Positions 1 to 64,000 of a stretch of 64,000 nt of DNA are shown in pieces. The notes below the pieces were generated by a model. That model ran no database searches and was not told the DNA's origin. It saw nothing but the letters and a program-made list of their open reading frames with translations. The translations under genes and the position numbers were made by a program. Positions within the stretch are counted from its first letter, which is position 1; every line of letters starts with the position of its first letter. Source of the stretch: Amycolatopsis sp. WQ 127309 (GTDB lineage: Bacteria > Actinomycetota > Actinomycetes > Mycobacteriales > Pseudonocardiaceae); assembly GCF_023023025.1 (NCBI RefSeq), contig NZ_CP095481.1, positions 5,097,001 through 5,161,000 on the forward strand, in the 5' to 3' direction.

Positions 1-1
1 G

Positions 2-118
2 CTGGAGCGCGGCGGCCTCCGGCTGACCGGGATGTACTTCGACGTCGGCGCCGCGCAGGTGTCCCTGCTGGACGACGCGGCCCGCGGCTTCGTCCCGGCG
101 GGCGCCGTCACGTCCTGA
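2..118 (+). CDS. C-terminal end of a beta-carbonic anhydrase domain protein (5' truncated by window)
   Basis: Only the last 38 codons are present. The segment LTGMYFDVGAAQV is identical to one in the C-terminus of the SulP/carbonic anhydrase fusion at 344-2521 apart from flanking residues, so this is the end of a paralogous beta-carbonic anhydrase, either free-standing or fused. The two genes lie in tandem, which suggests a local duplication. Whether this copy also carries a transporter domain cannot be seen. Confidence 0.75.
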   Translation: MERGGLRLTGMYFDVGAAQVSLLDDAARGFVPAGAVTS

Positions 119-121
119 CCA

Positions 122-178
122 AGCGCCCCAATGTGGCGTTCGGTGCGTTGGACGCACCCAACGCCACATTGGGGCGCT
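122..178. terminator. Long intergenic palindrome (27-base arms, 3-base loop)
   Basis: Arms at 122-148 and 152-178 are complementary with a single mismatch. The arm contains GCCACATTGGGG, close to the GCCACATTGAGG of the palindrome at 32595-32653. It begins four bases after the upstream stop codon, so a role as a 3'-end or termination structure is likely. There is no run of T after it. It is one of five such elements in the window. Confidence 0.6.
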
Positions 179-181
179 CGG

Positions 182-205
182 GAACCCTTGTGTCGTAAAG
201 GGTTC
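182..205. repeat. Inverted repeat GAACCCTT-N8-AAGGGTTC
   Basis: A perfect 8-base inverted repeat with an 8-base spacer lies just after the long palindrome and about 140 bases before the SulP/carbonic anhydrase start. It could be an operator or a small hairpin; no protein can be assigned. Confidence 0.35.
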
Positions 206-294
206 AACTGTCGGGTGACAGGCACGCCGGGCGTGAACGGCGGGTTAAGCGGACGTCCGATTTGTGTCATTCGGGCAAATTATGGCCAGGCGTT

Positions 295-308
295 CACTCG
301 ATCGAGTG
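295..308. promoter_or_regulatory. 14-base perfect palindrome upstream of the SulP/carbonic anhydrase gene
   Basis: CACTCGATCGAGTG is a perfect palindrome 36 bases before the chosen start codon, where a dimeric repressor would be well placed. No second copy was noticed nearby, and no regulator can be named. Confidence 0.35.
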
Positions 309-343
309 GTGCATAGCGGACATTTCACACGATTTCCGGTTGC

Positions 344-2521
344 ATGGCGATCATGAGACCCCTCGCCGTGCTCCGCCACGACCTGCCGGCCTCCCTGGTC
401 GTTTTCCTCGTCGCCGTCCCGCTTTCGCTCGGCATCGCGCTCGCCTCGGGCGCGCCGGTCGCCGCCGGCCTGATCGCCGCCGTCGTCGGCGGGGTCGTCG
501 CCGGTGCCCTCGGCGGCTCCGCGCTCCAGGTGAGCGGGCCCGCCGCCGGCCTGACCGTGATCATGGCCGAAACCATCAGCACCTTCGGCTGGGCCGTCAC
601 GTGCCTGATCACGGTCGCCGCCGGTGCCCTCCAGATCCTGCTCGGGCTGAGCCGCATCGCGCGCGCCGCGCTGGCCATCTCGCCGGCCATCGTGCACGGC
701 ATGCTGGCCGGCATCGGCGTCACGATCGTGCTCGGCCAGCTGCACGTCATCCTCGGCGGCAAGGCCCAGAGCTCGGCCGTGGAGAACGTCGCCGAGCTGC
801 CCGGCCAGATCGTCGCCCACCACGACTCCGCCACCGTGATCGGCCTGCTCACCATCGCGATCCTGCTGATCTGGCCGCGGCTGCCGAAGGCCGTCCAGCG
901 GGTTCCCGGGCCGCTGGCGGCGATCGCGCTCGCCACCGTGGCGTCGGTCGCCGCCGGGATGACGCTGCCGCGCGTCGAACTGCCCGGTGACCTGCTGAAC
1001 GTCCACCTGGTCCCGCAGCTGCCCGACGGCGGCTGGGGCGGGTTCGCGCTCGCCGTCGTCACCATCGCCCTGATCGCCAGCGTGGAGAGCCTGCTCTCGG
1101 CGGTCGCCGTCGACCGCATGCACACCGGCCCGCGCGCCAACCTCGACCGCGAGCTGGTCGGCCAAGGCGCGGCCAACATGGTGTCCGGCGCGCTGGGCGG
1201 GCTCCCGGTCACCGGCGTCATCGTCCGCAGCTCCACCAACGTCGCCGCCGGGGCGAAGACCCGCGTGTCGGCGGTCCTGCACGGCGTCTGGGTGCTGGTG
1301 TTCGTCGTCCTGCTCGCCGGCCTGATCCAGAACATCCCGCTCGCCGCGCTGGCCGGGCTGCTGGTGCACGTCGGCGCGAAGCTGGTCAACCCCGGCCACA
1401 TGAAGACCGCGCTCAGGCACGGCGATCTGCCCGTCTACCTGCTCACCCTCGCCGGCGTGGTGGTGTTCGACCTGCTCACCGGCGTGCTCGCCGGGATCGG
1501 GCTGGCGCTGGTGCTCATGCTGCGCCGCACCGTCTGGTCCGGGATCCACGTCGAGAGTGACGGCGACCGCCACCGCGTCGTCGTCGAAGGCGTCCTGACG
1601 TTCCTGTCCGTGCCGCGGCTGTCGAAGGTGCTCGGCGCCATCCCGGCCGGGGTGCCGGTGCGGCTGGAACTGGTCGTCGACTACCTGGACCACGCGGCCT
1701 TCGAAAGCCTCACCACCTGGCAGCAGGCGCACGAACGCGCCGGCGGCACGGTGGACGTCGACGAGGTCGGCCACCCCTGGTTCGGCGAGGGCAAGGCCGG
1801 CCGGCCGACGCGGTCGCGGTTCGCCGCGAGCCGGGCCGTCCCGCGGTGGCTCGCGCCGTGGTCCGACTGGCAGGCCGTGGAGTCCGTCGACATCCCGGCC
1901 CAGCAGACCCGCCGCGGCGCCACGGAGTTCCACCGCCGGGCCGCGCCGCTGCTGCGGGACACCCTGTCCGGGCTGGCCGACGGGCAGAAACCGCGGACGC
2001 TGTTCATCACCTGCGGCGACTCGCGGATCGTGCCGAACCTGATCACCACCAGCGGACCCGGCGACCTGTTCACCATCCGCAACATCGGCAACCTGGTCCC
2101 GCCGGGGCAGGCCGACCCGTCGATGAACGCGTCGATCGAGTACGCGGTGGGCGTGCTCGGCGTCGAGGAGATCGTCGTCTGCGGGCACTCCGGCTGCGGG
2201 GCGATGGCCGCGCTCGCCGACGGCCCGCCGCCGGGGCCGCTGGAGACGTGGCTGCGCTACGCCGTGCCCAGCGCCCGCCGGTCCGGCCCGGTCACCGTCG
2301 ACGGCGCCCGCCCGGCTCGCGAAGGCGACCGGCTGGCCCTGCTCAACGTGCTCCAGCAGCTCGACCACCTCCGGGAGTACCCGCAGGTCGCGGCGGCCGA
2401 AGCGGCCGGGAAGCTGCAGCTGACCGGGATGTACTTCGACGTCGGCGCCGCCCAGGTGCACCTGCTGGAGGGTGACGCGCGCTCGTTCCGCCTCGCCGGG
2501 GCGGTGGTGCCGGAGGCCTGA
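344..2521 (+). CDS. SulP-family anion transporter fused to beta-carbonic anhydrase
   Basis: The 725-residue protein has an N-terminal SulP (SLC26-like) membrane domain with about ten hydrophobic segments (residues 5-390), a linker resembling a STAS region, and a C-terminal beta-carbonic anhydrase domain (about 520-715). The zinc ligand motifs are present: CGDSR near residue 557 and HSGCG near 614. Such fusions are known in actinobacteria (M. tuberculosis Rv3273) and are thought to couple bicarbonate transport across the membrane to CO2/bicarbonate interconversion. The start is uncertain: ATG 344 and ATG 353 are both possible and neither has a clear ribosome binding site. The gene follows the end of a paralogous carbonic anhydrase. 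Confidence 0.9.
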   Translation: MAIMRPLAVLRHDLPASLVVFLVAVPLSLGIALASGAPVAAGLIAAVVGGVVAGALGGSALQVSGPAAGLTVIMAETISTFGWAVTCLITVAAGALQILLGLSRIARAALAISPAIVHGMLAGIGVTIVLGQLHVILGGKAQSSAVENVAELPGQIVAHHDSATVIGLLTIAILLIWPRLPKAVQRVPGPLAAIALATVASVAAGMTLPRVELPGDLLNVHLVPQLPDGGWGGFALAVVTIALIASVESLLSAVAVDRMHTGPRANLDRELVGQGAANMVSGALGGLPVTGVIVRSSTNVAAGAKTRVSAVLHGVWVLVFVVLLAGLIQNIPLAALAGLLVHVGAKLVNPGHMKTALRHGDLPVYLLTLAGVVVFDLLTGVLAGIGLALVLMLRRTVWSGIHVESDGDRHRVVVEGVLTFLSVPRLSKVLGAIPAGVPVRLELVVDYLDHAAFESLTTWQQAHERAGGTVDVDEVGHPWFGEGKAGRPTRSRFAASRAVPRWLAPWSDWQAVESVDIPAQQTRRGATEFHRRAAPLLRDTLSGLADGQKPRTLFITCGDSRIVPNLITTSGPGDLFTIRNIGNLVPPGQADPSMNASIEYAVGVLGVEEIVVCGHSGCGAMAALADGPPPGPLETWLRYAVPSARRSGPVTVDGARPAREGDRLALLNVLQQLDHLREYPQVAAAEAAGKLQLTGMYFDVGAAQVHLLEGDARSFRLAGAVVPEA

Positions 2522-2538
2522 CGCGGGCCGCGGCCGCA

Positions 2539-2564
2539 CCGCCCGGGCTGCGCGGCCCGGGCGG
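2539..2564. terminator. GC-rich hairpin after the SulP/carbonic anhydrase gene
   Basis: Perfect 10-base arms (2539-2548 and 2555-2564) around a 6-base loop lie 18 bases after the stop codon. There is no T tract. It may act as a weak terminator or a transcript-end stabiliser before bioD. Confidence 0.45.
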
Positions 2565-2585
2565 GGGTCACTAAGTTGATGGTCC

Positions 2586-3311
2586 GTGACGATGCTGGTG
2601 ATGACGGGGACCGGGACCGGGGTCGGCAAGACGATCTCCACGGCGGCGATCGCGGCGCTGGCGGTGGCCGGCGGGCAGCGGGTGGCGGTGCTGAAACCGG
2701 CGCAGACCGGGGTCGGCCCCGACGAGCCCGGTGACCTCGCCGACGTCGTCCGCCTGGCCGGGGCCGAGGTGACCACGCGCGAGCTGCGCCGCTACCCCGA
2801 CCCGTTGTCGCCCGAGGCCGCCGCCCGCCGCAGCGGCCTGCCGACGCTCGACCCGGGCGAGATCGCGCGGGCGGCGTCCGACCTCGACACCGACCACGAC
2901 CTGACGCTGATCGAGGGCGCGGGCGGCCTGCTGGTGCGGTTCGACGCCGCCGGGTCGAGCCTCGCCGACGTCGCCTGGTCGCTCGGTTCGCTGGTGATCA
3001 TCGTGGCCGAGGCCGGGCTGGGCACGCTCAACGCGACCGCGCTGACCGCCGAGGTCGCCACGAAGCGCGGGCTGACCGTCGCCGGGGTGATCATCGGCTC
3101 CTGGCCGGCCGAACCGGACCTCGCGGCGCTGTCCAACCTCGAAGACCTGCCGGTGGCGGCCGGGGCGCCGCTGCTGGGCGTGCTGCCCGCGGGCATCGGC
3201 ACCGCGTCGCCCGAGGAGTTCCTGGCGGCGGCGCGGGCCGGGCTCTCGCCGTGGTTCGGCGGCGAGTTCGACCCCGAGCTGTTCACCGGACGGGCGTCCG
3301 CCCAGAAGTGA
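2586..3311 (+). CDS. bioD: ATP-dependent dethiobiotin synthetase
   Basis: It closes the ureido ring of dethiobiotin from 7,8-diaminononanoate, CO2 and ATP, the step before biotin synthase. The 241-residue protein opens with the P-loop [10 protein letters not shown] at residues 7-16 and has KPAQTG (about 38-43) and an EGAGGLLV segment (about 115-122), all typical of BioD. The GTG start has no ribosome binding site, but TAAGTT ends 8 bases upstream, which fits a leaderless transcript. bioB follows 79 bases downstream; bioA and bioF are not in the window. Confidence 0.93.
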
Positions 3312-3390
3312 CCTGCGTCGCTGTCGCCTCGACCGCGCTTCGTGCACGATGAGAGACGCTTTCCGCTCCACCACGACCAAGGAGACGCCC

Positions 3391-4404
3391 GTGACCGCAG
3401 TCCCGGACACCGATGTCCTCGCCTACGCGCGCGAGCAGGTCCTCGAAAACGGCGTCGGCCTGGGTGAGGCCGAGGTCCTCGAGCTGCTGCGGCTGCCGGA
3501 CGACCGGCTCCCCGACCTGCTGGCCCTGGCGCACGAGGTGCGGATGCGCTGGTGCGGCCCCGAGGTCGAGGTCGAGGGCATCATCAGCCTGAAGACCGGC
3601 GGCTGCCCCGAGGACTGCCACTTCTGCTCGCAGTCCGGCCGCTTCCCGACGCCGGTGCGCTCGGCGTGGCTCGACATCCCGAACCTCGTCAAGGCCGCCC
3701 GGCAGACCGCCGAGACCGGCGCGACGGAGTTCTGCATCGTCGCCGCCGTCCGCGGGCCCGACAAGCGGCTGCTTTCGCAGGTCCGCGAGGGCGTGAAGGC
3801 GATCCGCGAAGACGGCAACGACATCCAGATCGCCTGCTCGCTGGGCATGCTCACGCAGGAGCAGGTCGACGAGCTCGTCGAGATGGGCGTCCACCGCTAC
3901 AACCACAACCTCGAGACGGCGCGGTCGCACTTCCCGTCCGTCGTCACGTCGCACACCTGGGAAGAGCGCGCGGACACGCTCCGGATGGTCGCCGCGGCGG
4001 GCATGGAGGTCTGCTGCGGCGGGATCATCGGCATGGGGGAGACGATCGAGCAGCGCGCGGAGTTCGCCGTGCAGCTGGCCGAGCTGAGCCCGCACGAGGT
4101 GCCGATGAACTTCCTCATCCCGCAGCCCGGGACGCCGTACGAGCACTACGAGATCGTCGAGGGCAAGGACGCACTGCGCACGGTCGCGGCGTTCCGCCTG
4201 GCGATGCCGCGCACGATGCTGCGCTTCGCCGGCGGCCGTGAGCTGACGCTCGGTGACCTCGGCGCCGAGCAGGGCATGCTGGGCGGCATCAACGCGATCA
4301 TCGTCGGCAACTACCTGACGAACCTGGGCCGCCCGGCCAGCGCGGACCTGGAGATGCTGGACGAGCTCAAGATGCCCATCAAGGCCCTCAGTGACAGCCT
4401 CTGA
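3391..4404 (+). CDS. bioB: Biotin synthase (radical SAM)
   Basis: It inserts sulfur into dethiobiotin to make biotin. The 337-residue protein has the radical-SAM CxxxCxxC cluster motif at Cys72, Cys76 and Cys79 ([11 protein letters not shown]). The start is GTG 3391, set by the AAGGAG ribosome binding site at about 3379; an in-frame ATG at 3349 would add 14 residues with no site before it. The stop overlaps the start of bsaP by 14 bases, so the two are translationally coupled. Confidence 0.96.
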
Positions 4405-4600
4405 GGCCGTCGCCGCTTTTTGCGTCCACTGTGGACAGGAGTCGCCGGGTGGCGCGGACCACCCGGCGTGCCACAACCCGCGCACGGCGCTGGAGCCCCC
4501 GCGGTTCTGCACGTACTGCGCGCGGCGGCTGGTGGTCCAGGTGAGCCCGCTGGGCTGGACGGCGCGCTGCAGCCGCCACGGCGACACGGCCAGCGGCTGA
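4391..4600 (+). CDS. bsaP: Biotin synthase auxiliary protein BsaP
   Basis: A 69-residue Cys-rich protein overlapping the end of bioB. It has FCVHCG near residue 10, a lone Cys in DHPACH, CTYCARR near 40 and RCSRHG near the end, a pattern suited to binding a metal or Fe-S cluster. In mycobacteria the small protein encoded directly after bioB (Rv1590) has been described as BsaP, needed for biotin synthase activity. Size, position and Cys pattern match; the function is inferred from that family. The sequence GTCCACTGTGGAC, repeated elsewhere in the window, lies inside it. Confidence 0.82.
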
Positions 4601-4618
4601 CGTCTGCTTCCCCGGAGT

Positions 4619-4675
4619 GCCGTGAAGGCCTCCTTCCCGGCTCTTATAGCCGGGAAGGAGGCCTTCACGGCTTTT
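4619..4675 (+). terminator. Perfect 24-base-arm palindrome followed by TTTT
   Basis: Arms 4619-4642 and 4648-4671 pair perfectly around a 5-base loop and are followed by TTTT, so this looks like an intrinsic terminator for bioB-bsaP. The outer part GCCGTGAAGGCCTCCTT recurs exactly in the palindrome at 41533-41583, which marks a repeated element rather than a chance hairpin. Confidence 0.75.
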
Positions 4676-4793
4676 GCGGCCGGCCTCCGGAGCCGGGCCG
4701 GCGGGTGAGTGCCGCCGACACGGTCGGCGGCTGACGTCCCTTGCACACCGACCGGTTACGCTCGGTCGACACGTGTTGCAGGAGGGAGTCCGG

Positions 4794-5390
4794 GTGAGTG
4801 AGTCGTCGGGCCCCGCGCACCGGCCGTCGGCCGTGCCGGGACCGTGGTCCGTGCCTGTGCTGTTCCGGGAGCGGCAGCCGCGGGTCGTCGTCAAGGCCGA
4901 CCTGCTGCCCGCCGTGAGCGTGCTCGGCACCCTCAGCGTCCTGAGCTTCCCGCTCGCCTTCCTGTGGTCGCGGATCGCGCCGCCCGAGCGCGTCCGGATC
5001 ATCGCCGCCGACGGCACCCAGGGCGCCCTCGAACTCGAGAGCTGGCACCGCTTCGACGACCTCGCGATCTTCGGCTTCCTGACGCTGGGCCTGGGGATCG
5101 TCGTCGGTGTCGTCGCGTGGCTGATGCGCGAGCGCCGCGGGCCGGTCGTCTTCCTCGCCGCCGTGCTCGGGGTCGCGCTCGCGAGCGCGCTGGCCATGCT
5201 GCTCGGCGTCGGCTGGGCCAACAGCCACTACACGATCGGCAGCGCGCCCGCGCTCGGTTCGGTGATCGAGCTGGCGCCGCGCCTGGAGTCGTGGTGGGTG
5301 CTGATCACCGGCCCGTTCGGTGTGGCCCTGGCCTACAGCCTGCTCACGACCTGGAACGGCCGGGACGACCTCGGCCGCCGGCTCGGCTGA
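4794..5390 (+). CDS. DUF2567 membrane protein
   Basis: A 198-residue protein of unknown function with about four hydrophobic segments (roughly 40-60, 90-110, 118-140 and 165-190). It is placed like Rv1591 of M. tuberculosis, which follows bioB and its auxiliary gene, and it matches the DUF2567 family by position and hydrophobicity. GTG 4794 follows GGAGGG at suitable spacing. A TACGCT box at about 4757 may be its own -10 element, so it is probably transcribed separately from the biotin genes. Confidence 0.75.
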   Translation: MSESSGPAHRPSAVPGPWSVPVLFRERQPRVVVKADLLPAVSVLGTLSVLSFPLAFLWSRIAPPERVRIIAADGTQGALELESWHRFDDLAIFGFLTLGLGIVVGVVAWLMRERRGPVVFLAAVLGVALASALAMLLGVGWANSHYTIGSAPALGSVIELAPRLESWWVLITGPFGVALAYSLLTTWNGRDDLGRRLG

Positions 5391-5436
5391 GCGTTCCCTA
5401 GGCTGGCCCCCTCGAAAACCACAGGGGGTTCCAGCA

Positions 5437-6471
5437 GTGACCGAGGACATCGAGGTATCGCGGCACAACGCCGTCCGCTTTCCCGGCATCAGCCCGCGCG
5501 CCTACGAGCACCCCGTGGACCGCGGCGCGCTCGCCACGCTGCGCGCGGTGCCGGGGTTCGCGCAGGTCGTGAAGGCCGTTTCGGGGTTCTACAACGAACG
5601 CGGCGAGCGGCTGATGGCGCTCGCGTCGTCGGTCCGCGTCGGGCCGAAGCAGTACCCGGAGCTGGAGAAGCTCCGCCACGAGTGCGCCGAGACGCTCGAC
5701 CTGCCCGCGGTGCCGAACGTGTTCGTCTACCAGGACCCGCGGGTCCAGGCGTCGGCCGTCGGCATGGACGAGCCGTTCATCCGGCTCAGCACCGGGCTCG
5801 TCGAGCTGATGAGCCCGGACGCGCTGCGGTTCGTGCTCGGCCACGAGATGGGGCACGTGCTCTCCGGGCACACCGTGTACCGCACGATCATGGTGCGGCT
5901 GATCAGCCTGCAGCTGTCGATGTCGTGGACGCCGGTCAGCGCGCTCGGCATCCGCGCGATCATCGCGGCGCTGCGCGAGTGGTACCGCAAGGCCGAGCTG
6001 TCCTGCGACCGCGCGGGCCTGCTCTGCAGCCAGGATCCGACGGCCGCGCTGCGCGCCCAGATCCAGGTCGCCGGCGGTATCGACCCGGCCCGCATCGACA
6101 TCCCGTCGTTCCTGCAGCAGGCGACCGAGTACGAGTCGGTCGACGACATCCGCGACAGCTTCCTCAAGCTCCGCTACGTCGAGACGGAGTCGCACCCGTT
6201 CGCCGTGGTCCGCGCGGCGCAGCTGCAGAAGTGGGCGGCGTCGGCGGAGTACCGCGCCGTCCTGGCCGGTGACTACCCGCGCCGCGACGACGACAGCCCG
6301 ACGGCCGACTGGAAGGACGACCTGAAGTCGGCCGCGAAGTCGTACAAGGACTCGTGGAGCGCGTCCGCCGACCCGCTGACGAAGGTGTTCAGCGACGTCG
6401 GCGAGACGGTGTCCGGCGCCGCGGGCAAGGTCTGGAACAAGTTCGGCACCGGGTCCGCGGGCGAGTCCTGA
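5437..6471 (+). CDS. M48-family zinc metallopeptidase
   Basis: The 344-residue protein has the HEMGH zinc-binding motif at residues 136-140 and a downstream AELSCDRAG segment that supplies the third (Glu) ligand, as in M48 peptidases. A hydrophobic stretch follows the active site; there is no N-terminal signal peptide. The C-terminal 60 residues are charged and probably disordered. GTG 5437 follows AGGGGG, and TAGGCT near 5398 is a possible -10 box. The substrate is unknown. The convergent LON-domain gene ends only 6 bases away. Confidence 0.85.
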   Translation: MTEDIEVSRHNAVRFPGISPRAYEHPVDRGALATLRAVPGFAQVVKAVSGFYNERGERLMALASSVRVGPKQYPELEKLRHECAETLDLPAVPNVFVYQDPRVQASAVGMDEPFIRLSTGLVELMSPDALRFVLGHEMGHVLSGHTVYRTIMVRLISLQLSMSWTPVSALGIRAIIAALREWYRKAELSCDRAGLLCSQDPTAALRAQIQVAGGIDPARIDIPSFLQQATEYESVDDIRDSFLKLRYVETESHPFAVVRAAQLQKWAASAEYRAVLAGDYPRRDDDSPTADWKDDLKSAAKSYKDSWSASADPLTKVFSDVGETVSGAAGKVWNKFGTGSAGES

Positions 6472-6477
6472 CGCGCC

Positions 6478-7194
6478 TCAGTTCAGGCTGGCCGGGCGGC
6501 TCAGATCGGTGAGCTCGCCCGGCGGCAGGGGCACCGCGCCGAGCGTGTTAAGGAAGCCGGTTTCGCGCGTCAGCAAGCGGCAGGCGATGCGCAGCCGGCG
6601 CAGCGGGTGACGTTCCTCCAGCAGCCGCTGGCGGTCTTCGAGCGGCAGCAGGCAGTCCGCGGCCAGCAGGTAGGCGAGGTCTTCGAGGGCGGCGTCGGCT
6701 TCCGGTTCGACCCAGTCGTCGCTGCGCCACGCCGTTTCGCAGTAGCGCTGGTGCGCGGTGCGCGCGACGGCGGCCAGGCGCTCGGCGACGCCGCCGCTGG
6801 GCGCCACCGGCTCGTCGTCGACCCACTCCACCGAGGCGATCAGGTACGGCGCGGACGTGCAGTCGAGCTCCCGCAGGCGGAAGCGGCGCTGGGCCAGCGT
6901 CACGACGTCGAATCGGCCGTCCGGCAGGCGTTTCGCCTCGCGCAGCACCGTGCTGCAGCCGATGTCGTACAGCTGGTCCAGACCACGCACCTCGCGGGTC
7001 AGCGACGAGCGCAGCGCGACCACGCCGAACTCGCGCCCCGGCACGGTGCCGCTCACCAGGTCCGCCGTCAGCTGCCGGTACCGCGGTTCGAAGATGTGCA
7101 GCGGGAGGCGGGTGCCGGGCAGCAGCACGGTCTGGAGCGGGAACAACGGCAGGATCGTCGTCGTCGCGTCACTTTCCGATTCCGGCTCGGTCAC
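6478..7194 (-). CDS. LON substrate-binding-domain protein
   Basis: A 238-residue protein beginning ILPLFPLQTVLLPGTRLPLH near residue 13, the hallmark of the Lon N-terminal (LON) domain, and continuing with IFEPRYRQL. There is no AAA+ or protease domain, so this is a stand-alone LON protein, common in actinobacteria and of unknown role (possibly peptide or substrate binding). GTG 7194 was chosen because the frame upstream of it has no LON similarity. It is read in the same direction as nrtR upstream, 41 bases away. Confidence 0.85.
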   Translation of the reverse strand: MTEPESESDATTTILPLFPLQTVLLPGTRLPLHIFEPRYRQLTADLVSGTVPGREFGVVALRSSLTREVRGLDQLYDIGCSTVLREAKRLPDGRFDVVTLAQRRFRLRELDCTSAPYLIASVEWVDDEPVAPSGGVAERLAAVARTAHQRYCETAWRSDDWVEPEADAALEDLAYLLAADCLLPLEDRQRLLEERHPLRRLRIACRLLTRETGFLNTLGAVPLPPGELTDLSRPASLN

Positions 7195-7235
7195 GCGTCC
7201 CACGGTAAGGGGAGAACGCCTCCGCCGCAGGATGG

Positions 7236-7931
7236 TCACCGGTTCGGCGGCTTGAACACGGCGAACGGATCGGTGATCTGCATGCCTTTGCCCGCGAAGG
7301 AGAAGAGCGCCGCGGGACGTCCGCCGGCGCGTCCCGGTGGCGCGGTGTGGCCGGTCGGGACCAGCAGTCCACGCCGGGACAGCACGCGCTGGAGGTTCGT
7401 CGCGGACACCTTGTAGCCCAGCGCGGCCGAGTACAGCCCGCGCAGCGCCGACACCGTGAACTCCTCGGGCGCGAGGGCGAACCCGAGGTTCGTATAACAG
7501 AGCTTCGAGCGCAGCCGGTCGCGGGCGCGCAGCACGATCGACTCGTGGTCGAACGCCGTGCGCGGCAGCTTCGCGACGTCGTGCCACTCGGTGTCCTCGG
7601 GCACCTCGGGGTCGACGTCGGAGGGGACCAGGGCGAGGAACGCGGTCGCCACCACGCGCGGGCCGGGGACGCGGTCCGGGGCGCTGAACACCGCGAGCTG
7701 CTCGACGTGCTTGAGCTGGCGCACGTCGACCTTCTCCTTCAGCTGGCGCCGGACGGACGTCTCGACGTCCTCGTCCGGCCGCAGCCGGCCGCCCGGCAGC
7801 GACCAGCGGCCGAGGTGCGGGTCGAGCGCGCGCCGCCACAGCAGGACCCGCAGTGTGTCCGAGCGCACTTGCAGTACCGCTCCCAAAACCTCGTGGGCCA
7901 GGGGGGTCTGGGTGTTAAGATGACTTCGCAC
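7236..7931 (-). CDS. nrtR: NrtR, Nudix-related repressor of NAD biosynthesis
   Basis: A 231-residue protein with an N-terminal Nudix fold (residues 13-140) and a C-terminal winged-helix region (about 150-225). The Nudix box is degenerate: where active enzymes have RExxEE, it reads RQLKEK, so hydrolase activity is doubtful, as expected for NrtR regulators that sense ADP-ribose or NAD metabolites. It lies divergently from nadABC with a 9-9-9 inverted repeat between them, and matches the position of mycobacterial Rv1593c. A TATAAT box on this strand (7940-7945) ends 8 bases before GTG 7931, which suggests a leaderless mRNA whose start the repressor would cover. Confidence 0.88.
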   Translation of the reverse strand: MRSHLNTQTPLAHEVLGAVLQVRSDTLRVLLWRRALDPHLGRWSLPGGRLRPDEDVETSVRRQLKEKVDVRQLKHVEQLAVFSAPDRVPGPRVVATAFLALVPSDVDPEVPEDTEWHDVAKLPRTAFDHESIVLRARDRLRSKLCYTNLGFALAPEEFTVSALRGLYSAALGYKVSATNLQRVLSRRGLLVPTGHTAPPGRAGGRPAALFSFAGKGMQITDPFAVFKPPNR

Positions 7932-7957
7932 GGTTTTCGATTATAAGGCGAAAACCG
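7931..7957. promoter_or_regulatory. Probable NrtR operator between nrtR and nadA
   Basis: Perfect inverted repeat CGGTTTTCG-N9-CGAAAACCG (arms 7931-7939 and 7949-7957). The spacer holds TATAAT on the minus strand and TTATAAG on the plus strand, so one dimer bound here would shut both divergent promoters and also cover the nrtR start codon. Assignment to NrtR rests on position and symmetry. Confidence 0.75.
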
Positions 7958-7979
7958 GAGAAAGGTCCAGGAGGGCCAG

Positions 7980-8993
7980 ATGACCACCACGTTGGTTCCG
8001 GAAGGTCTCACGCCGTTCGGCGGCGTCGAGGCGAACGCGGCTTGGGCGGAGGAGGTGCGGCGCCTGGCGAAGCAGCGCGACGCGGTGCTGCTCGCGCACA
8101 ACTACCAGCTCCCGGAGATCCAGGACATCGCCGACCACACCGGCGACTCGCTCGCGCTCAGCCGCATCGCGGCGAGCAGCGATGCGTCCACCATCGTCTT
8201 CTGCGGCGTGCACTTCATGGCCGAGACCGCGAAGATCCTGGCCCCGGAGAAGACCGTCCTGATCCCCGACGCGCGGGCCGGCTGCTCGCTCGCCGACTCG
8301 ATCACCGGCGCCGAGCTGCGGGCCTGGAAGGCCGAGCACCCGGGCGCCGTCGTCGTCTCCTACGTCAACACCACGGCCGAGGTGAAGGCCGAAACGGACA
8401 TTTGCTGCACGTCTTCGAACGCGGTCGACGTCGTCGCGTCCATCCCCGCTGACCAGGAGGTTCTCTTCCTGCCGGACCAGTTCCTCGGCGCGCACGTCAA
8501 GCGCGTCACCGGCCGGGACAACATCCACATCTGGGCCGGGGAGTGCCACGTCCACGCCGGGATCAACGGCGCGGAGCTGGCCGAGCGCGCGGCCGAGGAC
8601 CCGGCGGCGGACCTGTTCATCCACCCCGAGTGCGGCTGCGCGACGTCGGCGCTCTACCTGGCCGGCGAGGGCGCGGTGGCGCCGGAGCGGGTCAAGATCC
8701 TCTCGACGGGCGACATGGTCCACGAGGCCCGCGACACCAAGGCCAAGACCGTGCTGGTGGCCACCGAGATCGGCATGATCCACCAGTTGCGCAAGGCTGC
8801 GCCGGACATCGACTTCCGCGCGGTGAACGACCGCGCGTCCTGCCGGTACATGAAGATGATCACCCCGGCGGCGCTGCTGCGGTGCCTGCGCGACGGCCTC
8901 GACGAGGTCCACGTCGACCTTGAAACGGCGTCCCGGGCGCGCGCTTCGGTGCAGCGGATGATCGAGATCGGGCAGCCCGGCGGCGCCGAATGA
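7980..8993 (+). CDS. nadA: Quinolinate synthase A
   Basis: It condenses iminoaspartate with dihydroxyacetone phosphate to quinolinate using a [4Fe-4S] cluster. The 337-residue protein carries the three conserved Cys regions [17 protein letters not shown] and the C-terminal SCRYMKM, plus LLAHNYQ near the N-terminus. ATG 7980 follows AGGAGGG at good spacing. Its stop overlaps the nadB start (ATGA), so nadA, nadB and nadC form one translationally coupled operon under the operator at 7931-7957. Confidence 0.96.
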
Positions 8994-10633
8994 GCACGCC
9001 GGTTAATGACCCACAGGCGAAAACCCCGGTCTGGGAAGCGCGCGCCGACCTGGTCGTGATCGGCAGCGGCGTCGCCGGGCTGACCGCGGCGCTGCGGGCC
9101 CAGGCGCTCGGGCTGCACGTCCTGGTGATCACCAAGGCGGCGGTCGCGGACGGCAACACGCGCTGGGCCCAGGGCGGCGTCGCCGTGGTCCTGGAGAACG
9201 AGCACGACCTCGACGACTCCGTGGAGAAGCACGCGGAGGACACCTTCACCGCGGGCGCCGGGCTGGTCGACGAGGTCGCCGCCCGCTCGATCCTCGACGG
9301 CGGCCCGGCCGCGATCGCCCGGCTCCGCGCGGACGGCGCGACGTTCGACTCGTCCGGAGACGGCTTGCTGGCGCGGACCCGCGAGGGCGGGCACAGCGCG
9401 TTCCGCGTGATCCACGCGGGCGGCGACGCCACCGGCGCCGAGGTCGAGCGCGCGCTGGTCGCGCAGGCCGGCCAGGCGCGGGTGCCGGTGCTGGAGCACC
9501 ACATCGCCATCGACGCCCTGCGCACGCCGGGCGGCCGGGTCGCCGGGGTCACGGTGCTGGACCGCAACGGCGTGCCCGGGGTCGTCCGGGCGCCGGCCGT
9601 CCTGCTGGCCAGCGGCGGGGTCGGGCAGCTCTACCAGGCGACGTCGAACCCGGAGATCGCCACCGGCGACGGCCTCGCGCTCGCGCTGCGGGCCGGGGCG
9701 ACGGTGGCCGACATCGAGTTCGTCCAGTTCCACCCGACGGTGCTCTACACGCCGGGCGCGCGCGGCCGCTGTCCGCTGGTCACCGAGGCGGTGCGCGGCG
9801 AGGGGGCGACCCTGGTCGACGGCGCCGGCGAGTCCGTGATGCACGGCGTGCACCCGCTCGGCGACCTCGCCCCGCGCGACGTCGTCTCGGCGGCGATCAC
9901 CCGGCGGATGCTGACGGCGCCGGGCGGCGTCGACGACCACGTGTTCCTCGACGCCACCGGGATCGCCGGGTTCGCCCAGCGGTTCCCGACGGTGTTCGCC
10001 GCGTGCGCGGTGCTGGGGCTCGACCCGGCCCGCGACCCGATCCCGGTGACCCCGGCGGCGCACTTCTCGTGCGGCGGCGTGGTGACCACTGTGGACGGTC
10101 GCTCGTCGGTGCCCGGTCTGTACGCCGCCGGCGAGGTGGCGCGGACCGGCCTGCACGGCGCGAACCGGCTGGCGTCCAACAGTTTGCTCGAAGGCCTGGT
10201 CGTCGGGCAGCGCGTCGCGGAGGCCGTTTCGGCGGACCTCGCGGCCGGGCTGCTGGCCGATCCGTCGCGGGGGCGGCTGCCGTCGTGGACGACCGCGCCG
10301 ACGGCCGAGCGCGACGCGCTGCAGCGCGTGATGAGCCGGTACGCGGCGATCGGCCGGGACGCCGACGGCCTGGCGGCCGCCGGATCCGTGCTCGACCTGT
10401 CTACTCAGGACAGTCCCTTGTGGACGCACGCGGCCGTCGAAGACGCGGCGCTGACCGTGGTCGCGCAGGCGTTGCTCACCGCGGCCGACCGGCGCACCGA
10501 GTCGCGCGGCTGCCACGTGCGGACCGACTTCCCCGCGCCGGCCGAGACCTGGCGGCGCAGCCAGCACATCCGGCTCAGCCTCTCCGGTCAGCCGGTGCTG
10601 GCCGACCCGATCCCCTTGGAGGGCGTGGCATGA
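8990..10633 (+). CDS. nadB: L-aspartate oxidase
   Basis: An FAD enzyme that oxidises L-aspartate to iminoaspartate for NadA. The 547-residue protein begins with the dinucleotide-binding motif [11 protein letters not shown] (residues 25-35) and has RWAQGGVA and FVQFHPT, typical of the succinate dehydrogenase/aspartate oxidase flavoprotein family, and an [16 protein letters not shown] segment near residue 390. ATGA overlaps join it to nadA upstream and nadC downstream. Confidence 0.95.
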
Positions 10634-11523
10634 CTTTCCCGATCTCCGAACCGGTCCTGCGCCTGATCGCCGCGTCCGGCCTCGACGTCGAGGACGTGAC
10701 GCGGGTGGTCGCGACGGCGCTGGGCGAGGACCTGCGGTACGGGCCGGACGCGACAACCGCGTCGACGGTGCCCGAGGACGCGATCGCCGTCGCCGAGCTG
10801 ACTCCGCGCGTCGACGGCGTGGTGGCCGGGCTGCCGGTTGCGCTGGCCGTGTTCGACATGGTGCTGGGCGACGGGTACGAAGTGCTTGCCGGGCGCGAGG
10901 ACGGCGACCGGCTGGTCGCGGGGGAGCCCGCGCTGGTGCTGCGCGGCCCGGTCCGCGGGCTGCTCACGGCCGAGCGCACGGCGCTGAACCTGCTCTGCCA
11001 CCTCTCCGGCGTCGCCACCGCGACCGCCGCCTGGGTGTCCGAAGTGGACGGTACCGGCGCCGCGATCCGGGACTCCCGCAAGACGTTGCCGGGGCTGCGG
11101 CTGCTGCAGAAGTACGCCGTCCGCTGCGGTGGCGGGGTCAACCACCGGCTGGGGCTGGGTGACGCGGTGCTGATCAAGGACAACCACGTCGTCGCGGCCG
11201 GTTCGGTCACCGCCGCGCTGGAAGCGGCCCGGGCGCACGCGCCGGAGCTGCCGTGCGAGGTCGAGGTCGACTCGCTTGCGCAGCTGGAAGAAGCGCTGGC
11301 GGCCGCGGCGGACGAGGTGCTGCTGGACAACTTCACGCCGGAGGAGTGCGCCCAGGCGGTCGCGCGCCGCGACGACGTCTCCCCGAAAACGCGGCTGGAA
11401 TCCTCTGGTGGCCTCACCCTCGACCGTGGTAAGGCCTACGCCGAGTCCGGTGTGGACTACCTGTCGGTGGGTGGTCTGACCCACTCGTCACCCGCGTTGG
11501 ATCTCGGCATGGACCTTCGCTGA
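10630..11523 (+). CDS. nadC: Nicotinate-nucleotide pyrophosphorylase (quinolinate phosphoribosyltransferase)
   Basis: It converts quinolinate and PRPP to nicotinate mononucleotide. The 297-residue protein shows the QPRTase motifs TRKTLPGLR-like DSRKTLPGLR, KYAVRCGGGVNHR, IKDNH and EVEVDSLAQ in the expected order. ATG 10630 overlaps the nadB stop (ATGA). This is the last gene of the nad operon; the mycosin-like gene begins 78 bases downstream. Confidence 0.96.
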   Translation: MTFPISEPVLRLIAASGLDVEDVTRVVATALGEDLRYGPDATTASTVPEDAIAVAELTPRVDGVVAGLPVALAVFDMVLGDGYEVLAGREDGDRLVAGEPALVLRGPVRGLLTAERTALNLLCHLSGVATATAAWVSEVDGTGAAIRDSRKTLPGLRLLQKYAVRCGGGVNHRLGLGDAVLIKDNHVVAAGSVTAALEAARAHAPELPCEVEVDSLAQLEEALAAAADEVLLDNFTPEECAQAVARRDDVSPKTRLESSGGLTLDRGKAYAESGVDYLSVGGLTHSSPALDLGMDLR

Positions 11524-11601
11524 ACGGTGTTTCCCCGTTAGACTGCCGGTGGCGGAAGTTCCTTTCCGCCACCGGTTTCAGTCTGGGTTCGGAGGGTCGG
11601 G

Positions 11602-12768
11602 GTGCGGTTTCCGGCGGTGCTCGCGGTGGCGGGCCTGGTGCTGACCGGTGCGCCCACACTCGCCTTCGCAGCGCCTGAGGCGCAGTGCGCCAACCCGTCC
11701 GGCACGTACACCGGCGGCGTCCCGTGGGGGCAGCGGCTGGTCGACCCGGCGCGGCTCTGGCCGCTGACGCGCGGTGCGGGCCAGCTGGTCGCCGTCATCG
11801 GCACCGGCGTCGACGGGCAGAACTCCCAGTTCGCGCCCGGCCAGCTCGAAGGCGGCGGCGGCACCGAGGCGTCCGACTGCGACGGCCGCGGCACGATCGC
11901 GGCCGGGATCGTCGGCGCCCAGCCGGATCCGTCGACGACGTTCGCCGGGGTCGCGCCCGGTGTGCACCTGCTGCCGATCCGCTACACGCAGGCGAACGGC
12001 TCGTCCAACGACGGCGGTGACCCGGGTGCGCTGGCCGGCGCGATCGACACGGCGGTCGACCGGCACGCGGGCGTCATCCTCGTGGCCGTCCCCGCGGCGT
12101 TCGACAGCCCGGCGCTGTCCGGCGCGGTCGCGCGGGCGCGTTCTCAGGGCGCGGTGGTCGTCTCGGCGGCGACGGCGACCCAGCAGGGCGCGCGGACGTA
12201 CCCGACGGCGACGTCCGGGGCGCTGGGCGTCGGCTCGGTGAACCAGGCGGGCGAGCCGGTGCAGACCGAGGCGGGCGACTACGTCGGCGTCGCCGCGCCG
12301 GGCGCGGAGCTGGTCAGCACGTCGGCCGGCGCGGGCGGTGCGGTCGCGCACCGCTGGCCGGTGACGGATCCGGGCCTCGCGGCGGCGTACGTCGCCGGCG
12401 TCGCGGCGCTGGTCCGCGCGTACCACCCGGACCTGACCGGCGACCAGGTCGTCACCCGGCTGACGTTGACCGCGCACCGCCCGCCTTCCGGGGCACACGA
12501 CCCGCGGCTGGGCTGGGGAGTCCTGGACGCCTACGCCGCCGTCTCCTCGACCCTCCCCGCCGACGTCGCGCCGCCCGGCTCGGCCGTCGCCCCGGCCCCC
12601 GGCCCGGCGGTGGTCCCGGCCGCGGCCCCGGCCCGCCCGGCCTCGAACGTCGCCGCGGGCACGATCGCCCTGGCGGGGGTCGCCTTCGCGGCCGCGGCGG
12701 GAGTCACGGTGGCCGCGGTCCGCCGGGCCCGCCGCCGGGGCTGGCGCCCCTCCCGCTTCACCCCGTAA
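11602..12768 (+). CDS. Catalytically dead mycosin-like (S8) protein of the type VII locus
   Basis: A 388-residue protein with the architecture of a MycP mycosin: signal peptide (1-29), subtilisin-like S8 domain, a Pro/Ala-rich linker and a C-terminal membrane anchor (about 350-372) with a short basic tail. The landmark motifs align but every active residue is changed: VIDTG reads VIGTG (Gly67 for Asp), DGHGT reads DGRGT (Arg96 for His), GTSFAAPYVAG reads DPGLAAAYVAG (Gly258 for Ser), and the oxyanion Asn is Ala192. The frame is intact, so it is kept as a protein. In ESX systems the presence of MycP, apart from its cleavage activity, is reported to stabilise the membrane complex; a structural role is inferred here. 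GTG 11602 follows GGAGGG. Confidence 0.85.
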   Translation: MRFPAVLAVAGLVLTGAPTLAFAAPEAQCANPSGTYTGGVPWGQRLVDPARLWPLTRGAGQLVAVIGTGVDGQNSQFAPGQLEGGGGTEASDCDGRGTIAAGIVGAQPDPSTTFAGVAPGVHLLPIRYTQANGSSNDGGDPGALAGAIDTAVDRHAGVILVAVPAAFDSPALSGAVARARSQGAVVVSAATATQQGARTYPTATSGALGVGSVNQAGEPVQTEAGDYVGVAAPGAELVSTSAGAGGAVAHRWPVTDPGLAAAYVAGVAALVRAYHPDLTGDQVVTRLTLTAHRPPSGAHDPRLGWGVLDAYAAVSSTLPADVAPPGSAVAPAPGPAVVPAAAPARPASNVAAGTIALAGVAFAAAAGVTVAAVRRARRRGWRPSRFTP

Positions 12769-12782
12769 CCGACCCTCCAGGT

Positions 12783-12965
12783 ACGCGAGTTACGCGTTCA
12801 ATCACGCGAGATACGTCTCTGATCACGCGAGTCACGCGTACCGGAACGGCGAACTCGCGTACCTGGATGGTCGACTCGCGTGCCTGGAGGGTCGGTTCAC
12901 GGTACGGAGGTCGGAACTCGCGTGATCCGGGACGGGATTCGCGTGATTGGAGGCGGAACTCGCGT
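12783..12965. repeat. 21-base-period array of ACGCGAG cores, orientation-switched
   Basis: ACGCGAG-type cores start at 12783, 12804, 12825 and (degenerate) 12846. The complement CTCGCGT then starts at 12854, 12875, 12896 (degenerate), 12917, 12938 and 12959. Each series has an exact 21-base period, while the DNA between cores varies. The array fills the gap between the convergent mycosin-like gene and the leftward type VII operon. A longer relative lies at 44591-44953. Function is unknown; two-turn phasing suggests a protein-binding array. Confidence 0.85.
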
Positions 12966-12967
12966 GG

Positions 12968-13333
12968 TTACGCGGGGACCGGGCGGGTCGAGCCGATGAT
13001 GGCTACCGCGTGGCTTGACCGGGCGACGTGGATCGTGAAGTCGGCGCCTTCGCGGCTGAACCTCGCGATGAGTTCGCGGGGGGTGCTGCGGTCGTGGGCC
13101 TGCCAGCCGTGCTGCTCCAGGGAAGGCAGGATCTCTTCGGTGAGGCGGCGTTCCGGCTCGCCCGGGTGCTCCAGGCGGACGCCGTACTGCCAGCACAGCA
13201 GGTTGCCCGGCCGGGTCGGGTCGCAGTCCAGCTCGCTGTTGACCGTGGGGTCCGCGGGCGAGCCGAAGACGGCCGCGACGCTGTCGATCACGCCCGTCAG
13301 CTCGCCGGCCAGGCGGTCCAGTTCGACGCTCAT
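12968..13333 (-). CDS. Uncharacterised protein coupled to the DUF1023 hydrolase
   Basis: A 121-residue soluble protein I do not recognise, with two Cys (in LDCDPTRPGNLLCWQ, about residues 41-55) and a C-terminal beta-rich segment ending IHVARSSHAVAIIGS. Its start overlaps the stop of the DUF1023 hydrolase gene (ATGA), so the two are co-translated. An accessory, chaperone or immunity role for that partner is possible from position alone. It is the last gene of the leftward type VII substrate operon. Confidence 0.7.
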   Translation of the reverse strand: MSVELDRLAGELTGVIDSVAAVFGSPADPTVNSELDCDPTRPGNLLCWQYGVRLEHPGEPERRLTEEILPSLEQHGWQAHDRSTPRELIARFSREGADFTIHVARSSHAVAIIGSTRPVPA

Positions 13334-14676
13334 CGCAGCACACCTCCGTCGTTGAGGAACTCGACGCCGTTCTCCACGATGCCATGCGGGTCGAAGGTGC
13401 CGTCGGCGGTGGTCGGGCCGCCGGTGATGACGCGGTAGATGTTCGTCCACGACTCCGAACCCGGCTTGAGCACGTCGCTGTGCGACGACAGGCCCCACAT
13501 CTCGTTGCCGGCCGCGTCGCGCCCGGTCTCCAGGTCGGTGACGCCGGGGAAGGTGTCCGGGTCGGCGCCGTGGCCGATGCCGGTCCACTCGAGGCCCCAC
13601 GCGTTGCCCTGGGCGATCTGGATCGGGTCGAGCGGCGCGGTCATCGAGAACCGCTGCACGCCCGCCTGGCTCGCCGGCAGGTCGGCCGGCGACCAGACGC
13701 CGTGGCCCATGCCCGCCGACTCGACGTGCAGGACGCGGTCGACGTCGAGGCCCTGCGTCTCGGCCAGCCCGACCGTCGCGCCGCCGTAGCTGTGCCCGAT
13801 CGCGGTGAGCGTGACGTCGGAACCGGCGTGGCTCGCGATCTCGCCGCGCAGGTCGTCGGTGAAGTGCTTGAGGTCCGGCGCCATCGTCTGGGCGTAGCTC
13901 GCGTCCGGCCCCTGCACCACCGGGTTCTGCGGGAAGACGCCGTCGGCCCAGACGACCATCGCGGTGCGCCCGGTCGGGTCTGCGGCCACCAGGCTGCGCC
14001 CGAGGCCGGCGTAGGCGTCGAAGTTGGACATCTGCGTGTTGACGCCGGGCACGAACAGCCCGACGTTGCGCGTCCCCAGCTCGATGTGCCCGACGAGCTC
14101 GGCGATCCGGCCGTTGCCCGACGGGTCGAACTTCAGGATCTGCCGGTTGTTCGCGAGGATGTCCTCGTACAGCTTGATCCGGGCCTGGGACGCCTTGATG
14201 TCGTCGGCGTCGGTCAACGAAGCGAGCCGCGAGCGCTCGGCGGTCAGCGCGTCGGTGACCTTCGTGCGGTTGGCCGCGATCGCCTGGCCCCACGCGCCGG
14301 TGTCGGCCGCGCCGCCGATCCCGGCGGGATTTCCGGCCGCCGGCAAGGGATCTTCGGGCATCAAGGCCCGGTACATCGCGGCGACCTGGGCGTCGGCCCG
14401 CCGGTACCCGGCCGCCGACTCGGTCAGTCCACTTTGGAGCTTCTTGGCGAGCGTGACGTCGCCGGAGAGCTTCGAGCCCAGCTCCGTCATCGTCTTCTCG
14501 AACGTCTTGGCCGCGGCCTTGGACGCGTTGACCTGCCCGAAGGCCGTGGCCGGCACCTTCTCACCCGCGACGGCGGACTGCGCCGAAGACAGCGCTTCCG
14601 CCCGCGTGCCGTACTCTCCCGCCGCCGTGTCGAGGCGAGCGGGGGCGACCCGGTAACCCGTGGCTGATCCCGTCAC
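13330..14676 (-). CDS. WXG100-like N-terminus fused to DUF1023 alpha/beta hydrolase, probable type VII effector
   Basis: The 448-residue protein has an N-terminal helical domain of about 110 residues ending in the type VII export motif YxxxD (Tyr91-Asp95), then an alpha/beta hydrolase domain of the DUF1023 type with the nucleophile elbow GHSYGG near residue 294. It is preceded in the operon by a PPE-like protein, two WXG100-like proteins and a further substrate. Secretion through the eccBCDE system of this window and an esterase or lipase-like activity outside the cell are inferred. Confidence 0.8.
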   Translation of the reverse strand: MTGSATGYRVAPARLDTAAGEYGTRAEALSSAQSAVAGEKVPATAFGQVNASKAAAKTFEKTMTELGSKLSGDVTLAKKLQSGLTESAAGYRRADAQVAAMYRALMPEDPLPAAGNPAGIGGAADTGAWGQAIAANRTKVTDALTAERSRLASLTDADDIKASQARIKLYEDILANNRQILKFDPSGNGRIAELVGHIELGTRNVGLFVPGVNTQMSNFDAYAGLGRSLVAADPTGRTAMVVWADGVFPQNPVVQGPDASYAQTMAPDLKHFTDDLRGEIASHAGSDVTLTAIGHSYGGATVGLAETQGLDVDRVLHVESAGMGHGVWSPADLPASQAGVQRFSMTAPLDPIQIAQGNAWGLEWTGIGHGADPDTFPGVTDLETGRDAAGNEMWGLSSHSDVLKPGSESWTNIYRVITGGPTTADGTFDPHGIVENGVEFLNDGGVLR

Positions 14677-14697
14677 CGGGTCGCCTCCGTTCTTTTC

Positions 14698-16014
14698 CTA
14701 GTAGACGTCCGGCTCTTCGCCGATCACCGGCGGCGCGACCGGGGCGGACTGGCCCCAGACGTTCTCCGTCTCCACCAGCCAGGCCGGGATCCGGCGGCCG
14801 GACCCCATGTCCCCGCCGCCGCCCATGCCCATCGGCATCATGGGCATCATCGGCATCGCGCTCTTGGCGGCCGCCGCACCGGCGGCCCCGACCGCGCTGC
14901 CGGCCAGGCCGCTGAGCGCGTTGCCCGAGCCGCCGTCGCCGGCCAGCCCGGAGTGCGCCGCCGGGGCGTCCGCGCCGCCGCCGGCCGAAAGCCCGCCGGC
15001 TCCCCCGATGCCGCCGCCGATCGACGGCGCGTCACCCCCGCCGATCGGGATGCCGCCCCCGGCACCGCCTTCGACGCCGGCGCCGCCGCCGAGCTTCGTG
15101 CCGGGCGCCTCGTCCTTGTTCTCCTTGGGGTCCTTGCCGGACGCCCAGCCGGGCACCTTCGGCATGATCGAGCCGAACCGGCCGAACGCGGCGGCCGAAG
15201 CCGCGGCGAGCCCGGCGGTGAACATGTCGCCGAAGAGCGGGTTCGACGTCGGCGCGGTCGTGCCGGGCTGCTGCGTGGTGCCGTCGGCGCCGGGCAGCGG
15301 GTGCCCGTCGGTCGGCGTGACGACGACGCCGGGATCGGTCGTGCCGTTGCCGACGAGCCCGGGCGCGCCGGCACCGCCCGCGCCACCGCCGGCGGGCGGG
15401 GCGACCGGCGTCTCGACGGCGTTCGGCGACGCCGGGATCGAGTCCTCGGCGACGCCGTACTCACCGGCCAGTGTGGTCATGACGGCGATCGCCTTGCCGT
15501 GCGCGGATCCCGCGGCGTTCGCGGCGGACTGCTGCGCCTCGACGTTCGAGATCGCCTGCTGGCGCTGCTGCGCGGCGGCCTGCACCACGGCGGGCGAGGC
15601 GTCCGGCGGCAGCAGCGGCGGGTTCACCGCGAGCGCGACGTCGGCGGGGGAGACGTCCGGCACCGAAACCGGCGGCGGCATCTCCTTCTTGGCCTTCACC
15701 AGCGCGTCGGCGGCGTCGTCGAGCATCACGTTCATCGCCTCGGCGGTCTGCGCCACCTTGGCGATGCCGTTCGCGAGGTCGACGATCATGTGCTGGTACT
15801 GGTCGGCGGCGCCACCGGTCCACTGGTCCTTGAACTGGGTGAGCTCGGAGTTCAGGTTGTGGGCCTGCTCGTGCAGGTGCAGCGACGCGGACTTCCACTT
15901 GTCGGCGGCGTGCCGCGCGCTGTTCGGGTCGCCGGCCTGCAGCATCGCGTACAGCTGCTGGTGGCTGTACGCGGCGAAGTTCGTGTGGGCCGTGGTGTCG
16001 TGGTGGTGGGTCAT
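14698..16014 (-). CDS. PPE-like WXG100-superfamily protein with Gly/Pro-rich C-terminus
   Basis: The 438-residue protein has an N-terminal helical region with a WTG turn at residues 65-67 and HSHQQLY-type His-rich start (MTHHH), followed by a long helical stretch with a KKEMPPP break near 110, and a C-terminal half very rich in Gly, Ala and Pro with few charges (about 200-400). This layout is like PPE or EspB-type ESX substrates. The ATGA overlap with the 127-residue upstream protein suggests they are secreted or act as a pair. Confidence 0.75.
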   Translation of the reverse strand: MTHHHDTTAHTNFAAYSHQQLYAMLQAGDPNSARHAADKWKSASLHLHEQAHNLNSELTQFKDQWTGGAADQYQHMIVDLANGIAKVAQTAEAMNVMLDDAADALVKAKKEMPPPVSVPDVSPADVALAVNPPLLPPDASPAVVQAAAQQRQQAISNVEAQQSAANAAGSAHGKAIAVMTTLAGEYGVAEDSIPASPNAVETPVAPPAGGGAGGAGAPGLVGNGTTDPGVVVTPTDGHPLPGADGTTQQPGTTAPTSNPLFGDMFTAGLAAASAAAFGRFGSIMPKVPGWASGKDPKENKDEAPGTKLGGGAGVEGGAGGGIPIGGGDAPSIGGGIGGAGGLSAGGGADAPAAHSGLAGDGGSGNALSGLAGSAVGAAGAAAAKSAMPMMPMMPMGMGGGGDMGSGRRIPAWLVETENVWGQSAPVAPPVIGEEPDVY

Positions 16015-16394
16015 CCCTTGCTCCCGTCACTGTGCCCGAGGCCGAGCAGGCCGAGCACCGGGTCCAGCAGGCCCGTGACGGCGCCCGAGCTGTGCAGGTC
16101 ACCGGCCACCGACTGGTCGGCGTTCGCGTAGCCGTCGGCGACCGTGTTCGTGACGTCCTGCGCGAACCCGATCGCGCTGCGGACCTGGTCGAGCAGGCCC
16201 TGCATCTCCGACACCGCGGCGCGGTTGGCGTCGGCCAGCGACCCGGCCTCGCCGAACTCGCCGAACAGCAGCGGCTCGTCGCCGAGGGTGAGCAGGAAGT
16301 CGTTCGGTTTGGACATCGCCTGGATCTGGGTCTCCAGCTCCCGCACGAAGTCCTTCAGCGATTCCAGGTGGACGTAGTACGACTGGTCGTGCAT
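16011..16394 (-). CDS. Small helical type VII substrate with YxxxD motif
   Basis: A 127-residue protein with two predicted helices (about 5-30 and 52-95) and the export motif YxxxD at Tyr89-Asp93 followed by a short low-complexity tail, as in PE-type or EspA-like partners. It lacks a WXG turn. It overlaps the PPE-like gene start, which is the usual order for PE/PPE-type pairs, so a heterodimer is likely. Confidence 0.7.
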   Translation of the reverse strand: MHDQSYYVHLESLKDFVRELETQIQAMSKPNDFLLTLGDEPLLFGEFGEAGSLADANRAAVSEMQGLLDQVRSAIGFAQDVTNTVADGYANADQSVAGDLHSSGAVTGLLDPVLGLLGLGHSDGSKG

Positions 16395-16494
16395 CGGATC
16401 CCGTCTCTGTCCGCACGTGGGGGATGAGGGAAAGCCGGTCGGCCGGTGCGAGCGGGGGGTTTCCCGCACCGGCCGACCGACGTCTGGGCGCGGA

Positions 16495-16797
16495 TCAGCC
16501 CGCGAACAGTCCCTGGTTGCGGTTCTCCAGCTGCTGCTGGAGGTCGTGGGCCTCGCCGACCTTGCCGCCGAACTGCGCGATGATGGCGACGATGTCCGCG
16601 GTGGCCTGGCGCAGCCGGGTCTCCGACTGGCGCGCCGCGTCACCGGCGGAGCTGCCGGAGGCGTACCAGGTCGCGGTGATGGGCTGGAGGTTCTGGTGCA
16701 GCTGCTCCAGCTGGGAGGTGAGCGCCTTGGCCTTGGCGGCCAGGGACGCCGAGCTGTGCTGCAGCGCGGCGAAGTTGATTTCGACGACGTCGGCCAT
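16495..16797 (-). CDS. WXG100-family protein with degenerate WXG turn
   Basis: A 100-residue all-helical protein of exactly ESAT-6-family size. The central turn keeps Trp44 (TWYASGSSAGDA) but has no Gly two residues later, and there is no YxxxD tail motif. It lies 17 bases after the 114-residue partner below, so the pair probably forms an EsxA/EsxB-type heterodimer in which the partner carries the export signal. Confidence 0.82.
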   Translation of the reverse strand: MADVVEINFAALQHSSASLAAKAKALTSQLEQLHQNLQPITATWYASGSSAGDAARQSETRLRQATADIVAIIAQFGGKVGEAHDLQQQLENRNQGLFAG

Positions 16798-16814
16798 CGG
16801 TACGTCCTCTCAGG

Positions 16815-17159
16815 TCAGGGGTTGAGGCGGGGGATCACGCCCGAGCCCTCGAGGGTGTTGCCGACCCCCTGGAAGCTCTGGTGGACGTCGGAGTCGCCGC
16901 GGCCGTAGTTCGCGTGGCTGGTGTGGACGAGCTGCGACATGGTGTCGAGCTCCTTCACGGCCGTGGTCATCTTCTCCTGGAGCCGGCGCTGGAGGTCCCA
17001 GAACGCCACGGCCTGGTCACCCTTGTAGTTGCGCAGGGCCTCGGTCAGCTCGGACTCCAAGCTGGCCATCGTGGACTTGGCGTTCGTGGCGGTTTCCTCG
17101 AAACCCTGGACGGCGCGCGTCATAGCAGCGGAATCTGCCTGGAATCCCGGACTGGACAT
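16815..17159 (-). CDS. WXG100-family protein with YxxxD export motif (EsxB-like)
   Basis: A 114-residue helical protein. The central turn is YKG (residues 45-47) rather than WXG, and the C-terminal helix is followed by YxxxD at Tyr85-Asp89. The paired neighbour lacks that motif, as in EsxA/EsxB dimers where one partner carries the signal. It is the first gene of the leftward substrate operon and has a strong ribosome binding site (AGGAAGGAGGTGG) and a recognisable promoter. Confidence 0.82.
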   Translation of the reverse strand: MSSPGFQADSAAMTRAVQGFEETATNAKSTMASLESELTEALRNYKGDQAVAFWDLQRRLQEKMTTAVKELDTMSQLVHTSHANYGRGDSDVHQSFQGVGNTLEGSGVIPRLNP

Positions 17160-17196
17160 CGACGGGCCACCTCCTTCCTGAAGCGAATTTCCCCTG

Positions 17197-17212
17197 GCGC
17201 GGTGATCCGCGC
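17197..17212 (-). promoter_or_regulatory. Inverted repeat in the 5' leader of the WXG100 operon
   Basis: GCGCGG-TGAT-CCGCGC lies between the predicted transcription start (about 17218) and the ribosome binding site of the 114-residue WXG100 gene. It could be an operator or a leader hairpin controlling the operon. Confidence 0.4.
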
Positions 17213-17224
17213 GGTGTGAAAGTC

Positions 17225-17252
17225 ACGCTAGAAAGAAGGGGGGTGTGGTCAA
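17225..17252 (-). promoter_or_regulatory. Promoter of the leftward type VII substrate operon
   Basis: On the minus strand, TTGACC (17252-17247) and TAGCGT (17230-17225) are separated by 16 bases, a good housekeeping-type promoter. Transcription would start near 17218 and run into the WXG100 pair. Confidence 0.55.
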
Positions 17253-17594
17253 ACGGCACAACTGCCGGTCGTGCTGACGGCACTATTACCCACAGCGGCT
17301 CGGCTAGGCCCGCCCCGGCCCCGGGCGGGGGCGCGCTCCAGTGCCCGTCGTGACCGTCCCGGCCAGGCTGTATGCCATGGCAGACAAGGGAATCCGCTGG
17401 TCACGCACCGGTCGTGGCACCACCCGCTGTCGTGCTCGCCGGAGCGACGGCGCCGCTGTGCGTGGCGCCGGTGCCCGGGCTGCTCGTAGATGATCGCACG
17501 GTGGTCAACACGCCGATCCGGCTCCGGGAGGTCTCTGCCGAAATTCTGAGATCCGCCCGGTAGACCCGGGGGCCCGGACGGAAGGCGGCCCGAG
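17253..17594. other. Gap between the WXG100 promoter and the acyl-AMP ligase gene
   Basis: No convincing gene is seen. It holds one GC-rich hairpin (CCCGCCC 17309-17315, GGGCGGG 17323-17329) and presumably the promoter of the rightward ligase gene, which I could not place. A 63-codon open frame at 17372-17563 lacks a ribosome binding site and any family feature. Confidence 0.5.
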
Positions 17595-19058
17595 ATGGTC
17601 CACCCGCACGCTCTGCTCACCGAACTGGACCGCGCGCCGGACGTGCCCGCGTTCGAGCGGGGGGACGCGGTGACCACGCGGGCGTCGCTGAAGGAGCTGG
17701 TCGGCCGGTTCACCGCCGGGCTGCGGGCCGCCGGGCTCGGGCCGGGCGCCGGCGTCGGGATCGCCACCGCCGTCACGCCCGAGGGCTTCGCCGCGATCAT
17801 CGCCGCGCACGTGCTCGGCTGCCGGGTCGTCTGCGTGCGGGCCGGGCTGCCGGTGCCGCAGCTGCGGCACGTCGTCGAGGACATCGACGCGCTCGTGGTC
17901 GACGAGGCGACCGAGTCGCCCGAGCTGCTCGGCACCGTCGCCGGCGCGCTGATCCTGCGGATCGGGCCGGAGCTGCTCGCCGCGTACGAGGAACCGGTGC
18001 CCGCCGGCCGGCCCGAGGACATCGCGACGGTCGTGTTCACCAGCGGCAGCACCGGCGTCCCGAAGGGCGTCGCCTTCGACTACCGGGCCCTGAGCGAGGG
18101 CCGCGTCTGGCGGGCCCCGGTGCCCGGCTCGGCCCACGAGAAGCTCGGCGCGGGGTTCAGCCGGTTCCTGCTGTTCGGCACGCTCTCCAGCGCCGTGATG
18201 CTCGAACAGCTGGCGCTCTGCCTGCTCTCGGGCGGCACGGCCGTGATCCCCGACGGGCTCCCGGACTTCCCGTGGATCCTGCCGCGGCTGCGGGTGAGCG
18301 CGGCGCTGATGACCGTGCCGCGGCTGCACCAGGTCCTCGACACCCTGCGGGCCGAGGACGTCGACCTGAGCGACCTGCGGACGCTGATCGTGGCCGGCTC
18401 GCCGGTGCCGCCGCACAAGCTCGCGGAGGCGGCCGAGCTGATCGGGCCCGCGATGCACCACGCGTACGGCCAGACCGAGACCGGCATGCTGACGGTCTGC
18501 GGCGCGGACGAGGGGCCCGGGTCCGTCGGGAAGGCGTGCGACACGGTCGAGATCGAGGTCCGCGACGCCGCCGGGGCGGCGGTGGCCCAGGGGCGGGAGG
18601 GCGAGGTCTGGGTGCGCACGCCGTCGGCGCTGGCGGGCTACTGGCGCGACGAGACCACGACGGCGGAGGTGCTGCGTGACGGTTGGGTCCGCACCCAGGA
18701 CCTCGGCCACCTCGACGCCGAGGGTTACCTGCACCTGTCCGGGCGCGCCCGCGACGTCGTGATCGTCAACGCGATCATCCACTACACCGGCCCGATCGAG
18801 CACGCGATCGCCGCGCACCCGGACGTCGACCAGGCGTACGTCGTCGCGGTGCCGGACGCGCTGACCGGCGAGGCCGCGGTGGCGTTCGTGCTGCCGGTGC
18901 CGGGGCGCTCGCCGGACCTGGCCGAGGTGCGCAAGGGCGTGGCGGCCGAGCTGGGGGAGGCCGCCGTGCCGGCGCGGTTCGAGCTGGTGGACGCGGTGCC
19001 GGTGGCGCCGTCGGGAAAACCGGACAAAGCGGCGCTACGGGCGTCCATCGTGGACTAG
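17595..19058 (+). CDS. AMP-dependent acyl synthetase/ligase (ANL superfamily)
   Basis: The 487-residue protein has the adenylation motifs in order: TSGSTGVPKG (about 151-160), AYGQTETG (about 294-301), GWVRTQDLG with SGRARDVV, and the C-terminal Lys loop PSGKPDKAALR. It should activate a carboxylic acid as an acyl-adenylate and pass it to CoA or another acceptor; the substrate cannot be told. It stands alone and shares its stop (CTAG overlap) with the convergent nucleotidyltransferase. Confidence 0.85.
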   Translation: MVHPHALLTELDRAPDVPAFERGDAVTTRASLKELVGRFTAGLRAAGLGPGAGVGIATAVTPEGFAAIIAAHVLGCRVVCVRAGLPVPQLRHVVEDIDALVVDEATESPELLGTVAGALILRIGPELLAAYEEPVPAGRPEDIATVVFTSGSTGVPKGVAFDYRALSEGRVWRAPVPGSAHEKLGAGFSRFLLFGTLSSAVMLEQLALCLLSGGTAVIPDGLPDFPWILPRLRVSAALMTVPRLHQVLDTLRAEDVDLSDLRTLIVAGSPVPPHKLAEAAELIGPAMHHAYGQTETGMLTVCGADEGPGSVGKACDTVEIEVRDAAGAAVAQGREGEVWVRTPSALAGYWRDETTTAEVLRDGWVRTQDLGHLDAEGYLHLSGRARDVVIVNAIIHYTGPIEHAIAAHPDVDQAYVVAVPDALTGEAAVAFVLPVPGRSPDLAEVRKGVAAELGEAAVPARFELVDAVPVAPSGKPDKAALRASIVD

Positions 19059-19531
19059 AAATGGGTGTCGACGCCGAACTCTTCGCGCAGGGCCCGCATG
19101 TCCGCGAGGTCGCGCCCGGCCGGCTCGTAACCCTGGTGGAAGAACACCTGCTGGGCCACGGAAACGCACGGCACCTCGACGCCGTCGATCCGGCCGGTGA
19201 CGAAACACCCGGCGGGGTAAGGGAAAGTCCCGTCGGGGGCGGCCTGGACGGCTGAGCCGTCCGCGGCGAAGACCAGCGGGTGCAGGTCGAGCTCGGTGCC
19301 GCCGTCGGAGAGGACGAACCGGACCGGGCGCAGGTCGAGCGTCTCGCGGTAGCCGAGCTCGGCCAGCGCCGCGAGCACCGCGGGCTCCTGCTCCCGGCGG
19401 TGCAGCAGGTCGAGATCGCGGTGTTCGCGCGTCTGCCGGCCGAGCAGGGCGTCGACGCCCCAGCCGCCGGCGAGCCAGACCCGCGCCGGGGCCAGGGTTT
19501 CGAGCACCCGCAGGACCGTGCGGGCGTCCAT
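19055..19531 (-). CDS. Nucleotidyltransferase of the ANT(2'')/lincosamide type
   Basis: A 158-residue protein with the polymerase-beta-like signature LAGGWGVDALLG and then HRDLDLL (about residues 19-43), as in aminoglycoside 2''-adenylyltransferase-related proteins. Members transfer AMP to antibiotics, but many chromosomal relatives in actinomycetes are untested. Its start touches the stop of the DUF1905 gene (TGATG), so the two are co-transcribed. Confidence 0.75.
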   Translation of the reverse strand: MDARTVLRVLETLAPARVWLAGGWGVDALLGRQTREHRDLDLLHRREQEPAVLAALAELGYRETLDLRPVRFVLSDGGTELDLHPLVFAADGSAVQAAPDGTFPYPAGCFVTGRIDGVEVPCVSVAQQVFFHQGYEPAGRDLADMRALREEFGVDTHF

Positions 19532-19974
19532 CACTTCCCGGCGCGCAGGTCCGTGACGACCTTGGCGATCCGCCGTTGCCGGGTCTCCTCGGTCTTCGCC
19601 TGCCCGATCGGCAGCACGAACCCCTGCTTCCGGCTGTAGGACAGGCTTTCGAACCGTTTCCGGGCTTCGGGATCGGCGGCCAGCGCGGCGGCCAGGTCGT
19701 CCGGTATCTCCAGCTCGCGCGGGGCGGTGTCGAGGACGATCTCGACGTCGACGTCGTCCCCCGCGGCGACGCCCGCCTGCTCGCGGTTCTCGGCGCTGAG
19801 CGGCACGAGGAACTGCCCGCCGCGGCTCGCGACCGTCGTGCGGTAACTGTGGCCGCCGAGGGTGACGGTGACCGCGGGCTTCTTGCCGGCGCCGAGCGCC
19901 TCGACGACGTCGCCGGGCACCGGCAAGCCGGTCGCCGTCTTGCCGCCGAGCAGGACCGTGGTGCGGAACTTCAT
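19531..19974 (-). CDS. DUF1905/YdeI-type (OmdA) protein
   Basis: A 147-residue protein with an N-terminal DUF1905 beta-barrel (about 1-85, with FLVPLSAENRE) and a C-terminal YdeI/OmpD-associated helical segment (about 90-145, with FESLSYSRKQGF). The family is linked to bacteriocin tolerance in some bacteria but its activity is unknown. It leads a two-gene unit with the nucleotidyltransferase. Confidence 0.8.
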   Translation of the reverse strand: MKFRTTVLLGGKTATGLPVPGDVVEALGAGKKPAVTVTLGGHSYRTTVASRGGQFLVPLSAENREQAGVAAGDDVDVEIVLDTAPRELEIPDDLAAALAADPEARKRFESLSYSRKQGFVLPIGQAKTEETRQRRIAKVVTDLRAGK

Positions 19975-20031
19975 GGGGCGAGTATGCCCCGCGCCGGCCT
20001 CCCGGGCGGTGAGGCCGGCGCGGGGCGCGTG

Positions 20032-20745
20032 TCAGACGCCGGCGGTGGTGCGGATCCAGCTGCGGCTCGACGCGATGCTCGCGTAGTTCTGCGTGCCCTG
20101 CGGGTTCGAACCGGAGTTGTTGCCGGTGGAGCAGACACCGACCTGGACGCCGTTGTAGAGCTCCGGGCCGCCCGAGTCGCCGTGCCAGGCCGCGCCGTTG
20201 ACGCCCTGGCTCGCGATGGCCGTGCCGCCGAAGGCGTCCGTGCTGGTGCCGGTGACGCGGACGTTGGCGGTCTTCAGCGTGCTCGACGGCGGGCTGGTGC
20301 CCTGCGTGCGGCCCCAGCCGTAGATCTGGTTGGTGGACCCGGACGGCGGGTTGCCGGTGCCGAGCTTCATGAAGGTGGTGTTCACCGCGGTCGTGAGGTG
20401 CAGCAGCGCGACGTCGCCGTTGGGCGAGGCCTTCTGCTGGTCGACGACGGCGTTCGTGCCCTGCTGGAGGGTCACGTTGCCGACCTTCACGTGCATGCCC
20501 GGCGAGTTCAGGCAGTGCTGGGCGGTGAGCACCCACTGCGGGGCGATGATCGTCCCGGAGCACTCGAACCCGCCGTAGGTGGTGACGTTGTTCCAGTAGA
20601 TCTGCGCGCCCCACGGCGCGGAGGAGACGGTGCTCCCGCCGATGATGTCCTGCTGGGCGTCCGCGGCTCCCGCGGAGACCAAGCTCAACGCGGCGACAGC
20701 GGCACCCACGGCGGCGACCGCCCTCGAAGCCCTCGACATTCGCAT
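20032..20745 (-). CDS. Secreted trypsin-like serine protease (S1A)
   Basis: The 237-residue precursor has a signal peptide (about 1-30, basic start then a hydrophobic core), a very short propeptide and the mature N-terminus IIGG at 34-37. The triad is complete: His77 in TAQHC, Asp111 in DVALL and Ser191 in HGDSGGP. It is a typical extracellular actinomycete trypsin. It is a single gene with 177 bases of upstream DNA. Confidence 0.93.
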   Translation of the reverse strand: MRMSRASRAVAAVGAAVAALSLVSAGAADAQQDIIGGSTVSSAPWGAQIYWNNVTTYGGFECSGTIIAPQWVLTAQHCLNSPGMHVKVGNVTLQQGTNAVVDQQKASPNGDVALLHLTTAVNTTFMKLGTGNPPSGSTNQIYGWGRTQGTSPPSSTLKTANVRVTGTSTDAFGGTAIASQGVNGAAWHGDSGGPELYNGVQVGVCSTGNNSGSNPQGTQNYASIASSRSWIRTTAGV

Positions 20746-20922
20746 GAAAATGCCCTTCGGCCTGGTGATCCGTCCCGAGCGGGACGATCAGCCCAAGGTA
20801 AGTTGCGCCGGAATTTTCCGAAACCTACCGAAGTCGGAAAGTCGCCGACGGTGATGCGGAACTGTTCGACGAGCTGACGCGCACCGGACGGTGCCGTCGG
20901 CCGGTCGGCGATCGCGACGCTC

Positions 20923-21223
20923 GTGTCCGGGCTGATCGTGTTCGCCGCCTGCGTGGTGTGGTGGCGGCAGCCGCCCGGGGAATGGCTGCCGGAGGGGGAG
21001 GCGCACGGACTCGACGTCACAACGGGCCAGTGCTTCCTGTCCCTGACGGGCCCGAGTGAAGTCGACGTGCTGCTGACGACCTGCACCGAAGGCCGCCGCC
21101 CGCCCGGTTCCCGGCGCGCGCGTCCAGGTCATGACGCCGATCTCGGTCAGCGGCGTCGGCGGCAAGCCGCGGGCGGTCTGCTACTACCGCTTCGCGGCCG
21201 AGATGACCGCGCCCGCGCGCTGA
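20923..21223 (+). pseudogene. Frameshifted small membrane-anchored protein
   Basis: The frame starting at GTG 20923 gives a membrane anchor (SGLIVFAACVVWW) and a soluble part with two Cys up to LLTTC near 21085. The continuing coherent sequence (RVQVMTPISVSG then AVCYYRFAAEMTAPAR and a stop at 21221) is in the next frame, reached by a +1 shift near 21085-21100. In the original frame the protein runs on into basic low-complexity sequence past the neighbouring stop. This is either a real disruption or a sequencing error. The family is unknown. Confidence 0.55.
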
Positions 21224-21227
21224 GGGC

Positions 21228-22916
21228 TCAAGCCGGGCCGCAGTACTGGGCCTTCACCGGGTCGTGGTCGTAGCGCAGGCTGGTGCGCGCGAACGCGCCC
21301 AGCAGGTTGTCCCGGAAGCGCTCGAACGTCCACGGTGCGCGGACCGAGTCCAGCATCTCGCGCACCTCCGGGCAGGCCAGCGTCCGGCGGATCGCCGCCA
21401 GCCGGTCCGGGGGGAAGCCGGCCGGGGCGCCGACGCCCTGGTCCGCCACCGTCCAGATCGGGCCCGCGTACTTGTCGTGGCCGACGCGGCGGCCCGGGTA
21501 CGGCGTCGTGTGCGCGGCCAGCGGGTTCGCCAGGCCGATCGGGTCGTGGACCGCCACGTCCAGGGGCAGCAGCAGGCCCGGGCCGCCGATGTTGAAGAAC
21601 GTCCCGGTGCTGTGGCCGGCCGCCGTCGGGTACGCGTGCCAGGAATCGTCGTCCCAGAAGACGACCGGGGCGGGTTCCGCCGCCAGCTGCGGGCGGATGC
21701 GGTCGGCGATCGCCGTGAACCGCGTGAAGTCCGTGGCCAGGACCGGGTTCGCGTGGCCGCTGGCGACGACGTAGCTCGCGCGCTCGTCGGCGATGCCCGT
21801 CGCCTCGTCGAGCGGGGCCGGCAGGTCGGCGTAGGCGGTCCGCAGGTCGCCGGCGGCGATCAGGGCGTAGGCGCCCAGCGCGGCCACCGGCAGCGCCGAC
21901 GCGCGGGTGAGCCGGACCGTCATCACCGGCAGCAGCAGGCAGAACAGCGCCGGCAGCAGCATCCGGGCGTGCATGAAGTCGCCGCCCATGCGGACGACGT
22001 ACAGCGCCAGGCCGAGCCCGGCCACCACCGGCACCGCGCACACGACGACCACTCGGCGGTCGAAGGAGAAGCGCCGGAGAAGCGCCGCCACCGCGCACAA
22101 CGCCAGCGGGATCCACAGGAGGTACGGCGTGAAGAAGTCGTCCAGGTACGCGAAACCCTGGTCGCACCGCACCCTCGACGCCTCCTTCACCAGCGCGGTG
22201 TTCGGCGTCAGCAGGCCGTAGTAGCCCATGCGGAACACCTGGTACGCCAGCGGAAGCGCGGCGGCGGCCGCGAGCCAGGCCGCCGCGGCCCGCCAGCCCC
22301 GCCACTCCAGCACCAGCAGGCCGATCCCGGCGAAGACGCTGAACAGCAGGAGATCCGGCCGGACGAGCACGCCCAGGCCCACCGCGACGGCCGTCGTCCA
22401 CAGTGGACCGGACGGCTGCCGCCGGGCGCTGCGGACCAGCAGCCACCACGTGCCGCCCAGCCACAGGAGGATCAGGCCGGTCTCGAGCCCGGACGTCGCG
22501 AAGTCCCGGAACGGCGGCAGCGCGAGCACGACCAGCCCACCGGCCGGCAGGGTGAACCCGCCGCCGAGCCGGCGGGCGCCGTCGAGGGCCAGCAGCAGCC
22601 CGGCGGCCGAGCAGAGCAGCCCGGTGACCACGGCGACCCATTCGAGCGGGACGCCGGGCACCCAGCCGAACGCGGCCAGCAGGTACGTCCAGAGCGTGCT
22701 GGTGTTGGCTTCGACGCGCTCGCCGACGTTGAAGACCGGCCCGTTCCCGGCCAGCAGCTGCCGCACGGTCCGCAGCACGATCAGGCCGTCGTCGCTCATC
22801 CAGCGCCGATCCCAGGCCGCGGCGGCGAAGCCGGCCACGGTGAGCCCCAGCGTCACGCGGTTGACGAGCCGCCACGGCGAGACGGCGGCGGGTTCCTCGA
22901 CGACCACGGTCTTCAC
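21228..22916 (-). CDS. GT-C-type polytopic glycosyltransferase, AftB/ZomB-like
   Basis: A 562-residue membrane protein with about ten hydrophobic segments. The first extracytoplasmic loop has WMSDDGLIVLR (about 39-49) and ANTSTLWTYLL (about 70-80); the Asp pair is the expected catalytic site of GT-C enzymes using polyprenyl-phosphate sugars. The pattern resembles AftB, the terminal arabinofuranosyltransferase of arabinogalactan, consistent with the arabinogalactan walls of Pseudonocardiaceae. The C-terminal third is a soluble extracytoplasmic domain. The sugar and acceptor are inferred. Confidence 0.72.
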   Translation of the reverse strand: MKTVVVEEPAAVSPWRLVNRVTLGLTVAGFAAAAWDRRWMSDDGLIVLRTVRQLLAGNGPVFNVGERVEANTSTLWTYLLAAFGWVPGVPLEWVAVVTGLLCSAAGLLLALDGARRLGGGFTLPAGGLVVLALPPFRDFATSGLETGLILLWLGGTWWLLVRSARRQPSGPLWTTAVAVGLGVLVRPDLLLFSVFAGIGLLVLEWRGWRAAAAWLAAAAALPLAYQVFRMGYYGLLTPNTALVKEASRVRCDQGFAYLDDFFTPYLLWIPLALCAVAALLRRFSFDRRVVVVCAVPVVAGLGLALYVVRMGGDFMHARMLLPALFCLLLPVMTVRLTRASALPVAALGAYALIAAGDLRTAYADLPAPLDEATGIADERASYVVASGHANPVLATDFTRFTAIADRIRPQLAAEPAPVVFWDDDSWHAYPTAAGHSTGTFFNIGGPGLLLPLDVAVHDPIGLANPLAAHTTPYPGRRVGHDKYAGPIWTVADQGVGAPAGFPPDRLAAIRRTLACPEVREMLDSVRAPWTFERFRDNLLGAFARTSLRYDHDPVKAQYCGPA

Positions 22917-23009
22917 GGACAGCTCCCTGGGAAGACACCGGCACCCGCGCGCGCCCGGGAAACCGGCCGCGCCCGCGATGGCGCAGGCGGAAACTGTAGC
23001 GCGGTGCGG

Positions 23010-26000
23010 TCAGGACTCCACGGGCTTGGTCCACGCGACCTGCACCAGACCCGTGCCGTGGCGGCGCGAGACCAGCGTCCCGCGGCCCGGCGGCTGCGGT
23101 GACGGCTTGACGTCCGACAGCAGCGCGCCCTCGTCCTTGGTGCCCGACATGATCAGCCCCGGCGAGCCCAGCTCCCGCAGCCGCTGCAGCACCGGCTCGA
23201 ACAGCGCGCGTCCGGCGCCACCCGAGCCGCGGACGATGATCACGTGCAGGCCGATGTCGCGGGCCTGCGGCAGGAACTCCAGCAACGGCTGCAGCGGGTT
23301 GCGCCCGACGGTGGCCACCAGCTCATAATCGTCCACCAGGACGAACAGCTCCGGGCCGCGCCACCACGAGCGGTTGCGCAGCTGCTCCGGCGTCACCGAC
23401 GGGCCCGGCAAGCGGTTGCGCATCGCCGTGGCGCAGTCCGCGATCAGCTCCGTCAGCTTGCCCTCCGCGCCCGCGTAGCCCAGCAGGTGCTCCTCGGAGA
23501 TCGCGCCGAGCAGGCCGCGGCGGTAGTCGGCGACGATGATCGCCGCTTCCTCCGGCGTGTACGCCGAGGTGATGCCGGTCGCGATCGCCCGCAGCAGCGA
23601 GCTTTTCCCGGACTCGACGTCGCCGAAGGCCACGAAGTGGGGGTCCGCCGCGAAGTCCAGGTACACCGGGCGCAACGTCGACTCCGCGATGCCCAGCGTG
23701 ACCTGGCGGGAAGGGGCCGCGGCCAGCGTGTCCAGCGGCACCTCCGGCGGCAGCAGCCGGACCTGCGGCGCGCGCGGGCCCTGCCAGGCCTCGTTGATCC
23801 GGCGCGTCAGGTCGACGCCGCCCGCGCCGATCGTCTCCGGGCGCTGGTCCGAATCGATCCGCGGCAGCGCCGCCAGGAAGTGCAGCTTCTCCGCGGTGAT
23901 GCCGCGGCCGGGGCGGTCGGCGGGGACGTTGATCGCGACCTTGCGGTCGATCGAGGAGTCCATCGGGTCACCGAGGCGCAGCTCGAAGCGCGTGCCGATG
24001 GCGTCGCGCAGCTGGGCGCGGACGCCGATCCACTGGTTGAGCGAGACGATCACGTGGATGCCGAACCCGAGCCCGCGCGCGGCCAGCCCGGTGATCTGCT
24101 CCTCCAGCTGCTCGTACTCCTGGCGGATCGTGGTCCAGTTGTCCACGAACAGGAAGACGTCACCGAACTCGCGGCCTTCGGTGCTCTCGGTGAACTCCGC
24201 GCGGCGCTGGCGGAACGTCGTGATCGACTCGATCCCGTTGGCGGCGAAGAACTCCTCGCGCTGTTCGAGCAACGTCGTCAGCTCGGCGACGACGCGGCGG
24301 CAGCGCTGGGCGTCGCGGCGGGTGGCGTAGCCGGAGGTGTGCGGCAGCCCGGCGATCGGCGCGAGCGCGCCACCGCCCATGTCCAGCACGAACAGCTGCA
24401 CCTCGGCCGGGGTGTGGGTCAGCGCGAGCATGCCCGCGATGTCCTTCATCAGCGTCGACTTGCCGGTCTGCGGGGCGCCGACGATCAACGCGTGCCCGCC
24501 CGCGCCGGAGAAGTCGGCCCACAGCATGTCGCGGCGTTGCTCGAACGGCTTGTCCACCAGCGCGACCGGGACCGTCAGCTTCCCGTTGCCGCCCCAGCCG
24601 AGCGGGCACAGGCCGCGCGCGGCGTCCTCGCCCAGCGGCGGCAGGAGCTGGTCCAGCGTCGGCGGTTCGGCCAGCGGCGGCAGCCAGATCTGGTGCGCCG
24701 ACGGCCCGCGGCCCTCCAGCCGCGACAGCATCGCGTGGATGATCGTCTCACCGGTGCCGTCCGGCGCGACCGGGGCTTCCGAGATCTCGGTCGTCACCGG
24801 GATCTCGACCGGGGCCAGCGAGAACGGCAGCACGCCCAGCGCCTGGCCGTCTTCGCGCACGACCGTGCTGCGCGGCGGCAGCTCACCCGAGACGTAGGCC
24901 GCCTTGAGCCGGATGAGCGTGTCGGTGTCGGCCTTCAGGTAGGCCGACCCCGGCACCGGCGGCAGGTGGTAGGCGTCGGCGACCCCCAGCACCGCGCGGC
25001 TTTCCGCCGCGGAGAACGTCCGCAGGCCGACGCGGTAGGACAGGTGCGAGTCGAGCCCGCGCAGCCGGCCCTCCTCCAGCCGCTGCGACGCCAGCAGCAG
25101 GTGGATGCCGAGCGAGCGCCCGAGCCGGCCGATCGCGACGAACAGGTCGATGAACTCCGGCCGCGCGGACAGCAGCTCGCTGAACTCGTCGATGATGACC
25201 AGCAGCGACGGCAGCGGGTCGAGCGGCGCGCCGTCCGCGCGGGCCTTCTCGTAGTCCCGCACCGACGCGTAGTTCCCGGCCGAGTGCAGCAGCTCCTGCC
25301 GCCGCAGCAGCTCGCCGTTGAGGGCGTCGGCCATGCGGTCGACGAGCGCGAGGTCGTCGGACAGGTTCGTGATGACGGCGCACGTGTGCGGCAGGTCGGT
25401 CATCCCGGCGAACGTCGCGCCACCCTTGAAGTCGATCAGCGCCAGGTTCAGCGTCTCCGACGAGTGCATCACGGCCAGCGCCGTCACCAGCGTCCGCAGC
25501 AGCTCGCTCTTGCCGGACCCGGTCGCGCCGATGACCAGGCCGTGCGGGCCCATCCCGCCCTCGGCCGACTCCTTGAGGTCCAGCTCCACCGGCCGGCCCT
25601 CCGGGTTGATGCCCAGCGGGATCCGCAGCCGGTCCCGGGCCGCGCGCGGCGCCCAGGTCACGGCGGTGTCGGTGTCGCGCGGGTCGCCGATGCCGAGCAG
25701 CCCGGACAGCCCGAACGTCGCCGACATCGGCTTCTCACCGACGACGGCCGCGGGCGTGTGCAACGGCGTCAGCATCCGGGCCAGCGCTTCGGCGGCGCCG
25801 CGGTCGAGCACGTCGGGGCGGCCGAGGAAGCCGAGCCGCTGCTCGGTGGCGTCGCCGACGACCATGCCGAGCGAGTCCGGGGTGGTGTGCAGGCTCAGCA
25901 GCTTCTCGGTCGAGTACGTCCGCGGGTGCTCCGCGCCGACCTCGATCACCGTGACGCCGAGCCGGCCGTCCACGCCGATCAGCCGGGGCTCGCCGTGGGC

Positions 26001-26939
26001 GTTGCCGCCGTCGACGACGACCACCAGGTGCGGCAGGTCGAGCTCGCTCGCCGCGCGGCGGCTGAACACCGGGCGCTCGCCCAGGTCCGGGCCGAGCAGC
26101 TCGGCCAGCGCGGCCGCGGTGTCGGCGGCCAGCCGCCGCGAGCCGACGGCGTCGGACGCCGTCGCGGCCGTCGCGTGCGGCAGCCACTTCAGCCACTCCC
26201 AGTCGTGCCGGCGATCCGGCGACACGCACAGCGCGAGCCGCAGGTCGGAGGGGGAGTGGAAGGTGGCGAGCTGGCACAGCAGCGCCCGCGCCAGGCCGAG
26301 CACGTCCGGCCGGCGCCCGGCCAGGCTCACCGCGGCGAACGACCGCAGCGACAGCGCCACCGGCAGGCCGTCGACCGTCGAGTAGGTGCGGATGAAGTGC
26401 TTGAGGCTGGTCGAGGACACCGGGTCCAGGTCCTCCAGCGGCACGGTCTGCGGCGCCTTCAACGGCGTCGCCAGCCGCTGCGGCCCGGTGCCCGCGCGGA
26501 CCTGCGCGAACTGCCCGTCCGTGCGGCGCCGGTCCCACAGCTGGCCGGTCTCGACGTAGGCCCACAGGTCGGCCGGGTCCGGCTGGACGGCGACCATCGC
26601 GGCGCGCTGGCCGTCGGCGATGTCGCGGACCTGGCCGCGCAGGCCGGTGAGATAACGCTGGTAGTCGCGGCGCTCGTCGTTGATCTGCGCTTTCTTCGCC
26701 ATCCCGCCGCGGCCCAGCGACATCACGACCATGCCGCCCATGGCGCAGATGAACAACGCGCCGAAGATGTAGGTCATCACCCCGCCGTCGCGTCCGATGT
26801 AGACGAACGACATCGCGCCCATGCCGAGCATCATCGGCAGGAACATCATCAGCTGCATCATCCCGCCGGACGAGCTCTTCGGAAGCATCGGCGGCGACTG
26901 CAGCACGATCTCGGTCGGGCGCTCGGGCGAAAGGCTCAC
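23010..26939 (-). CDS. eccC: Type VII secretion ATPase EccC (fused EccCa-EccCb)
   Basis: The 1309-residue motor of the secretion complex. Two N-terminal membrane helices (about 28-48 and 54-74) are followed by a DUF-type domain and three FtsK/SpoIIIE ATPase domains, with Walker A motifs GATGSGKS (about 468), GAPQTGKST (about 820) and GDVESGKSS (about 1105). Walker B of domain 1 reads LLVIIDEFSELL. All three P-loops are intact, and the single-chain form is seen in some ESX systems. GTG 26939 lies inside an inverted repeat. It is divergent from the gene set that leads to eccD. Confidence 0.95.
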   Translation of the reverse strand: MSLSPERPTEIVLQSPPMLPKSSSGGMMQLMMFLPMMLGMGAMSFVYIGRDGGVMTYIFGALFICAMGGMVVMSLGRGGMAKKAQINDERRDYQRYLTGLRGQVRDIADGQRAAMVAVQPDPADLWAYVETGQLWDRRRTDGQFAQVRAGTGPQRLATPLKAPQTVPLEDLDPVSSTSLKHFIRTYSTVDGLPVALSLRSFAAVSLAGRRPDVLGLARALLCQLATFHSPSDLRLALCVSPDRRHDWEWLKWLPHATAATASDAVGSRRLAADTAAALAELLGPDLGERPVFSRRAASELDLPHLVVVVDGGNAHGEPRLIGVDGRLGVTVIEVGAEHPRTYSTEKLLSLHTTPDSLGMVVGDATEQRLGFLGRPDVLDRGAAEALARMLTPLHTPAAVVGEKPMSATFGLSGLLGIGDPRDTDTAVTWAPRAARDRLRIPLGINPEGRPVELDLKESAEGGMGPHGLVIGATGSGKSELLRTLVTALAVMHSSETLNLALIDFKGGATFAGMTDLPHTCAVITNLSDDLALVDRMADALNGELLRRQELLHSAGNYASVRDYEKARADGAPLDPLPSLLVIIDEFSELLSARPEFIDLFVAIGRLGRSLGIHLLLASQRLEEGRLRGLDSHLSYRVGLRTFSAAESRAVLGVADAYHLPPVPGSAYLKADTDTLIRLKAAYVSGELPPRSTVVREDGQALGVLPFSLAPVEIPVTTEISEAPVAPDGTGETIIHAMLSRLEGRGPSAHQIWLPPLAEPPTLDQLLPPLGEDAARGLCPLGWGGNGKLTVPVALVDKPFEQRRDMLWADFSGAGGHALIVGAPQTGKSTLMKDIAGMLALTHTPAEVQLFVLDMGGGALAPIAGLPHTSGYATRRDAQRCRRVVAELTTLLEQREEFFAANGIESITTFRQRRAEFTESTEGREFGDVFLFVDNWTTIRQEYEQLEEQITGLAARGLGFGIHVIVSLNQWIGVRAQLRDAIGTRFELRLGDPMDSSIDRKVAINVPADRPGRGITAEKLHFLAALPRIDSDQRPETIGAGGVDLTRRINEAWQGPRAPQVRLLPPEVPLDTLAAAPSRQVTLGIAESTLRPVYLDFAADPHFVAFGDVESGKSSLLRAIATGITSAYTPEEAAIIVADYRRGLLGAISEEHLLGYAGAEGKLTELIADCATAMRNRLPGPSVTPEQLRNRSWWRGPELFVLVDDYELVATVGRNPLQPLLEFLPQARDIGLHVIIVRGSGGAGRALFEPVLQRLRELGSPGLIMSGTKDEGALLSDVKPSPQPPGRGTLVSRRHGTGLVQVAWTKPVES

Positions 26940-26987
26940 AGCGCCGCCTCGCTGACGCTCGGCGCTCGCATTCGCGAGGGCGCTGTG
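26937..26987. promoter_or_regulatory. Inverted repeat over the eccC start codon
   Basis: CACAGCGCC (26937-26945) pairs with GGCGCTGTG (26979-26987), with inner CTCGC/GCGAG arms extending the stem. It spans the GTG start of eccC and its upstream region, so it may be an operator or a leader structure limiting eccC expression. Confidence 0.45.
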
Positions 26988-27157
26988 TTCAATGATTCAC
27001 TCGCAGGCTCGTTCATGCGGCGAAAACTCCAGATCGGGACGGCTCTGCCCGGTATTTTGGCCACTTCCCACGGCATCGCGGTGGGTACTTTTGCCGTCCG
27101 CCCGCTTCCGGGGACGAACTTACGCTCTGCCGAGCAGCCATCCGCGGAAGGAGAGCC

Positions 27158-27934
27158 ATGGCCGGCGAGTACCGGGCGGAGCCCGAGGCGATGCGCTCCG
27201 CCGTGGGCAACGTCGGGGGCATCATCGCCCACGGCATCAACGCCGTGGCCGATCTGGAACGCCTGGTCGTGCAGCCGACGTCGTTCGCGACGTTCGGCAG
27301 CGCGGTCGCCGCCGCCAACGCCGCCCTGCACTCCGGCCAGATCACCGCGGTCCGCACGCTCCTGCAGCTGTTGCAGCAGATCAACGGGCTCGTCAAGGCC
27401 AGCGCCGACGCCTACCAGGCGGCGGACCAGGACGTCGCCACCGGCTACGGCGGCGGCACCGCGTCCGGCGGGGCCACGCCGCCCGCGTCGATCTGGGGGA
27501 ACTCGCACGCTTCCGAGCTCGCCACCCTGGCGATCAACGACAGCGCGGGCGCCCACGGCGAGCCGTCGTCGGTCGGCAACGTCCTGCGCTACCTCGGCGA
27601 CGCGGACCTCGGCAAGCTCGGCGACCACCCGATCACCGACACCCGCTTCCACGGGGTCGCCGACTTCAACGACTGGCTCGCCGGCGACGCCGACAACCAG
27701 GCGCGGATGGGGCTGATCGAGGTCTACGCGGGGACCGCCCGCACGTTCTCCGACGTCCCCGGCGGCGTGCACAGCGGGGACGTCGTGGTGGTCGAACCGC
27801 TGCTGTTCTCCGACCGCCAGCCGGTCATCGGCGTCGCCGGCGACGGCGGCCGCCTGTACAACCACGGGCTCCTCGACGCCCGCATCAGCGGACTGGCGAA
27901 AGTCAGTGTGTACCGGCCCGCTTCCGTCGTCTGA
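27158..27934 (+). CDS. Type VII substrate with helical N-terminus and YxxxD motif
   Basis: A 258-residue protein. Residues 1-95 form a WXG100-like helical hairpin without a clear WXG, ending in YxxxD (Tyr86-Asp90), then a Gly-rich linker (97-112) and a compact C-terminal domain of about 145 residues. The end of that domain (GDVVVVEP then IGVAGDGGRLYNHG) looks like the beta strands of NlpC/P60 or CHAP folds, but I see no catalytic Cys. ATG 27158 follows GGAAGGAG. It is the first gene of the rightward eccD unit. Confidence 0.7.
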   Translation: MAGEYRAEPEAMRSAVGNVGGIIAHGINAVADLERLVVQPTSFATFGSAVAAANAALHSGQITAVRTLLQLLQQINGLVKASADAYQAADQDVATGYGGGTASGGATPPASIWGNSHASELATLAINDSAGAHGEPSSVGNVLRYLGDADLGKLGDHPITDTRFHGVADFNDWLAGDADNQARMGLIEVYAGTARTFSDVPGGVHSGDVVVVEPLLFSDRQPVIGVAGDGGRLYNHGLLDARISGLAKVSVYRPASVV

Positions 27935-27974
27935 GCTGTGTTTCCCGCCCGATGAGACTTTGTGAGGTCGTCCG

Positions 27975-29060
27975 ATGCTGACTTTCCCGAACTCCAGCGC
28001 GATGGACGCGACCGCGTCCTCGGGCGGGCCGATCACCATCCTGCCGCAGATCGTCACCGGCCAGCCGGAGCAGATCGCCCAGCACGTGCTCGACCTGGTC
28101 AAGAAGGCCGAGCAGTTCCTGAGCATGTACACCGAGCTGTCCAAGGCCGCCGACCAGCTCGGCAAGATCTGGTCCGGCGCGGCGAGCGAGTCGGCGCTGA
28201 AGAAGATCACCGACTCCCTCGACCAGCTCACCAAGATCATCGGCGTGGTCCAGAAGGGTGCCGAGCTGCTCGGCATCTCCGGCACGCTGATCAAGACCGC
28301 GCAGGAGGCCTACCGCGCGGTCGTCGCCGCGGTGAACCCGACGGTCGCCTCGCTGATGTCGAACCCGTGGACCTACGGCGCGGCGGTCGCTTTGTCGACC
28401 GGCACGAGCGCGTCGCTGCGGGCCTTCATCACGTCGATCGGCGCGCTGCTCAAGGCGCTCGGCGCGACCGACCTCGCCCAGCAGATCACCCAGCTGGCGA
28501 CGGTCATCGGGGAGATCGAGAAGCTGTTCCACCACGACACCGGAACCGCGGGAGCGACGACGCCGTCGGCCGGGACCACCCCGGTCACGGCCCCGCAGGC
28601 CCCGTCGTCGGTGGCGAGCCCGGCCGGGCAGCAGGCGGTGGCGGGCGGGAGCGGCGGGGGGATCCCGCAGCAGCCTTCGTTCACCGACTACACCCCGCCC
28701 GCACTCGCCACCGGCGGCGGTTCCAGCACCGGAGCGACCGGAGCGACGACGCCGGTGACGGCCAACGGCACCCCGCTCGACCCGTCGAACAGCTGGATCG
28801 CCGTGGACCCGGCCCAGAACGGCGCCACCGTGCCGACCCAGCCGGCGCCGGTCACCCAGCCCGTCACCCAGCCCGCCCCGGTCACCGGCGGCGCGGGCGC
28901 GGCCGGCGGGGCGAACGAGGTCGTCATCCACACCAACCTCACCACCGGTGAGTCCACTGTGGAGGCTCCGGGCGGGCGCGACTTCGACGTCGACATCAAC
29001 CTCGACTACGACGGCAAGCACTTCAGCCAGCACGTCGGCTACGACGCGGCGGGGAACTAG
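27975..29060 (+). CDS. WXG100-superfamily protein with Pro/Thr-rich linker
   Basis: A 361-residue protein with an N-terminal helical domain containing WSG at residues 66-68, a second helical block with a weakly hydrophobic region (about 115-165), a long Thr/Pro/Gly-rich linker (190-310) with PAPVTQP repeats, and a short acidic C-terminal segment. The layout suggests a secreted or surface-exposed ESX substrate. It sits between two other WXG100-type genes. Confidence 0.68.
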   Translation: MLTFPNSSAMDATASSGGPITILPQIVTGQPEQIAQHVLDLVKKAEQFLSMYTELSKAADQLGKIWSGAASESALKKITDSLDQLTKIIGVVQKGAELLGISGTLIKTAQEAYRAVVAAVNPTVASLMSNPWTYGAAVALSTGTSASLRAFITSIGALLKALGATDLAQQITQLATVIGEIEKLFHHDTGTAGATTPSAGTTPVTAPQAPSSVASPAGQQAVAGGSGGGIPQQPSFTDYTPPALATGGGSSTGATGATTPVTANGTPLDPSNSWIAVDPAQNGATVPTQPAPVTQPVTQPAPVTGGAGAAGGANEVVIHTNLTTGESTVEAPGGRDFDVDINLDYDGKHFSQHVGYDAAGN

Positions 29061-29063
29061 CCG

Positions 29064-30428
29064 ATGACGGGCTCGGGGGTCGTCGACGCGTCGGGTGTGG
29101 TCAGCTCCGTGCTGTCCGGGTACCGGCAGGTCCTGCTCGAGTGCCGGCGGCGCGTCACGGGTGACCCGGGTGCGCTGAGCGCGGCGTCGCAGCGGGTCGC
29201 CACCCAGGCCTCGACGGTTTCGGGCAAGGCCAAGGAGATCGACGAGTCCGCGAAGACGCTGCACGCGGACTGGGACGGCGACGCCTACACCGCGTTCGCC
29301 ACCGCGGCGCAGAAACTGGGCGGGGAGCTGACCGACGCCGCCACGAAGCTCGACGACCAGGCGAAACGGCTTTCGACGGCGTCGCAGCTCGTGCAGTCCG
29401 CGAAGGCCGCCGTCGACTCGGTGCTCGCGCAGTTCGACCAGTACGCCCAGCAGCTGACCGCGCAGGCCCGAGCGGTGAACTCGGCCTCGGTCGGCGCGTT
29501 CATCCAGGCTGCCCGGCAGCTCGGCGAGCAGAGCGTCCAAGCGGCGCGCCAGGTCGTCGACGAGTTCTCCGACGCGCTCGCCGAGCTGTTCCCTCCCGAG
29601 GGCACCCAGCGGCTGGAGTACAAGCTGGGCAAGAAGACCGCGGGCCCGCTGGGCTGGCTCAACGGCAGCCCGCTCGACGGGCGCAAGCGGCCGCGGGACG
29701 CGCCGTCGTGGTTCAAGAACTCGGGCTGGAAGAAGCTCACCTGGGACGGCCTCGAAGGCACGCGCGCGCCGAAGAAGGCGGACACGCCGTTCGGGCAGCC
29801 GAAGCCCGAGGGCCTCAAGGACAAGCTGGGCAACAACACCGAGATCACCTACTACAAGTTCAAGCAGGACCAGGACGGGCTCACCCCGGAGTACGACGGG
29901 AAGATCACGTCGAAGGGCTGGGACGTCGGCGCGTCCGGGCACACCGAGCTGGCCGCGGTGAAGGAAGAGGCCGAGCTCAAGGGCGACTGGGGTGTCTCGT
30001 CGGCGCACGCCAAGGGCACGGTGTTCGCGGGCGGCGAGGCGAGCGCGTCCGGCACGCTCGGCGCGCACGGCGTCGGCGCGCACGCGAACGTCTTCGTCGG
30101 CGGCAAGGTCGAGGGCGAGGTCGCCGCGGACGTCGCCGGCATCGGCGTCGGCGCGAACGGCACGCTGCAGTACGGCATCGGCGCGCAGCTCGACGCCCAG
30201 GCCGTCTACGACGCCGGCCACCTCAAGGTCAACTTCAAGGCGGGCGCCGCGCTCGGCTTCGGCGCGGGCGTCGGCGCGAAGATCGACATCGACCTGCCGA
30301 AGGTCGGCCACACGATCAGCGAGTACGGCGGCGCGGCCGTCGACTACGTCGGCACCGCGGCGCACGACGCCGCCAACGCCGTCGGTTCCGCTTGGGACGA
30401 CGCGGTTTCGTCGGTGGGGGCGTGGTGA
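29064..30428 (+). CDS. WXG100 N-terminal domain with Gly/Ala-rich alternating C-terminal domain, candidate effector
   Basis: The 454-residue protein has an N-terminal WXG100 region (WDG at 70-72), a coiled-coil-like stretch to about 175, a basic linker, and a C-terminal domain (about 270-430) of alternating small and hydrophobic residues (SGTLGAHGVGAHANVFVGG and similar) that would form amphipathic beta strands. That composition suits a membrane-inserting or beta-helical domain. Its stop overlaps the start of the DUF1795-like gene (GTGA), a chaperone- or immunity-like arrangement. Confidence 0.68.
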   Translation: MTGSGVVDASGVVSSVLSGYRQVLLECRRRVTGDPGALSAASQRVATQASTVSGKAKEIDESAKTLHADWDGDAYTAFATAAQKLGGELTDAATKLDDQAKRLSTASQLVQSAKAAVDSVLAQFDQYAQQLTAQARAVNSASVGAFIQAARQLGEQSVQAARQVVDEFSDALAELFPPEGTQRLEYKLGKKTAGPLGWLNGSPLDGRKRPRDAPSWFKNSGWKKLTWDGLEGTRAPKKADTPFGQPKPEGLKDKLGNNTEITYYKFKQDQDGLTPEYDGKITSKGWDVGASGHTELAAVKEEAELKGDWGVSSAHAKGTVFAGGEASASGTLGAHGVGAHANVFVGGKVEGEVAADVAGIGVGANGTLQYGIGAQLDAQAVYDAGHLKVNFKAGAALGFGAGVGAKIDIDLPKVGHTISEYGGAAVDYVGTAAHDAANAVGSAWDDAVSSVGAW

Positions 30429-30895
30429 CCCTTCCCCTGGACTTCGTGATCCCCGACGGCTGGACGGCCGTCGACCCCGGAGAGTCCGGCGCGGTGTTCG
30501 TCGCCGTGCACGACGCGCCGGCCGGCGAGTTCGTCCCGAACATCACGGTGAGCGTGCAGCAGCGGCCCGACGCGAAGTCGATCGACGACATCGCCGCCGA
30601 AGCCGTCGAACGGCTTTCCCTCACCTCGGCCGGGCTCGACGTCCTCAGCCACCGGGACGTCGGCGCCCCGGCCGCGCCCGGTGTCATGCAGCTGCTGCGC
30701 CTGCGCACCGGCGAGGGCACCGAGCTGATCCAGACCCAGGTGCACCTGACCGTTCCCGGCGCCACGCCGGAGCAGCGGCTGGTGCTCGAGCTCGCCTGCA
30801 CGGCCGCGCCCGCGACCGCGCGGGCGCTCTCACCCGGTTTCCAGCGGTTCGTGGGCAGCGTCCACGTCCGCCAGCACGAAGGGAAAACGCGATGA
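30425..30895 (+). CDS. DUF1795/LpqN-like protein coupled to the WXG100 effector candidate
   Basis: A 156-residue soluble protein with the pattern of the LpqN/DUF1795 (DcrB-like) fold: an initial LDFVIPDGW strand, VPNITVSVQQ near residue 40, and a terminal SPGFQRFVGSV. No lipobox or signal peptide is visible, so it is probably cytoplasmic. GTGA and ATGA overlaps tie it to the WXG100 gene before and the YbaB-like gene after. DUF1795 proteins of the EagR kind chaperone type VI effectors; an equivalent role here is speculation. Confidence 0.6.
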   Translation: MTLPLDFVIPDGWTAVDPGESGAVFVAVHDAPAGEFVPNITVSVQQRPDAKSIDDIAAEAVERLSLTSAGLDVLSHRDVGAPAAPGVMQLLRLRTGEGTELIQTQVHLTVPGATPEQRLVLELACTAAPATARALSPGFQRFVGSVHVRQHEGKTR

Positions 30896-31212
30896 CCGAT
30901 CCGTACGCGGTGCCGGACATGGACGAACTGCTGGCGCAGGTGCGCAAGCAGACCGAAGAGGTCCAGCGGATCCAGCGCACGGTCGAGGCGATGGAGGTCA
31001 AGGCGCACTCGCGGCAGAACGAGGTCACCGTCACCCTCCGCGGCGACGGCCGGTTCACCTCGATCGACATCGACCCCCGCGCGATCCGCGAGTACGACGC
31101 CCGCAACCTCTCGGAGATCGTGCTGGAGGCGGTGAACGCCGGGCTCACGAAGCTCGCCGAGGCTTCGAACGCGAAGTTCGCCCCGGTCATCTCGGCCGCC
31201 AAGAACATCTGA
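30892..31212 (+). CDS. YbaB/EbfC-like protein of the type VII locus (EspL-like)
   Basis: A 106-residue protein with the YbaB/EbfC layout: N-terminal helix, short beta hairpin (NEVTVTLRGDGRFTSIDID, about 43-61) and C-terminal helix. Nucleoid-type DNA binding is known for the family, and ESX loci often encode such a protein (EspL). Overlaps with both neighbours put it in one unit with eccD. Confidence 0.8.
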   Translation: MTDPYAVPDMDELLAQVRKQTEEVQRIQRTVEAMEVKAHSRQNEVTVTLRGDGRFTSIDIDPRAIREYDARNLSEIVLEAVNAGLTKLAEASNAKFAPVISAAKNI

Positions 31213-32585
31213 TGACCGCCGCCGCAATCACGGGGACAACCCGCCGGGTCACCGTGGTCACGCCGCGGGCCCGGGTGGACGTCGCGCTGCCGCAGCAATC
31301 GACGTTCGCCGAACTGGTGCCGCAGCTGGTGCGGCTGGCCGGCGCCGCCGGGCAGGCGTCGGCCGACCATCCCGGCTGGGTGCTCTCCCGGCTGGGCGGG
31401 GCGCCACTCGCACTCGGCCTGAGCGTCGCCGCGGCCCAGATCCGTGACGGCGAAGTCCTCCACCTGACCCCGCGGGAACGCCCGCGGGGTCCGCTGCTGT
31501 TCGACGACGTCATCGATTCGATCGCCAGCGTCGCCGACTCGAACGGCGGCTGGGGCCCGTCGGTCGCGCGGCGGTCCGGGCTGGTGGCCGCGGTCGTGCT
31601 GCTGCTCGCGGGCGGGCTGCTGGTGCAGGCCGCGGCGTCCGGCAGCGTGCTGGCCCCGATCGGGACCGGGCTGCTGGCGCTGGTGCTGCTCCTGGGCGGC
31701 GGCGCGCTGAGCCGTGCGTACGGCGACGCCGAGGCCGGCGCGGCCGGGTCGCTCGCCGGGGTCGGCGTCGCGCTGCTGGCCGGGATGTCCGTGCTGCCGC
31801 CGCACCCGCTGTTCTCGCTGTCGGCCGGCCCGCTGGCCGCGGGCTTCGCCGCCGTGACGATCTACGGCGTCCTCGCGGCGGTCTCGGTCGCCGACCGGCT
31901 GCCGTGGTTCGTCGCGATCACGGTCGCGGCCGGCTTCGGCGCGGTGACGACCGGGGTCGTGTTGCTGGCCGGCACCACTCCGGTGGCGGCCGCGGCGGTG
32001 GCCGCGGTACTCGCCACGGCACTGGCCGCGGTGGCCCCGATGCTGGCGCTGCGCCTGGCGCGGCTCCCGCTGCCGCGGGTGCCGGAGGACATGGAGGCCT
32101 TCCGCGCCGACGAACAGCCGTCACTGGGCGACGAAATGTTCGGCCGGACGTCTCGCGCCCAAGCCGTCTTGACGGGCCTGCTGGTGGCGCTGGGCCTGGT
32201 GGTCCTGTTCTCGACGGTGGTGCTGGCGACCGGCGGCCCGTGGGACGCCGGGCTGGCGGCGGTGCTGGGCCTGGCGTGGATCCTGCGGTCGCGGTCGTAC
32301 GCGGGGAAGACGCAACGCCTGGTGCTGGTGGGTTTCGGCATCACGAGCCTGGTCGTCGCGGGCGGCTGGCTGGTCGCTTCGGGCAACCGCACGGCGATCT
32401 TCGCGACGGGCTGCGCGGTGGTCCTCGCCGCGGCGATCTGCCTGGCCTACGCCACGCGAGTAGCGCGCGGCCTGCGTTCGCCGTACTGGTCCCGGCTGCT
32501 GGACGTCTCGGAGTTCCTGGTGCTGCTCTCGCTGGTCCCGTTCGTCGGCATGATCGCCGGAGTCTACGAAGCCGTCCGCGGCTGA
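31212..32585 (+). CDS. eccD: Type VII secretion integral membrane protein EccD
   Basis: The 457-residue protein has an N-terminal ubiquitin-like domain (about 10-90) and then about eleven transmembrane segments, the standard EccD design forming the membrane vestibule of the translocon. ATG 31212 overlaps the stop of the YbaB-like gene. A perfect palindrome (32595-32653) follows the stop and ends against the convergent eccE. Confidence 0.93.
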   Translation: MTAAAITGTTRRVTVVTPRARVDVALPQQSTFAELVPQLVRLAGAAGQASADHPGWVLSRLGGAPLALGLSVAAAQIRDGEVLHLTPRERPRGPLLFDDVIDSIASVADSNGGWGPSVARRSGLVAAVVLLLAGGLLVQAAASGSVLAPIGTGLLALVLLLGGGALSRAYGDAEAGAAGSLAGVGVALLAGMSVLPPHPLFSLSAGPLAAGFAAVTIYGVLAAVSVADRLPWFVAITVAAGFGAVTTGVVLLAGTTPVAAAAVAAVLATALAAVAPMLALRLARLPLPRVPEDMEAFRADEQPSLGDEMFGRTSRAQAVLTGLLVALGLVVLFSTVVLATGGPWDAGLAAVLGLAWILRSRSYAGKTQRLVLVGFGITSLVVAGGWLVASGNRTAIFATGCAVVLAAAICLAYATRVARGLRSPYWSRLLDVSEFLVLLSLVPFVGMIAGVYEAVRG

Positions 32586-32594
32586 CCCTGGCCC

Positions 32595-32653
32595 AAAGCC
32601 GTGAATGCCACATTGAGGGACTAAGTGTCCCTCAATGTGGCATTCACGGCTTT
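32595..32653. terminator. Perfect 27-base-arm palindrome between eccD and eccE
   Basis: Arms 32595-32621 and 32627-32653 pair perfectly around a 5-base loop. Each arm ends in an A or T run (AAAGCC ... GGCTTT), so it can terminate transcription from both sides, and it directly abuts the eccE stop codon. The arm carries GCCGTGAATGCCACATTGAGG, which joins the GCCGTGAA start of the 4619 and 41533 elements with the GCCACATTG of the 122-178 element. Confidence 0.78.
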
Positions 32654-33712
32654 TCAGGAGTCCAGCGCCAGCGGGAGCGTCCGGCGGACTCCGGCGCCGT
32701 GCCGGCCGTGCAGCGGGACGGCCGAGTGGCCCGGCGACGGCACCGGCTTGCCGGGACGGCCGCCCACCCGGATCGTCAGCTCCTCGTGTTCCTTGCCCGC
32801 CGCCGTGCGGCGCAGCGTGTACGACGTCGCCGTGAAGGCCGCCTCCGGGACCGAGACGTCCAGCGTCCGCACCGAACGCGGCATGAAGCACATCTGGCTC
32901 GCTTCGCCCCACGTCCACGCTCGCCAGTGGTCGGCCTGCGCGGCGGACGGCCCCTGGACGCCCAGCGCCACCCGCAGCTCCTGGCCCAGCTCGCCCGCCT
33001 CCAGCACCGTGCTCGGGTAGCCGGCCTCGGCCAGCTCGCCCATCAGGCTCAGCGCCGCCGACGCCGTGCTGCGCAACGCGCCGAGGTCGCCGCCGCCGCG
33101 GGCCAGCGCCGCGATCGGCGCGAGGTCCGGGCGGTAGCGCACGGCCAGCCAGCGCACGCGCAGCACCTGGTCGCCGCGCGGGACCGCCCACGTCAGCAGC
33201 TGCGCCGACGCCAGCGGGACGTCGGTGCGGCGGTAGGCCGCGCGCAGGATGTCCACCAGCGCCGCGGACGAGGGCGAGCCCGACCCGGGCGTGAGGCGCA
33301 CCAGCGCGCTCCACCCGCCGTCGACCTCGGCGACGCCGAAGCGGTTGCCCGCGCGGTCGACGTGCTGGCGCACCTTCACCGGTCCGGCCACGCGCATCAG
33401 AGGGTCCGGGCTGTCGTGGCGGGTGTCGTGCCGTCGCAAGCGGTAGGCGATCCACGTCAGCGTCCAGCCGGCCGGGTGCCGGCCGGCGAACCGCACCGAC
33501 GTCAGCAGCACCACCAGCCCGGCGGCGGCGCTGACGCCGATCCGGACGGGCTGCGCGAGGCCGCCGACGGTCCACGCGAGCAGCGCGGCGATGGCCGCGA
33601 CCTCCCACACCGCGGCCTGCAGCGGCCGGATCGGCAGCAGCCAGGGCAGCGGCGCGCGAGCGGGTCGCGGCGGCGCCGGGCGGACGGCGGATTCAGCGGT
33701 TCCGACGGACAC
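32654..33712 (-). CDS. eccE: Type VII secretion protein EccE
   Basis: A 352-residue protein with two transmembrane helices near the N-terminus (about 30-50 and 58-75) followed by a soluble domain, as in EccE. It is read divergently from eccB and convergently with eccD, which is unusual compared with mycobacterial ESX loci where eccE follows mycP on the same strand. GTG 33712 start. Confidence 0.88.
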   Translation of the reverse strand: MSVGTAESAVRPAPPRPARAPLPWLLPIRPLQAAVWEVAAIAALLAWTVGGLAQPVRIGVSAAAGLVVLLTSVRFAGRHPAGWTLTWIAYRLRRHDTRHDSPDPLMRVAGPVKVRQHVDRAGNRFGVAEVDGGWSALVRLTPGSGSPSSAALVDILRAAYRRTDVPLASAQLLTWAVPRGDQVLRVRWLAVRYRPDLAPIAALARGGGDLGALRSTASAALSLMGELAEAGYPSTVLEAGELGQELRVALGVQGPSAAQADHWRAWTWGEASQMCFMPRSVRTLDVSVPEAAFTATSYTLRRTAAGKEHEELTIRVGGRPGKPVPSPGHSAVPLHGRHGAGVRRTLPLALDS

Positions 33713-33854
33713 AGGTTCCCCTTTCCCCGGTCCGGGACGCTAGTACCTCCCCAGATACGGCGTGGGCGTAAAAATTACCCTCGCCGTGCCCGGATCGGGT
33801 GCTTAGCATCAACCGCTCGGAGGGTCGGTACGCACACACCGGGGGCGCAGCAGC

Positions 33855-35276
33855 GTGTGGACGCAGCGGGACCAGATCCAGGCGTACCAGTTCCTCCGCC
33901 GCAGGCTGGTCTCCGCGCTCGTCGCCGCCGACGCCAACCACCCCGTCTCGCCCAGCCGCCGCCTCGTGCTCGGCACCGTCCTGGGCCTCGTCGCCGCCCT
34001 GCTCGTGACCGCCGTCTTCGGCATCATCGGCCTGCTGAACCCCTCCGGCGGCAAGGACTGGCTGGCCGGCGGCAAGGTGATCGTCGAAGAGGGCACCGGC
34101 GCGCGGTTCGTCCTCGGCGCCGACGGCGTGCTGCACCCGGTCCTCAACTACGCCTCCGCCCGGCTGCTGGCCGGCGGCAACGGCGACGCGACCGTTTCGG
34201 TGTCCTCGGAGAACCTCGGCAAGGCCGGGCGCGGCGCCCAGATCGGCATCGCCGGCGCCCCCGACTCGCTGCCCGCGGCGCCGGCGCTGGTCACCGCGCC
34301 CTGGACGAGCTGCAGCCGGACCACCCAGGACGCGCCCGCGTCGGCCGAGCCGCGCACCGCCGTCCTGCTCGCCGCGCCCGCGTCCGGCGTCGAACTGCCG
34401 CGTGACCAGGGCGTCATCGTCCGGCTGCCGCAGGGCGAGAGGTTCCTGCTCGCCGGCGGCCGCCGCTACAAGCTCGGCGACGAGGCCGCGACCGCGCTGC
34501 AGTTCGACAGCTACCCGACGATCGCGGTGTCCGCCCGCTGGATCGACACCGTCGCCTCCGGGCGGGACCTCACCGCGCTGCCGGTCGACGGCGCCGGCGG
34601 CCGCGGGCCTGTCGTGGGCGGCCGCGACACGCGCGTCGGCGAAGTGCTTTCCGTGGTCGACGCGATGGCCGCGCCCGGCACCGCGACGTCGTACTACCTG
34701 GTCCGCGCGGACGGGCTCGAGCCGGTCGGGCAGACCGAGGCGAGCCTGCTGGTGACGACCGAGGCCAACGCGGCGGCCTACGCCGGCACGCCGGCGCCGG
34801 TCCAGGTGCGCGCCGCCGACGTCGCCGGGGCGCCGAAGCTCGCCGCGCCCCGCGCCGGTGGCGCCGACCCGGCCGCCTTCCCGGACCGCATCCCCGGCAA
34901 GGCGCCGATCACCGGGAACTCGGTGACGCTGTGCAGTCAGGGGAACCGGTTGCTCGTTTCGGCCGAACTTCCGCTGCCCGCCGGATCCCGGGCCATCCAG
35001 GTCGCGACCCGCTCCGAAGCACGGGTGGCGGACGAGGTGTTCGTGCCGCCGTCGGGAGGTGCGGTGGTCGTCGAAGCGGGTTCGGCGACGACGTACTTGG
35101 TGACCGACACGGGCTTGAAGTATCCGGTGGTGAACACACAGGCGCTGGCCTCGCTGGGGTACGGAGGAGTGGCCCGCCAGTCGATCGCAGGTAGTTTGCT
35201 CGCATTGGTGCCGACGGGCCCCGCGCTGGATCCGGTCACCGCCGGCCGGCCGGCCCCGTCGGGTGGAACGGGGTGA
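33855..35276 (+). CDS. eccB: Type VII secretion protein EccB
   Basis: The 473-residue protein begins with the EccB signature QIQAYQFLRRRLVSALV, then a single transmembrane helix (about 40-62) and a large extracytoplasmic domain with repeated strands and conserved Cys (TSCSRTT and VTLCSQG). It lies divergently from eccE with 142 bases between, which include an AT-rich patch (GTAAAAATTACC). The stop overlaps the first response-regulator gene (GTGA), so regulator and apparatus are co-expressed. Confidence 0.93.
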   Translation: MWTQRDQIQAYQFLRRRLVSALVAADANHPVSPSRRLVLGTVLGLVAALLVTAVFGIIGLLNPSGGKDWLAGGKVIVEEGTGARFVLGADGVLHPVLNYASARLLAGGNGDATVSVSSENLGKAGRGAQIGIAGAPDSLPAAPALVTAPWTSCSRTTQDAPASAEPRTAVLLAAPASGVELPRDQGVIVRLPQGERFLLAGGRRYKLGDEAATALQFDSYPTIAVSARWIDTVASGRDLTALPVDGAGGRGPVVGGRDTRVGEVLSVVDAMAAPGTATSYYLVRADGLEPVGQTEASLLVTTEANAAAYAGTPAPVQVRAADVAGAPKLAAPRAGGADPAAFPDRIPGKAPITGNSVTLCSQGNRLLVSAELPLPAGSRAIQVATRSEARVADEVFVPPSGGAVVVEAGSATTYLVTDTGLKYPVVNTQALASLGYGGVARQSIAGSLLALVPTGPALDPVTAGRPAPSGGTG

Positions 35277-35986
35277 AAGTCGTGCACATGACAGAAGAGC
35301 GCTCGACCGAAGACGCACTGGCCGCGATGGGCAAGATCCGGGTCGCGGTCGTCGAGGACCACCCGCTGTACCGCGTTTCCGTGGAGCGCGTGCTGGCCGA
35401 GGCCGACTTCGTCGAGCTCGGCGCGGTGGTCGACTCGGTCGCGCGCTTCCACGTCCATCGGCAGCCGCCGGGCAGCGTGGTGCTGCTCGACCTCGGCCTC
35501 CCGGGTGTCGCGGGCGCGGCGGCCGTGCTGGAGGTCTGCGAGCTGGGCCACCACGTGCTCGTCGTGTCCGCCCAGGCGGAACCGGACGTCGTGCTCGGCG
35601 CGATCGCGGCCGGCGCGCGCGGTTTCCTGTCGAAGGACGTCGACGCCGACGAGCTGCTGATCGCGATCAAGACGGTCGCCGACGGCGGCGCGTACGTCTC
35701 GGCGGTGGTCGCCGGGATGATCATCAAGGACAACGCCGACCGCCCGGTCACCGCGGCGGAGGTCGAGCTGTCACCGCGTGAGGAACAGGTGCTGCGGCTG
35801 GTCGCGGCGGGGGAGCGGGACGTCGACATCGCCCTGATCCTCGGCATCGGCGTCCGGACGGTGCGCGGCTACCTCGACCGGATCCGCGACAAGACGGGCG
35901 AACGCCGGCGGCCGGGGCTGGTCAAGGAAGCCATCCGGCGCGGTCTCATCGGCGGGTCCGGCCCGCGGCGCGGCGGTCGCAAGTGA
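35273..35986 (+). CDS. LuxR/NarL-type response regulator 1
   Basis: A 237-residue protein with a receiver domain (about 21-140; acidic pair in VVEDHP, phospho-Asp in VVLLDLGLPG, Lys in LSKDVD) and a C-terminal LuxR-type helix-turn-helix (about 160-225, with RTVRGYLDRIRDK). GTG 35273 overlaps the eccB stop; ATG 35288 is an alternative. No histidine kinase is near. Its close paralog follows at once. Control of the type VII genes is inferred from linkage. Confidence 0.85.
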   Translation: MKVVHMTEERSTEDALAAMGKIRVAVVEDHPLYRVSVERVLAEADFVELGAVVDSVARFHVHRQPPGSVVLLDLGLPGVAGAAAVLEVCELGHHVLVVSAQAEPDVVLGAIAAGARGFLSKDVDADELLIAIKTVADGGAYVSAVVAGMIIKDNADRPVTAAEVELSPREEQVLRLVAAGERDVDIALILGIGVRTVRGYLDRIRDKTGERRRPGLVKEAIRRGLIGGSGPRRGGRK

Positions 35987-36639
35987 GCGACTCCGGCGAG
36001 CAGACCCCGGCCCCGCGGCGCATCCGCGTCGGCGTGATCGAGGACCACCCGCTCTACCGGTACGCGCTGACCCGCGTGCTCACCGAGGCCCCGGACATCG
36101 AGCTGGGCGCGGTCGCCGACTCGGTGGCCCGCTTCGCCGTGCAGGAACAGCCGGCCGGCAGCGTCGTGGTGCTCGACCTCAAGCTGCGTGGCGTCCAGGA
36201 CGCGGCCGCGGTCCTGGAGGTGGGGCACATGGGGCACAAGGTGCTGGTGGTGTCCGCGCACGCGGAGCAGCCCGAGGTGCTGGGCGCGATGCAGGCGGGC
36301 GCGAAGGGCTTCCTGTCGAAGGACGTCGACGGCGACGAGCTGCTGCGCGCCATCCGCACGATCGCCGACGACAACGCCTACGTGTCGCCGACGCTGGCCG
36401 GGATGATCATCCAGGACAGCGAGGAGCGGCACGCCGGGCCGAAGATAGTGCTGTCGGAGCGCGAGAAGCAGGTGCTGCGCCTGGTGGCGGCGGGCGAGCG
36501 GGACGTCGACGTCGCGGAGATCCTCAACATCAGCGTCCGCACGGTCCGCTCCTACCTGGACCGCATCCGCGACAAGACGGGCGAACGCCGCCGCGCGGGC
36601 TTCGTCCGGGTGGCGATCCGCGAAGGCCTGCTCCGCTAA
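35983..36639 (+). CDS. LuxR/NarL-type response regulator 2 (tandem paralog)
   Basis: A 218-residue protein with the same domains as its neighbour and long shared segments (GERDVD, YLDRIRDKTGERRR, FLSKDVD), so the two arose by tandem duplication. All receiver residues are present (VIEDHP, VVLDLKL, SKDVD). GTG start overlaps the previous stop. A long palindrome follows. Two co-translated regulators could form heterodimers. Confidence 0.85.
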   Translation: MSDSGEQTPAPRRIRVGVIEDHPLYRYALTRVLTEAPDIELGAVADSVARFAVQEQPAGSVVVLDLKLRGVQDAAAVLEVGHMGHKVLVVSAHAEQPEVLGAMQAGAKGFLSKDVDGDELLRAIRTIADDNAYVSPTLAGMIIQDSEERHAGPKIVLSEREKQVLRLVAAGERDVDVAEILNISVRTVRSYLDRIRDKTGERRRAGFVRVAIREGLLR

Positions 36640-36645
36640 GCCGTC

Positions 36646-36704
36646 ACTTTCGCCAGGAAAGATGCGTCCGGAGGGGCCTCCGACGTATCTTTCCTAGCGA
36701 AAGT
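36646..36704. terminator. Imperfect 28-base-arm palindrome
   Basis: The left arm ACTTTCGCCAGGAAAGATGC (from 36646) pairs with the right arm ending CTTTCCTAGCGAAAGT at 36704, with two mismatches and one bulge. It sits between the convergent response regulator and nitrilase genes. It belongs to the same structural class as the other intergenic palindromes but has a different sequence. Confidence 0.65.
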
Positions 36705-36717
36705 TCCGCTTTGCGGT

Positions 36718-40608
<3,891 letters not shown>

Positions 40609-40612
<4 letters not shown>

Positions 40613-41346
40613 ACCGCGAACACCGCGCCGGGGGTCGCGACCTCGACCGGTCCCGGGTGGACGGCCGAGGCGCGCTCGACGGCGTCGGCGGCGCCGAGGA
40701 ACGGCCCGAGGTGGGTCAGCGCGAGCCGCCCGGAGCCGTGCGCGGCCCGGGCGGCGTCCTCCGGCGTCAGGTGCACCGTCGACGGCTCCGGCCCGTCCGC
40801 CTCGCAGAGGAACAGGTCGGCGCCGTTGGCCAGTTCGGTGAGCGCGGCGCACGGGCCGGTGTCACCGGAGTACGCCAGCACCCGGTCGCCGTCGGTCACG
40901 CGGACGCCGAACGCCGGGAAGCCGTGGTCCACCGCGGTGGTCGCCAGTGTCAGCCCGCCGGCCTCGGCGAAGTGACCGTCGTGCAGTTCGTGCACCTCGA
41001 ACGCCTCGCCGATCGGCGCCGCCGCGGTGTTCGTCAGGAACGCGCCGAGCCGGGCCGCGATGCCCGGCGGGCCGTACAGCGGGACCGGCCGCGCCGGGCG
41101 GAGGTCGGCGAACAGCAGCGCGTACACCGCCGGCAGCAGGTCGGCGACGTGGTCCGCGTGCAGGTGCGAGATCCAGATCGCGTCGATGTCGGTGAGGGTG
41201 GTGTGCTCCTGCAGCGCGGCCAGGGTGCCGGGCCCGGCGTCCAGCCAGAGCGTGGCGCCCGCGCTGCGCACGAGGTACCCCGAGCACGGCTCGCCGGGGC
41301 GCGGGTAGGGGCTGGCACTGCCCAGCACGATCACGTCGAACGGCAT
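40609..41346 (-). CDS. MBL-fold metallo-hydrolase (RNase Z-like)
   Basis: The 245-residue protein has the metal motif HLHADH at residues 61-66, YSGDTGPC near 150 and a C-terminal THLGP. It belongs to the beta-lactamase-fold group related to RNase Z and small phosphodiesterases; the substrate is unknown. A TAGGGT box on this strand (41357-41352) ends 5 bases before the ATG, so the mRNA is probably leaderless. Confidence 0.85.
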
Positions 41347-41363
41347 GTGGCACCCTAACCAGC

Positions 41364-41522
41364 GTGAGCAAGGAAGTAGTGGGCGTCCTGCTGCTGGCCC
41401 TGGGTGGTTTCCTGGTGGGCGGCGTCTATTCGGCCTGGAAGACGGCCAAGTTCATGGCGGTTGTCCTGGGCATCGCGGCCGTACTGGCCATCGGCGGCGC
41501 CATCTTCTGGTTCGCCAGCTGA
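41364..41522 (+). CDS. Small two-helix membrane protein
   Basis: A 52-residue protein starting at GTG 41364, with two hydrophobic segments (about 5-22 and 30-50) joined by YSAWKTAKF. It has no known domain. Its coding pattern shows the GC-rich third positions expected, it is divergent from the MBL gene by 17 bases, and it ends 10 bases before a terminator-like palindrome, all of which support a real gene. Confidence 0.65.
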   Translation: MSKEVVGVLLLALGGFLVGGVYSAWKTAKFMAVVLGIAAVLAIGGAIFWFAS

Positions 41523-41532
41523 CCCCGTAAAG

Positions 41533-41583
41533 CCGTGAAGGCCTCCTTACCGGCTCTTATGGCCGGTAAGGAGGCCTTCACGG
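41533..41583. terminator. Perfect 22-base-arm palindrome
   Basis: Arms 41533-41554 and 41562-41583 pair perfectly around a 7-base loop, with AAAG and CTTT just outside. The arm shares CCGTGAAGGCCTCCTT with the element after bsaP (4619-4675). It lies between convergent genes and abuts the MMPL gene stop. Confidence 0.75.
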
Positions 41584-41592
41584 ACTTTGCGG

Positions 41593-43788
41593 CTAGCGGC
41601 TCGCGCCGACCAGTTCGCGCGGGTCGTCGCCGGGGGCGTCGTCCAGGTGCTTCGTGAGCTTCTCGCCCTCGACGTCGACGTCCGGCAGGATCCGGTCGAG
41701 CCACTTCGGCAGCCACCAGGCACCGCGGCCGAGCAGCGACATCACGGCCGGCACCAGCGTCATCCGGACCACGAACGCGTCCACCAGCACGCCGAACGCC
41801 AGCGCGAAGCCGATCGACTGGATCAGCGTCGACTCGGCCAGGATGAACCCGGCGAACACGCTGATCATGATCAGCGCCGCCGCGACGACCACGCGGGCGC
41901 CGTGCCGGAAGCCGGTGACCATGGCCTCCTGGGGTTCGGCGCCGTGGACGTGCTCCTCGCGCATCCGCGTCACCAGGAACACCTGGTAGTCCATCGCGAG
42001 TCCGAAGAGGACACCGATGAGCAGGATCGGCAGCATGCTCATGATCGGCCCGGTCGACTCGACGCCGAGCAGGTCCGTCAGCCAGCCCCACTGGAACACC
42101 GCGACCACGGCGCCGAACGTCGCGGCGACCGAGCCGAGGAAGCCGATCGTCGCCTTCAGCGGCACCACGACCGAGCGGAACACCAGCATCAGCAGGATGA
42201 ACGCCAGCCCGACGATCAGGGCGAGGTAGGGCAGCATCGCGTCGGACAGCTTCTCCGAGACGTCGATGTTCGCCGCCGTCTGCCCGGTGACGGCCAGCTT
42301 CGCGCCGGTCGCCTCCTGCAGCGTCCCGGATTCGGTGCGGATCGCCGCGACGAGGTCTTCGGTCTGGGTGCTGCTCGGCCCGCTCTTGGGGATCACCGAG
42401 AGCAACGCCGTGTCACCGTTCTGGTTGACCTTCGGCGGGGTGACGGCGGCGACGTCGGGCAGCTTCTGGATGTCGGCCGCGGCCTGGCCGAGCGCGGCCT
42501 GGCGGTTGGTGCTCGAGCCGACGTCGACGACGACCAGCAGCGGCCCGTTCGCGCCTTCGCCGAAGCTGCGGCTGACGATCTCGTACGCCTTGTGTTGCGT
42601 GGACTCCGGCGCGGCGGTGCTGTCGTTGGGCAGGCCGAGCTGCATGCCGAGCGCGGGCAGCGCGACGACGGCCATCCCGGCCAGCGCGACGAGCAGCACC
42701 GGCCAGCGGTGGCGGGCGACGAACCGCGCCCAGCGCTCGCCGTGCGTCGTCTCGACCGGCTTGCGGCGCAGGCGGATCCGCTCGCCGGCGACCCGCTTCC
42801 CGGCGAAGCCGAGGATGGCGGGCAGCAGCGTCAGTGCGATGACGACGGCGACCGCGACGGTGACCGCGGCGGCCACGCCCATCTGGCCGAGGAACGGGAT
42901 GCCGATGACGGTCAGCCCGGCCAGCGCGATGATCACGGTGAGACCGGCGAAGACGACGGCGGACCCGGCGGTGCCGGTCGCGCGGCCCGCGGCTTCCTCG
43001 GGACTGCGGCCGAGCTTGAGCTCGTGCCGGTAGCGCGACACGATGAACAACGCGTAGTCGATGCCGACGGCGAGCCCGATCATCAGCGCCAGGATCGGCG
43101 TGTTCGAGTTCAGCTCGAGGAAGCCGGAGGCGAGGAAGATGCCGCCCATCCCGGTGCCGACGCCGATCAGCGCGGTGAGCAGCGGGATCCCGGCGGCGAT
43201 CAGCGAGCCGAAGGTGATGATCAACACGACGGCCGCGACCGCGACGCCCAGGCCTTCGGTCGCGCCGGTTTCGGGGATGCCCTGCACCGCGTCGCCGCCG
43301 AGCTCGACGGTGAACCCGGCCGCGCGGGCGGCGTTCGCGGTGTTCAGCAGCGCCTGGCGGTCCTCGTCGGTGAGCTCGTAGGCCTTCGCGCCGTAGCTGA
43401 CCTGCGCGAGGGCGACGCGCTTGTCGGGCGAGATCGACTGGGCCTGGAACGGGTCGACGACGCTCGACACCTTCGGCGCGGTCTTCAGCTGCCCGACGAG
43501 CGCCTCGACGGTGGCCTTGCCCCGGGCGTCGGCCACGGTGGTCCCGGCCGGGGCCTCGATCACGACGCGCGCGGTGGCGCCCCCGGCGTTGGCCTGCGGG
43601 AACTTCTCGGTGAGCTGGTCGATCGCCCGCTGCGACTCGGTGCCGGGGATGGTCACCGAGTTGGACAGCTGGCCCGACAGCGTCAGCGCGCCCAGTCCGA
43701 GGGCCACGAGTACGGCCGCCCAGACGGCCGCGACCAGCGCGCGCCGCCGGAACGACAACCGGCCCAGCCGGTATAGGAAGGTCGCCAC
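41593..43788 (-). CDS. MMPL-family RND-type exporter
   Basis: The 731-residue membrane protein has the MMPL plan: one N-terminal helix (about 15-35), a large outer loop, a block of helices (about 175-360) with DYALFIVSRYRHEL, a second loop, and a second block (about 520-690) with the matching MDYQVFLVTRMREEH. Family members export lipids, siderophores or drugs using the proton gradient. It is divergent from a TetR gene with four operator-like sites between. Confidence 0.9.
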   Translation of the reverse strand: MATFLYRLGRLSFRRRALVAAVWAAVLVALGLGALTLSGQLSNSVTIPGTESQRAIDQLTEKFPQANAGGATARVVIEAPAGTTVADARGKATVEALVGQLKTAPKVSSVVDPFQAQSISPDKRVALAQVSYGAKAYELTDEDRQALLNTANAARAAGFTVELGGDAVQGIPETGATEGLGVAVAAVVLIITFGSLIAAGIPLLTALIGVGTGMGGIFLASGFLELNSNTPILALMIGLAVGIDYALFIVSRYRHELKLGRSPEEAAGRATGTAGSAVVFAGLTVIIALAGLTVIGIPFLGQMGVAAAVTVAVAVVIALTLLPAILGFAGKRVAGERIRLRRKPVETTHGERWARFVARHRWPVLLVALAGMAVVALPALGMQLGLPNDSTAAPESTQHKAYEIVSRSFGEGANGPLLVVVDVGSSTNRQAALGQAAADIQKLPDVAAVTPPKVNQNGDTALLSVIPKSGPSSTQTEDLVAAIRTESGTLQEATGAKLAVTGQTAANIDVSEKLSDAMLPYLALIVGLAFILLMLVFRSVVVPLKATIGFLGSVAATFGAVVAVFQWGWLTDLLGVESTGPIMSMLPILLIGVLFGLAMDYQVFLVTRMREEHVHGAEPQEAMVTGFRHGARVVVAAALIMISVFAGFILAESTLIQSIGFALAFGVLVDAFVVRMTLVPAVMSLLGRGAWWLPKWLDRILPDVDVEGEKLTKHLDDAPGDDPRELVGASR

Positions 43789-43846
43789 GAGTCAGCTCCG
43801 TTTCGCCCGAACGGGGTCGGTTCACTCCATCTGATTACTTTCCAAG

Positions 43847-43932
43847 CTAGCCGATCGGCAAGGAGGCGTCCAAGCCGATCGGCAAGTATGTGACTTGTCG
43901 AACAGCAAGGAGTTCGCTTGCCGATCGGCAAG
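43847..43932. promoter_or_regulatory. Four tandem TetR-type operators between the MMPL exporter and its regulator
   Basis: The best site is the perfect palindrome CTTGCCGATCGGCAAG at 43917-43932. Variants lie at 43847-43862 (one mismatch), 43871-43886 (two) and 43894-43909 (CTTGTCGAACAGCAAG). Starts are 24, 23 and 23 bases apart, so bound dimers would sit on nearly the same face. The array covers the divergent promoter region of both genes. Confidence 0.82.
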
Positions 43933-43995
43933 TAAGCGGGTTTGCCCGTGAAGAGGGGCTTGACGTACGCTCCGACGACTCGCTGAGGAGGAAGA

Positions 43996-44589
43996 ATGAC
44001 CGCCGGCCCGGCCGAGGACACCCGGACCCGACTGCTGCACACCGCGCTGCGGCTGTTCACCGAACACGGGGTCGAAGGCACGTCGCTGCAGATGATCGCC
44101 GACGCGCTCGGCATCACGAAGGCCGCGGTCTACTACCACTTCAAGACGAAGGCGGAGCTCACCGAGGCCGTCGCCGAGCCCGGTATCCGCGACCTGGACG
44201 AGCTGGTCCTGCGCGCGGCCGCGCAGAAGCGCCGCGGTGCGCAGGTGGACCTGCTGCTGGAGGGGTTCGTCGACCTGGTGGTCCGGCACCGCACGCTGGT
44301 GGCGCTGTTCTCGAGCGACCCGGGCCTCATCCGCGCGATCGAGAAGTCGGCCCACGGCGGCATGGAGGGCTTCGGCCAGGCGCTGCTCGGCATCCTGTCG
44401 GGCCCGGACCCGGACACGGCGGCCCGCGTCAACGCGATGGTGGCCCTGACGGGCATCGCGATGGCCGGTGGCTCCCCGGACCTGGCCGGCCTGGACGACG
44501 AAGAACTCCGCACGGAACTCCTCGACGTCGGCCGCCGCCTCCTGGGCCGCCCCCGCCGCCGAGCCCACCTCCCGATCTCAACCCTCTAA
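43996..44589 (+). CDS. TetR-family repressor of the MMPL exporter
   Basis: The 197-residue protein has the TetR helix-turn-helix at about 28-58 (TSLQMIADALGITKAAVYYH) and a variable helical ligand-binding part. ATG 43996 follows GAGGAGGAAG. Divergence from the exporter, with four related palindromes between, strongly suggests it controls both. A long 21-base-period array begins right after its stop. Confidence 0.88.
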   Translation: MTAGPAEDTRTRLLHTALRLFTEHGVEGTSLQMIADALGITKAAVYYHFKTKAELTEAVAEPGIRDLDELVLRAAAQKRRGAQVDLLLEGFVDLVVRHRTLVALFSSDPGLIRAIEKSAHGGMEGFGQALLGILSGPDPDTAARVNAMVALTGIAMAGGSPDLAGLDDEELRTELLDVGRRLLGRPRRRAHLPISTL

Positions 44590-44590
44590 C

Positions 44591-44953
44591 CCGCGAGCCC
44601 CCCCCCGCCTCGCGAGTCGACCCCCCAACCACGCGAGATACCCCTCCAGTCACGCGAGATACGCGCCTAATCACGCGAGTCCCGCGCTCAATCACGCGAG
44701 TCCCGCGCTCAGCCATGCGAGATACGCGCCCAATCACGCGAGTCCCGCGCTCAATCACGCGAGATGCGCGCTCAATCACGCGAGTTCGGGTTCTGATCCC
44801 GCGAGCCGACCCTCCAGGTACGCGAGCCGAGTCCTCTGGGCACGCGAGCCGACTGTCCCGGTACGTGAGCCGACCCTCTGGGTACGCGAGCCGACCCTCC
44901 GGGTACGCGAGTCGTCCATCCCGGTACACGTGTCGTCCGCTCAGGTGCGCGTG
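44591..44953. repeat. 21-base-period array with 18 ACGCGAG-type cores
   Basis: Cores start at 44591, 44610, then every 21 bases from 44631 to 44820, then 44842 and every 21 bases to 44947. Fifteen of 17 intervals are exactly 21 bases. The first part has TCACGCGAG cores and the second part GTACGCGAG cores, drifting to ACACGTG and GCGCGTG at the end, so two sub-families are joined. It fills the gap between the convergent TetR and kptA genes; no gene is seen in it. Confidence 0.88.
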
Positions 44954-44962
44954 TCGGCCGTG

Positions 44963-45511
44963 TCAGGCCAGGCGGTGGAGGTGTTCCGGCGGCACCACGG
45001 CGGTCAGCCACACGCTGTTCGCGCTCACCTGGAAGGTGCGGCCCGCGGCCGCCATCGCGGCGGCGTCCACCCGGAGGATGACCGGCTTGCCGCGGCGGGC
45101 GGCGACCGTCCGGGCCGTGTCGATCGTCGCCGACAGGTGGACGGCGTGGCGGTTCATCGGGCGCAGGCCGTCGCGCAGGATCGCGTCGAGGAACTTCGCC
45201 ACCGTGCCGTGGTAGAGGACGGCCGGCGGCGGCGTGTCCGCCAGGCCGAGGTCGACGTCCACGCTGTGGCCCTGGCTCGCGCGGATCATGGTGCCGGTGT
45301 CGTCGAAGGCGTACCGGCGTTTGCTGTTGGTCTCGACGACTTCGTCGAGCTGCTCGCGGGTGAGCGTGAAGCCGTGGGCGCGCAGCGCGCGCAGGAGCGC
45401 GTCGACCGCCACCCAGCCGCCGGGGCCGAGGGTGAGGCCGATCGCGGCGGGGTCGTGGCGCAGGTGCAGCGCCAGCCGTTTCGAGATGCGGATCATTTCT
45501 TCGTCGTTCAT
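44963..45511 (-). CDS. kptA: RNA 2'-phosphotransferase (Tpt1/KptA)
   Basis: The 182-residue protein has the family motifs LALHLRHDP (about 13-21), GWVAVDALL, SKRRYAF and the NAD-binding LYHGT with LSATIDTA. Tpt1 moves a 2'-phosphate from RNA to NAD; its role in bacteria, which lack that tRNA splicing route, is unsettled. It is a single gene whose 3' end faces the 21-base array. Confidence 0.92.
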   Translation of the reverse strand: MNDEEMIRISKRLALHLRHDPAAIGLTLGPGGWVAVDALLRALRAHGFTLTREQLDEVVETNSKRRYAFDDTGTMIRASQGHSVDVDLGLADTPPPAVLYHGTVAKFLDAILRDGLRPMNRHAVHLSATIDTARTVAARRGKPVILRVDAAAMAAAGRTFQVSANSVWLTAVVPPEHLHRLA

Positions 45512-45545
45512 TGCCTCCCCAGGATCCCGCCGTGGGCAAGCGATT

Positions 45546-46007
45546 TTAGATGCCGCCCTCGACCGCGGGACGCAGTTTGCTGGCGCCGGGCCCGAAGCGC
45601 GCGAGGTCGTCGTCGTTGTTGTAGAGCGCGCAGCTGCGCAGCGATAGGCAGCCGCAGCCGACGCAGCCGGTGAGGCGGTCGCGAAGGCGTTGCAGGGCGT
45701 CGATCCGGGCGTCGAGCTCGTGCTGCCAGTCGCGGGAAAGGCGGGCCCAGTCGGCCTTCGTCGGCGCGTGGTCGACGGGCAGGGTCGCCAGCGCCGCGCT
45801 GATGTCTTCCAAGGAGAGGCCGACCCGTTGCGCCGCGCGGATGAACGCGATCCGCCGCAGCACCGAACGCGCGTAGCGGCGCTGGTTGCCCGCCGAGCGC
45901 TCCGAGCTGATCAGCCCTCGTTCCTCGTAGAACCGCAGCGCCGTGTGCGGTACCCCGCTGCGGTCTGCCACTTGCCCGATGCTGAGATGTTCGGCGAGCC
46001 TCGTCAC
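45546..46007 (-). CDS. soxR: Redox-sensing regulator SoxR
   Basis: The 153-residue MerR-family protein has an N-terminal winged helix (IGQVADRSGVPHTALRFYE), a dimer helix and the [2Fe-2S] motif CxxCxCxxxxxC (CVGCGCLSLRSC, about 115-126). In actinobacteria SoxR senses redox-active compounds rather than superoxide alone. GTG 46007 is preceded 6 bases earlier by TAGCCT, so the mRNA may be leaderless. It diverges from a split transketolase gene pair. Confidence 0.93.
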   Translation of the reverse strand: MTRLAEHLSIGQVADRSGVPHTALRFYEERGLISSERSAGNQRRYARSVLRRIAFIRAAQRVGLSLEDISAALATLPVDHAPTKADWARLSRDWQHELDARIDALQRLRDRLTGCVGCGCLSLRSCALYNNDDDLARFGPGASKLRPAVEGGI

Positions 46008-46020
46008 CGGCTCAGGCTAG

Positions 46021-46044
46021 CCTTGACTTCGAGTTTAGTCGAGG
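46021..46044. promoter_or_regulatory. Probable SoxR operator
   Basis: CCTTGACT-N8-AGTCGAGG is an inverted repeat with one mismatch between soxR and the transketolase genes. It includes TTGACT, a -35-like box for the rightward genes. Symmetry and place fit a MerR-type site. Confidence 0.6.
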
Positions 46045-46060
46045 TTGCATCGTCGGAAGC

Positions 46061-46753
46061 ATGACCACTGCGACCGAACCGGGTTACGCCGAGCTGCCCC
46101 GACTCATCTCGCTGATGACGGGCGACGACAAGCACCAAGCCGCCGCGGAGTCCACAGTGGACGTCCTGTGGGTGCTCTACGACCGCGTGCTCGACATCAC
46201 GAACGGGAACTTCCGCGAGCCGGACCGCGACCGGTTCCTGCTGTCGAAGGGGCACGGGCCGATGGCGTACTACGCCGTGCTGACCGCGAAGGGCTTCCTG
46301 GACGAGGCGGAGCTGCCGACGTGGTCCGACCCGGTGTCGCGCCTCGGCCGCCACCCGGACCGGCGGCGGATCCCGGGCGTCGAGATCTCCAGCGGCTCGC
46401 TGGGCCACGGCCTCCCGATCGCGCTCGGCACGGCGCTGGGCCTGCGCGCCCGCGGCCTGTTGTCACCCAAGGTGGTGACGCTCATCGGCGACGCCGAACT
46501 GGACGAGGGCTCGAACCACGAGGCGATCGTCGTCGCCGCGCGCTTCGCGCTCGAGAACCTCACGACGGTGGTGATCGACAACCAGTCGTCGACGCGCGGC
46601 TGGCCGGGCGGCATCGCGCGCCGGTTCGACGTCGAAGGCTGGGAGACGCGCACGGTGCCCGGCCGCGACCACGACGCGCTGTACGACGCGTTCGCCACCC
46701 CGCACCCGGGCCGGCCGCTCGCGGTCGTCGCCGTCGTCGAACCGAAGGGCTGA
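46061..46753 (+). CDS. Transketolase, N-terminal (ThDP-binding) subunit
   Basis: The 230-residue protein carries the pyrophosphate-binding part of a transketolase, with LSKGHGPMAYYA, SGSLGHGLPIALG and the ThDP motif GDAELDEGSNHEA (about 147-159). The pyrimidine and C-terminal domains are in the next gene, as in split transketolases; together they move two-carbon units between sugars. The SoxR site upstream suggests redox control. It contains one GTCCACAGTGGAC motif. Confidence 0.9.
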   Translation: MTTATEPGYAELPRLISLMTGDDKHQAAAESTVDVLWVLYDRVLDITNGNFREPDRDRFLLSKGHGPMAYYAVLTAKGFLDEAELPTWSDPVSRLGRHPDRRRIPGVEISSGSLGHGLPIALGTALGLRARGLLSPKVVTLIGDAELDEGSNHEAIVVAARFALENLTTVVIDNQSSTRGWPGGIARRFDVEGWETRTVPGRDHDALYDAFATPHPGRPLAVVAVVEPKG

Positions 46754-46757
46754 ACCC

Positions 46758-47642
46758 ATGCGCGAAACGTTCCTGACGACGACCGAGCAGATCCTCGACG
46801 CCGACCCGGACGTCGCGATCGTCCTGGCGGACATCTCGGCGGCGCAGCTGGCCGGCGCCGCGCGACGGCACCCGGGCCGGGTGATCAACGTCGGGATCCG
46901 CGAGCAGCTGCTGGTCAGCACGGGCGCGGGCCTGGCGCTGGCGGGGCTGCGGCCGATCGTGCACACGTTCTCGTCGTTCCTGGTGGAGCGCGGGTTCGAG
47001 CAGATCAAGCTGGACTTCTCGCACCAGGAGCTGGGCGGGGTACTGGTGTCGTACGGCGCGTCGTACGACATGCCGACGGCGGGCCGCACGCACCAGGCGC
47101 CGGGGGACGTGGCGCTGATCGATGCTCTGCCGGGCTGGACGGTGCACGTCCCAGGCCACCCTTCGGAGGCACGCCGGCTCTTGCTGGAGTCGATCCCGGG
47201 AGACGGCCGCGTCTACTTGCGCCTTTCGGCTCAGGAGAACGCGTCGCCGCACCTGGGAGTCGGGTTCACGCGGCTGCGATCGGGCTCTCGCGGTGTCGTG
47301 GTGGCGGTCGGGCCGGTGCTGGATCGGGTGCTGCGGGCCACTTCCGGCTTGGACGTGACGGTGCTGTACGCGTCGACGATCCGCCCTTTCGACGCGGCGG
47401 GCTTGCGGTCGGCGGTGCTCGCTGCTTCGGCTTCCGTCGTGATGGTGGAGCCGTACTTGGCGGGGACGTCGGCGCATTGGGTTTCGGAGGCGCTGTCGGA
47501 CGTGCCGCACCGGCTGCGGTCGCTGGGGGTGCGACGGGACGCGGAGGTGCGGACGTACGGGGAGATCGCGGACCACGACCTGGCCCACGGGCTGGACGCG
47601 GGGTCGCTGGGGCTGTCGATCAGGGAGTTCCTGGGGGAGTAG
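46758..47642 (+). CDS. Transketolase, C-terminal (pyrimidine-binding) subunit
   Basis: The 294-residue partner holds the pyrimidine-binding domain, with the activating Glu in NVGIREQLL (about 49-57), and the transketolase C-domain. It starts 4 bases after its partner. Substrate specificity is unknown; related split enzymes occur in secondary-metabolite and sugar pathways. Its 3' end overlaps the convergent membrane-protein gene by 23 bases. Confidence 0.9.
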   Translation: MRETFLTTTEQILDADPDVAIVLADISAAQLAGAARRHPGRVINVGIREQLLVSTGAGLALAGLRPIVHTFSSFLVERGFEQIKLDFSHQELGGVLVSYGASYDMPTAGRTHQAPGDVALIDALPGWTVHVPGHPSEARRLLLESIPGDGRVYLRLSAQENASPHLGVGFTRLRSGSRGVVVAVGPVLDRVLRATSGLDVTVLYASTIRPFDAAGLRSAVLAASASVVMVEPYLAGTSAHWVSEALSDVPHRLRSLGVRRDAEVRTYGEIADHDLAHGLDAGSLGLSIREFLGE

Positions 47643-48753
47643 ACGGAGTGGCGCCGGTGCCGGGGTTGCCCGCGGCTGGGTGTTTGTACAACACGCTCAC
47701 CTCGGTCGAGCCGTTGAGCAACTCCATCAGCCGAAGGTTGCTGCTGCGTTCTTCATAACTGTTTCTGGGAAGGTTCACGTGCAGGCTCTCGTAGAGCTTG
47801 AACCTGTTCAGGTCGAGTACGGTACCGATGATTCCCATGTACTGCTCGGCCGCGGCCACCGACGCTCGATATGCGATGTAGGCGAGGAAATACGGCCCCA
47901 AGGCAAGAAGCAGCCACCATCCGCCAGTCAGGAGAAAAGCCACCGTTTCGGCGGTGACCACCAAAGCGACGACGCACAGTCGTGCCGACGTGTCGAGTTG
48001 CTGTCGCGCGTCGTCGACATAGTTGAGGTGACTCTCCGGCGCGATCAGGGCGATGTGGGGTGCTGTCTTGATGACCTCGAGCCGGTACTGCTTCCCGACC
48101 TTGTCTTCGGCTGAGCGCAAGGCGTTGCCGAGTCGGGTCGGCATCATCCGTGATACGACCGGGTAGCGTGATCTGGCCCGCGGAATCGCTGCGCGCGCCG
48201 CGTGGATACCGCTCAGTCCTTCGGCTTCCGCGGTCTCGAGCATAGCCTCACGGGAGTCGTCGAGCTTGCTTCCGGTCAGTTTGGCTGGATCCGGTTCGTC
48301 GTCCTCACCTTCGGCCAAAGCGGCTTCGTAGGCTGCGATTCGTAACCGGTCGAGCTCCTGATCGCGTCGTTCCTCGAGCGCATCACTGCGATCCTCGAGT
48401 CGTTCCAGCCGCCTGCGATACCGAGTGATGCGCAGGCGAAGCAGGACCGTGGCCAGCCGGGAGCTTCCCCAGTACCCTTCCAGCAGGCGGGTCATCCCCA
48501 ACTGCAACGGGTGCAGGAACAACGCCACGAGTATCGTGATCAGGATGAGCCAGGCGGCGCCACCGAGATTCAGGCCGCCGAGTCTGCGCGCCATCAAACC
48601 CAGATCAGGCCGGCCTTGCCAGGCATTGCTGGTGACCAGCGCGGCGGTCCAGACGACCAGAAACAGGGCGGGCAGGACACTGACGACGCTGAAGTAGCGG
48701 CCGATGCGAGAGCCGAGACCCACTGCGGCGTCGGGCAACGAGGGTGCTGCCAT
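47620..48753 (-). CDS. Uncharacterised membrane protein with central coiled coil
   Basis: A 377-residue protein with two hydrophobic segments near the start (about 22-44 and 62-85), a charged, probably coiled-coil region (about 105-150, rich in Arg/Glu/Leu), and two further segments (about 255-295). I do not recognise the family. Base composition is visibly lower in GC than in the neighbours, which suggests recent acquisition. The next gene upstream ends one base before its start. Confidence 0.7.
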   Translation of the reverse strand: MAAPSLPDAAVGLGSRIGRYFSVVSVLPALFLVVWTAALVTSNAWQGRPDLGLMARRLGGLNLGGAAWLILITILVALFLHPLQLGMTRLLEGYWGSSRLATVLLRLRITRYRRRLERLEDRSDALEERRDQELDRLRIAAYEAALAEGEDDEPDPAKLTGSKLDDSREAMLETAEAEGLSGIHAARAAIPRARSRYPVVSRMMPTRLGNALRSAEDKVGKQYRLEVIKTAPHIALIAPESHLNYVDDARQQLDTSARLCVVALVVTAETVAFLLTGGWWLLLALGPYFLAYIAYRASVAAAEQYMGIIGTVLDLNRFKLYESLHVNLPRNSYEERSSNLRLMELLNGSTEVSVLYKHPAAGNPGTGATPSTPPGTP

Positions 48754-48754
48754 C

Positions 48755-48961
48755 TCAATCTCCGCCCGAGGACTTGTAGATCACCCTCGCACACTTGCGG
48801 CAGTAGGATTTGTCTTCACGCCGCCGGAGGGTGCCACCGCAGCGTGGACACTTGCCACTGCTGGTCTTGTCTTCGGCCTCACCTGGTGGCGGAAGCGGGC
48901 CCTTGCCGTAACCGAACGCGGCGAACAGTGCGATGGCGAGGAGGAGCCGAAGTCCGCGCAT
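48755..48961 (-). CDS. Small zinc-ribbon protein with N-terminal hydrophobic segment
   Basis: A 68-residue protein: a hydrophobic segment (about 4-18), a Pro-rich turn, then a zinc ribbon CPRCGG ... YCRKCAR (Cys at about 38, 41, 54 and 57). Its stop is one base from the start of the membrane-protein gene, so the two form an operon. Function unknown. Confidence 0.68.
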   Translation of the reverse strand: MRGLRLLLAIALFAAFGYGKGPLPPPGEAEDKTSSGKCPRCGGTLRRREDKSYCRKCARVIYKSSGGD

Positions 48962-49037
48962 CGCCTCACCCCGCCCTCCAGGATCCGACCATGTTAGGTC
49001 AGCATGCTGGCTCAGTCGACAAGGTGAGGCAGGCGGG

Positions 49038-49187
49038 ATGACGGTTTCGCCGTGGGCCGTGCCACCGGCCGTGATCGCCGCGATCGCGGTGGCAGGGGTG
49101 TTCGGGTCCGGATGGGCGTACGGGGTGGCTGCCGTGTTCGCCGTATCCGGTGTGGCGTGGCTGGGCTGGGTCCTCCGGAGGGAATAA
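49038..49187 (+). CDS. Small membrane protein (49 residues)
   Basis: ATG 49038 gives a 49-residue protein with two hydrophobic segments (about 8-22 and 24-44) and a terminal LRRE. GTGAGGCAGGCGGG precedes it. Its stop is followed within two bases by the NUDIX gene start, which supports co-translation. No family recognised. Confidence 0.5.
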   Translation: MTVSPWAVPPAVIAAIAVAGVFGSGWAYGVAAVFAVSGVAWLGWVLRRE

Positions 49188-49188
49188 C

Positions 49189-49626
49189 GTGGCCGCCATG
49201 GGGTCCACGATTCGGCCGATTGCGCTCGGGGTCATCTGGCGAGGAAACGCGCTGCTCGTCTTCGAAGGGCGGGACGACCTCAAAGGTGAGACTTTCTACC
49301 GGCCGCTCGGAGGCGGGATCGAGTTCGGTGAGGCCAGCCGGGACGCTCTGAAACGCGAGTTCGTCGAAGAGCTTGCCGCGGAGGTGACCGTCGGTGAGCG
49401 GATCGGCGTGCTCGAGAACGTCTACACCTGGCGAGGGCGTCAAGGGCACGAGATCGCCTTCATGTTCGACGCCGGGTTCGCCGACTCAAGCCTCTACGAG
49501 CGTGACGAGATGGAGATCCTCGACGACCCCGCCACCGCGCGCTGGGTTCCGTTCGTCGACTTCCGTGACGGCGGCAAGATCCTCTACCCGCGAGGGCTCA
49601 CCGAGCTGCTCTCACCGGAGCAGTGA
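49189..49626 (+). CDS. NUDIX hydrolase
   Basis: The 145-residue protein has a complete Nudix box: G-x5-E-x7-REFVEELAAEV (about residues 40-62), so it should be active on a nucleoside diphosphate-linked substrate that cannot be named. GTG 49189 is favoured because GGAGGG lies 6 bases upstream; ATG 49198 is the alternative. The end overlaps the convergent NIPSNAP gene. Confidence 0.85.
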   Translation: MAAMGSTIRPIALGVIWRGNALLVFEGRDDLKGETFYRPLGGGIEFGEASRDALKREFVEELAAEVTVGERIGVLENVYTWRGRQGHEIAFMFDAGFADSSLYERDEMEILDDPATARWVPFVDFRDGGKILYPRGLTELLSPEQ

Positions 49627-50142
49627 CCGCGTCGTCGGCTCCAGCAACACCCCCGAAGGCGAAGCAGAGCGGCTGAACGACACCGAAAATGGGCCGTCTT
49701 CGCGGACCGGCAGCTGGGGGAAGGTGTTCGGGGATGGCTCCGTCTCGAAAATGGCAAAAGCGGTAGGCGGCGCCGCAAGGGACAGGTACAGCTCCGAGCC
49801 CGATGGTGGTGACGTCAGGCCACGTTGGACCGGGCGCAGCAGCAGGACGTTGTCCGAGTCGATCATCGTCTCGTTCGCTTCCTCCCGGTGGGCCTTCCAC
49901 TCCGGGCCGAAGTAGAAGGCCTCCAGTGCCTCCTTCCGGGCCTCCATCGACCGGAATCCGCGCAGCCACCAGAACTCGTCCGGGGAAGACGGCACGCGGA
50001 ACAGGCCGAACAGGTGCGCGCCGGCGGCTTCCTGGGGCTCGACGAACTCGCGCTCGAACAGCTCGATCAGCTCGTCGCGACGCCCTGGGTGCAGCGTGTA
50101 GCGCCGCAGCTCCAGGACCGTTTCGTACTCGGTGAAAGTCAC
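49612..50142 (-). CDS. NIPSNAP-family protein
   Basis: A 176-residue protein beginning VTFTEYETVLELRRYTL, with FWWLRGF near 60, matching the NIPSNAP/dimeric alpha-beta-barrel fold in the first 100 residues. The remaining part is a second, less clear copy. GTG 50142 is used because the frame upstream has only a TTG. Role unknown. Confidence 0.75.
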   Translation of the reverse strand: MTFTEYETVLELRRYTLHPGRRDELIELFEREFVEPQEAAGAHLFGLFRVPSSPDEFWWLRGFRSMEARKEALEAFYFGPEWKAHREEANETMIDSDNVLLLRPVQRGLTSPPSGSELYLSLAAPPTAFAIFETEPSPNTFPQLPVREDGPFSVSFSRSASPSGVLLEPTTRSLLR

Positions 50143-50179
50143 GAGGCGAAAGCTACCCGGCACCACCGACAAAAAAGGA

Positions 50180-51352
50180 TCAGCGGAACGCCGCCAGCCC
50201 CGTGACCGCCTGGCCGAGGGACAGCGCGTGCATCTCCTCGGTGCCCTCGTACGTCAGCACCGTCTCGAGGTTCGCCATGTGCCGCATCACCGGGTACTCC
50301 AGCGAAATCCCGTTCGCGCCCAGCATCGTCCGGGCCGTGCGGGCCACCTCGATCGCCGACCGGACGTTGGCCATCTTGCCGAAGCTGACGTGGTTGTGGT
50401 GCAGCTGCCCGCTGTCCTTGAGCCGCCCGATCTGCATCGCCACCAGGCCGGCGCGGTTGACCTCGACGAGCAGGTCGGCCAGCTTGCGCTGGGTCAGCTG
50501 AAAACCCGCCAGCGGCTTCCCGAACTGCTCCCGCGACAGCGTGTACTCCAACGCCGATTCGTAGCACGCGCGCGCCGCGCCGACGACGCCGAACAAGATC
50601 CCGTAGCGGGCCTCGTTCAGGCAGGACAGCGGCCCGCGCAGGCCCTTGACCTCGGGGAACATCGCCGACGAGGGGAGCCGGACGCCGTCGAGGACCAGCT
50701 CCGCCGTCAGGGATGCCCGCAGCGACAGCTTGTGCTTGACCTCGTTCGCCGTGAAGCCCGGCGTCGACGTCGGGACGACGAAGCCGCGGATGCCGTCGTC
50801 GGTCTGGGCCCAGACGACCGCGACGTCGGCGACGGTTCCGTTGGTGATCCACATCTTCGTGCCCGACAGCACCCAGTCGGACCCGTCGCGCATCGCGCGC
50901 GTGCGCATCGCGCCCGGGTCGCTGCCCGCGTCCGGCTCGGTCAGGCCGAAGCAGCCCAGCGCGTCGCCGGTCGCCATCCGCGGCAGCCACTCCTGCCGCT
51001 GCTCCTCGCTGCCCCACTTGTGGATCGCGTACATCGCCAGCGAGCCCTGCACCGACACGAAGCTCCGCAGGCCCGAGTCGACGGCTTCCAGCTCACGGCA
51101 CGCGATGCCGTAGGCGACGGCGCTGGTGCCGGCGCAGCCGTACCCCTCCAGGTGCATGCCCAGCAGGCCGAGCGAGCCGAACTCCTTCGCCAGCTCCGAC
51201 GCGGGCAGCGCGCCCGTCTCGTACCAGCCGGCGACGCGGTCCAGCAGGTTGTCCTTCGCGTACGCGCGGACGGCGTCGCGGATGGCGCGTTCCTCCTCGG
51301 CGAGCCCGGCGTCGAGGTCCAGGAAGTCGTGCGGATCCGGAGTGCGGCTCAT
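50180..51352 (-). CDS. Acyl-CoA dehydrogenase, glutaryl-CoA dehydrogenase type
   Basis: The 390-residue flavoprotein has the FAD-binding CFGLTEPDAGSDPG (about 134-147), WITNG, and the catalytic base in TYEGTEEMHAL (about 365-375). The Arg in SGLRSFVSVQGSL (about 92-104) is the carboxylate-binding signature of glutaryl-CoA dehydrogenases, so glutaryl-CoA to crotonyl-CoA is the likely reaction. A small conserved gene lies upstream. Confidence 0.88.
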   Translation of the reverse strand: MSRTPDPHDFLDLDAGLAEEERAIRDAVRAYAKDNLLDRVAGWYETGALPASELAKEFGSLGLLGMHLEGYGCAGTSAVAYGIACRELEAVDSGLRSFVSVQGSLAMYAIHKWGSEEQRQEWLPRMATGDALGCFGLTEPDAGSDPGAMRTRAMRDGSDWVLSGTKMWITNGTVADVAVVWAQTDDGIRGFVVPTSTPGFTANEVKHKLSLRASLTAELVLDGVRLPSSAMFPEVKGLRGPLSCLNEARYGILFGVVGAARACYESALEYTLSREQFGKPLAGFQLTQRKLADLLVEVNRAGLVAMQIGRLKDSGQLHHNHVSFGKMANVRSAIEVARTARTMLGANGISLEYPVMRHMANLETVLTYEGTEEMHALSLGQAVTGLAAFR

Positions 51353-51400
51353 GAGGGCTCCAAGGGGACGCGTCGGTGCGGTCCCCGCAGGAAACCACAG

Positions 51401-51589
51401 TCAGGCGTCTGTCCCCTGCGTGGCGTTCGTCACGCGGGCGACAGAAGGACGCGCGGTACAGCGCCGCTCGGCCAGGGGCCGGATCTGCTGACGGGGGATC
51501 AGCAGCTCGCTGAACTGCGGGAACGGGACGCTCTCGACGTCGTCGCGCCAGGCGTCGAGCATCTGGGACAGCACATCGTTCTCGGCCAT
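51401..51589 (-). CDS. Small conserved-looking protein of unknown function
   Basis: A 62-residue protein from ATG 51589, preceded by AGGAGGCGGAG. It has an acidic N-terminal helix (NDVLSQMLDAWRDDVES) and VPFPQF, then a basic tail. No domain recognised. A longer frame upstream is not used because the ribosome binding site lies just before this ATG. Confidence 0.6.
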   Translation of the reverse strand: MAENDVLSQMLDAWRDDVESVPFPQFSELLIPRQQIRPLAERRCTARPSVARVTNATQGTDA

Positions 51590-51761
51590 CTCCGCCTCCT
51601 GGCGTCCGGGCGCGCGCGAAGAGCCCCTCACGCGATCGGGTGACTACATACCCAGCGAGCGGGACGCCGAAACGGTTGTCTTCAAGATTCTTCCGGCGCG
51701 TCGCCCACCCATGGCAGAATCGCGCTGCCGCCGCCGTGGTCTCGACTTCTGAGGAGCGCAC

Positions 51762-52637
51762 ATGCGCGCACTGCGGACGGCAAGTCTGCTCGCCCTGACC
51801 ACCACGGCCCTGCTCGGCGGCACCGGCACCGGCATCGCCGCCGCCCAGGGCAACCCGTGGCACCAGGTCGGCCACACCACCGCCGAGAACCGCGTGAGCG
51901 GCGAGGGCATCACCACGCTCCGCCTGCCCGGGCAGGCCCCCGAGACCGTCTACCGCAACGGCGCGACCATCCCGCAGCCGCTCAAGGACGAGGGCTGGGG
52001 CCACGTCGGCGACCCCGACTCCCTGCGCGGCTACGTCTTCGACGTCTACCAGGACACCGTCACCCCGACGCCGGCGAAGAAGATGTACCTGGTCACCAAG
52101 CCGGACGGGACGACGACGGAGTTCGTCCACCCGCTGCAGGCCGACGAGCCGGCCGTCAACGCGAACGCCCAGGTCGCGGCCACTCCCGACGGCCAGTGGC
52201 TGGTGTCCGGCCCGCTCGGCGAGATCGACCGGCTCTACGTCTCGCCGACGCCGTTCCTCAACCCGCGCGCCCCGCGCGTCGCCGGTGACCTGCCGATCGC
52301 CGCCCGCATCCACCTCGACCACCCCATCCGCAGCGCCCAGGGCTGCGACTTCGTCAGCGCGACGCGGCTGGTCTGCGCGACGTCGGACCCGAACAACGAC
52401 CTGTACCCGACGAACCTGCAGCTGCTGCAGGTCGACCTGGCCCGGCCGCTGAACGGCCACGACGTCACGGCGAAGGTGCGCGAGCTCGGCCAGGTGCCGC
52501 TGGTCAGCACCTGCACCGGCACGTTCACCCCGGAAGGCGTCGACTACGACGCGCCGACGGGGTTCCTGCGGGTCGAGGTCGTGCCGCCGTCGCCGTGCAA
52601 CACGGTGACCGACGTCTATTCGTTCGAGCGCCGCTGA
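51762..52637 (+). CDS. Secreted protein of unknown function
   Basis: The 291-residue precursor has a signal peptide (about 1-28, with an Ala-Ala-Ala-Gln cleavage region) and a mature part with beta-propeller-like spacing of Gly and Asp, and four Cys in two pairs ([12 protein letters not shown] and STCTG ... SPCNT). No enzyme motif seen. ATG 51762 follows TGAGGAG. The stop is close to the hisH promoter. Confidence 0.75.
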
Positions 52638-52647
52638 GTCCTCCGGC

Positions 52648-52653
52648 TACGCT
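52648..52653 (+). promoter_or_regulatory. -10 box of hisH (leaderless)
   Basis: TACGCT ends 7 bases before GTG 52661, with no ribosome binding site between, so hisH has its own leaderless promoter. Confidence 0.6.
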
Positions 52654-52660
52654 GTGTGGC

Positions 52661-53290
52661 GTGTCTCGTGTGGTGATTCTCGACTACGGTTCCGGCAACC
52701 TCCGCTCCGCCGAACGCGCTGTGGCGCGCGCCGGGGCCGAAGTCGAGGTCACCGCCGACCCGCACGCCGCCGTCGAAGCCGACGGCCTGGTCGTGCCCGG
52801 CGTCGGCGCCTACTCCGCCTGCATGGCCGGCCTGCTGTCGGTCAAGGGGCAGCGGATCATCGGCAAGCGCCTCGCCGGCGGCCGTCCCGTGCTGGGCATC
52901 TGCGTCGGCATGCAGATCCTCTTCGAGCGCGGCGTCGAACACGGCGAGGAGACCGAGGGCACGGGGGAGTGGCCCGGCACGGTCGACCGGCTGAAGGCCG
53001 ACGTGCTGCCGCACATGGGCTGGAACACCGTGCGCGCACCGGCGGACTCGCAGCTGTTCGCGGGCCTCGACCCCGAGGAGCGCTTCTACTTCGTGCACTC
53101 CTACGCCGCCCGCACGTGGGAGCTGGAGTCGGGCCTGCCCGGCCGCGAGCCGAAGGTCACCTGGGCCAACCACGGCGAGGACTTCGTCGCGGCGGTGGAG
53201 AACGGCCCGCTCTGGGCGACCCAGTTCCACCCGGAGAAGTCCGGTGACGCCGGTGCGCAGCTGCTGCGCAACTGGCTCGCGACCCTCTGA
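52661..53290 (+). CDS. hisH: Imidazole glycerol phosphate synthase, glutaminase subunit
   Basis: The 209-residue class I glutaminase supplies ammonia to HisF. The nucleophile Cys is in GICVGMQIL (about 85), and the His-Glu pair is in TQFHPEKSG near 190; YGSGNLRS at the N-terminus is typical. GTG 52661 is supported by the TACGCT box. Its partner hisF is 9 kb away at 62036. Confidence 0.95.
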
Positions 53291-53313
53291 CCGGGTGACC
53301 CGGGTCTGCGCCC

Positions 53314-53319
53314 TAGAGT
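53314..53319 (+). promoter_or_regulatory. -10 box of hisA (leaderless)
   Basis: TAGAGT ends 6 bases before GTG 53326. It lies in the 35-base gap after hisH, so hisA can be transcribed on its own. Confidence 0.55.
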
Positions 53320-53325
53320 TACGGC

Positions 53326-54063
53326 GTGACTTTCACGCTGCTTCCCGCCGTTGATGTGGCCGATGGCCAGGCCGTGCGACTCGTCCAGGGCGAGGCCGGC
53401 ACCGAGACCTCCTATGGCAGCCCGCTGGAGGCCGCGCTGGCCTGGCAGCGCGACGGTGCCGAGTGGATCCACCTGGTCGACCTCGACGCCGCGTTCGGCA
53501 AGGGCAGCAACCGCGAGCTGCTCGCCGAGGTCGTCGGCCGGCTCGACGTGCGGGTCGAGCTCTCCGGCGGCATCCGCGACGACGCCTCGCTGAAGGCCGC
53601 GCTGGCCACCGGCGCCCGCCGCGTCAACCTCGGCACCGCCGCGCTCGAGGATCCCGAGTGGACCGCGCGTGTGATCGGCGAGTACGGCGACCGCGTCGCG
53701 ATCGGCCTCGACGTGCGCATCACCGAGGCCGGCCACCGGCTTTCGGCCCGCGGCTGGACGTCCGACGGCGGCGACCTGTGGGAGGTCCTGGACCGCCTCG
53801 ACCGCGACGGCGCGTCCCGCTACGTCGTGACGGACGTGAGCAAGGACGGCACGTTGAAGGGCCCGAACCTGGACCTGCTGCGCGAGGTCGTCGCCCGCAC
53901 CGACGCCCCGGTCATCGCGTCCGGCGGCGTGTCCAGTGTGGACGACCTGGTCGCGCTGGCCGGCCTGGAGTCCGACGGCGTCGAGGGCTCGATCGTCGGC
54001 AAGGCGCTGTACGCGGGGGCGTTCACGCTGCCCGAGGCGCTGGCGGCGGTCGCGAAGGTCTGA
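53326..54063 (+). CDS. hisA: Phosphoribosyl isomerase (HisA/PriA)
   Basis: The 245-residue TIM barrel isomerises ProFAR to PRFAR. It has [15 protein letters not shown] at the start, the first catalytic Asp there, and the second in [14 protein letters not shown] (about 167-180). Many actinobacteria lack trpF and use a bifunctional PriA that also serves tryptophan synthesis; that cannot be decided from this window. Confidence 0.94.
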
Positions 54064-54137
54064 GGATTACCCCCGGGGTAATCGACGCGGTGCGCGCGGG
54101 CGGGCAGGATTCCTTTCAGGACAACGAAAGGACCACC

Positions 54138-54479
54138 ATGACCGCCTACGGAATCGCGCACCTGCGTCCGCCCGCCGTGCTGCCGGAGGACGTCTACCGG
54201 TACCTCGAACGCATCCAGGCCACGCTCGACCCGTACGGCGGCAGGTTCGTCGTGCACGGCGCCGACGTCCAGGTGCTCGAAGGCGAGTGGCCCGGCGCGC
54301 TCGTGGTGATCGAGTTCCCGAGCGCCGCGGTGGCTCGCGAGTGGTACGACTCGCCCGCCTACCAGGCGATCCTGCGGCTGCGCGCCGACCACATCCCGGG
54401 TGACCTGGTCATCGTCGAAGGCTGCGGGCCGGACCACGACTCGGCGGCCATGGCGGCGGCGCTGCGTGCGGCCGGTTGA
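54138..54479 (+). CDS. DUF1330 protein
   Basis: A 113-residue protein with the DUF1330 ferredoxin-like pattern: YGGRFVVHGADVQVLEGEWPG, LVVIEFPS and the AREWYDSPAYQAI segment (about 72-84). The family is of unknown function. ATG 54138 follows AAGGACC. Confidence 0.85.
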   Translation: MTAYGIAHLRPPAVLPEDVYRYLERIQATLDPYGGRFVVHGADVQVLEGEWPGALVVIEFPSAAVAREWYDSPAYQAILRLRADHIPGDLVIVEGCGPDHDSAAMAAALRAAG

Positions 54480-54527
54480 CGCCGAAAAGCGGCTGACAGG
54501 ACCACGCCGAACCACTAGGTTGCCGCG

Positions 54528-55004
54528 GTGGAGGAGATCGTCACCCAGCTCGAGATGACCGCGGCCGACCAGCTCACCCCGGCGCCGCCGGTCGACGGGG
54601 TGACCCTGCGGACCGTCGAGGCCTCGCCGCTCATCCGCGAGCTGCACGTCCGGATCGGGACGCCCTACCGCTGGCCGAGCGCGTCCCGGACCGACGGCGA
54701 CTGGGCGCGCTGGCTCGCCGAGCCGCACCGGCGCTACCGCCTGGTCGAGTACCGCGGGGAGATCGCCGGCGCCGCCGACTTCGAGCCGCAGCCCGGCGAC
54801 GACGTCGAGATCACGACGTTCGGGCTGCTGCCCGAGTTCGTCGGGAAGGGGCTCGGCGGGTACGCGCTCACGCTCGTCGTCGCGGCCGCGTGGACGGTGC
54901 CGGACGCGCGCCGGGTCTGGCTGCACACCTCGACCCTCGATCACCCGAACGCCCTGCCGAACTACCTGCGGCGGGGGTTCCGGGGCTTCACTCGCTCAGC
55001 TTGA
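54528..55004 (+). CDS. GNAT-family acetyltransferase
   Basis: The 158-residue protein has a GNAT acetyl-CoA site at about 105-118 (LLPEFVGKGLGGYAL) and a C-terminal VWLHTSTLDHPNALPNYLRR typical of the fold. The acceptor is unknown. GTG 54528 lies 6 bases after TAGGTT, so the mRNA is probably leaderless. The 3' end overlaps the convergent gene by 17 bases. Confidence 0.82.
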   Translation: MEEIVTQLEMTAADQLTPAPPVDGVTLRTVEASPLIRELHVRIGTPYRWPSASRTDGDWARWLAEPHRRYRLVEYRGEIAGAADFEPQPGDDVEITTFGLLPEFVGKGLGGYALTLVVAAAWTVPDARRVWLHTSTLDHPNALPNYLRRGFRGFTRSA

Positions 55005-55374
55005 CGGCGATCCCGACCGTCCGGTCGGCCGGGCCGCGCAGCTTCGAGAAGAACATCGACACCCGCCCGACGACGCCGTACTTGCGCCCGATCACCTGCT
55101 GGGCCCGCTTGGTCTCCTCGAGGTCCAGCAGCCGGGCCTGGCCGCTCGCCACCGCGCCGTGCGTCTTCTTGCCGCGCAGGTCGCAGGCCTGGACCTCGAC
55201 GCGGCCGCTGTTGCGGATCCGCTTGACCTTGCCCACGTCCCGGACCGAGTTGAAGACGAGCTCGCCCGCGTCGCCGGCGACCCAGATCGGGGTCGGCACG
55301 GCGCGGCCGTCCTTGCGGAACGTGGTCAGGACGACGTAGCGCTCGGCCGCGAGCCGATCCGTTTCGGATGCCAT
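54988..55374 (-). CDS. PPOX-class, probably F420-dependent, oxidoreductase
   Basis: The 128-residue protein has the split-barrel pattern YVVLTTFRKDGRAVPTPIWV at the start and KVKRIRNSGRVEVQ in the middle, as in actinobacterial F420-binding PPOX proteins. The substrate is unknown. Confidence 0.82.
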   Translation of the reverse strand: MASETDRLAAERYVVLTTFRKDGRAVPTPIWVAGDAGELVFNSVRDVGKVKRIRNSGRVEVQACDLRGKKTHGAVASGQARLLDLEETKRAQQVIGRKYGVVGRVSMFFSKLRGPADRTVGIAVKLSE

Positions 55375-55387
55375 GCGTCCACGGTAG

Positions 55388-56122
55388 TCAGGGCGTCCGG
55401 CGCCGCAGCGTCGCCGCGCCGAGGACCAGCGCCAGCAGCGCGCAGCCGGCGACGACCGCCAGGTTCCGCAGGATCACCGCGTCCACCGTCGGCGAAGCCG
55501 TGACCCGGTTCAGCGCCTCGACCGCGTAGGACAGCGGCATCACGTCGGACAGCCACCGCAGCGGCCGGCTCATGTCCTCGCGCGCCGCGATCAGGCCGCA
55601 CAGCAGGATCTGCGGCAGCACGAACACCGGCATGAACTGGATGGCCTGGAACTCCGTGCGCGCGAACGCGCTGACGAACAGCCCGAGCGCCATCCCGAGC
55701 AGCGCGTCGAGGACGGCGATCACCAGCAGCAGCGCGACCGGGCCCGCCAGGTCGAGGCCCAGCCACGACAGCGAGACGGCCGTCGCGAGCGCCACCTGGA
55801 CGACGGCGAGCACGCCGAACGCCAGCGCGTAGCCGAAAAGCAGGTCGAGCCGGCCGAGGGGGAGCGTCATCAGCCGCTCCAGGGTGGCCGTCGTCCGCTC
55901 GCGCAGCGTCGTGATCGACGCGATCAGGAACATGATCAGGAACGGGAAGACGCCGAGCAGCGCGGGCGCGACGTGGCTGAACACCAGCGTCGAGTTGAAC
56001 ACGAACCGCAGCAGGATCATCAGCAGCGTCGGCACCAGGACCAGCATCACGACGGTGCGCGGGTCGTGCCGCAGCTGGGTCAGGATGCGCCGCGTGGTGG
56101 CGAGCGTCAGCGCGGGGTTCAC
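55388..56122 (-). CDS. ABC-2 type exporter permease
   Basis: The 244-residue protein has six hydrophobic segments and the ABC-2 signature RERTTATLERLMTLPL (about 74-89) between the second and third. GTG 56122 overlaps the stop of the ATPase gene (GTGA). Together they form a two-component exporter of unknown substrate. Confidence 0.87.
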   Translation of the reverse strand: MNPALTLATTRRILTQLRHDPRTVVMLVLVPTLLMILLRFVFNSTLVFSHVAPALLGVFPFLIMFLIASITTLRERTTATLERLMTLPLGRLDLLFGYALAFGVLAVVQVALATAVSLSWLGLDLAGPVALLLVIAVLDALLGMALGLFVSAFARTEFQAIQFMPVFVLPQILLCGLIAAREDMSRPLRWLSDVMPLSYAVEALNRVTASPTVDAVILRNLAVVAGCALLALVLGAATLRRRTP

Positions 56123-56832
56123 GACGCGACCCGCACGAGCCGCAGGAACGCCTGCTCGAGGTCGGCGGCGCCGGTGCGCCGTCGCAGCTCCGCCGGCGCG
56201 TCGTCGGCCAGCAGGACGCCCTCGCGCATCAGCAGGAGCCGGTCGCAGCGCGCCGCTTCGTCCATGACGTGGCTGGACACCAGCAGCGTGGCGCCGCCTT
56301 CGGCGAGCCGGCGGAACAGCGCCCACAGCTCGTCGCGCAGCACCGGGTCGAGCCCGACGGTCGGCTCGTCGAGCACCAGCAGCTCGGGCCGGCCGAGCAG
56401 CGCGACGGCGAGGTTCGCGCGGTTGTGCTGCCCGCCCGACAGGGAGCCGACGAGCTTTCCGGCGTGGTCGCCCAGGCCGACCTCGCCGATGACCCGGTCC
56501 ACATCGGACACCGGGGCGCGCAGCACCGCGGCGAAGTAACGCAGCGCCTCGCGGACGGTCAGGTCCGCGTAGATCGCCGGGTTCTGCGTCGCGTAGCCGA
56601 TCCGGCGCCGCAGCGGCGGGCTGCCCGCGGGCAGGCCCAGCACGGTGACGGTGCCGCTCTCGACGAGCTGCACGCCGACGATCGCGCGCAGCAGCGTCGT
56701 CTTGCCGCAGCCGCTCGGGCCGAGCAGCCCGGTGACCACACCGCGCGGGACCGCGAAGCTCACGTCGCGCACCACCGGCCGTCCGCCGCGGCGGACCCGC
56801 AGGCCGGTGACCTCGACGGCAGAATTAGTCAT
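56119..56832 (-). CDS. ABC transporter ATP-binding protein
   Basis: The 237-residue ATPase has Walker A GPSGCGKTT (about 38-46), the signature LSGGQHNRANLA (about 130-141), Walker B LLVLDEPTVGLDP and the switch His in SSHVMDE. An AT-rich inverted repeat covers its start codon. It pairs with the ABC-2 permease downstream. Confidence 0.92.
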   Translation of the reverse strand: MTNSAVEVTGLRVRRGGRPVVRDVSFAVPRGVVTGLLGPSGCGKTTLLRAIVGVQLVESGTVTVLGLPAGSPPLRRRIGYATQNPAIYADLTVREALRYFAAVLRAPVSDVDRVIGEVGLGDHAGKLVGSLSGGQHNRANLAVALLGRPELLVLDEPTVGLDPVLRDELWALFRRLAEGGATLLVSSHVMDEAARCDRLLLMREGVLLADDAPAELRRRTGAADLEQAFLRLVRVAS

Positions 56833-56844
56833 GCGATTAATTCT
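56821..56844. promoter_or_regulatory. AT-rich inverted repeat over the ABC ATPase start
   Basis: AGAATTA-N10-TAATTCT is a perfect 7-base inverted repeat whose spacer holds the ATPase start codon (56832-56830). In such GC-rich DNA this AT-rich symmetry stands out and is likely an operator. The binding protein is unknown; the TetR gene at 61389 and others outside the window are possibilities. Confidence 0.6.
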
Positions 56845-56974
56845 GCGCTCGCCGAGGTCACGGCGTCAAGCACGCTTCCGGCCCAACCCAGAGGCGCAGT
56901 TCGGCGGAAGCGCTTCAATGGAATATTTGCAACGCTTCGTGGGCTGGGTTTTTCCCGCACACTGGAGGGTGTAG

Positions 56975-57922
56975 ATGGCGGTCACACAGCAGGTTCCGGT
57001 TCATCCGCAAGCGGGTTTCTTCGGCTCGGGCCCGTATCCCGAGCACCGGGCGCGGGTCGTGGTCATCGCGGTCCTCGCCGGGTTCGCGTTGACGGCGCTC
57101 TGGTCGGCACCGTTCGTCGACTCCGTCATCGGCGACAGCGTCGCCAACACGCTGCTCGGCTACGACGCGAAGGCCACCCCGATCGGCGGTGTGCTGGCCG
57201 GGACGCTGTTCGCGTTCGTCTCCGGGCTCGCCGGCTCGTTCACCGCCTGCAACATCGCCGCGTTCGGCGCGGTCGCGCCGCTGGTCGGCGGCGAGGCGGG
57301 CGGGAAACGGCGGTTCGCGACGACGCTCAAGCCGCTCGGCTGGATCGCGGCGGGCATGCTCACCGTGTCGATCGTCTACGGCGTGATCGTCGCGCTCGTC
57401 GGCACCCGGATGCCGCAGTTCGACACCGCGCCGGCCACCGGGCTGACGCCGCGCAGCATCCAGTCGATGGTCGCCTTCGGCGTCGTCGGCCTGGTGTTCC
57501 TGGTGCTGGGCCTGGCTTCGGTGGGCGTGATCGGCAACCCGATCGGCGCGCTGACCCGGCGGCACCCGGCCGCACCGCTGGTCCTGATGGGCGCGCTGAT
57601 CGGCGGGTTCCTCATCGGCCGGCCCTACCCGCTGTTCCGGATCATGTTCCGCAGCGCCGCCGAGCAGCACAACGTCTTCTACGGCGCCGCCGCGTTCGCC
57701 CTGCAGTCGCTCGGCAACATCGTGATCATGGGCGTGCTGTTCCTGATCCTGACGCACGCGACGGGCGGGCGCGTGCAGCGCTGGCTGGCCGCGAAGCCGG
57801 GCCGCATCGCCGCCGTGACGGGCGCGGCGCTGCTCGTCGGCGGCACGTTCACGCTGCTCTACTGGGACGTGCGCGTGCTCGGCCGGCTCGGGATCATCTG
57901 GTTCCCGACGGTCAGCTGGTAG
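56975..57922 (+). CDS. Polytopic membrane protein of unknown function
   Basis: A 315-residue protein with seven or eight membrane segments. A segment GSFTACNIAAFGAV (about 88-101) recalls the CcdA/DsbD-type SFTPC motif but has only one Cys, so thiol transport is doubtful. The end RLGIIWFPTVSW is hydrophobic. GGAGGGTG lies 10 bases before the ATG. The 3' end overlaps the convergent anti-sigma-like gene. Confidence 0.7.
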   Translation: MAVTQQVPVHPQAGFFGSGPYPEHRARVVVIAVLAGFALTALWSAPFVDSVIGDSVANTLLGYDAKATPIGGVLAGTLFAFVSGLAGSFTACNIAAFGAVAPLVGGEAGGKRRFATTLKPLGWIAAGMLTVSIVYGVIVALVGTRMPQFDTAPATGLTPRSIQSMVAFGVVGLVFLVLGLASVGVIGNPIGALTRRHPAAPLVLMGALIGGFLIGRPYPLFRIMFRSAAEQHNVFYGAAAFALQSLGNIVIMGVLFLILTHATGGRVQRWLAAKPGRIAAVTGAALLVGGTFTLLYWDVRVLGRLGIIWFPTVSW

Positions 57923-58892
57923 GCCGCCCGAGCCAGCGGTAGTCGGGCGAAGGGTCGAGCTGGACGCCGTCCGCGACGGCGACCAGCACGGCCTCCGGCT
58001 GCGGTCCGGTCACCGTCAGCCAGCGCCCGGACGGCAGCCGGACCGCGACCAGTGCGGCTTCGCCGGGCTTCGGCGCCGAGTAGAACCCGGGGCCGCCGCG
58101 TACGGAAATGCTCGCGGCGCCGCCGATCCCGGGCGAGCCGGCGCCGACGGCGGCCGTCACGGCCGGGACCGACGGGCGGGCCGGGTCGGCCGCCGTCAGC
58201 TCGGTGCTCGCGTCGTCCGGGCCGGTGCCCCGGACGGCGGCCGAGCGTTCGGTGAGCCCGGCCGGCAGCGGCCCGAACCGCAGCTCGCCGCGGACGCCGA
58301 CCGGGGTCGCGTCGACCGACTCGGCGATCCGCTGAGCGACCGCGCGGGCGTCCGGCACCCCGCCGACCCGGGCGGTGAGCACGTGGCCGGCGTCGGCGGT
58401 CCAGGTGAGCAGGGCGGCGGTGCTGGTGTCGCCGGTGATCATGGCGATCCGGCCGTGCACGATGGTCTGGTCCTGGGCCGACGCGATCTTCGGCACGGGC
58501 CCCGACCACTCGGGGTCGGCCGTCGAATACGCCGAGAGCGTGATCTCCGCCGGCCCGGCGAACCACCGGCGGACCTGCGGAGCAAGGCCCGGGCCGCCCT
58601 CGCGGTGCTGCTCGGTGAAGCCGTCGGGCAGCCAGCCGGGGGTGTAGCCGAGCACCGGGCGGCCCGCCGCCGGCTCGAGGTCCGGCGTCCTCGTGAGCAC
58701 CTGCGTGCCGACGAAGACCCCGGCCACCAGCAGCACCACGGCGGCGGCCACCAGCGTCAGCCGCGCGACCGGGCGACGGCGCCGGGCGTCCGCGAGCGCG
58801 TCCCGGACCGCGTGGCCGTCCGGCGCGCGGGCGGCGAGGCGGTCGAGGCTCTCCCGGATCAGCGTCTCGGTCTCGTGGTCGCTGCGGGTCAT
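57912..58892 (-). CDS. Membrane-anchored partner of the ECF sigma factor
   Basis: A 326-residue protein with a cytoplasmic N-terminus of about 45 residues, one transmembrane helix (about 45-66) and a large extracytoplasmic domain with Gly-rich strands. It lacks the zinc anti-sigma (HxxxCxxC) motif. The ATGA overlap with the sigma gene suggests an anti-sigma or sensor role. Confidence 0.75.
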   Translation of the reverse strand: MTRSDHETETLIRESLDRLAARAPDGHAVRDALADARRRRPVARLTLVAAAVVLLVAGVFVGTQVLTRTPDLEPAAGRPVLGYTPGWLPDGFTEQHREGGPGLAPQVRRWFAGPAEITLSAYSTADPEWSGPVPKIASAQDQTIVHGRIAMITGDTSTAALLTWTADAGHVLTARVGGVPDARAVAQRIAESVDATPVGVRGELRFGPLPAGLTERSAAVRGTGPDDASTELTAADPARPSVPAVTAAVGAGSPGIGGAASISVRGGPGFYSAPKPGEAALVAVRLPSGRWLTVTGPQPEAVLVAVADGVQLDPSPDYRWLGRPTS

Positions 58893-59386
58893 TCGGGGGC
58901 TCCGGTGGTCAGGGGCGCGGGGTGGGGTGCTTCCCGGAGGGTGGTCAGGGCACGGGAGATCTGGCTGCGCACGGTGGAGGTGCCGCACCGCAGGACGGCG
59001 GCGATCTCGGCGTCCGAGTAGTCCTCGTAGTAGCGCAGCACGACCGCGGCGCGCTGCTTGCGGGGGAGCGTGGCGAGCAGGGCGAGCATCGCGTCCCGCT
59101 CGTCGTAGGCGGTGGCGGGGTCGGCTCCGGGCGGGGACAGCGCGTCGAGGACCTCGTGGCTGCTCGGCACCATCCGCCGCACGGCCCGGCGGCGCCACGA
59201 CAGGTACTCGTTGGTGACCATCTTGCGGACGTACGTCGGCGGGGCGTCGATGCCGTCCCAGCGCTGCTGCGCGCGCAGCAGGACGTCCTGGACGATGTCC
59301 TGCGCGAGGTGCGGGTCGTTCGTCAGGACGGTCGCGTAGCGGAGCAGCCCGTCCAGCCGCTCCGCCACGAACTCTTCGAAGCCCAC
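58889..59386 (-). CDS. ECF sigma factor, SigE family of actinomycetes
   Basis: The 165-residue protein has sigma region 2 (about 10-75, with DIVQDVLLRAQQRW) and region 4 (about 100-155, with LPRKQRAAVVLRYYEDYSDAEI and a helix-turn-helix). The size and LLRYATVLTND start match the SigE-like ECF group common in actinomycetes. GTG 59386 start. Its regulon is unknown. Confidence 0.9.
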   Translation of the reverse strand: MGFEEFVAERLDGLLRYATVLTNDPHLAQDIVQDVLLRAQQRWDGIDAPPTYVRKMVTNEYLSWRRRAVRRMVPSSHEVLDALSPPGADPATAYDERDAMLALLATLPRKQRAAVVLRYYEDYSDAEIAAVLRCGTSTVRSQISRALTTLREAPHPAPLTTGAPE

Positions 59387-59680
59387 GTACGTCCCTTCGC
59401 CCGCCTGTCACCTTCATGGACGTCCGGGACGGCCGAGTTGATGCACGCGGCCGGGAAGTTTCTTTCGTGACGGAGTTCACCGGTTCGGCCCAGTTCGCGA
59501 GCCTTGTCCGTCACCGAGCGGTAGATGACGGGCGGTTCGGTCTGGCTGCGTCGCGGTCGTTCACGAGTCCGGGTGAGTGTCGGCTCCGCTGCGTTCCCAG
59601 CCGTCGGCGGTGCCGGGGATCGCCTCGGAAAACCTGTCGGTGGGCCGTGCTTTCCTGAACCGGACAGATCGGAGGGGGAG

Positions 59681-61309
59681 ATGACGGCGGGGAAGCAGCG
59701 GGCGGCTCTGGCCGTCTCGGCGGTGCTCGTGGCGGCGTTCGTGGCCGGCCCGTTCGCGCTGGTCGTGGGCGTGATCTGGGGGCTGGTGCGGTTCGGCCGC
59801 GGCTACACGCGGCGGTTCACGGCCGAGCAGGTGCGGGAGGGCCCGGGGTTCCGGTACCACCTGGCTTCGTTCGGGGTGCTCTACCTCGTGCCCATCGGCG
59901 TGGCGGCGACGGCGTACTTCCTGCTGTCGGCGTACCTGCGGTGGTTCGGCGACACGTCGGGCGTCGGCTGGCTGATCTCACTGCAGCGGTTCTTCGAGAC
60001 GGTGTCGCGGTTCTTCTCGGACCACCTGAAACTGAGCGAGTTCTCGGTGTTCGCCGTGCTGATCGGCGTCTACCTGCTGACCTGCCTGCTGCTCGCCCGC
60101 CGGGACGCCGGGCCGTGGCGCGGGCGGACCGCAGCCGGGCTGGGGCGGGCCGCGGACTTCTACACGAAGTACAGCGGCCCGGCGGCCGCCGGCCTGGCCA
60201 CGCTCGCCGCGCTGACGCTGTTCGGCATGCAGGTGGGCGTGCCGGCCACGGACCTGCAGGTGAAGTTCAAGGTGGCGCAGCAGGGCTACGCCGAGGTGAC
60301 GAAGAAGCTCGAGGCGGGCCTGACCGAACGCGTCGCCGGCAAGCTCTACGACAAGGTCCAGGCGGCGTTCCCGCAGTCCTACCGGGACGCGCTCGCCGCG
60401 CGGGCCACGCAGCTGCCGAACCTGCTCGACACCGCGCGGAGCAGCGCCGCGAGCGCCAAGCCGTACGACGTGAGCCTGCCCGCGGTCGACGACGCCGTCC
60501 GCGCGGAGACCGTGAGCGAGGAGAAGGCCGCGGGGATCGGGCCGGAGCTGCGGGTCGAGGCCACCGGCCGGGCGACGCCCGGCGAGGTGACGCCGGAGCA
60601 GGTCGAAGCCGCGCGGGCGGTCGTCGACGCGCGGCCGGCCGAGCCGGGCATCGACCTGGTCGCCGACAGCCGGAAGAAGGTGACGCTGCAGGTCGAAAAG
60701 GTGGCCACCGAACGGATCGCGGCGCTCACGAAACCGGTGACGGACGCCGTCCCGTTCCTGGACCCGCTGGTGCAGGCGTTCGTCGAGGCGGCGGACAGGG
60801 GCCTGCAAGACCGGCTCGCCCGGGCGTACGACCGCCTGGCCGAGCTGGTGCTGCGCGCCCCGCAGGACCTCGGCGCGGCGGTCGACCGCGAGGCCGCGGA
60901 CCTGGTCCGGCAGACGGACATCGCCAAGCCGGTCGCGCACGCCACGCCGCGCGCGGAGGACCTGGCGCGCACGTTCGCCACGACCGTCTCGGCGCTGCGG
61001 GACGCCCCGGTCCAGCTGGACCGGAAGGTCACGGAGGTGATCGAGGCGCGGCGGCCACCGCCGGAGTACGACCCGTCAGGCAAGCTGAAGCTCACCCTGC
61101 CGGACATCGAGGCACTGCGGCTGCCACCGCCGGAGTACTACAGCCTGCGGTACCCGTACGACTACGGCCTGGGCAGCTACGGAACGCGCGACTACGGCCT
61201 GCACGGCTACACCCCGCCGGACACGTTCCGGGTGCCCCCGGAGATCGCCCGGGTACCCCGGATCGCGCCACCACCACGGGTGAGCATGCCGCGGATCTTC
61301 GTCTGGTGA
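59681..61309 (+). CDS. Large membrane protein with Tyr-rich C-terminal tail
   Basis: A 542-residue protein with about four membrane segments (9-35, 60-85, 118-137 and 165-185), then a long Ala/Val/Glu-rich helical region and a C-terminal segment (about 480-510) with ten or more Tyr among Gly and Pro (PYDYGLGSYGTRDYGLHGY). I recognise no family. ATG 59681 follows GGAGGGGGAG. Repeated Tyr-Gly units hint at self-association. Confidence 0.7.
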   Translation: MTAGKQRAALAVSAVLVAAFVAGPFALVVGVIWGLVRFGRGYTRRFTAEQVREGPGFRYHLASFGVLYLVPIGVAATAYFLLSAYLRWFGDTSGVGWLISLQRFFETVSRFFSDHLKLSEFSVFAVLIGVYLLTCLLLARRDAGPWRGRTAAGLGRAADFYTKYSGPAAAGLATLAALTLFGMQVGVPATDLQVKFKVAQQGYAEVTKKLEAGLTERVAGKLYDKVQAAFPQSYRDALAARATQLPNLLDTARSSAASAKPYDVSLPAVDDAVRAETVSEEKAAGIGPELRVEATGRATPGEVTPEQVEAARAVVDARPAEPGIDLVADSRKKVTLQVEKVATERIAALTKPVTDAVPFLDPLVQAFVEAADRGLQDRLARAYDRLAELVLRAPQDLGAAVDREAADLVRQTDIAKPVAHATPRAEDLARTFATTVSALRDAPVQLDRKVTEVIEARRPPPEYDPSGKLKLTLPDIEALRLPPPEYYSLRYPYDYGLGSYGTRDYGLHGYTPPDTFRVPPEIARVPRIAPPPRVSMPRIFVW

Positions 61310-61388
61310 CGACGGCGGTCGTGGGTGTCCAGGAGGGGCGGAACCCTCACGGTCGGCCGCCGGGAGCAGTCCGCGCACCCGAGGCGAG

Positions 61389-61997
61389 CTAGCCGGATCG
61401 GGTGGCCGGGCCCTGACCGCCGGGTGCCGGGTCGAGGTAGTACTGCGCGACCGGGGCGAGCAGGGCGACCAGCTCCTCGTCGTCCGCGTCGGCCAGCGGG
61501 GGGAGTTTGATCACGTAGCGCAGCAGTGCGACGCCGATCATCTGCGCGGCGATCCCGGTGACGCGCACCGGCGGCACGTCGAGCGCCTTGGCGACCTCGG
61601 CCAGCACCGTGCGCTCGATGAACTGGCGCATCATGAGCGCGACCTGCTCGTTCGTCGCCGCGGCGCGCAGCATCGCGAGGAACGGCGTCCGCCCCTCCGG
61701 CGCGGCCCAGAGCGCCAGGAAGGCGCGCACCAGCCGTTCGCCCACGCCCGAGCGCGGACCCGTGAGGATCGCCGGGACCAGTGAAGCCGGGTTCACCGGC
61801 AGGTTCATCGACGCCGCGAAAAGCTGCTGCTTGCTGCCGAAGAAGTGGTGCAGCAGTGCCGCGTTCACCCCGGCGTCGGCGGCGATCCCGCGGACCGTCG
61901 CGCCGTCGTACCCCAGCTCCGCGAACCGGTGCCGGGCCGCGTCGAGGATCTTCTCCCGCGTCTCCGTCCGCCCCGGCCGCCGCCCCGCCTGTGCCAT
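61389..61997 (-). CDS. TetR-family regulator
   Basis: The 202-residue protein has a TetR helix-turn-helix (about 33-58, with [21 protein letters not shown]) and a conventional helical C-terminal domain with [11 protein letters not shown]. It lies divergently from hisF, 38 bases away. A local target is not evident. Confidence 0.88.
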
Positions 61998-62022
61998 TGC
62001 CCGAGCTTAGAACGCCCTTGAC

Positions 62023-62028
62023 TACGCT
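62023..62028 (+). promoter_or_regulatory. -10 box of hisF (leaderless)
   Basis: TACGCT ends 7 bases before ATG 62036, and TTGAC lies just upstream. No ribosome binding site is present. Confidence 0.58.
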
Positions 62029-62035
62029 TGCGGTC

Positions 62036-62809
62036 ATGTCTGTCGCGGTGCGGGTGATCCCCTGTCTCGACGTCGACGCGGGCCGGGTCGTGAAGGGCGT
62101 CAACTTCGCCGGCCTCCGCGACGCCGGCGATCCCGTCGAGCTGGCCCGGCGTTATGACGCCGAGGGCGCCGACGAACTGACGTTCCTCGACGTCACGGCG
62201 TCCTCGGGCGACCGCGAGACCACCTACGACGTCGTCCGCCGGACCGCCGAGCAGGTGTTCATCCCGCTGACCGTCGGCGGCGGCGTCCGCAGCAACGACG
62301 ACGTCAACCGGCTGCTGCGCACCGGCGCGGACAAGGTGAGCATCAACACCGCCGCGATCGCCCGGCCGGAGTTCCTCCACGAGGCCTCGCGCCGGTTCGG
62401 CGCCCAGTGCATCGTGCTGTCGGTCGACGCGCGCCGCGTGCCCGAAGGCGGCGAAGCGACGCCGTCCGGCTTCGAGGTCACCACCCACGGCGGGCGCCGC
62501 GGCACCGGCGTCGACGCCGTCGAGTGGGCCGCGCGCGGTGAGGAGCTCGGCGTCGGCGAGATCCTGCTGAACTCGATGGACGCCGACGGCACCAAGAACG
62601 GCTTCGACCTCGAGCTGATCGACCTGGTCCGCAAGGCCGTGCGGGTGCCGGTGATCGCCAGCGGGGGAGCGGGGGCCCTGGAGCACTTCCTGCCCGCGGT
62701 GCGTTCCGGTGCGGACGCGGTGCTCGCCGCCAGCGTGTTCCACTTCGGACAGTTGAAGATCGGCGAGGTCAAGACCGCGCTGCGCGACGGCGGGGTGGAG
62801 GTCCGATGA
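62036..62809 (+). CDS. hisF: Imidazole glycerol phosphate synthase, cyclase subunit
   Basis: The 257-residue TIM barrel makes imidazole glycerol phosphate and AICAR with ammonia from HisH. It begins [20 protein letters not shown] and has the conserved [13 protein letters not shown] and [11 protein letters not shown] segments. It starts a four-gene overlapping unit: hisF, a membrane protein, hisI and a DUF1304 protein. Confidence 0.96.
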
Positions 62810-63183
62810 AGTCCTGGCGCGCACCCGTCGAGGTCAAGGTCGTCGCCGCCCTGCTGATCGGCCTGCCGGTGGCGTGGGCCCTGCTCGACCTGATCCCCGT
62901 GCTGAGCGCGGGCTCGAGCCTGGCCATCTACCGGACGCCCGCGCTCGCCCTGATCCTCGGCGGTGTCGTGACCACCGGGCTGGCGGTGAAGATGGGCAGC
63001 GCCCGGATCGGCGGCCTGGTCGTCACCGTGGTGTTCGCCCTGCTGCACGCGTTCCTGCTGCTGGGCGCCGAACTGTGGTTCAACAAGGTGTTCTCCGGCC
63101 TGTCCTTCTTCGGCTACGGCTACGCGTTCGTCCTGTTGAACTCCATGCCGCTCAAGCGGCACCTGCTGGGAGCCGGAGCATGA
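62806..63183 (+). CDS. Four-helix membrane protein inserted between hisF and hisI
   Basis: A 125-residue protein with four hydrophobic segments (about 10-32, 42-60, 65-85 and 95-115) and no known motif. It overlaps hisF by 4 bases and hisI by 4 bases, so it is translated with them. A link to histidine synthesis is not obvious; it may simply ride in the operon. Confidence 0.8.
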
Positions 63184-63545
63184 ACCTCGACGCGGGCGTC
63201 TCGGCGCGCCTCAAGCGCAACGCCGACGGCCTGATCGCCGCGGTCGTCGTCGAACACGCCACCTCGGACGTGCTGATGATGGCCTGGATGAACGACGACG
63301 CCCTCGCGGCGACCCTGTCCACCCGCCGGGGCACGTACTTCTCCCGCAGCCGGCAGAAGCTGTGGGTCAAGGGCGAGACGTCCGGGCACTACCAGCACGT
63401 CCGCGAGGTCCGCATCGACTGCGACGGCGACACCGTCCTGCTGCGCGTCGACCAGACCGGCCCCGCCTGCCACACCGGCACCCACACCTGTTTCGACACC
63501 GGGGAGCGCCTGCTCCTGGCCGACGAGAAAGAGCACACCGCGTGA
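63180..63545 (+). CDS. hisI: Phosphoribosyl-AMP cyclohydrolase
   Basis: It opens the purine ring of PR-AMP. The 121-residue enzyme has [11 protein letters not shown], the metal site in [13 protein letters not shown] and the conserved Cys pair in [16 protein letters not shown] and GTGA overlaps link it to both neighbours. hisE is not fused and not in the window. Confidence 0.95.
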
Positions 63546-63904
63546 AGATCGCCGCCGACATCCTGGTCGGGCTGGTCGCCCTGATCCACGTCTACATCGT
63601 CGTCCTGGAGATGTTCCTCTGGACCACCCCGCGCGGACGCGCGGCGTTCGGGACCACCGAGGAGTTCGCCAAGGAGAGCGCGCCGCTGGCCGCGAACCAG
63701 GGGCTGTACAACGGTTTCCTGGCCCTCGCGCTGGTCTGGGGCCTGATCGCCACCGACCCCACGGGCTACCAGCTGAAGCTCTACGGCATCGTCTGCGTGA
63801 TCATCGCCGGCATCTACGGCGCGGCGACGGCGAACAAGCGGATCCTGTTCGTGCAGGTGGTGCCGGGCGTGCTGACGCTGATCGCGCTGCTGCTGGCCAG
63901 GTAA
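63542..63904 (+). CDS. DUF1304 membrane protein
   Basis: A 120-residue protein with four membrane segments and the DUF1304 pattern: [18 protein letters not shown], then [10 protein letters not shown] and a terminal helix. Function unknown. GTG 63542 overlaps the hisI stop. Confidence 0.87.
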
Positions 63905-63948
63905 CCACCGTCCGGTCTACGCTCCGTCCCCTGGGGAAGGGGGCGGCC

Positions 63949-64000
63949 ATGGGGCTGCGGCGGGGGAGGGCGGCGCTGGTCGCCGCAAGTGTGCTGGTGG
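63949..64000 (+). CDS. Start of a probable secreted or membrane protein (truncated by window)
   Basis: Only 17 codons are visible, with a basic start (MGLRRGR) and then a hydrophobic run (AALVAASVLV) like a signal peptide. GGGGAAGGGGG precedes the ATG, and TACGCT at 63918-63923 is a likely -10 box. Confidence 0.55.
   Translation, partial: MGLRRGRAALVAASVLV

Follow-up and report, generated by a model that had tools for sequence, protein, structure and literature searches.

What is a row of 18 short, regularly spaced repeats doing between two converging genes of Amycolatopsis sp. WQ 127309, and how might it have come to be there? Within the window, the 64-kb stretch of chromosome that we analysed, a core scan placed this row (array 1) at 44591..44953 on the plus strand. 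Its 18 ACGCGAG-type cores share one orientation and a 21-bp period, with the first core at 44591 and the last at 44947. Fifteen of the 17 steps are exactly 21 bp (the series runs 19, ten times 21, 22, five times 21), just as a sequence-only reading of this DNA had counted. Eleven of the 18 cores match ACGCGAG exactly and 16 do so with at most one mismatch, while the last two have two mismatches. The spacers between the cores are mostly of one type (A) in the first half and mostly of another (B) in the second. The chain found in this gap was 15 units long, compared to a maximum of 3 in 2,000 dinucleotide shuffles (reached in two of them), and 20 shuffles of the whole window gave a single chain of 3.

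The same reading had put the array exactly between convergent TetR and kptA genes, and this position was correct. On one side lies a TetR-family regulator (43996..44589, plus strand; TetR_N, E 2.3e-16), whose stop codon adjoins the array. Converging from the other side is kptA (44963..45511, minus strand; PTS_2-RNA, E 4.9e-47), the gene for RNA 2'-phosphotransferase (Tpt1/KptA). Because the flanking genes end at 44589 (plus) and 44963 (minus), array 1 fills the convergent gap. The nine named KptA loci closest to that of this genome all belong to Amycolatopsis. A second array in the window, array 2 (12783..12966), consists of three plus-strand cores followed by six minus-strand cores, each with at most one mismatch and at 21-bp steps. 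Its gap is likewise convergent: it adjoins a subtilase (S8) gene identified by Pfam and open reading frame (11602..12768, plus strand), and on its other side is a gene at 12968..13333 (minus strand), a piece without a Pfam match whose start was chosen by our own gene caller (366 bp) in an open frame that continues to 14293.

A lack of further copies in the genome had been named as one outcome that would speak against the array, and this did not occur. The single-contig 11.13-Mb genome contains 350 pairs of cores at 21-bp spacing with at most one mismatch, compared to 10 for a backward control. We defined arrays as chains of cores with at most one mismatch, so that units with other cores, which are present in relatives, were missed. 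The 363 units collected from this genome comprised 324 distinct sequences, and 265 of 295 steps between them were exactly 21 bp. Core positions were conserved far above the spacer, where weaker preferences were found, mainly for CG at positions 11-12 (74% and 72%) and RRTC at positions 18-21. Thus, the DNA between cores is variable, as had been claimed, but not random. Adjacent units agreed at 0.64 of spacer sites (265 pairs), vs. 0.46 for randomly chosen units, indicating that local tandem duplication contributes too. The earlier verdict of “not simple tandem duplication” was therefore half right: core and step are constrained, but unit turnover is strong and neighbouring spacers are alike. 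Because these units had been chosen by their cores, we also chose units by spacer alone; among 368 selected in this way, which include false positives, 164 carried the exact core and 87 a core with one mismatch, for a combined 251 with at most one.

The arrays also change orientation internally. At flips from minus to plus, the spacing was 21k+1 in 10 of 12 cases, eight of which formed the common palindrome CTCGCGAG, and the four junctions from plus to minus were without a common spacing. Since the minus-to-plus flips hold the 21k+1 spacing, the lattice survives inversion. A fold-back origin of these minus/plus arrays was rejected, as their arms were not mirror copies (agreement of 0.53 mirrored and 0.58 non-mirrored, in a sample that also has false centres). 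We also discarded a candidate cap motif at array ends, of which 25 of 184 occurrences faced an array.

To place arrays relative to genes, we ran a home-made codon-usage gene caller on 61 stretches of this genome. Besides the window, these comprised 20 regions of 20 kb at even spacing and 40 further regions, 38 of them chosen to cover listed exact pairs. These stretches held 46 array clusters, of which 26 were in convergent gaps, 17 in same-direction gaps, and none in divergent gaps, with three unclassified because no gene was called on one side (two of these follow rRNA operons). The background in the same stretches was 151 convergent, 466 same-direction, and 153 divergent gaps. Placement between convergent genes, as first proposed, thus holds for 26 of the 43 classified arrays but is too narrow a description, given the 17 of 43 between genes of the same direction. 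All 17 of these were closer to the upstream stop codon than to the downstream start. When only the 20 even regions are counted, arrays occupied three of the 73 convergent gaps and four of the 203 same-direction gaps, but none of the 73 divergent gaps. The nearest relative, G494, had 16 convergent, 15 same-direction, no divergent, and three unclassified clusters in 40 regions. Polarity relative to the replication strand was considered and dropped: by eye, array strands looked clustered in this genome but not in G494.

Ribosomal operons are a frequent site as well. Across nine array-rich genomes, 17 of the 35 rRNA operons with data carried three or more cores in the first 1 kb past the 5S gene, as opposed to 0 of 10 operons in three array-poor genomes; two further operons had fewer than 100 bases of sequence past 5S. 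The first chain after the operon was in the transcription sense in 16 of 17 cases, although gene conversion may have spread arrays among the operons of a genome, which brings the independent count nearer to eight genomes. After protein genes, orientation was 34 sense to 29 antisense in this genome and 17 to 20 in G494, and loci in other genera gave 19 sense to 6 antisense (counts that exclude five, two, and four chains, respectively, lying >400 bp from the 3' end). The rRNA arrays that we saw sit beyond a strong hairpin, indicating that arrays are not needed there for termination itself. One rRNA operon is followed by array pieces on either side of base 1 of the chromosome sequence (L039:1-877 and the end of L137).

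In convergent gaps, ordinary hairpins were less frequent where an array was present. Among array-bearing gaps, 7 of 26 had a stem of at least 10 bp outside the array; among array-free gaps, 32 of 53 did (Fisher p 0.008). This deficit kept its sign at other thresholds with varying strength, was not significant at 9 bp, and is favoured by the short leftover sequence in array gaps. Within array 1, a search for the GC-rich hairpin of an intrinsic terminator found that folds of the first 320 bases were no stronger than those of shuffled sequence (z -0.3 and -0.4). Single-orientation arrays, which make up 32 of the 46 clusters, had a mean folding z of -1.1, with a quarter of folds below -2. The 14 mixed-orientation arrays folded strongly (mean z -11.3). 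Units were mildly C-rich, with a C/G ratio of 1.15 here and 1.12 to 1.86 in other genera.

While surveying these gaps, we also saw other repeats. The genus has a second repeat, the 18-base palindrome CACTTTCACGTGAAAGTG, which matched in 12 of 60 genomes searched; this genome has 23 copies and one relative as many as 166. Places include L041:12911, L170:830 and 863, L176:3240 and 3551, and the KptA gaps of L065 and L194. Its centre presumably resembles the ParB site parS. In an alignment, a further local repeat emerged at L163:4615-5321, where a pyrimidine-rich motif resembling CTTCCCTCCACCTCACCCCCC occurs several times in the gap.

Within the genus, arrays were patchily distributed. At least 20 exact pairs were found in 39 of 80 genomes (own included); the other 41 had at most 14, and the control reached at most 4. 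At the gap beside KptA in 30 genomes, an array was present in 15 of the 21 array-rich genomes with data (own included) and in none of the eight array-poor ones, a contrast that is partly built into this grouping; one further array-rich locus stops at a contig edge. Four of the six array-rich genomes without an array at this gap have a different neighbour or direction beside kptA, as judged from gene sizes and strands. Arrays likewise occurred in six of nine loci with data among ten from named Amycolatopsis, a set that overlaps the 30 genomes. Loss of the period in close relatives had been proposed as a second outcome that would count against the array. The nearest relative retains the period, as do 15 of 21 array-rich genomes in the gap beside KptA; both period and cores are gone from all eight array-poor ones. 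In one of these, G462, a palindromic hairpin occupies the KptA gap in place of the array. The best KptA tree needed three changes of label between array-rich and array-poor, though its branching is mostly without resolution, and the array-poor state may have had a single origin.

Array copy number, orientation, and spacers vary between species and at orthologous sites, and the comparison with G494 allowed this turnover to be followed gap by gap. Matched stretches above 85% identity were mostly 92-96% identical between the two genomes. Among 198 orthologous gaps, 23 had at least three cores in this genome, of which 17 retained at least two in G494 and six were empty there, and no array gap was private to G494; many of these regions were picked because one genome has an array, so the rates are biased. 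In the 11 gap pairs with at least three cores in both genomes, differing sites numbered 23 of 366 in cores, 132 of 743 in spacers, and 108 of 1,970 in flanks. A wider count of 15 gap pairs, which includes four where the relative has fewer than three cores, gave 39 of 448, 161 of 876, and 183 of 2,741. In orthologous arrays, spacer sites thus differ roughly three-fold more often than core sites, although exchange of units between subfamilies adds spacer differences and the spacer count is thus not a clean substitution rate. Chains counted in this genome had 237 type A and 52 type B spacers, whereas those in G494 had 19 and 123. The dominant spacer type has changed between the two genomes, and the core and period have stayed.

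One locus looked different. At L139:5614-5867, an array is bounded by the inverted repeats GTGTCGACC...GGTCGACAC and is absent at the same gap in G494, leaving a nearly clean presence/absence of ~200 bp with nearly intact flanks. This pattern is what a mobile element would leave. No array followed the L139 gene in 28 other genomes, one of them without a gene called there, and in most of them a convergent gene lies 0-9 bp away.

Beyond the genus, a phylum sample had matches in 9 of 396 genomes, in one or two places each except for this genome, and a family sample in 22 of 200, nine of which are Amycolatopsis (own included). A closer look at seven genomes from five other genera found 11 to 31 pairs in six (G513, G514, G547, G577, G598, and G620); the seventh, G648, is a weak case with three pairs only, one inside a gene. 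The 21-bp step is fixed here by the search pattern itself, so the evidence from these genera is instead that matches form runs, at dispersed sites, with a common spacer specific to each genus. The backward control hit 1 place in G513, 3 in G514, 9 in G547, 5 in G577, 39 in G598, 9 in G620, and 1 in G648. In G598, the control exceeded the 24 matches because the unit of that genome often contains the control word. The 30 loci, minus six repeats, included three inside genes, one without a chain, and 20 distinct intergenic ones, of which eight were convergent, ten same-direction, one divergent, and one incomplete. In six of the seven genomes, though not in this genome, the reverse core scored best at offset 15 of the unit. 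This would put a weak inverted half-site about one turn from each core, which is suggestive only.

Taken together, the location of the arrays, their phasing, and their core suggest an element that acts as DNA where transcripts end, and the limited structure of most single-orientation arrays likewise suggests DNA rather than RNA. Our preferred explanation, to which we give a probability of roughly 0.4, is that the arrays are rows of binding sites for a putative protein with a blocking or insulating effect on transcription at gene ends. One sequence-specific DNA-binding protein would bind each ACGCGAG core, and with a step of 21 bp, or two helical turns, all cores would face the same side of the helix, allowing bound copies to stack, much as the sequence-only reading had suggested. 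With arrays sitting directly after stop codons and rRNA operons, a bound row could act as a barrier or insulator against run-on RNA polymerases, and would often replace the ordinary hairpin terminator. Protein binding, stacking of copies, and the effect on transcription are all steps that we infer from the arrangement of the DNA. The constraint on the 7-base core and the 21-bp step posited by the sequence-only reading is borne out by the runs with other spacers in other genera, by the smaller differences in orthologous cores, and by the 10 of 12 flips that keep the lattice, and these same observations favour binding sites. So do the 3'-end placement in both genomes, the sense arrays after rRNA operons, the hairpin deficit, and the KptA gap, with its array in 15 of 21 array-rich genomes and a hairpin in one array-poor relative. 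Conversely, around half of the genus is without arrays, making them dispensable there, and this explanation is also weakened by random orientation at protein genes, the threshold dependence of the hairpin deficit, the hairpins at rRNA operons, and the folding of mixed arrays. If a protein does assemble on the arrays, actinobacteria of this family would have a previously unassigned means of keeping adjacent or convergent transcription units apart, which sister species can lack or exchange for a hairpin.

Core conservation could alternatively stem from a mobilising enzyme that needs the core, and a selfish or neutral repeat is a serious if somewhat less probable possibility. Units would amplify by slippage and unequal exchange, disperse by a core-recognising mechanism, and survive at 3' ends only, since promoter insertions are purged. 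This would suit the patchy presence in 39 of 80 genomes, the shift in spacer type, the differing copy number and orientation at orthologous sites, the six of 23 array gaps that are empty in G494, and the near-clean presence/absence at L139 with its inverted-repeat borders, although the last may be either a gain or a loss. However, such a process alone leaves unexplained why subfamilies and genera with diverged spacers share a core, and does not account for the sense bias after rRNA operons. Moreover, the Y1 (REP-associated, RAYT) transposase (PF01797) was found in 0 of 80 genus genomes with a profile that matched 5 of 14 control genomes, which rules against mobilisation of the REP/RAYT kind. 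If the arrays are nonetheless selfish, this would be a dispersed repeat in bacteria that keeps a fixed helical period, lacks a known mobiliser, and has turned over its spacer type between genomes differing by only ~6% in matched DNA. A topological role seems improbable to us. Here, arrays would recruit a topoisomerase such as gyrase, or would space bendable segments so that the DNA can wrap, and they would take up the positive supercoils that arise between units that converge or are highly active. Convergent and rRNA placement, two-turn phasing, and neutral orientation at protein genes agree with this, and REPs at ORF ends that are targeted by gyrase provide a precedent in parts of PMC3733652, but the rRNA sense bias would be unexpected and so strict a 7-base core probably exceeds what bending needs. 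Slightly less probable again is an RNA-level 3' element, in which transcribed arrays would form hairpins, load Rho, or be recognised by an RNA-binding protein. The very strong folds of the 14 mixed arrays, the mild C-richness, and the preference for sense at rRNA operons (16 of 17) and in other genera (19 to 6) would fit, yet 32 of 46 arrays are single-orientation with mostly little structure, orientation at protein genes is random in two genomes, and left and right arms are not mirror copies. For this genome, sense bias, C/G ratio, and folding made the RNA/Rho reading weak.

Compared to known systems, the arrays recall REP/BIME elements by location and satellites by structure, but lack the defining features of both. 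REP elements can be bound by gyrase, IHF or Pol I. In two accounts (PMC3733652, PMC1525189), REP/BIME are high-copy, extragenic, and located downstream of genes, between convergent or same-direction genes. Our arrays are similarly extragenic, at 3' ends, and depleted between divergent genes (26, 17, and 0 of 43 classified). Whereas REP/BIME units are 20-40 bp palindromes, however, the arrays consist of 21-bp direct repeats, each with a short core, and most arrays do not fold strongly. As in prokaryotic satellites, units lie head to tail at constant length (265 of 295 steps exactly 21). Satellite units are near-identical within an array, whereas array units are diverse (324 distinct of 363, neighbour spacer similarity 0.64), keep core and phase while varying their spacers, and are dispersed at 3' ends. 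For Amycolatopsis mediterranei, 23 satellites are given in part of PMC6749651, whose abstract and sections 9-10 do not describe the array family; nor was a description found in titles and abstracts among the matches listed from the open-licence PMC literature. The CACTTTCACGTGAAAGTG hairpins of the genus resemble the arrays in lying at gene 3' ends, with a hairpin holding the KptA gap in one array-poor relative, but are perfect palindromes of unrelated sequence.

A further parallel in arrangement is offered by the Sal boxes of mammalian rDNA, described in part of PMC5368702 as repeated sites for the protein TTF-1 (related to Reb1) downstream of rRNA genes. Like these roadblock terminators, arrays are repeated after rRNA units (17 of 35 operons in array-rich and 0 of 10 in array-poor genomes); unlike them, they are bacterial, their binding protein is hypothetical, and they follow protein genes too. 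We intend this as an analogy only and make no claim of membership. Taken to its full extent, which we consider rather unlikely, the analogy would give bacteria their own version of the rDNA roadblock terminator: a putative host protein would assemble on helically phased sites, which several genera of the family possess, and would stop polymerases, and perhaps replication forks too, where rRNA operons and other genes end, thus standing in for hairpin terminators.
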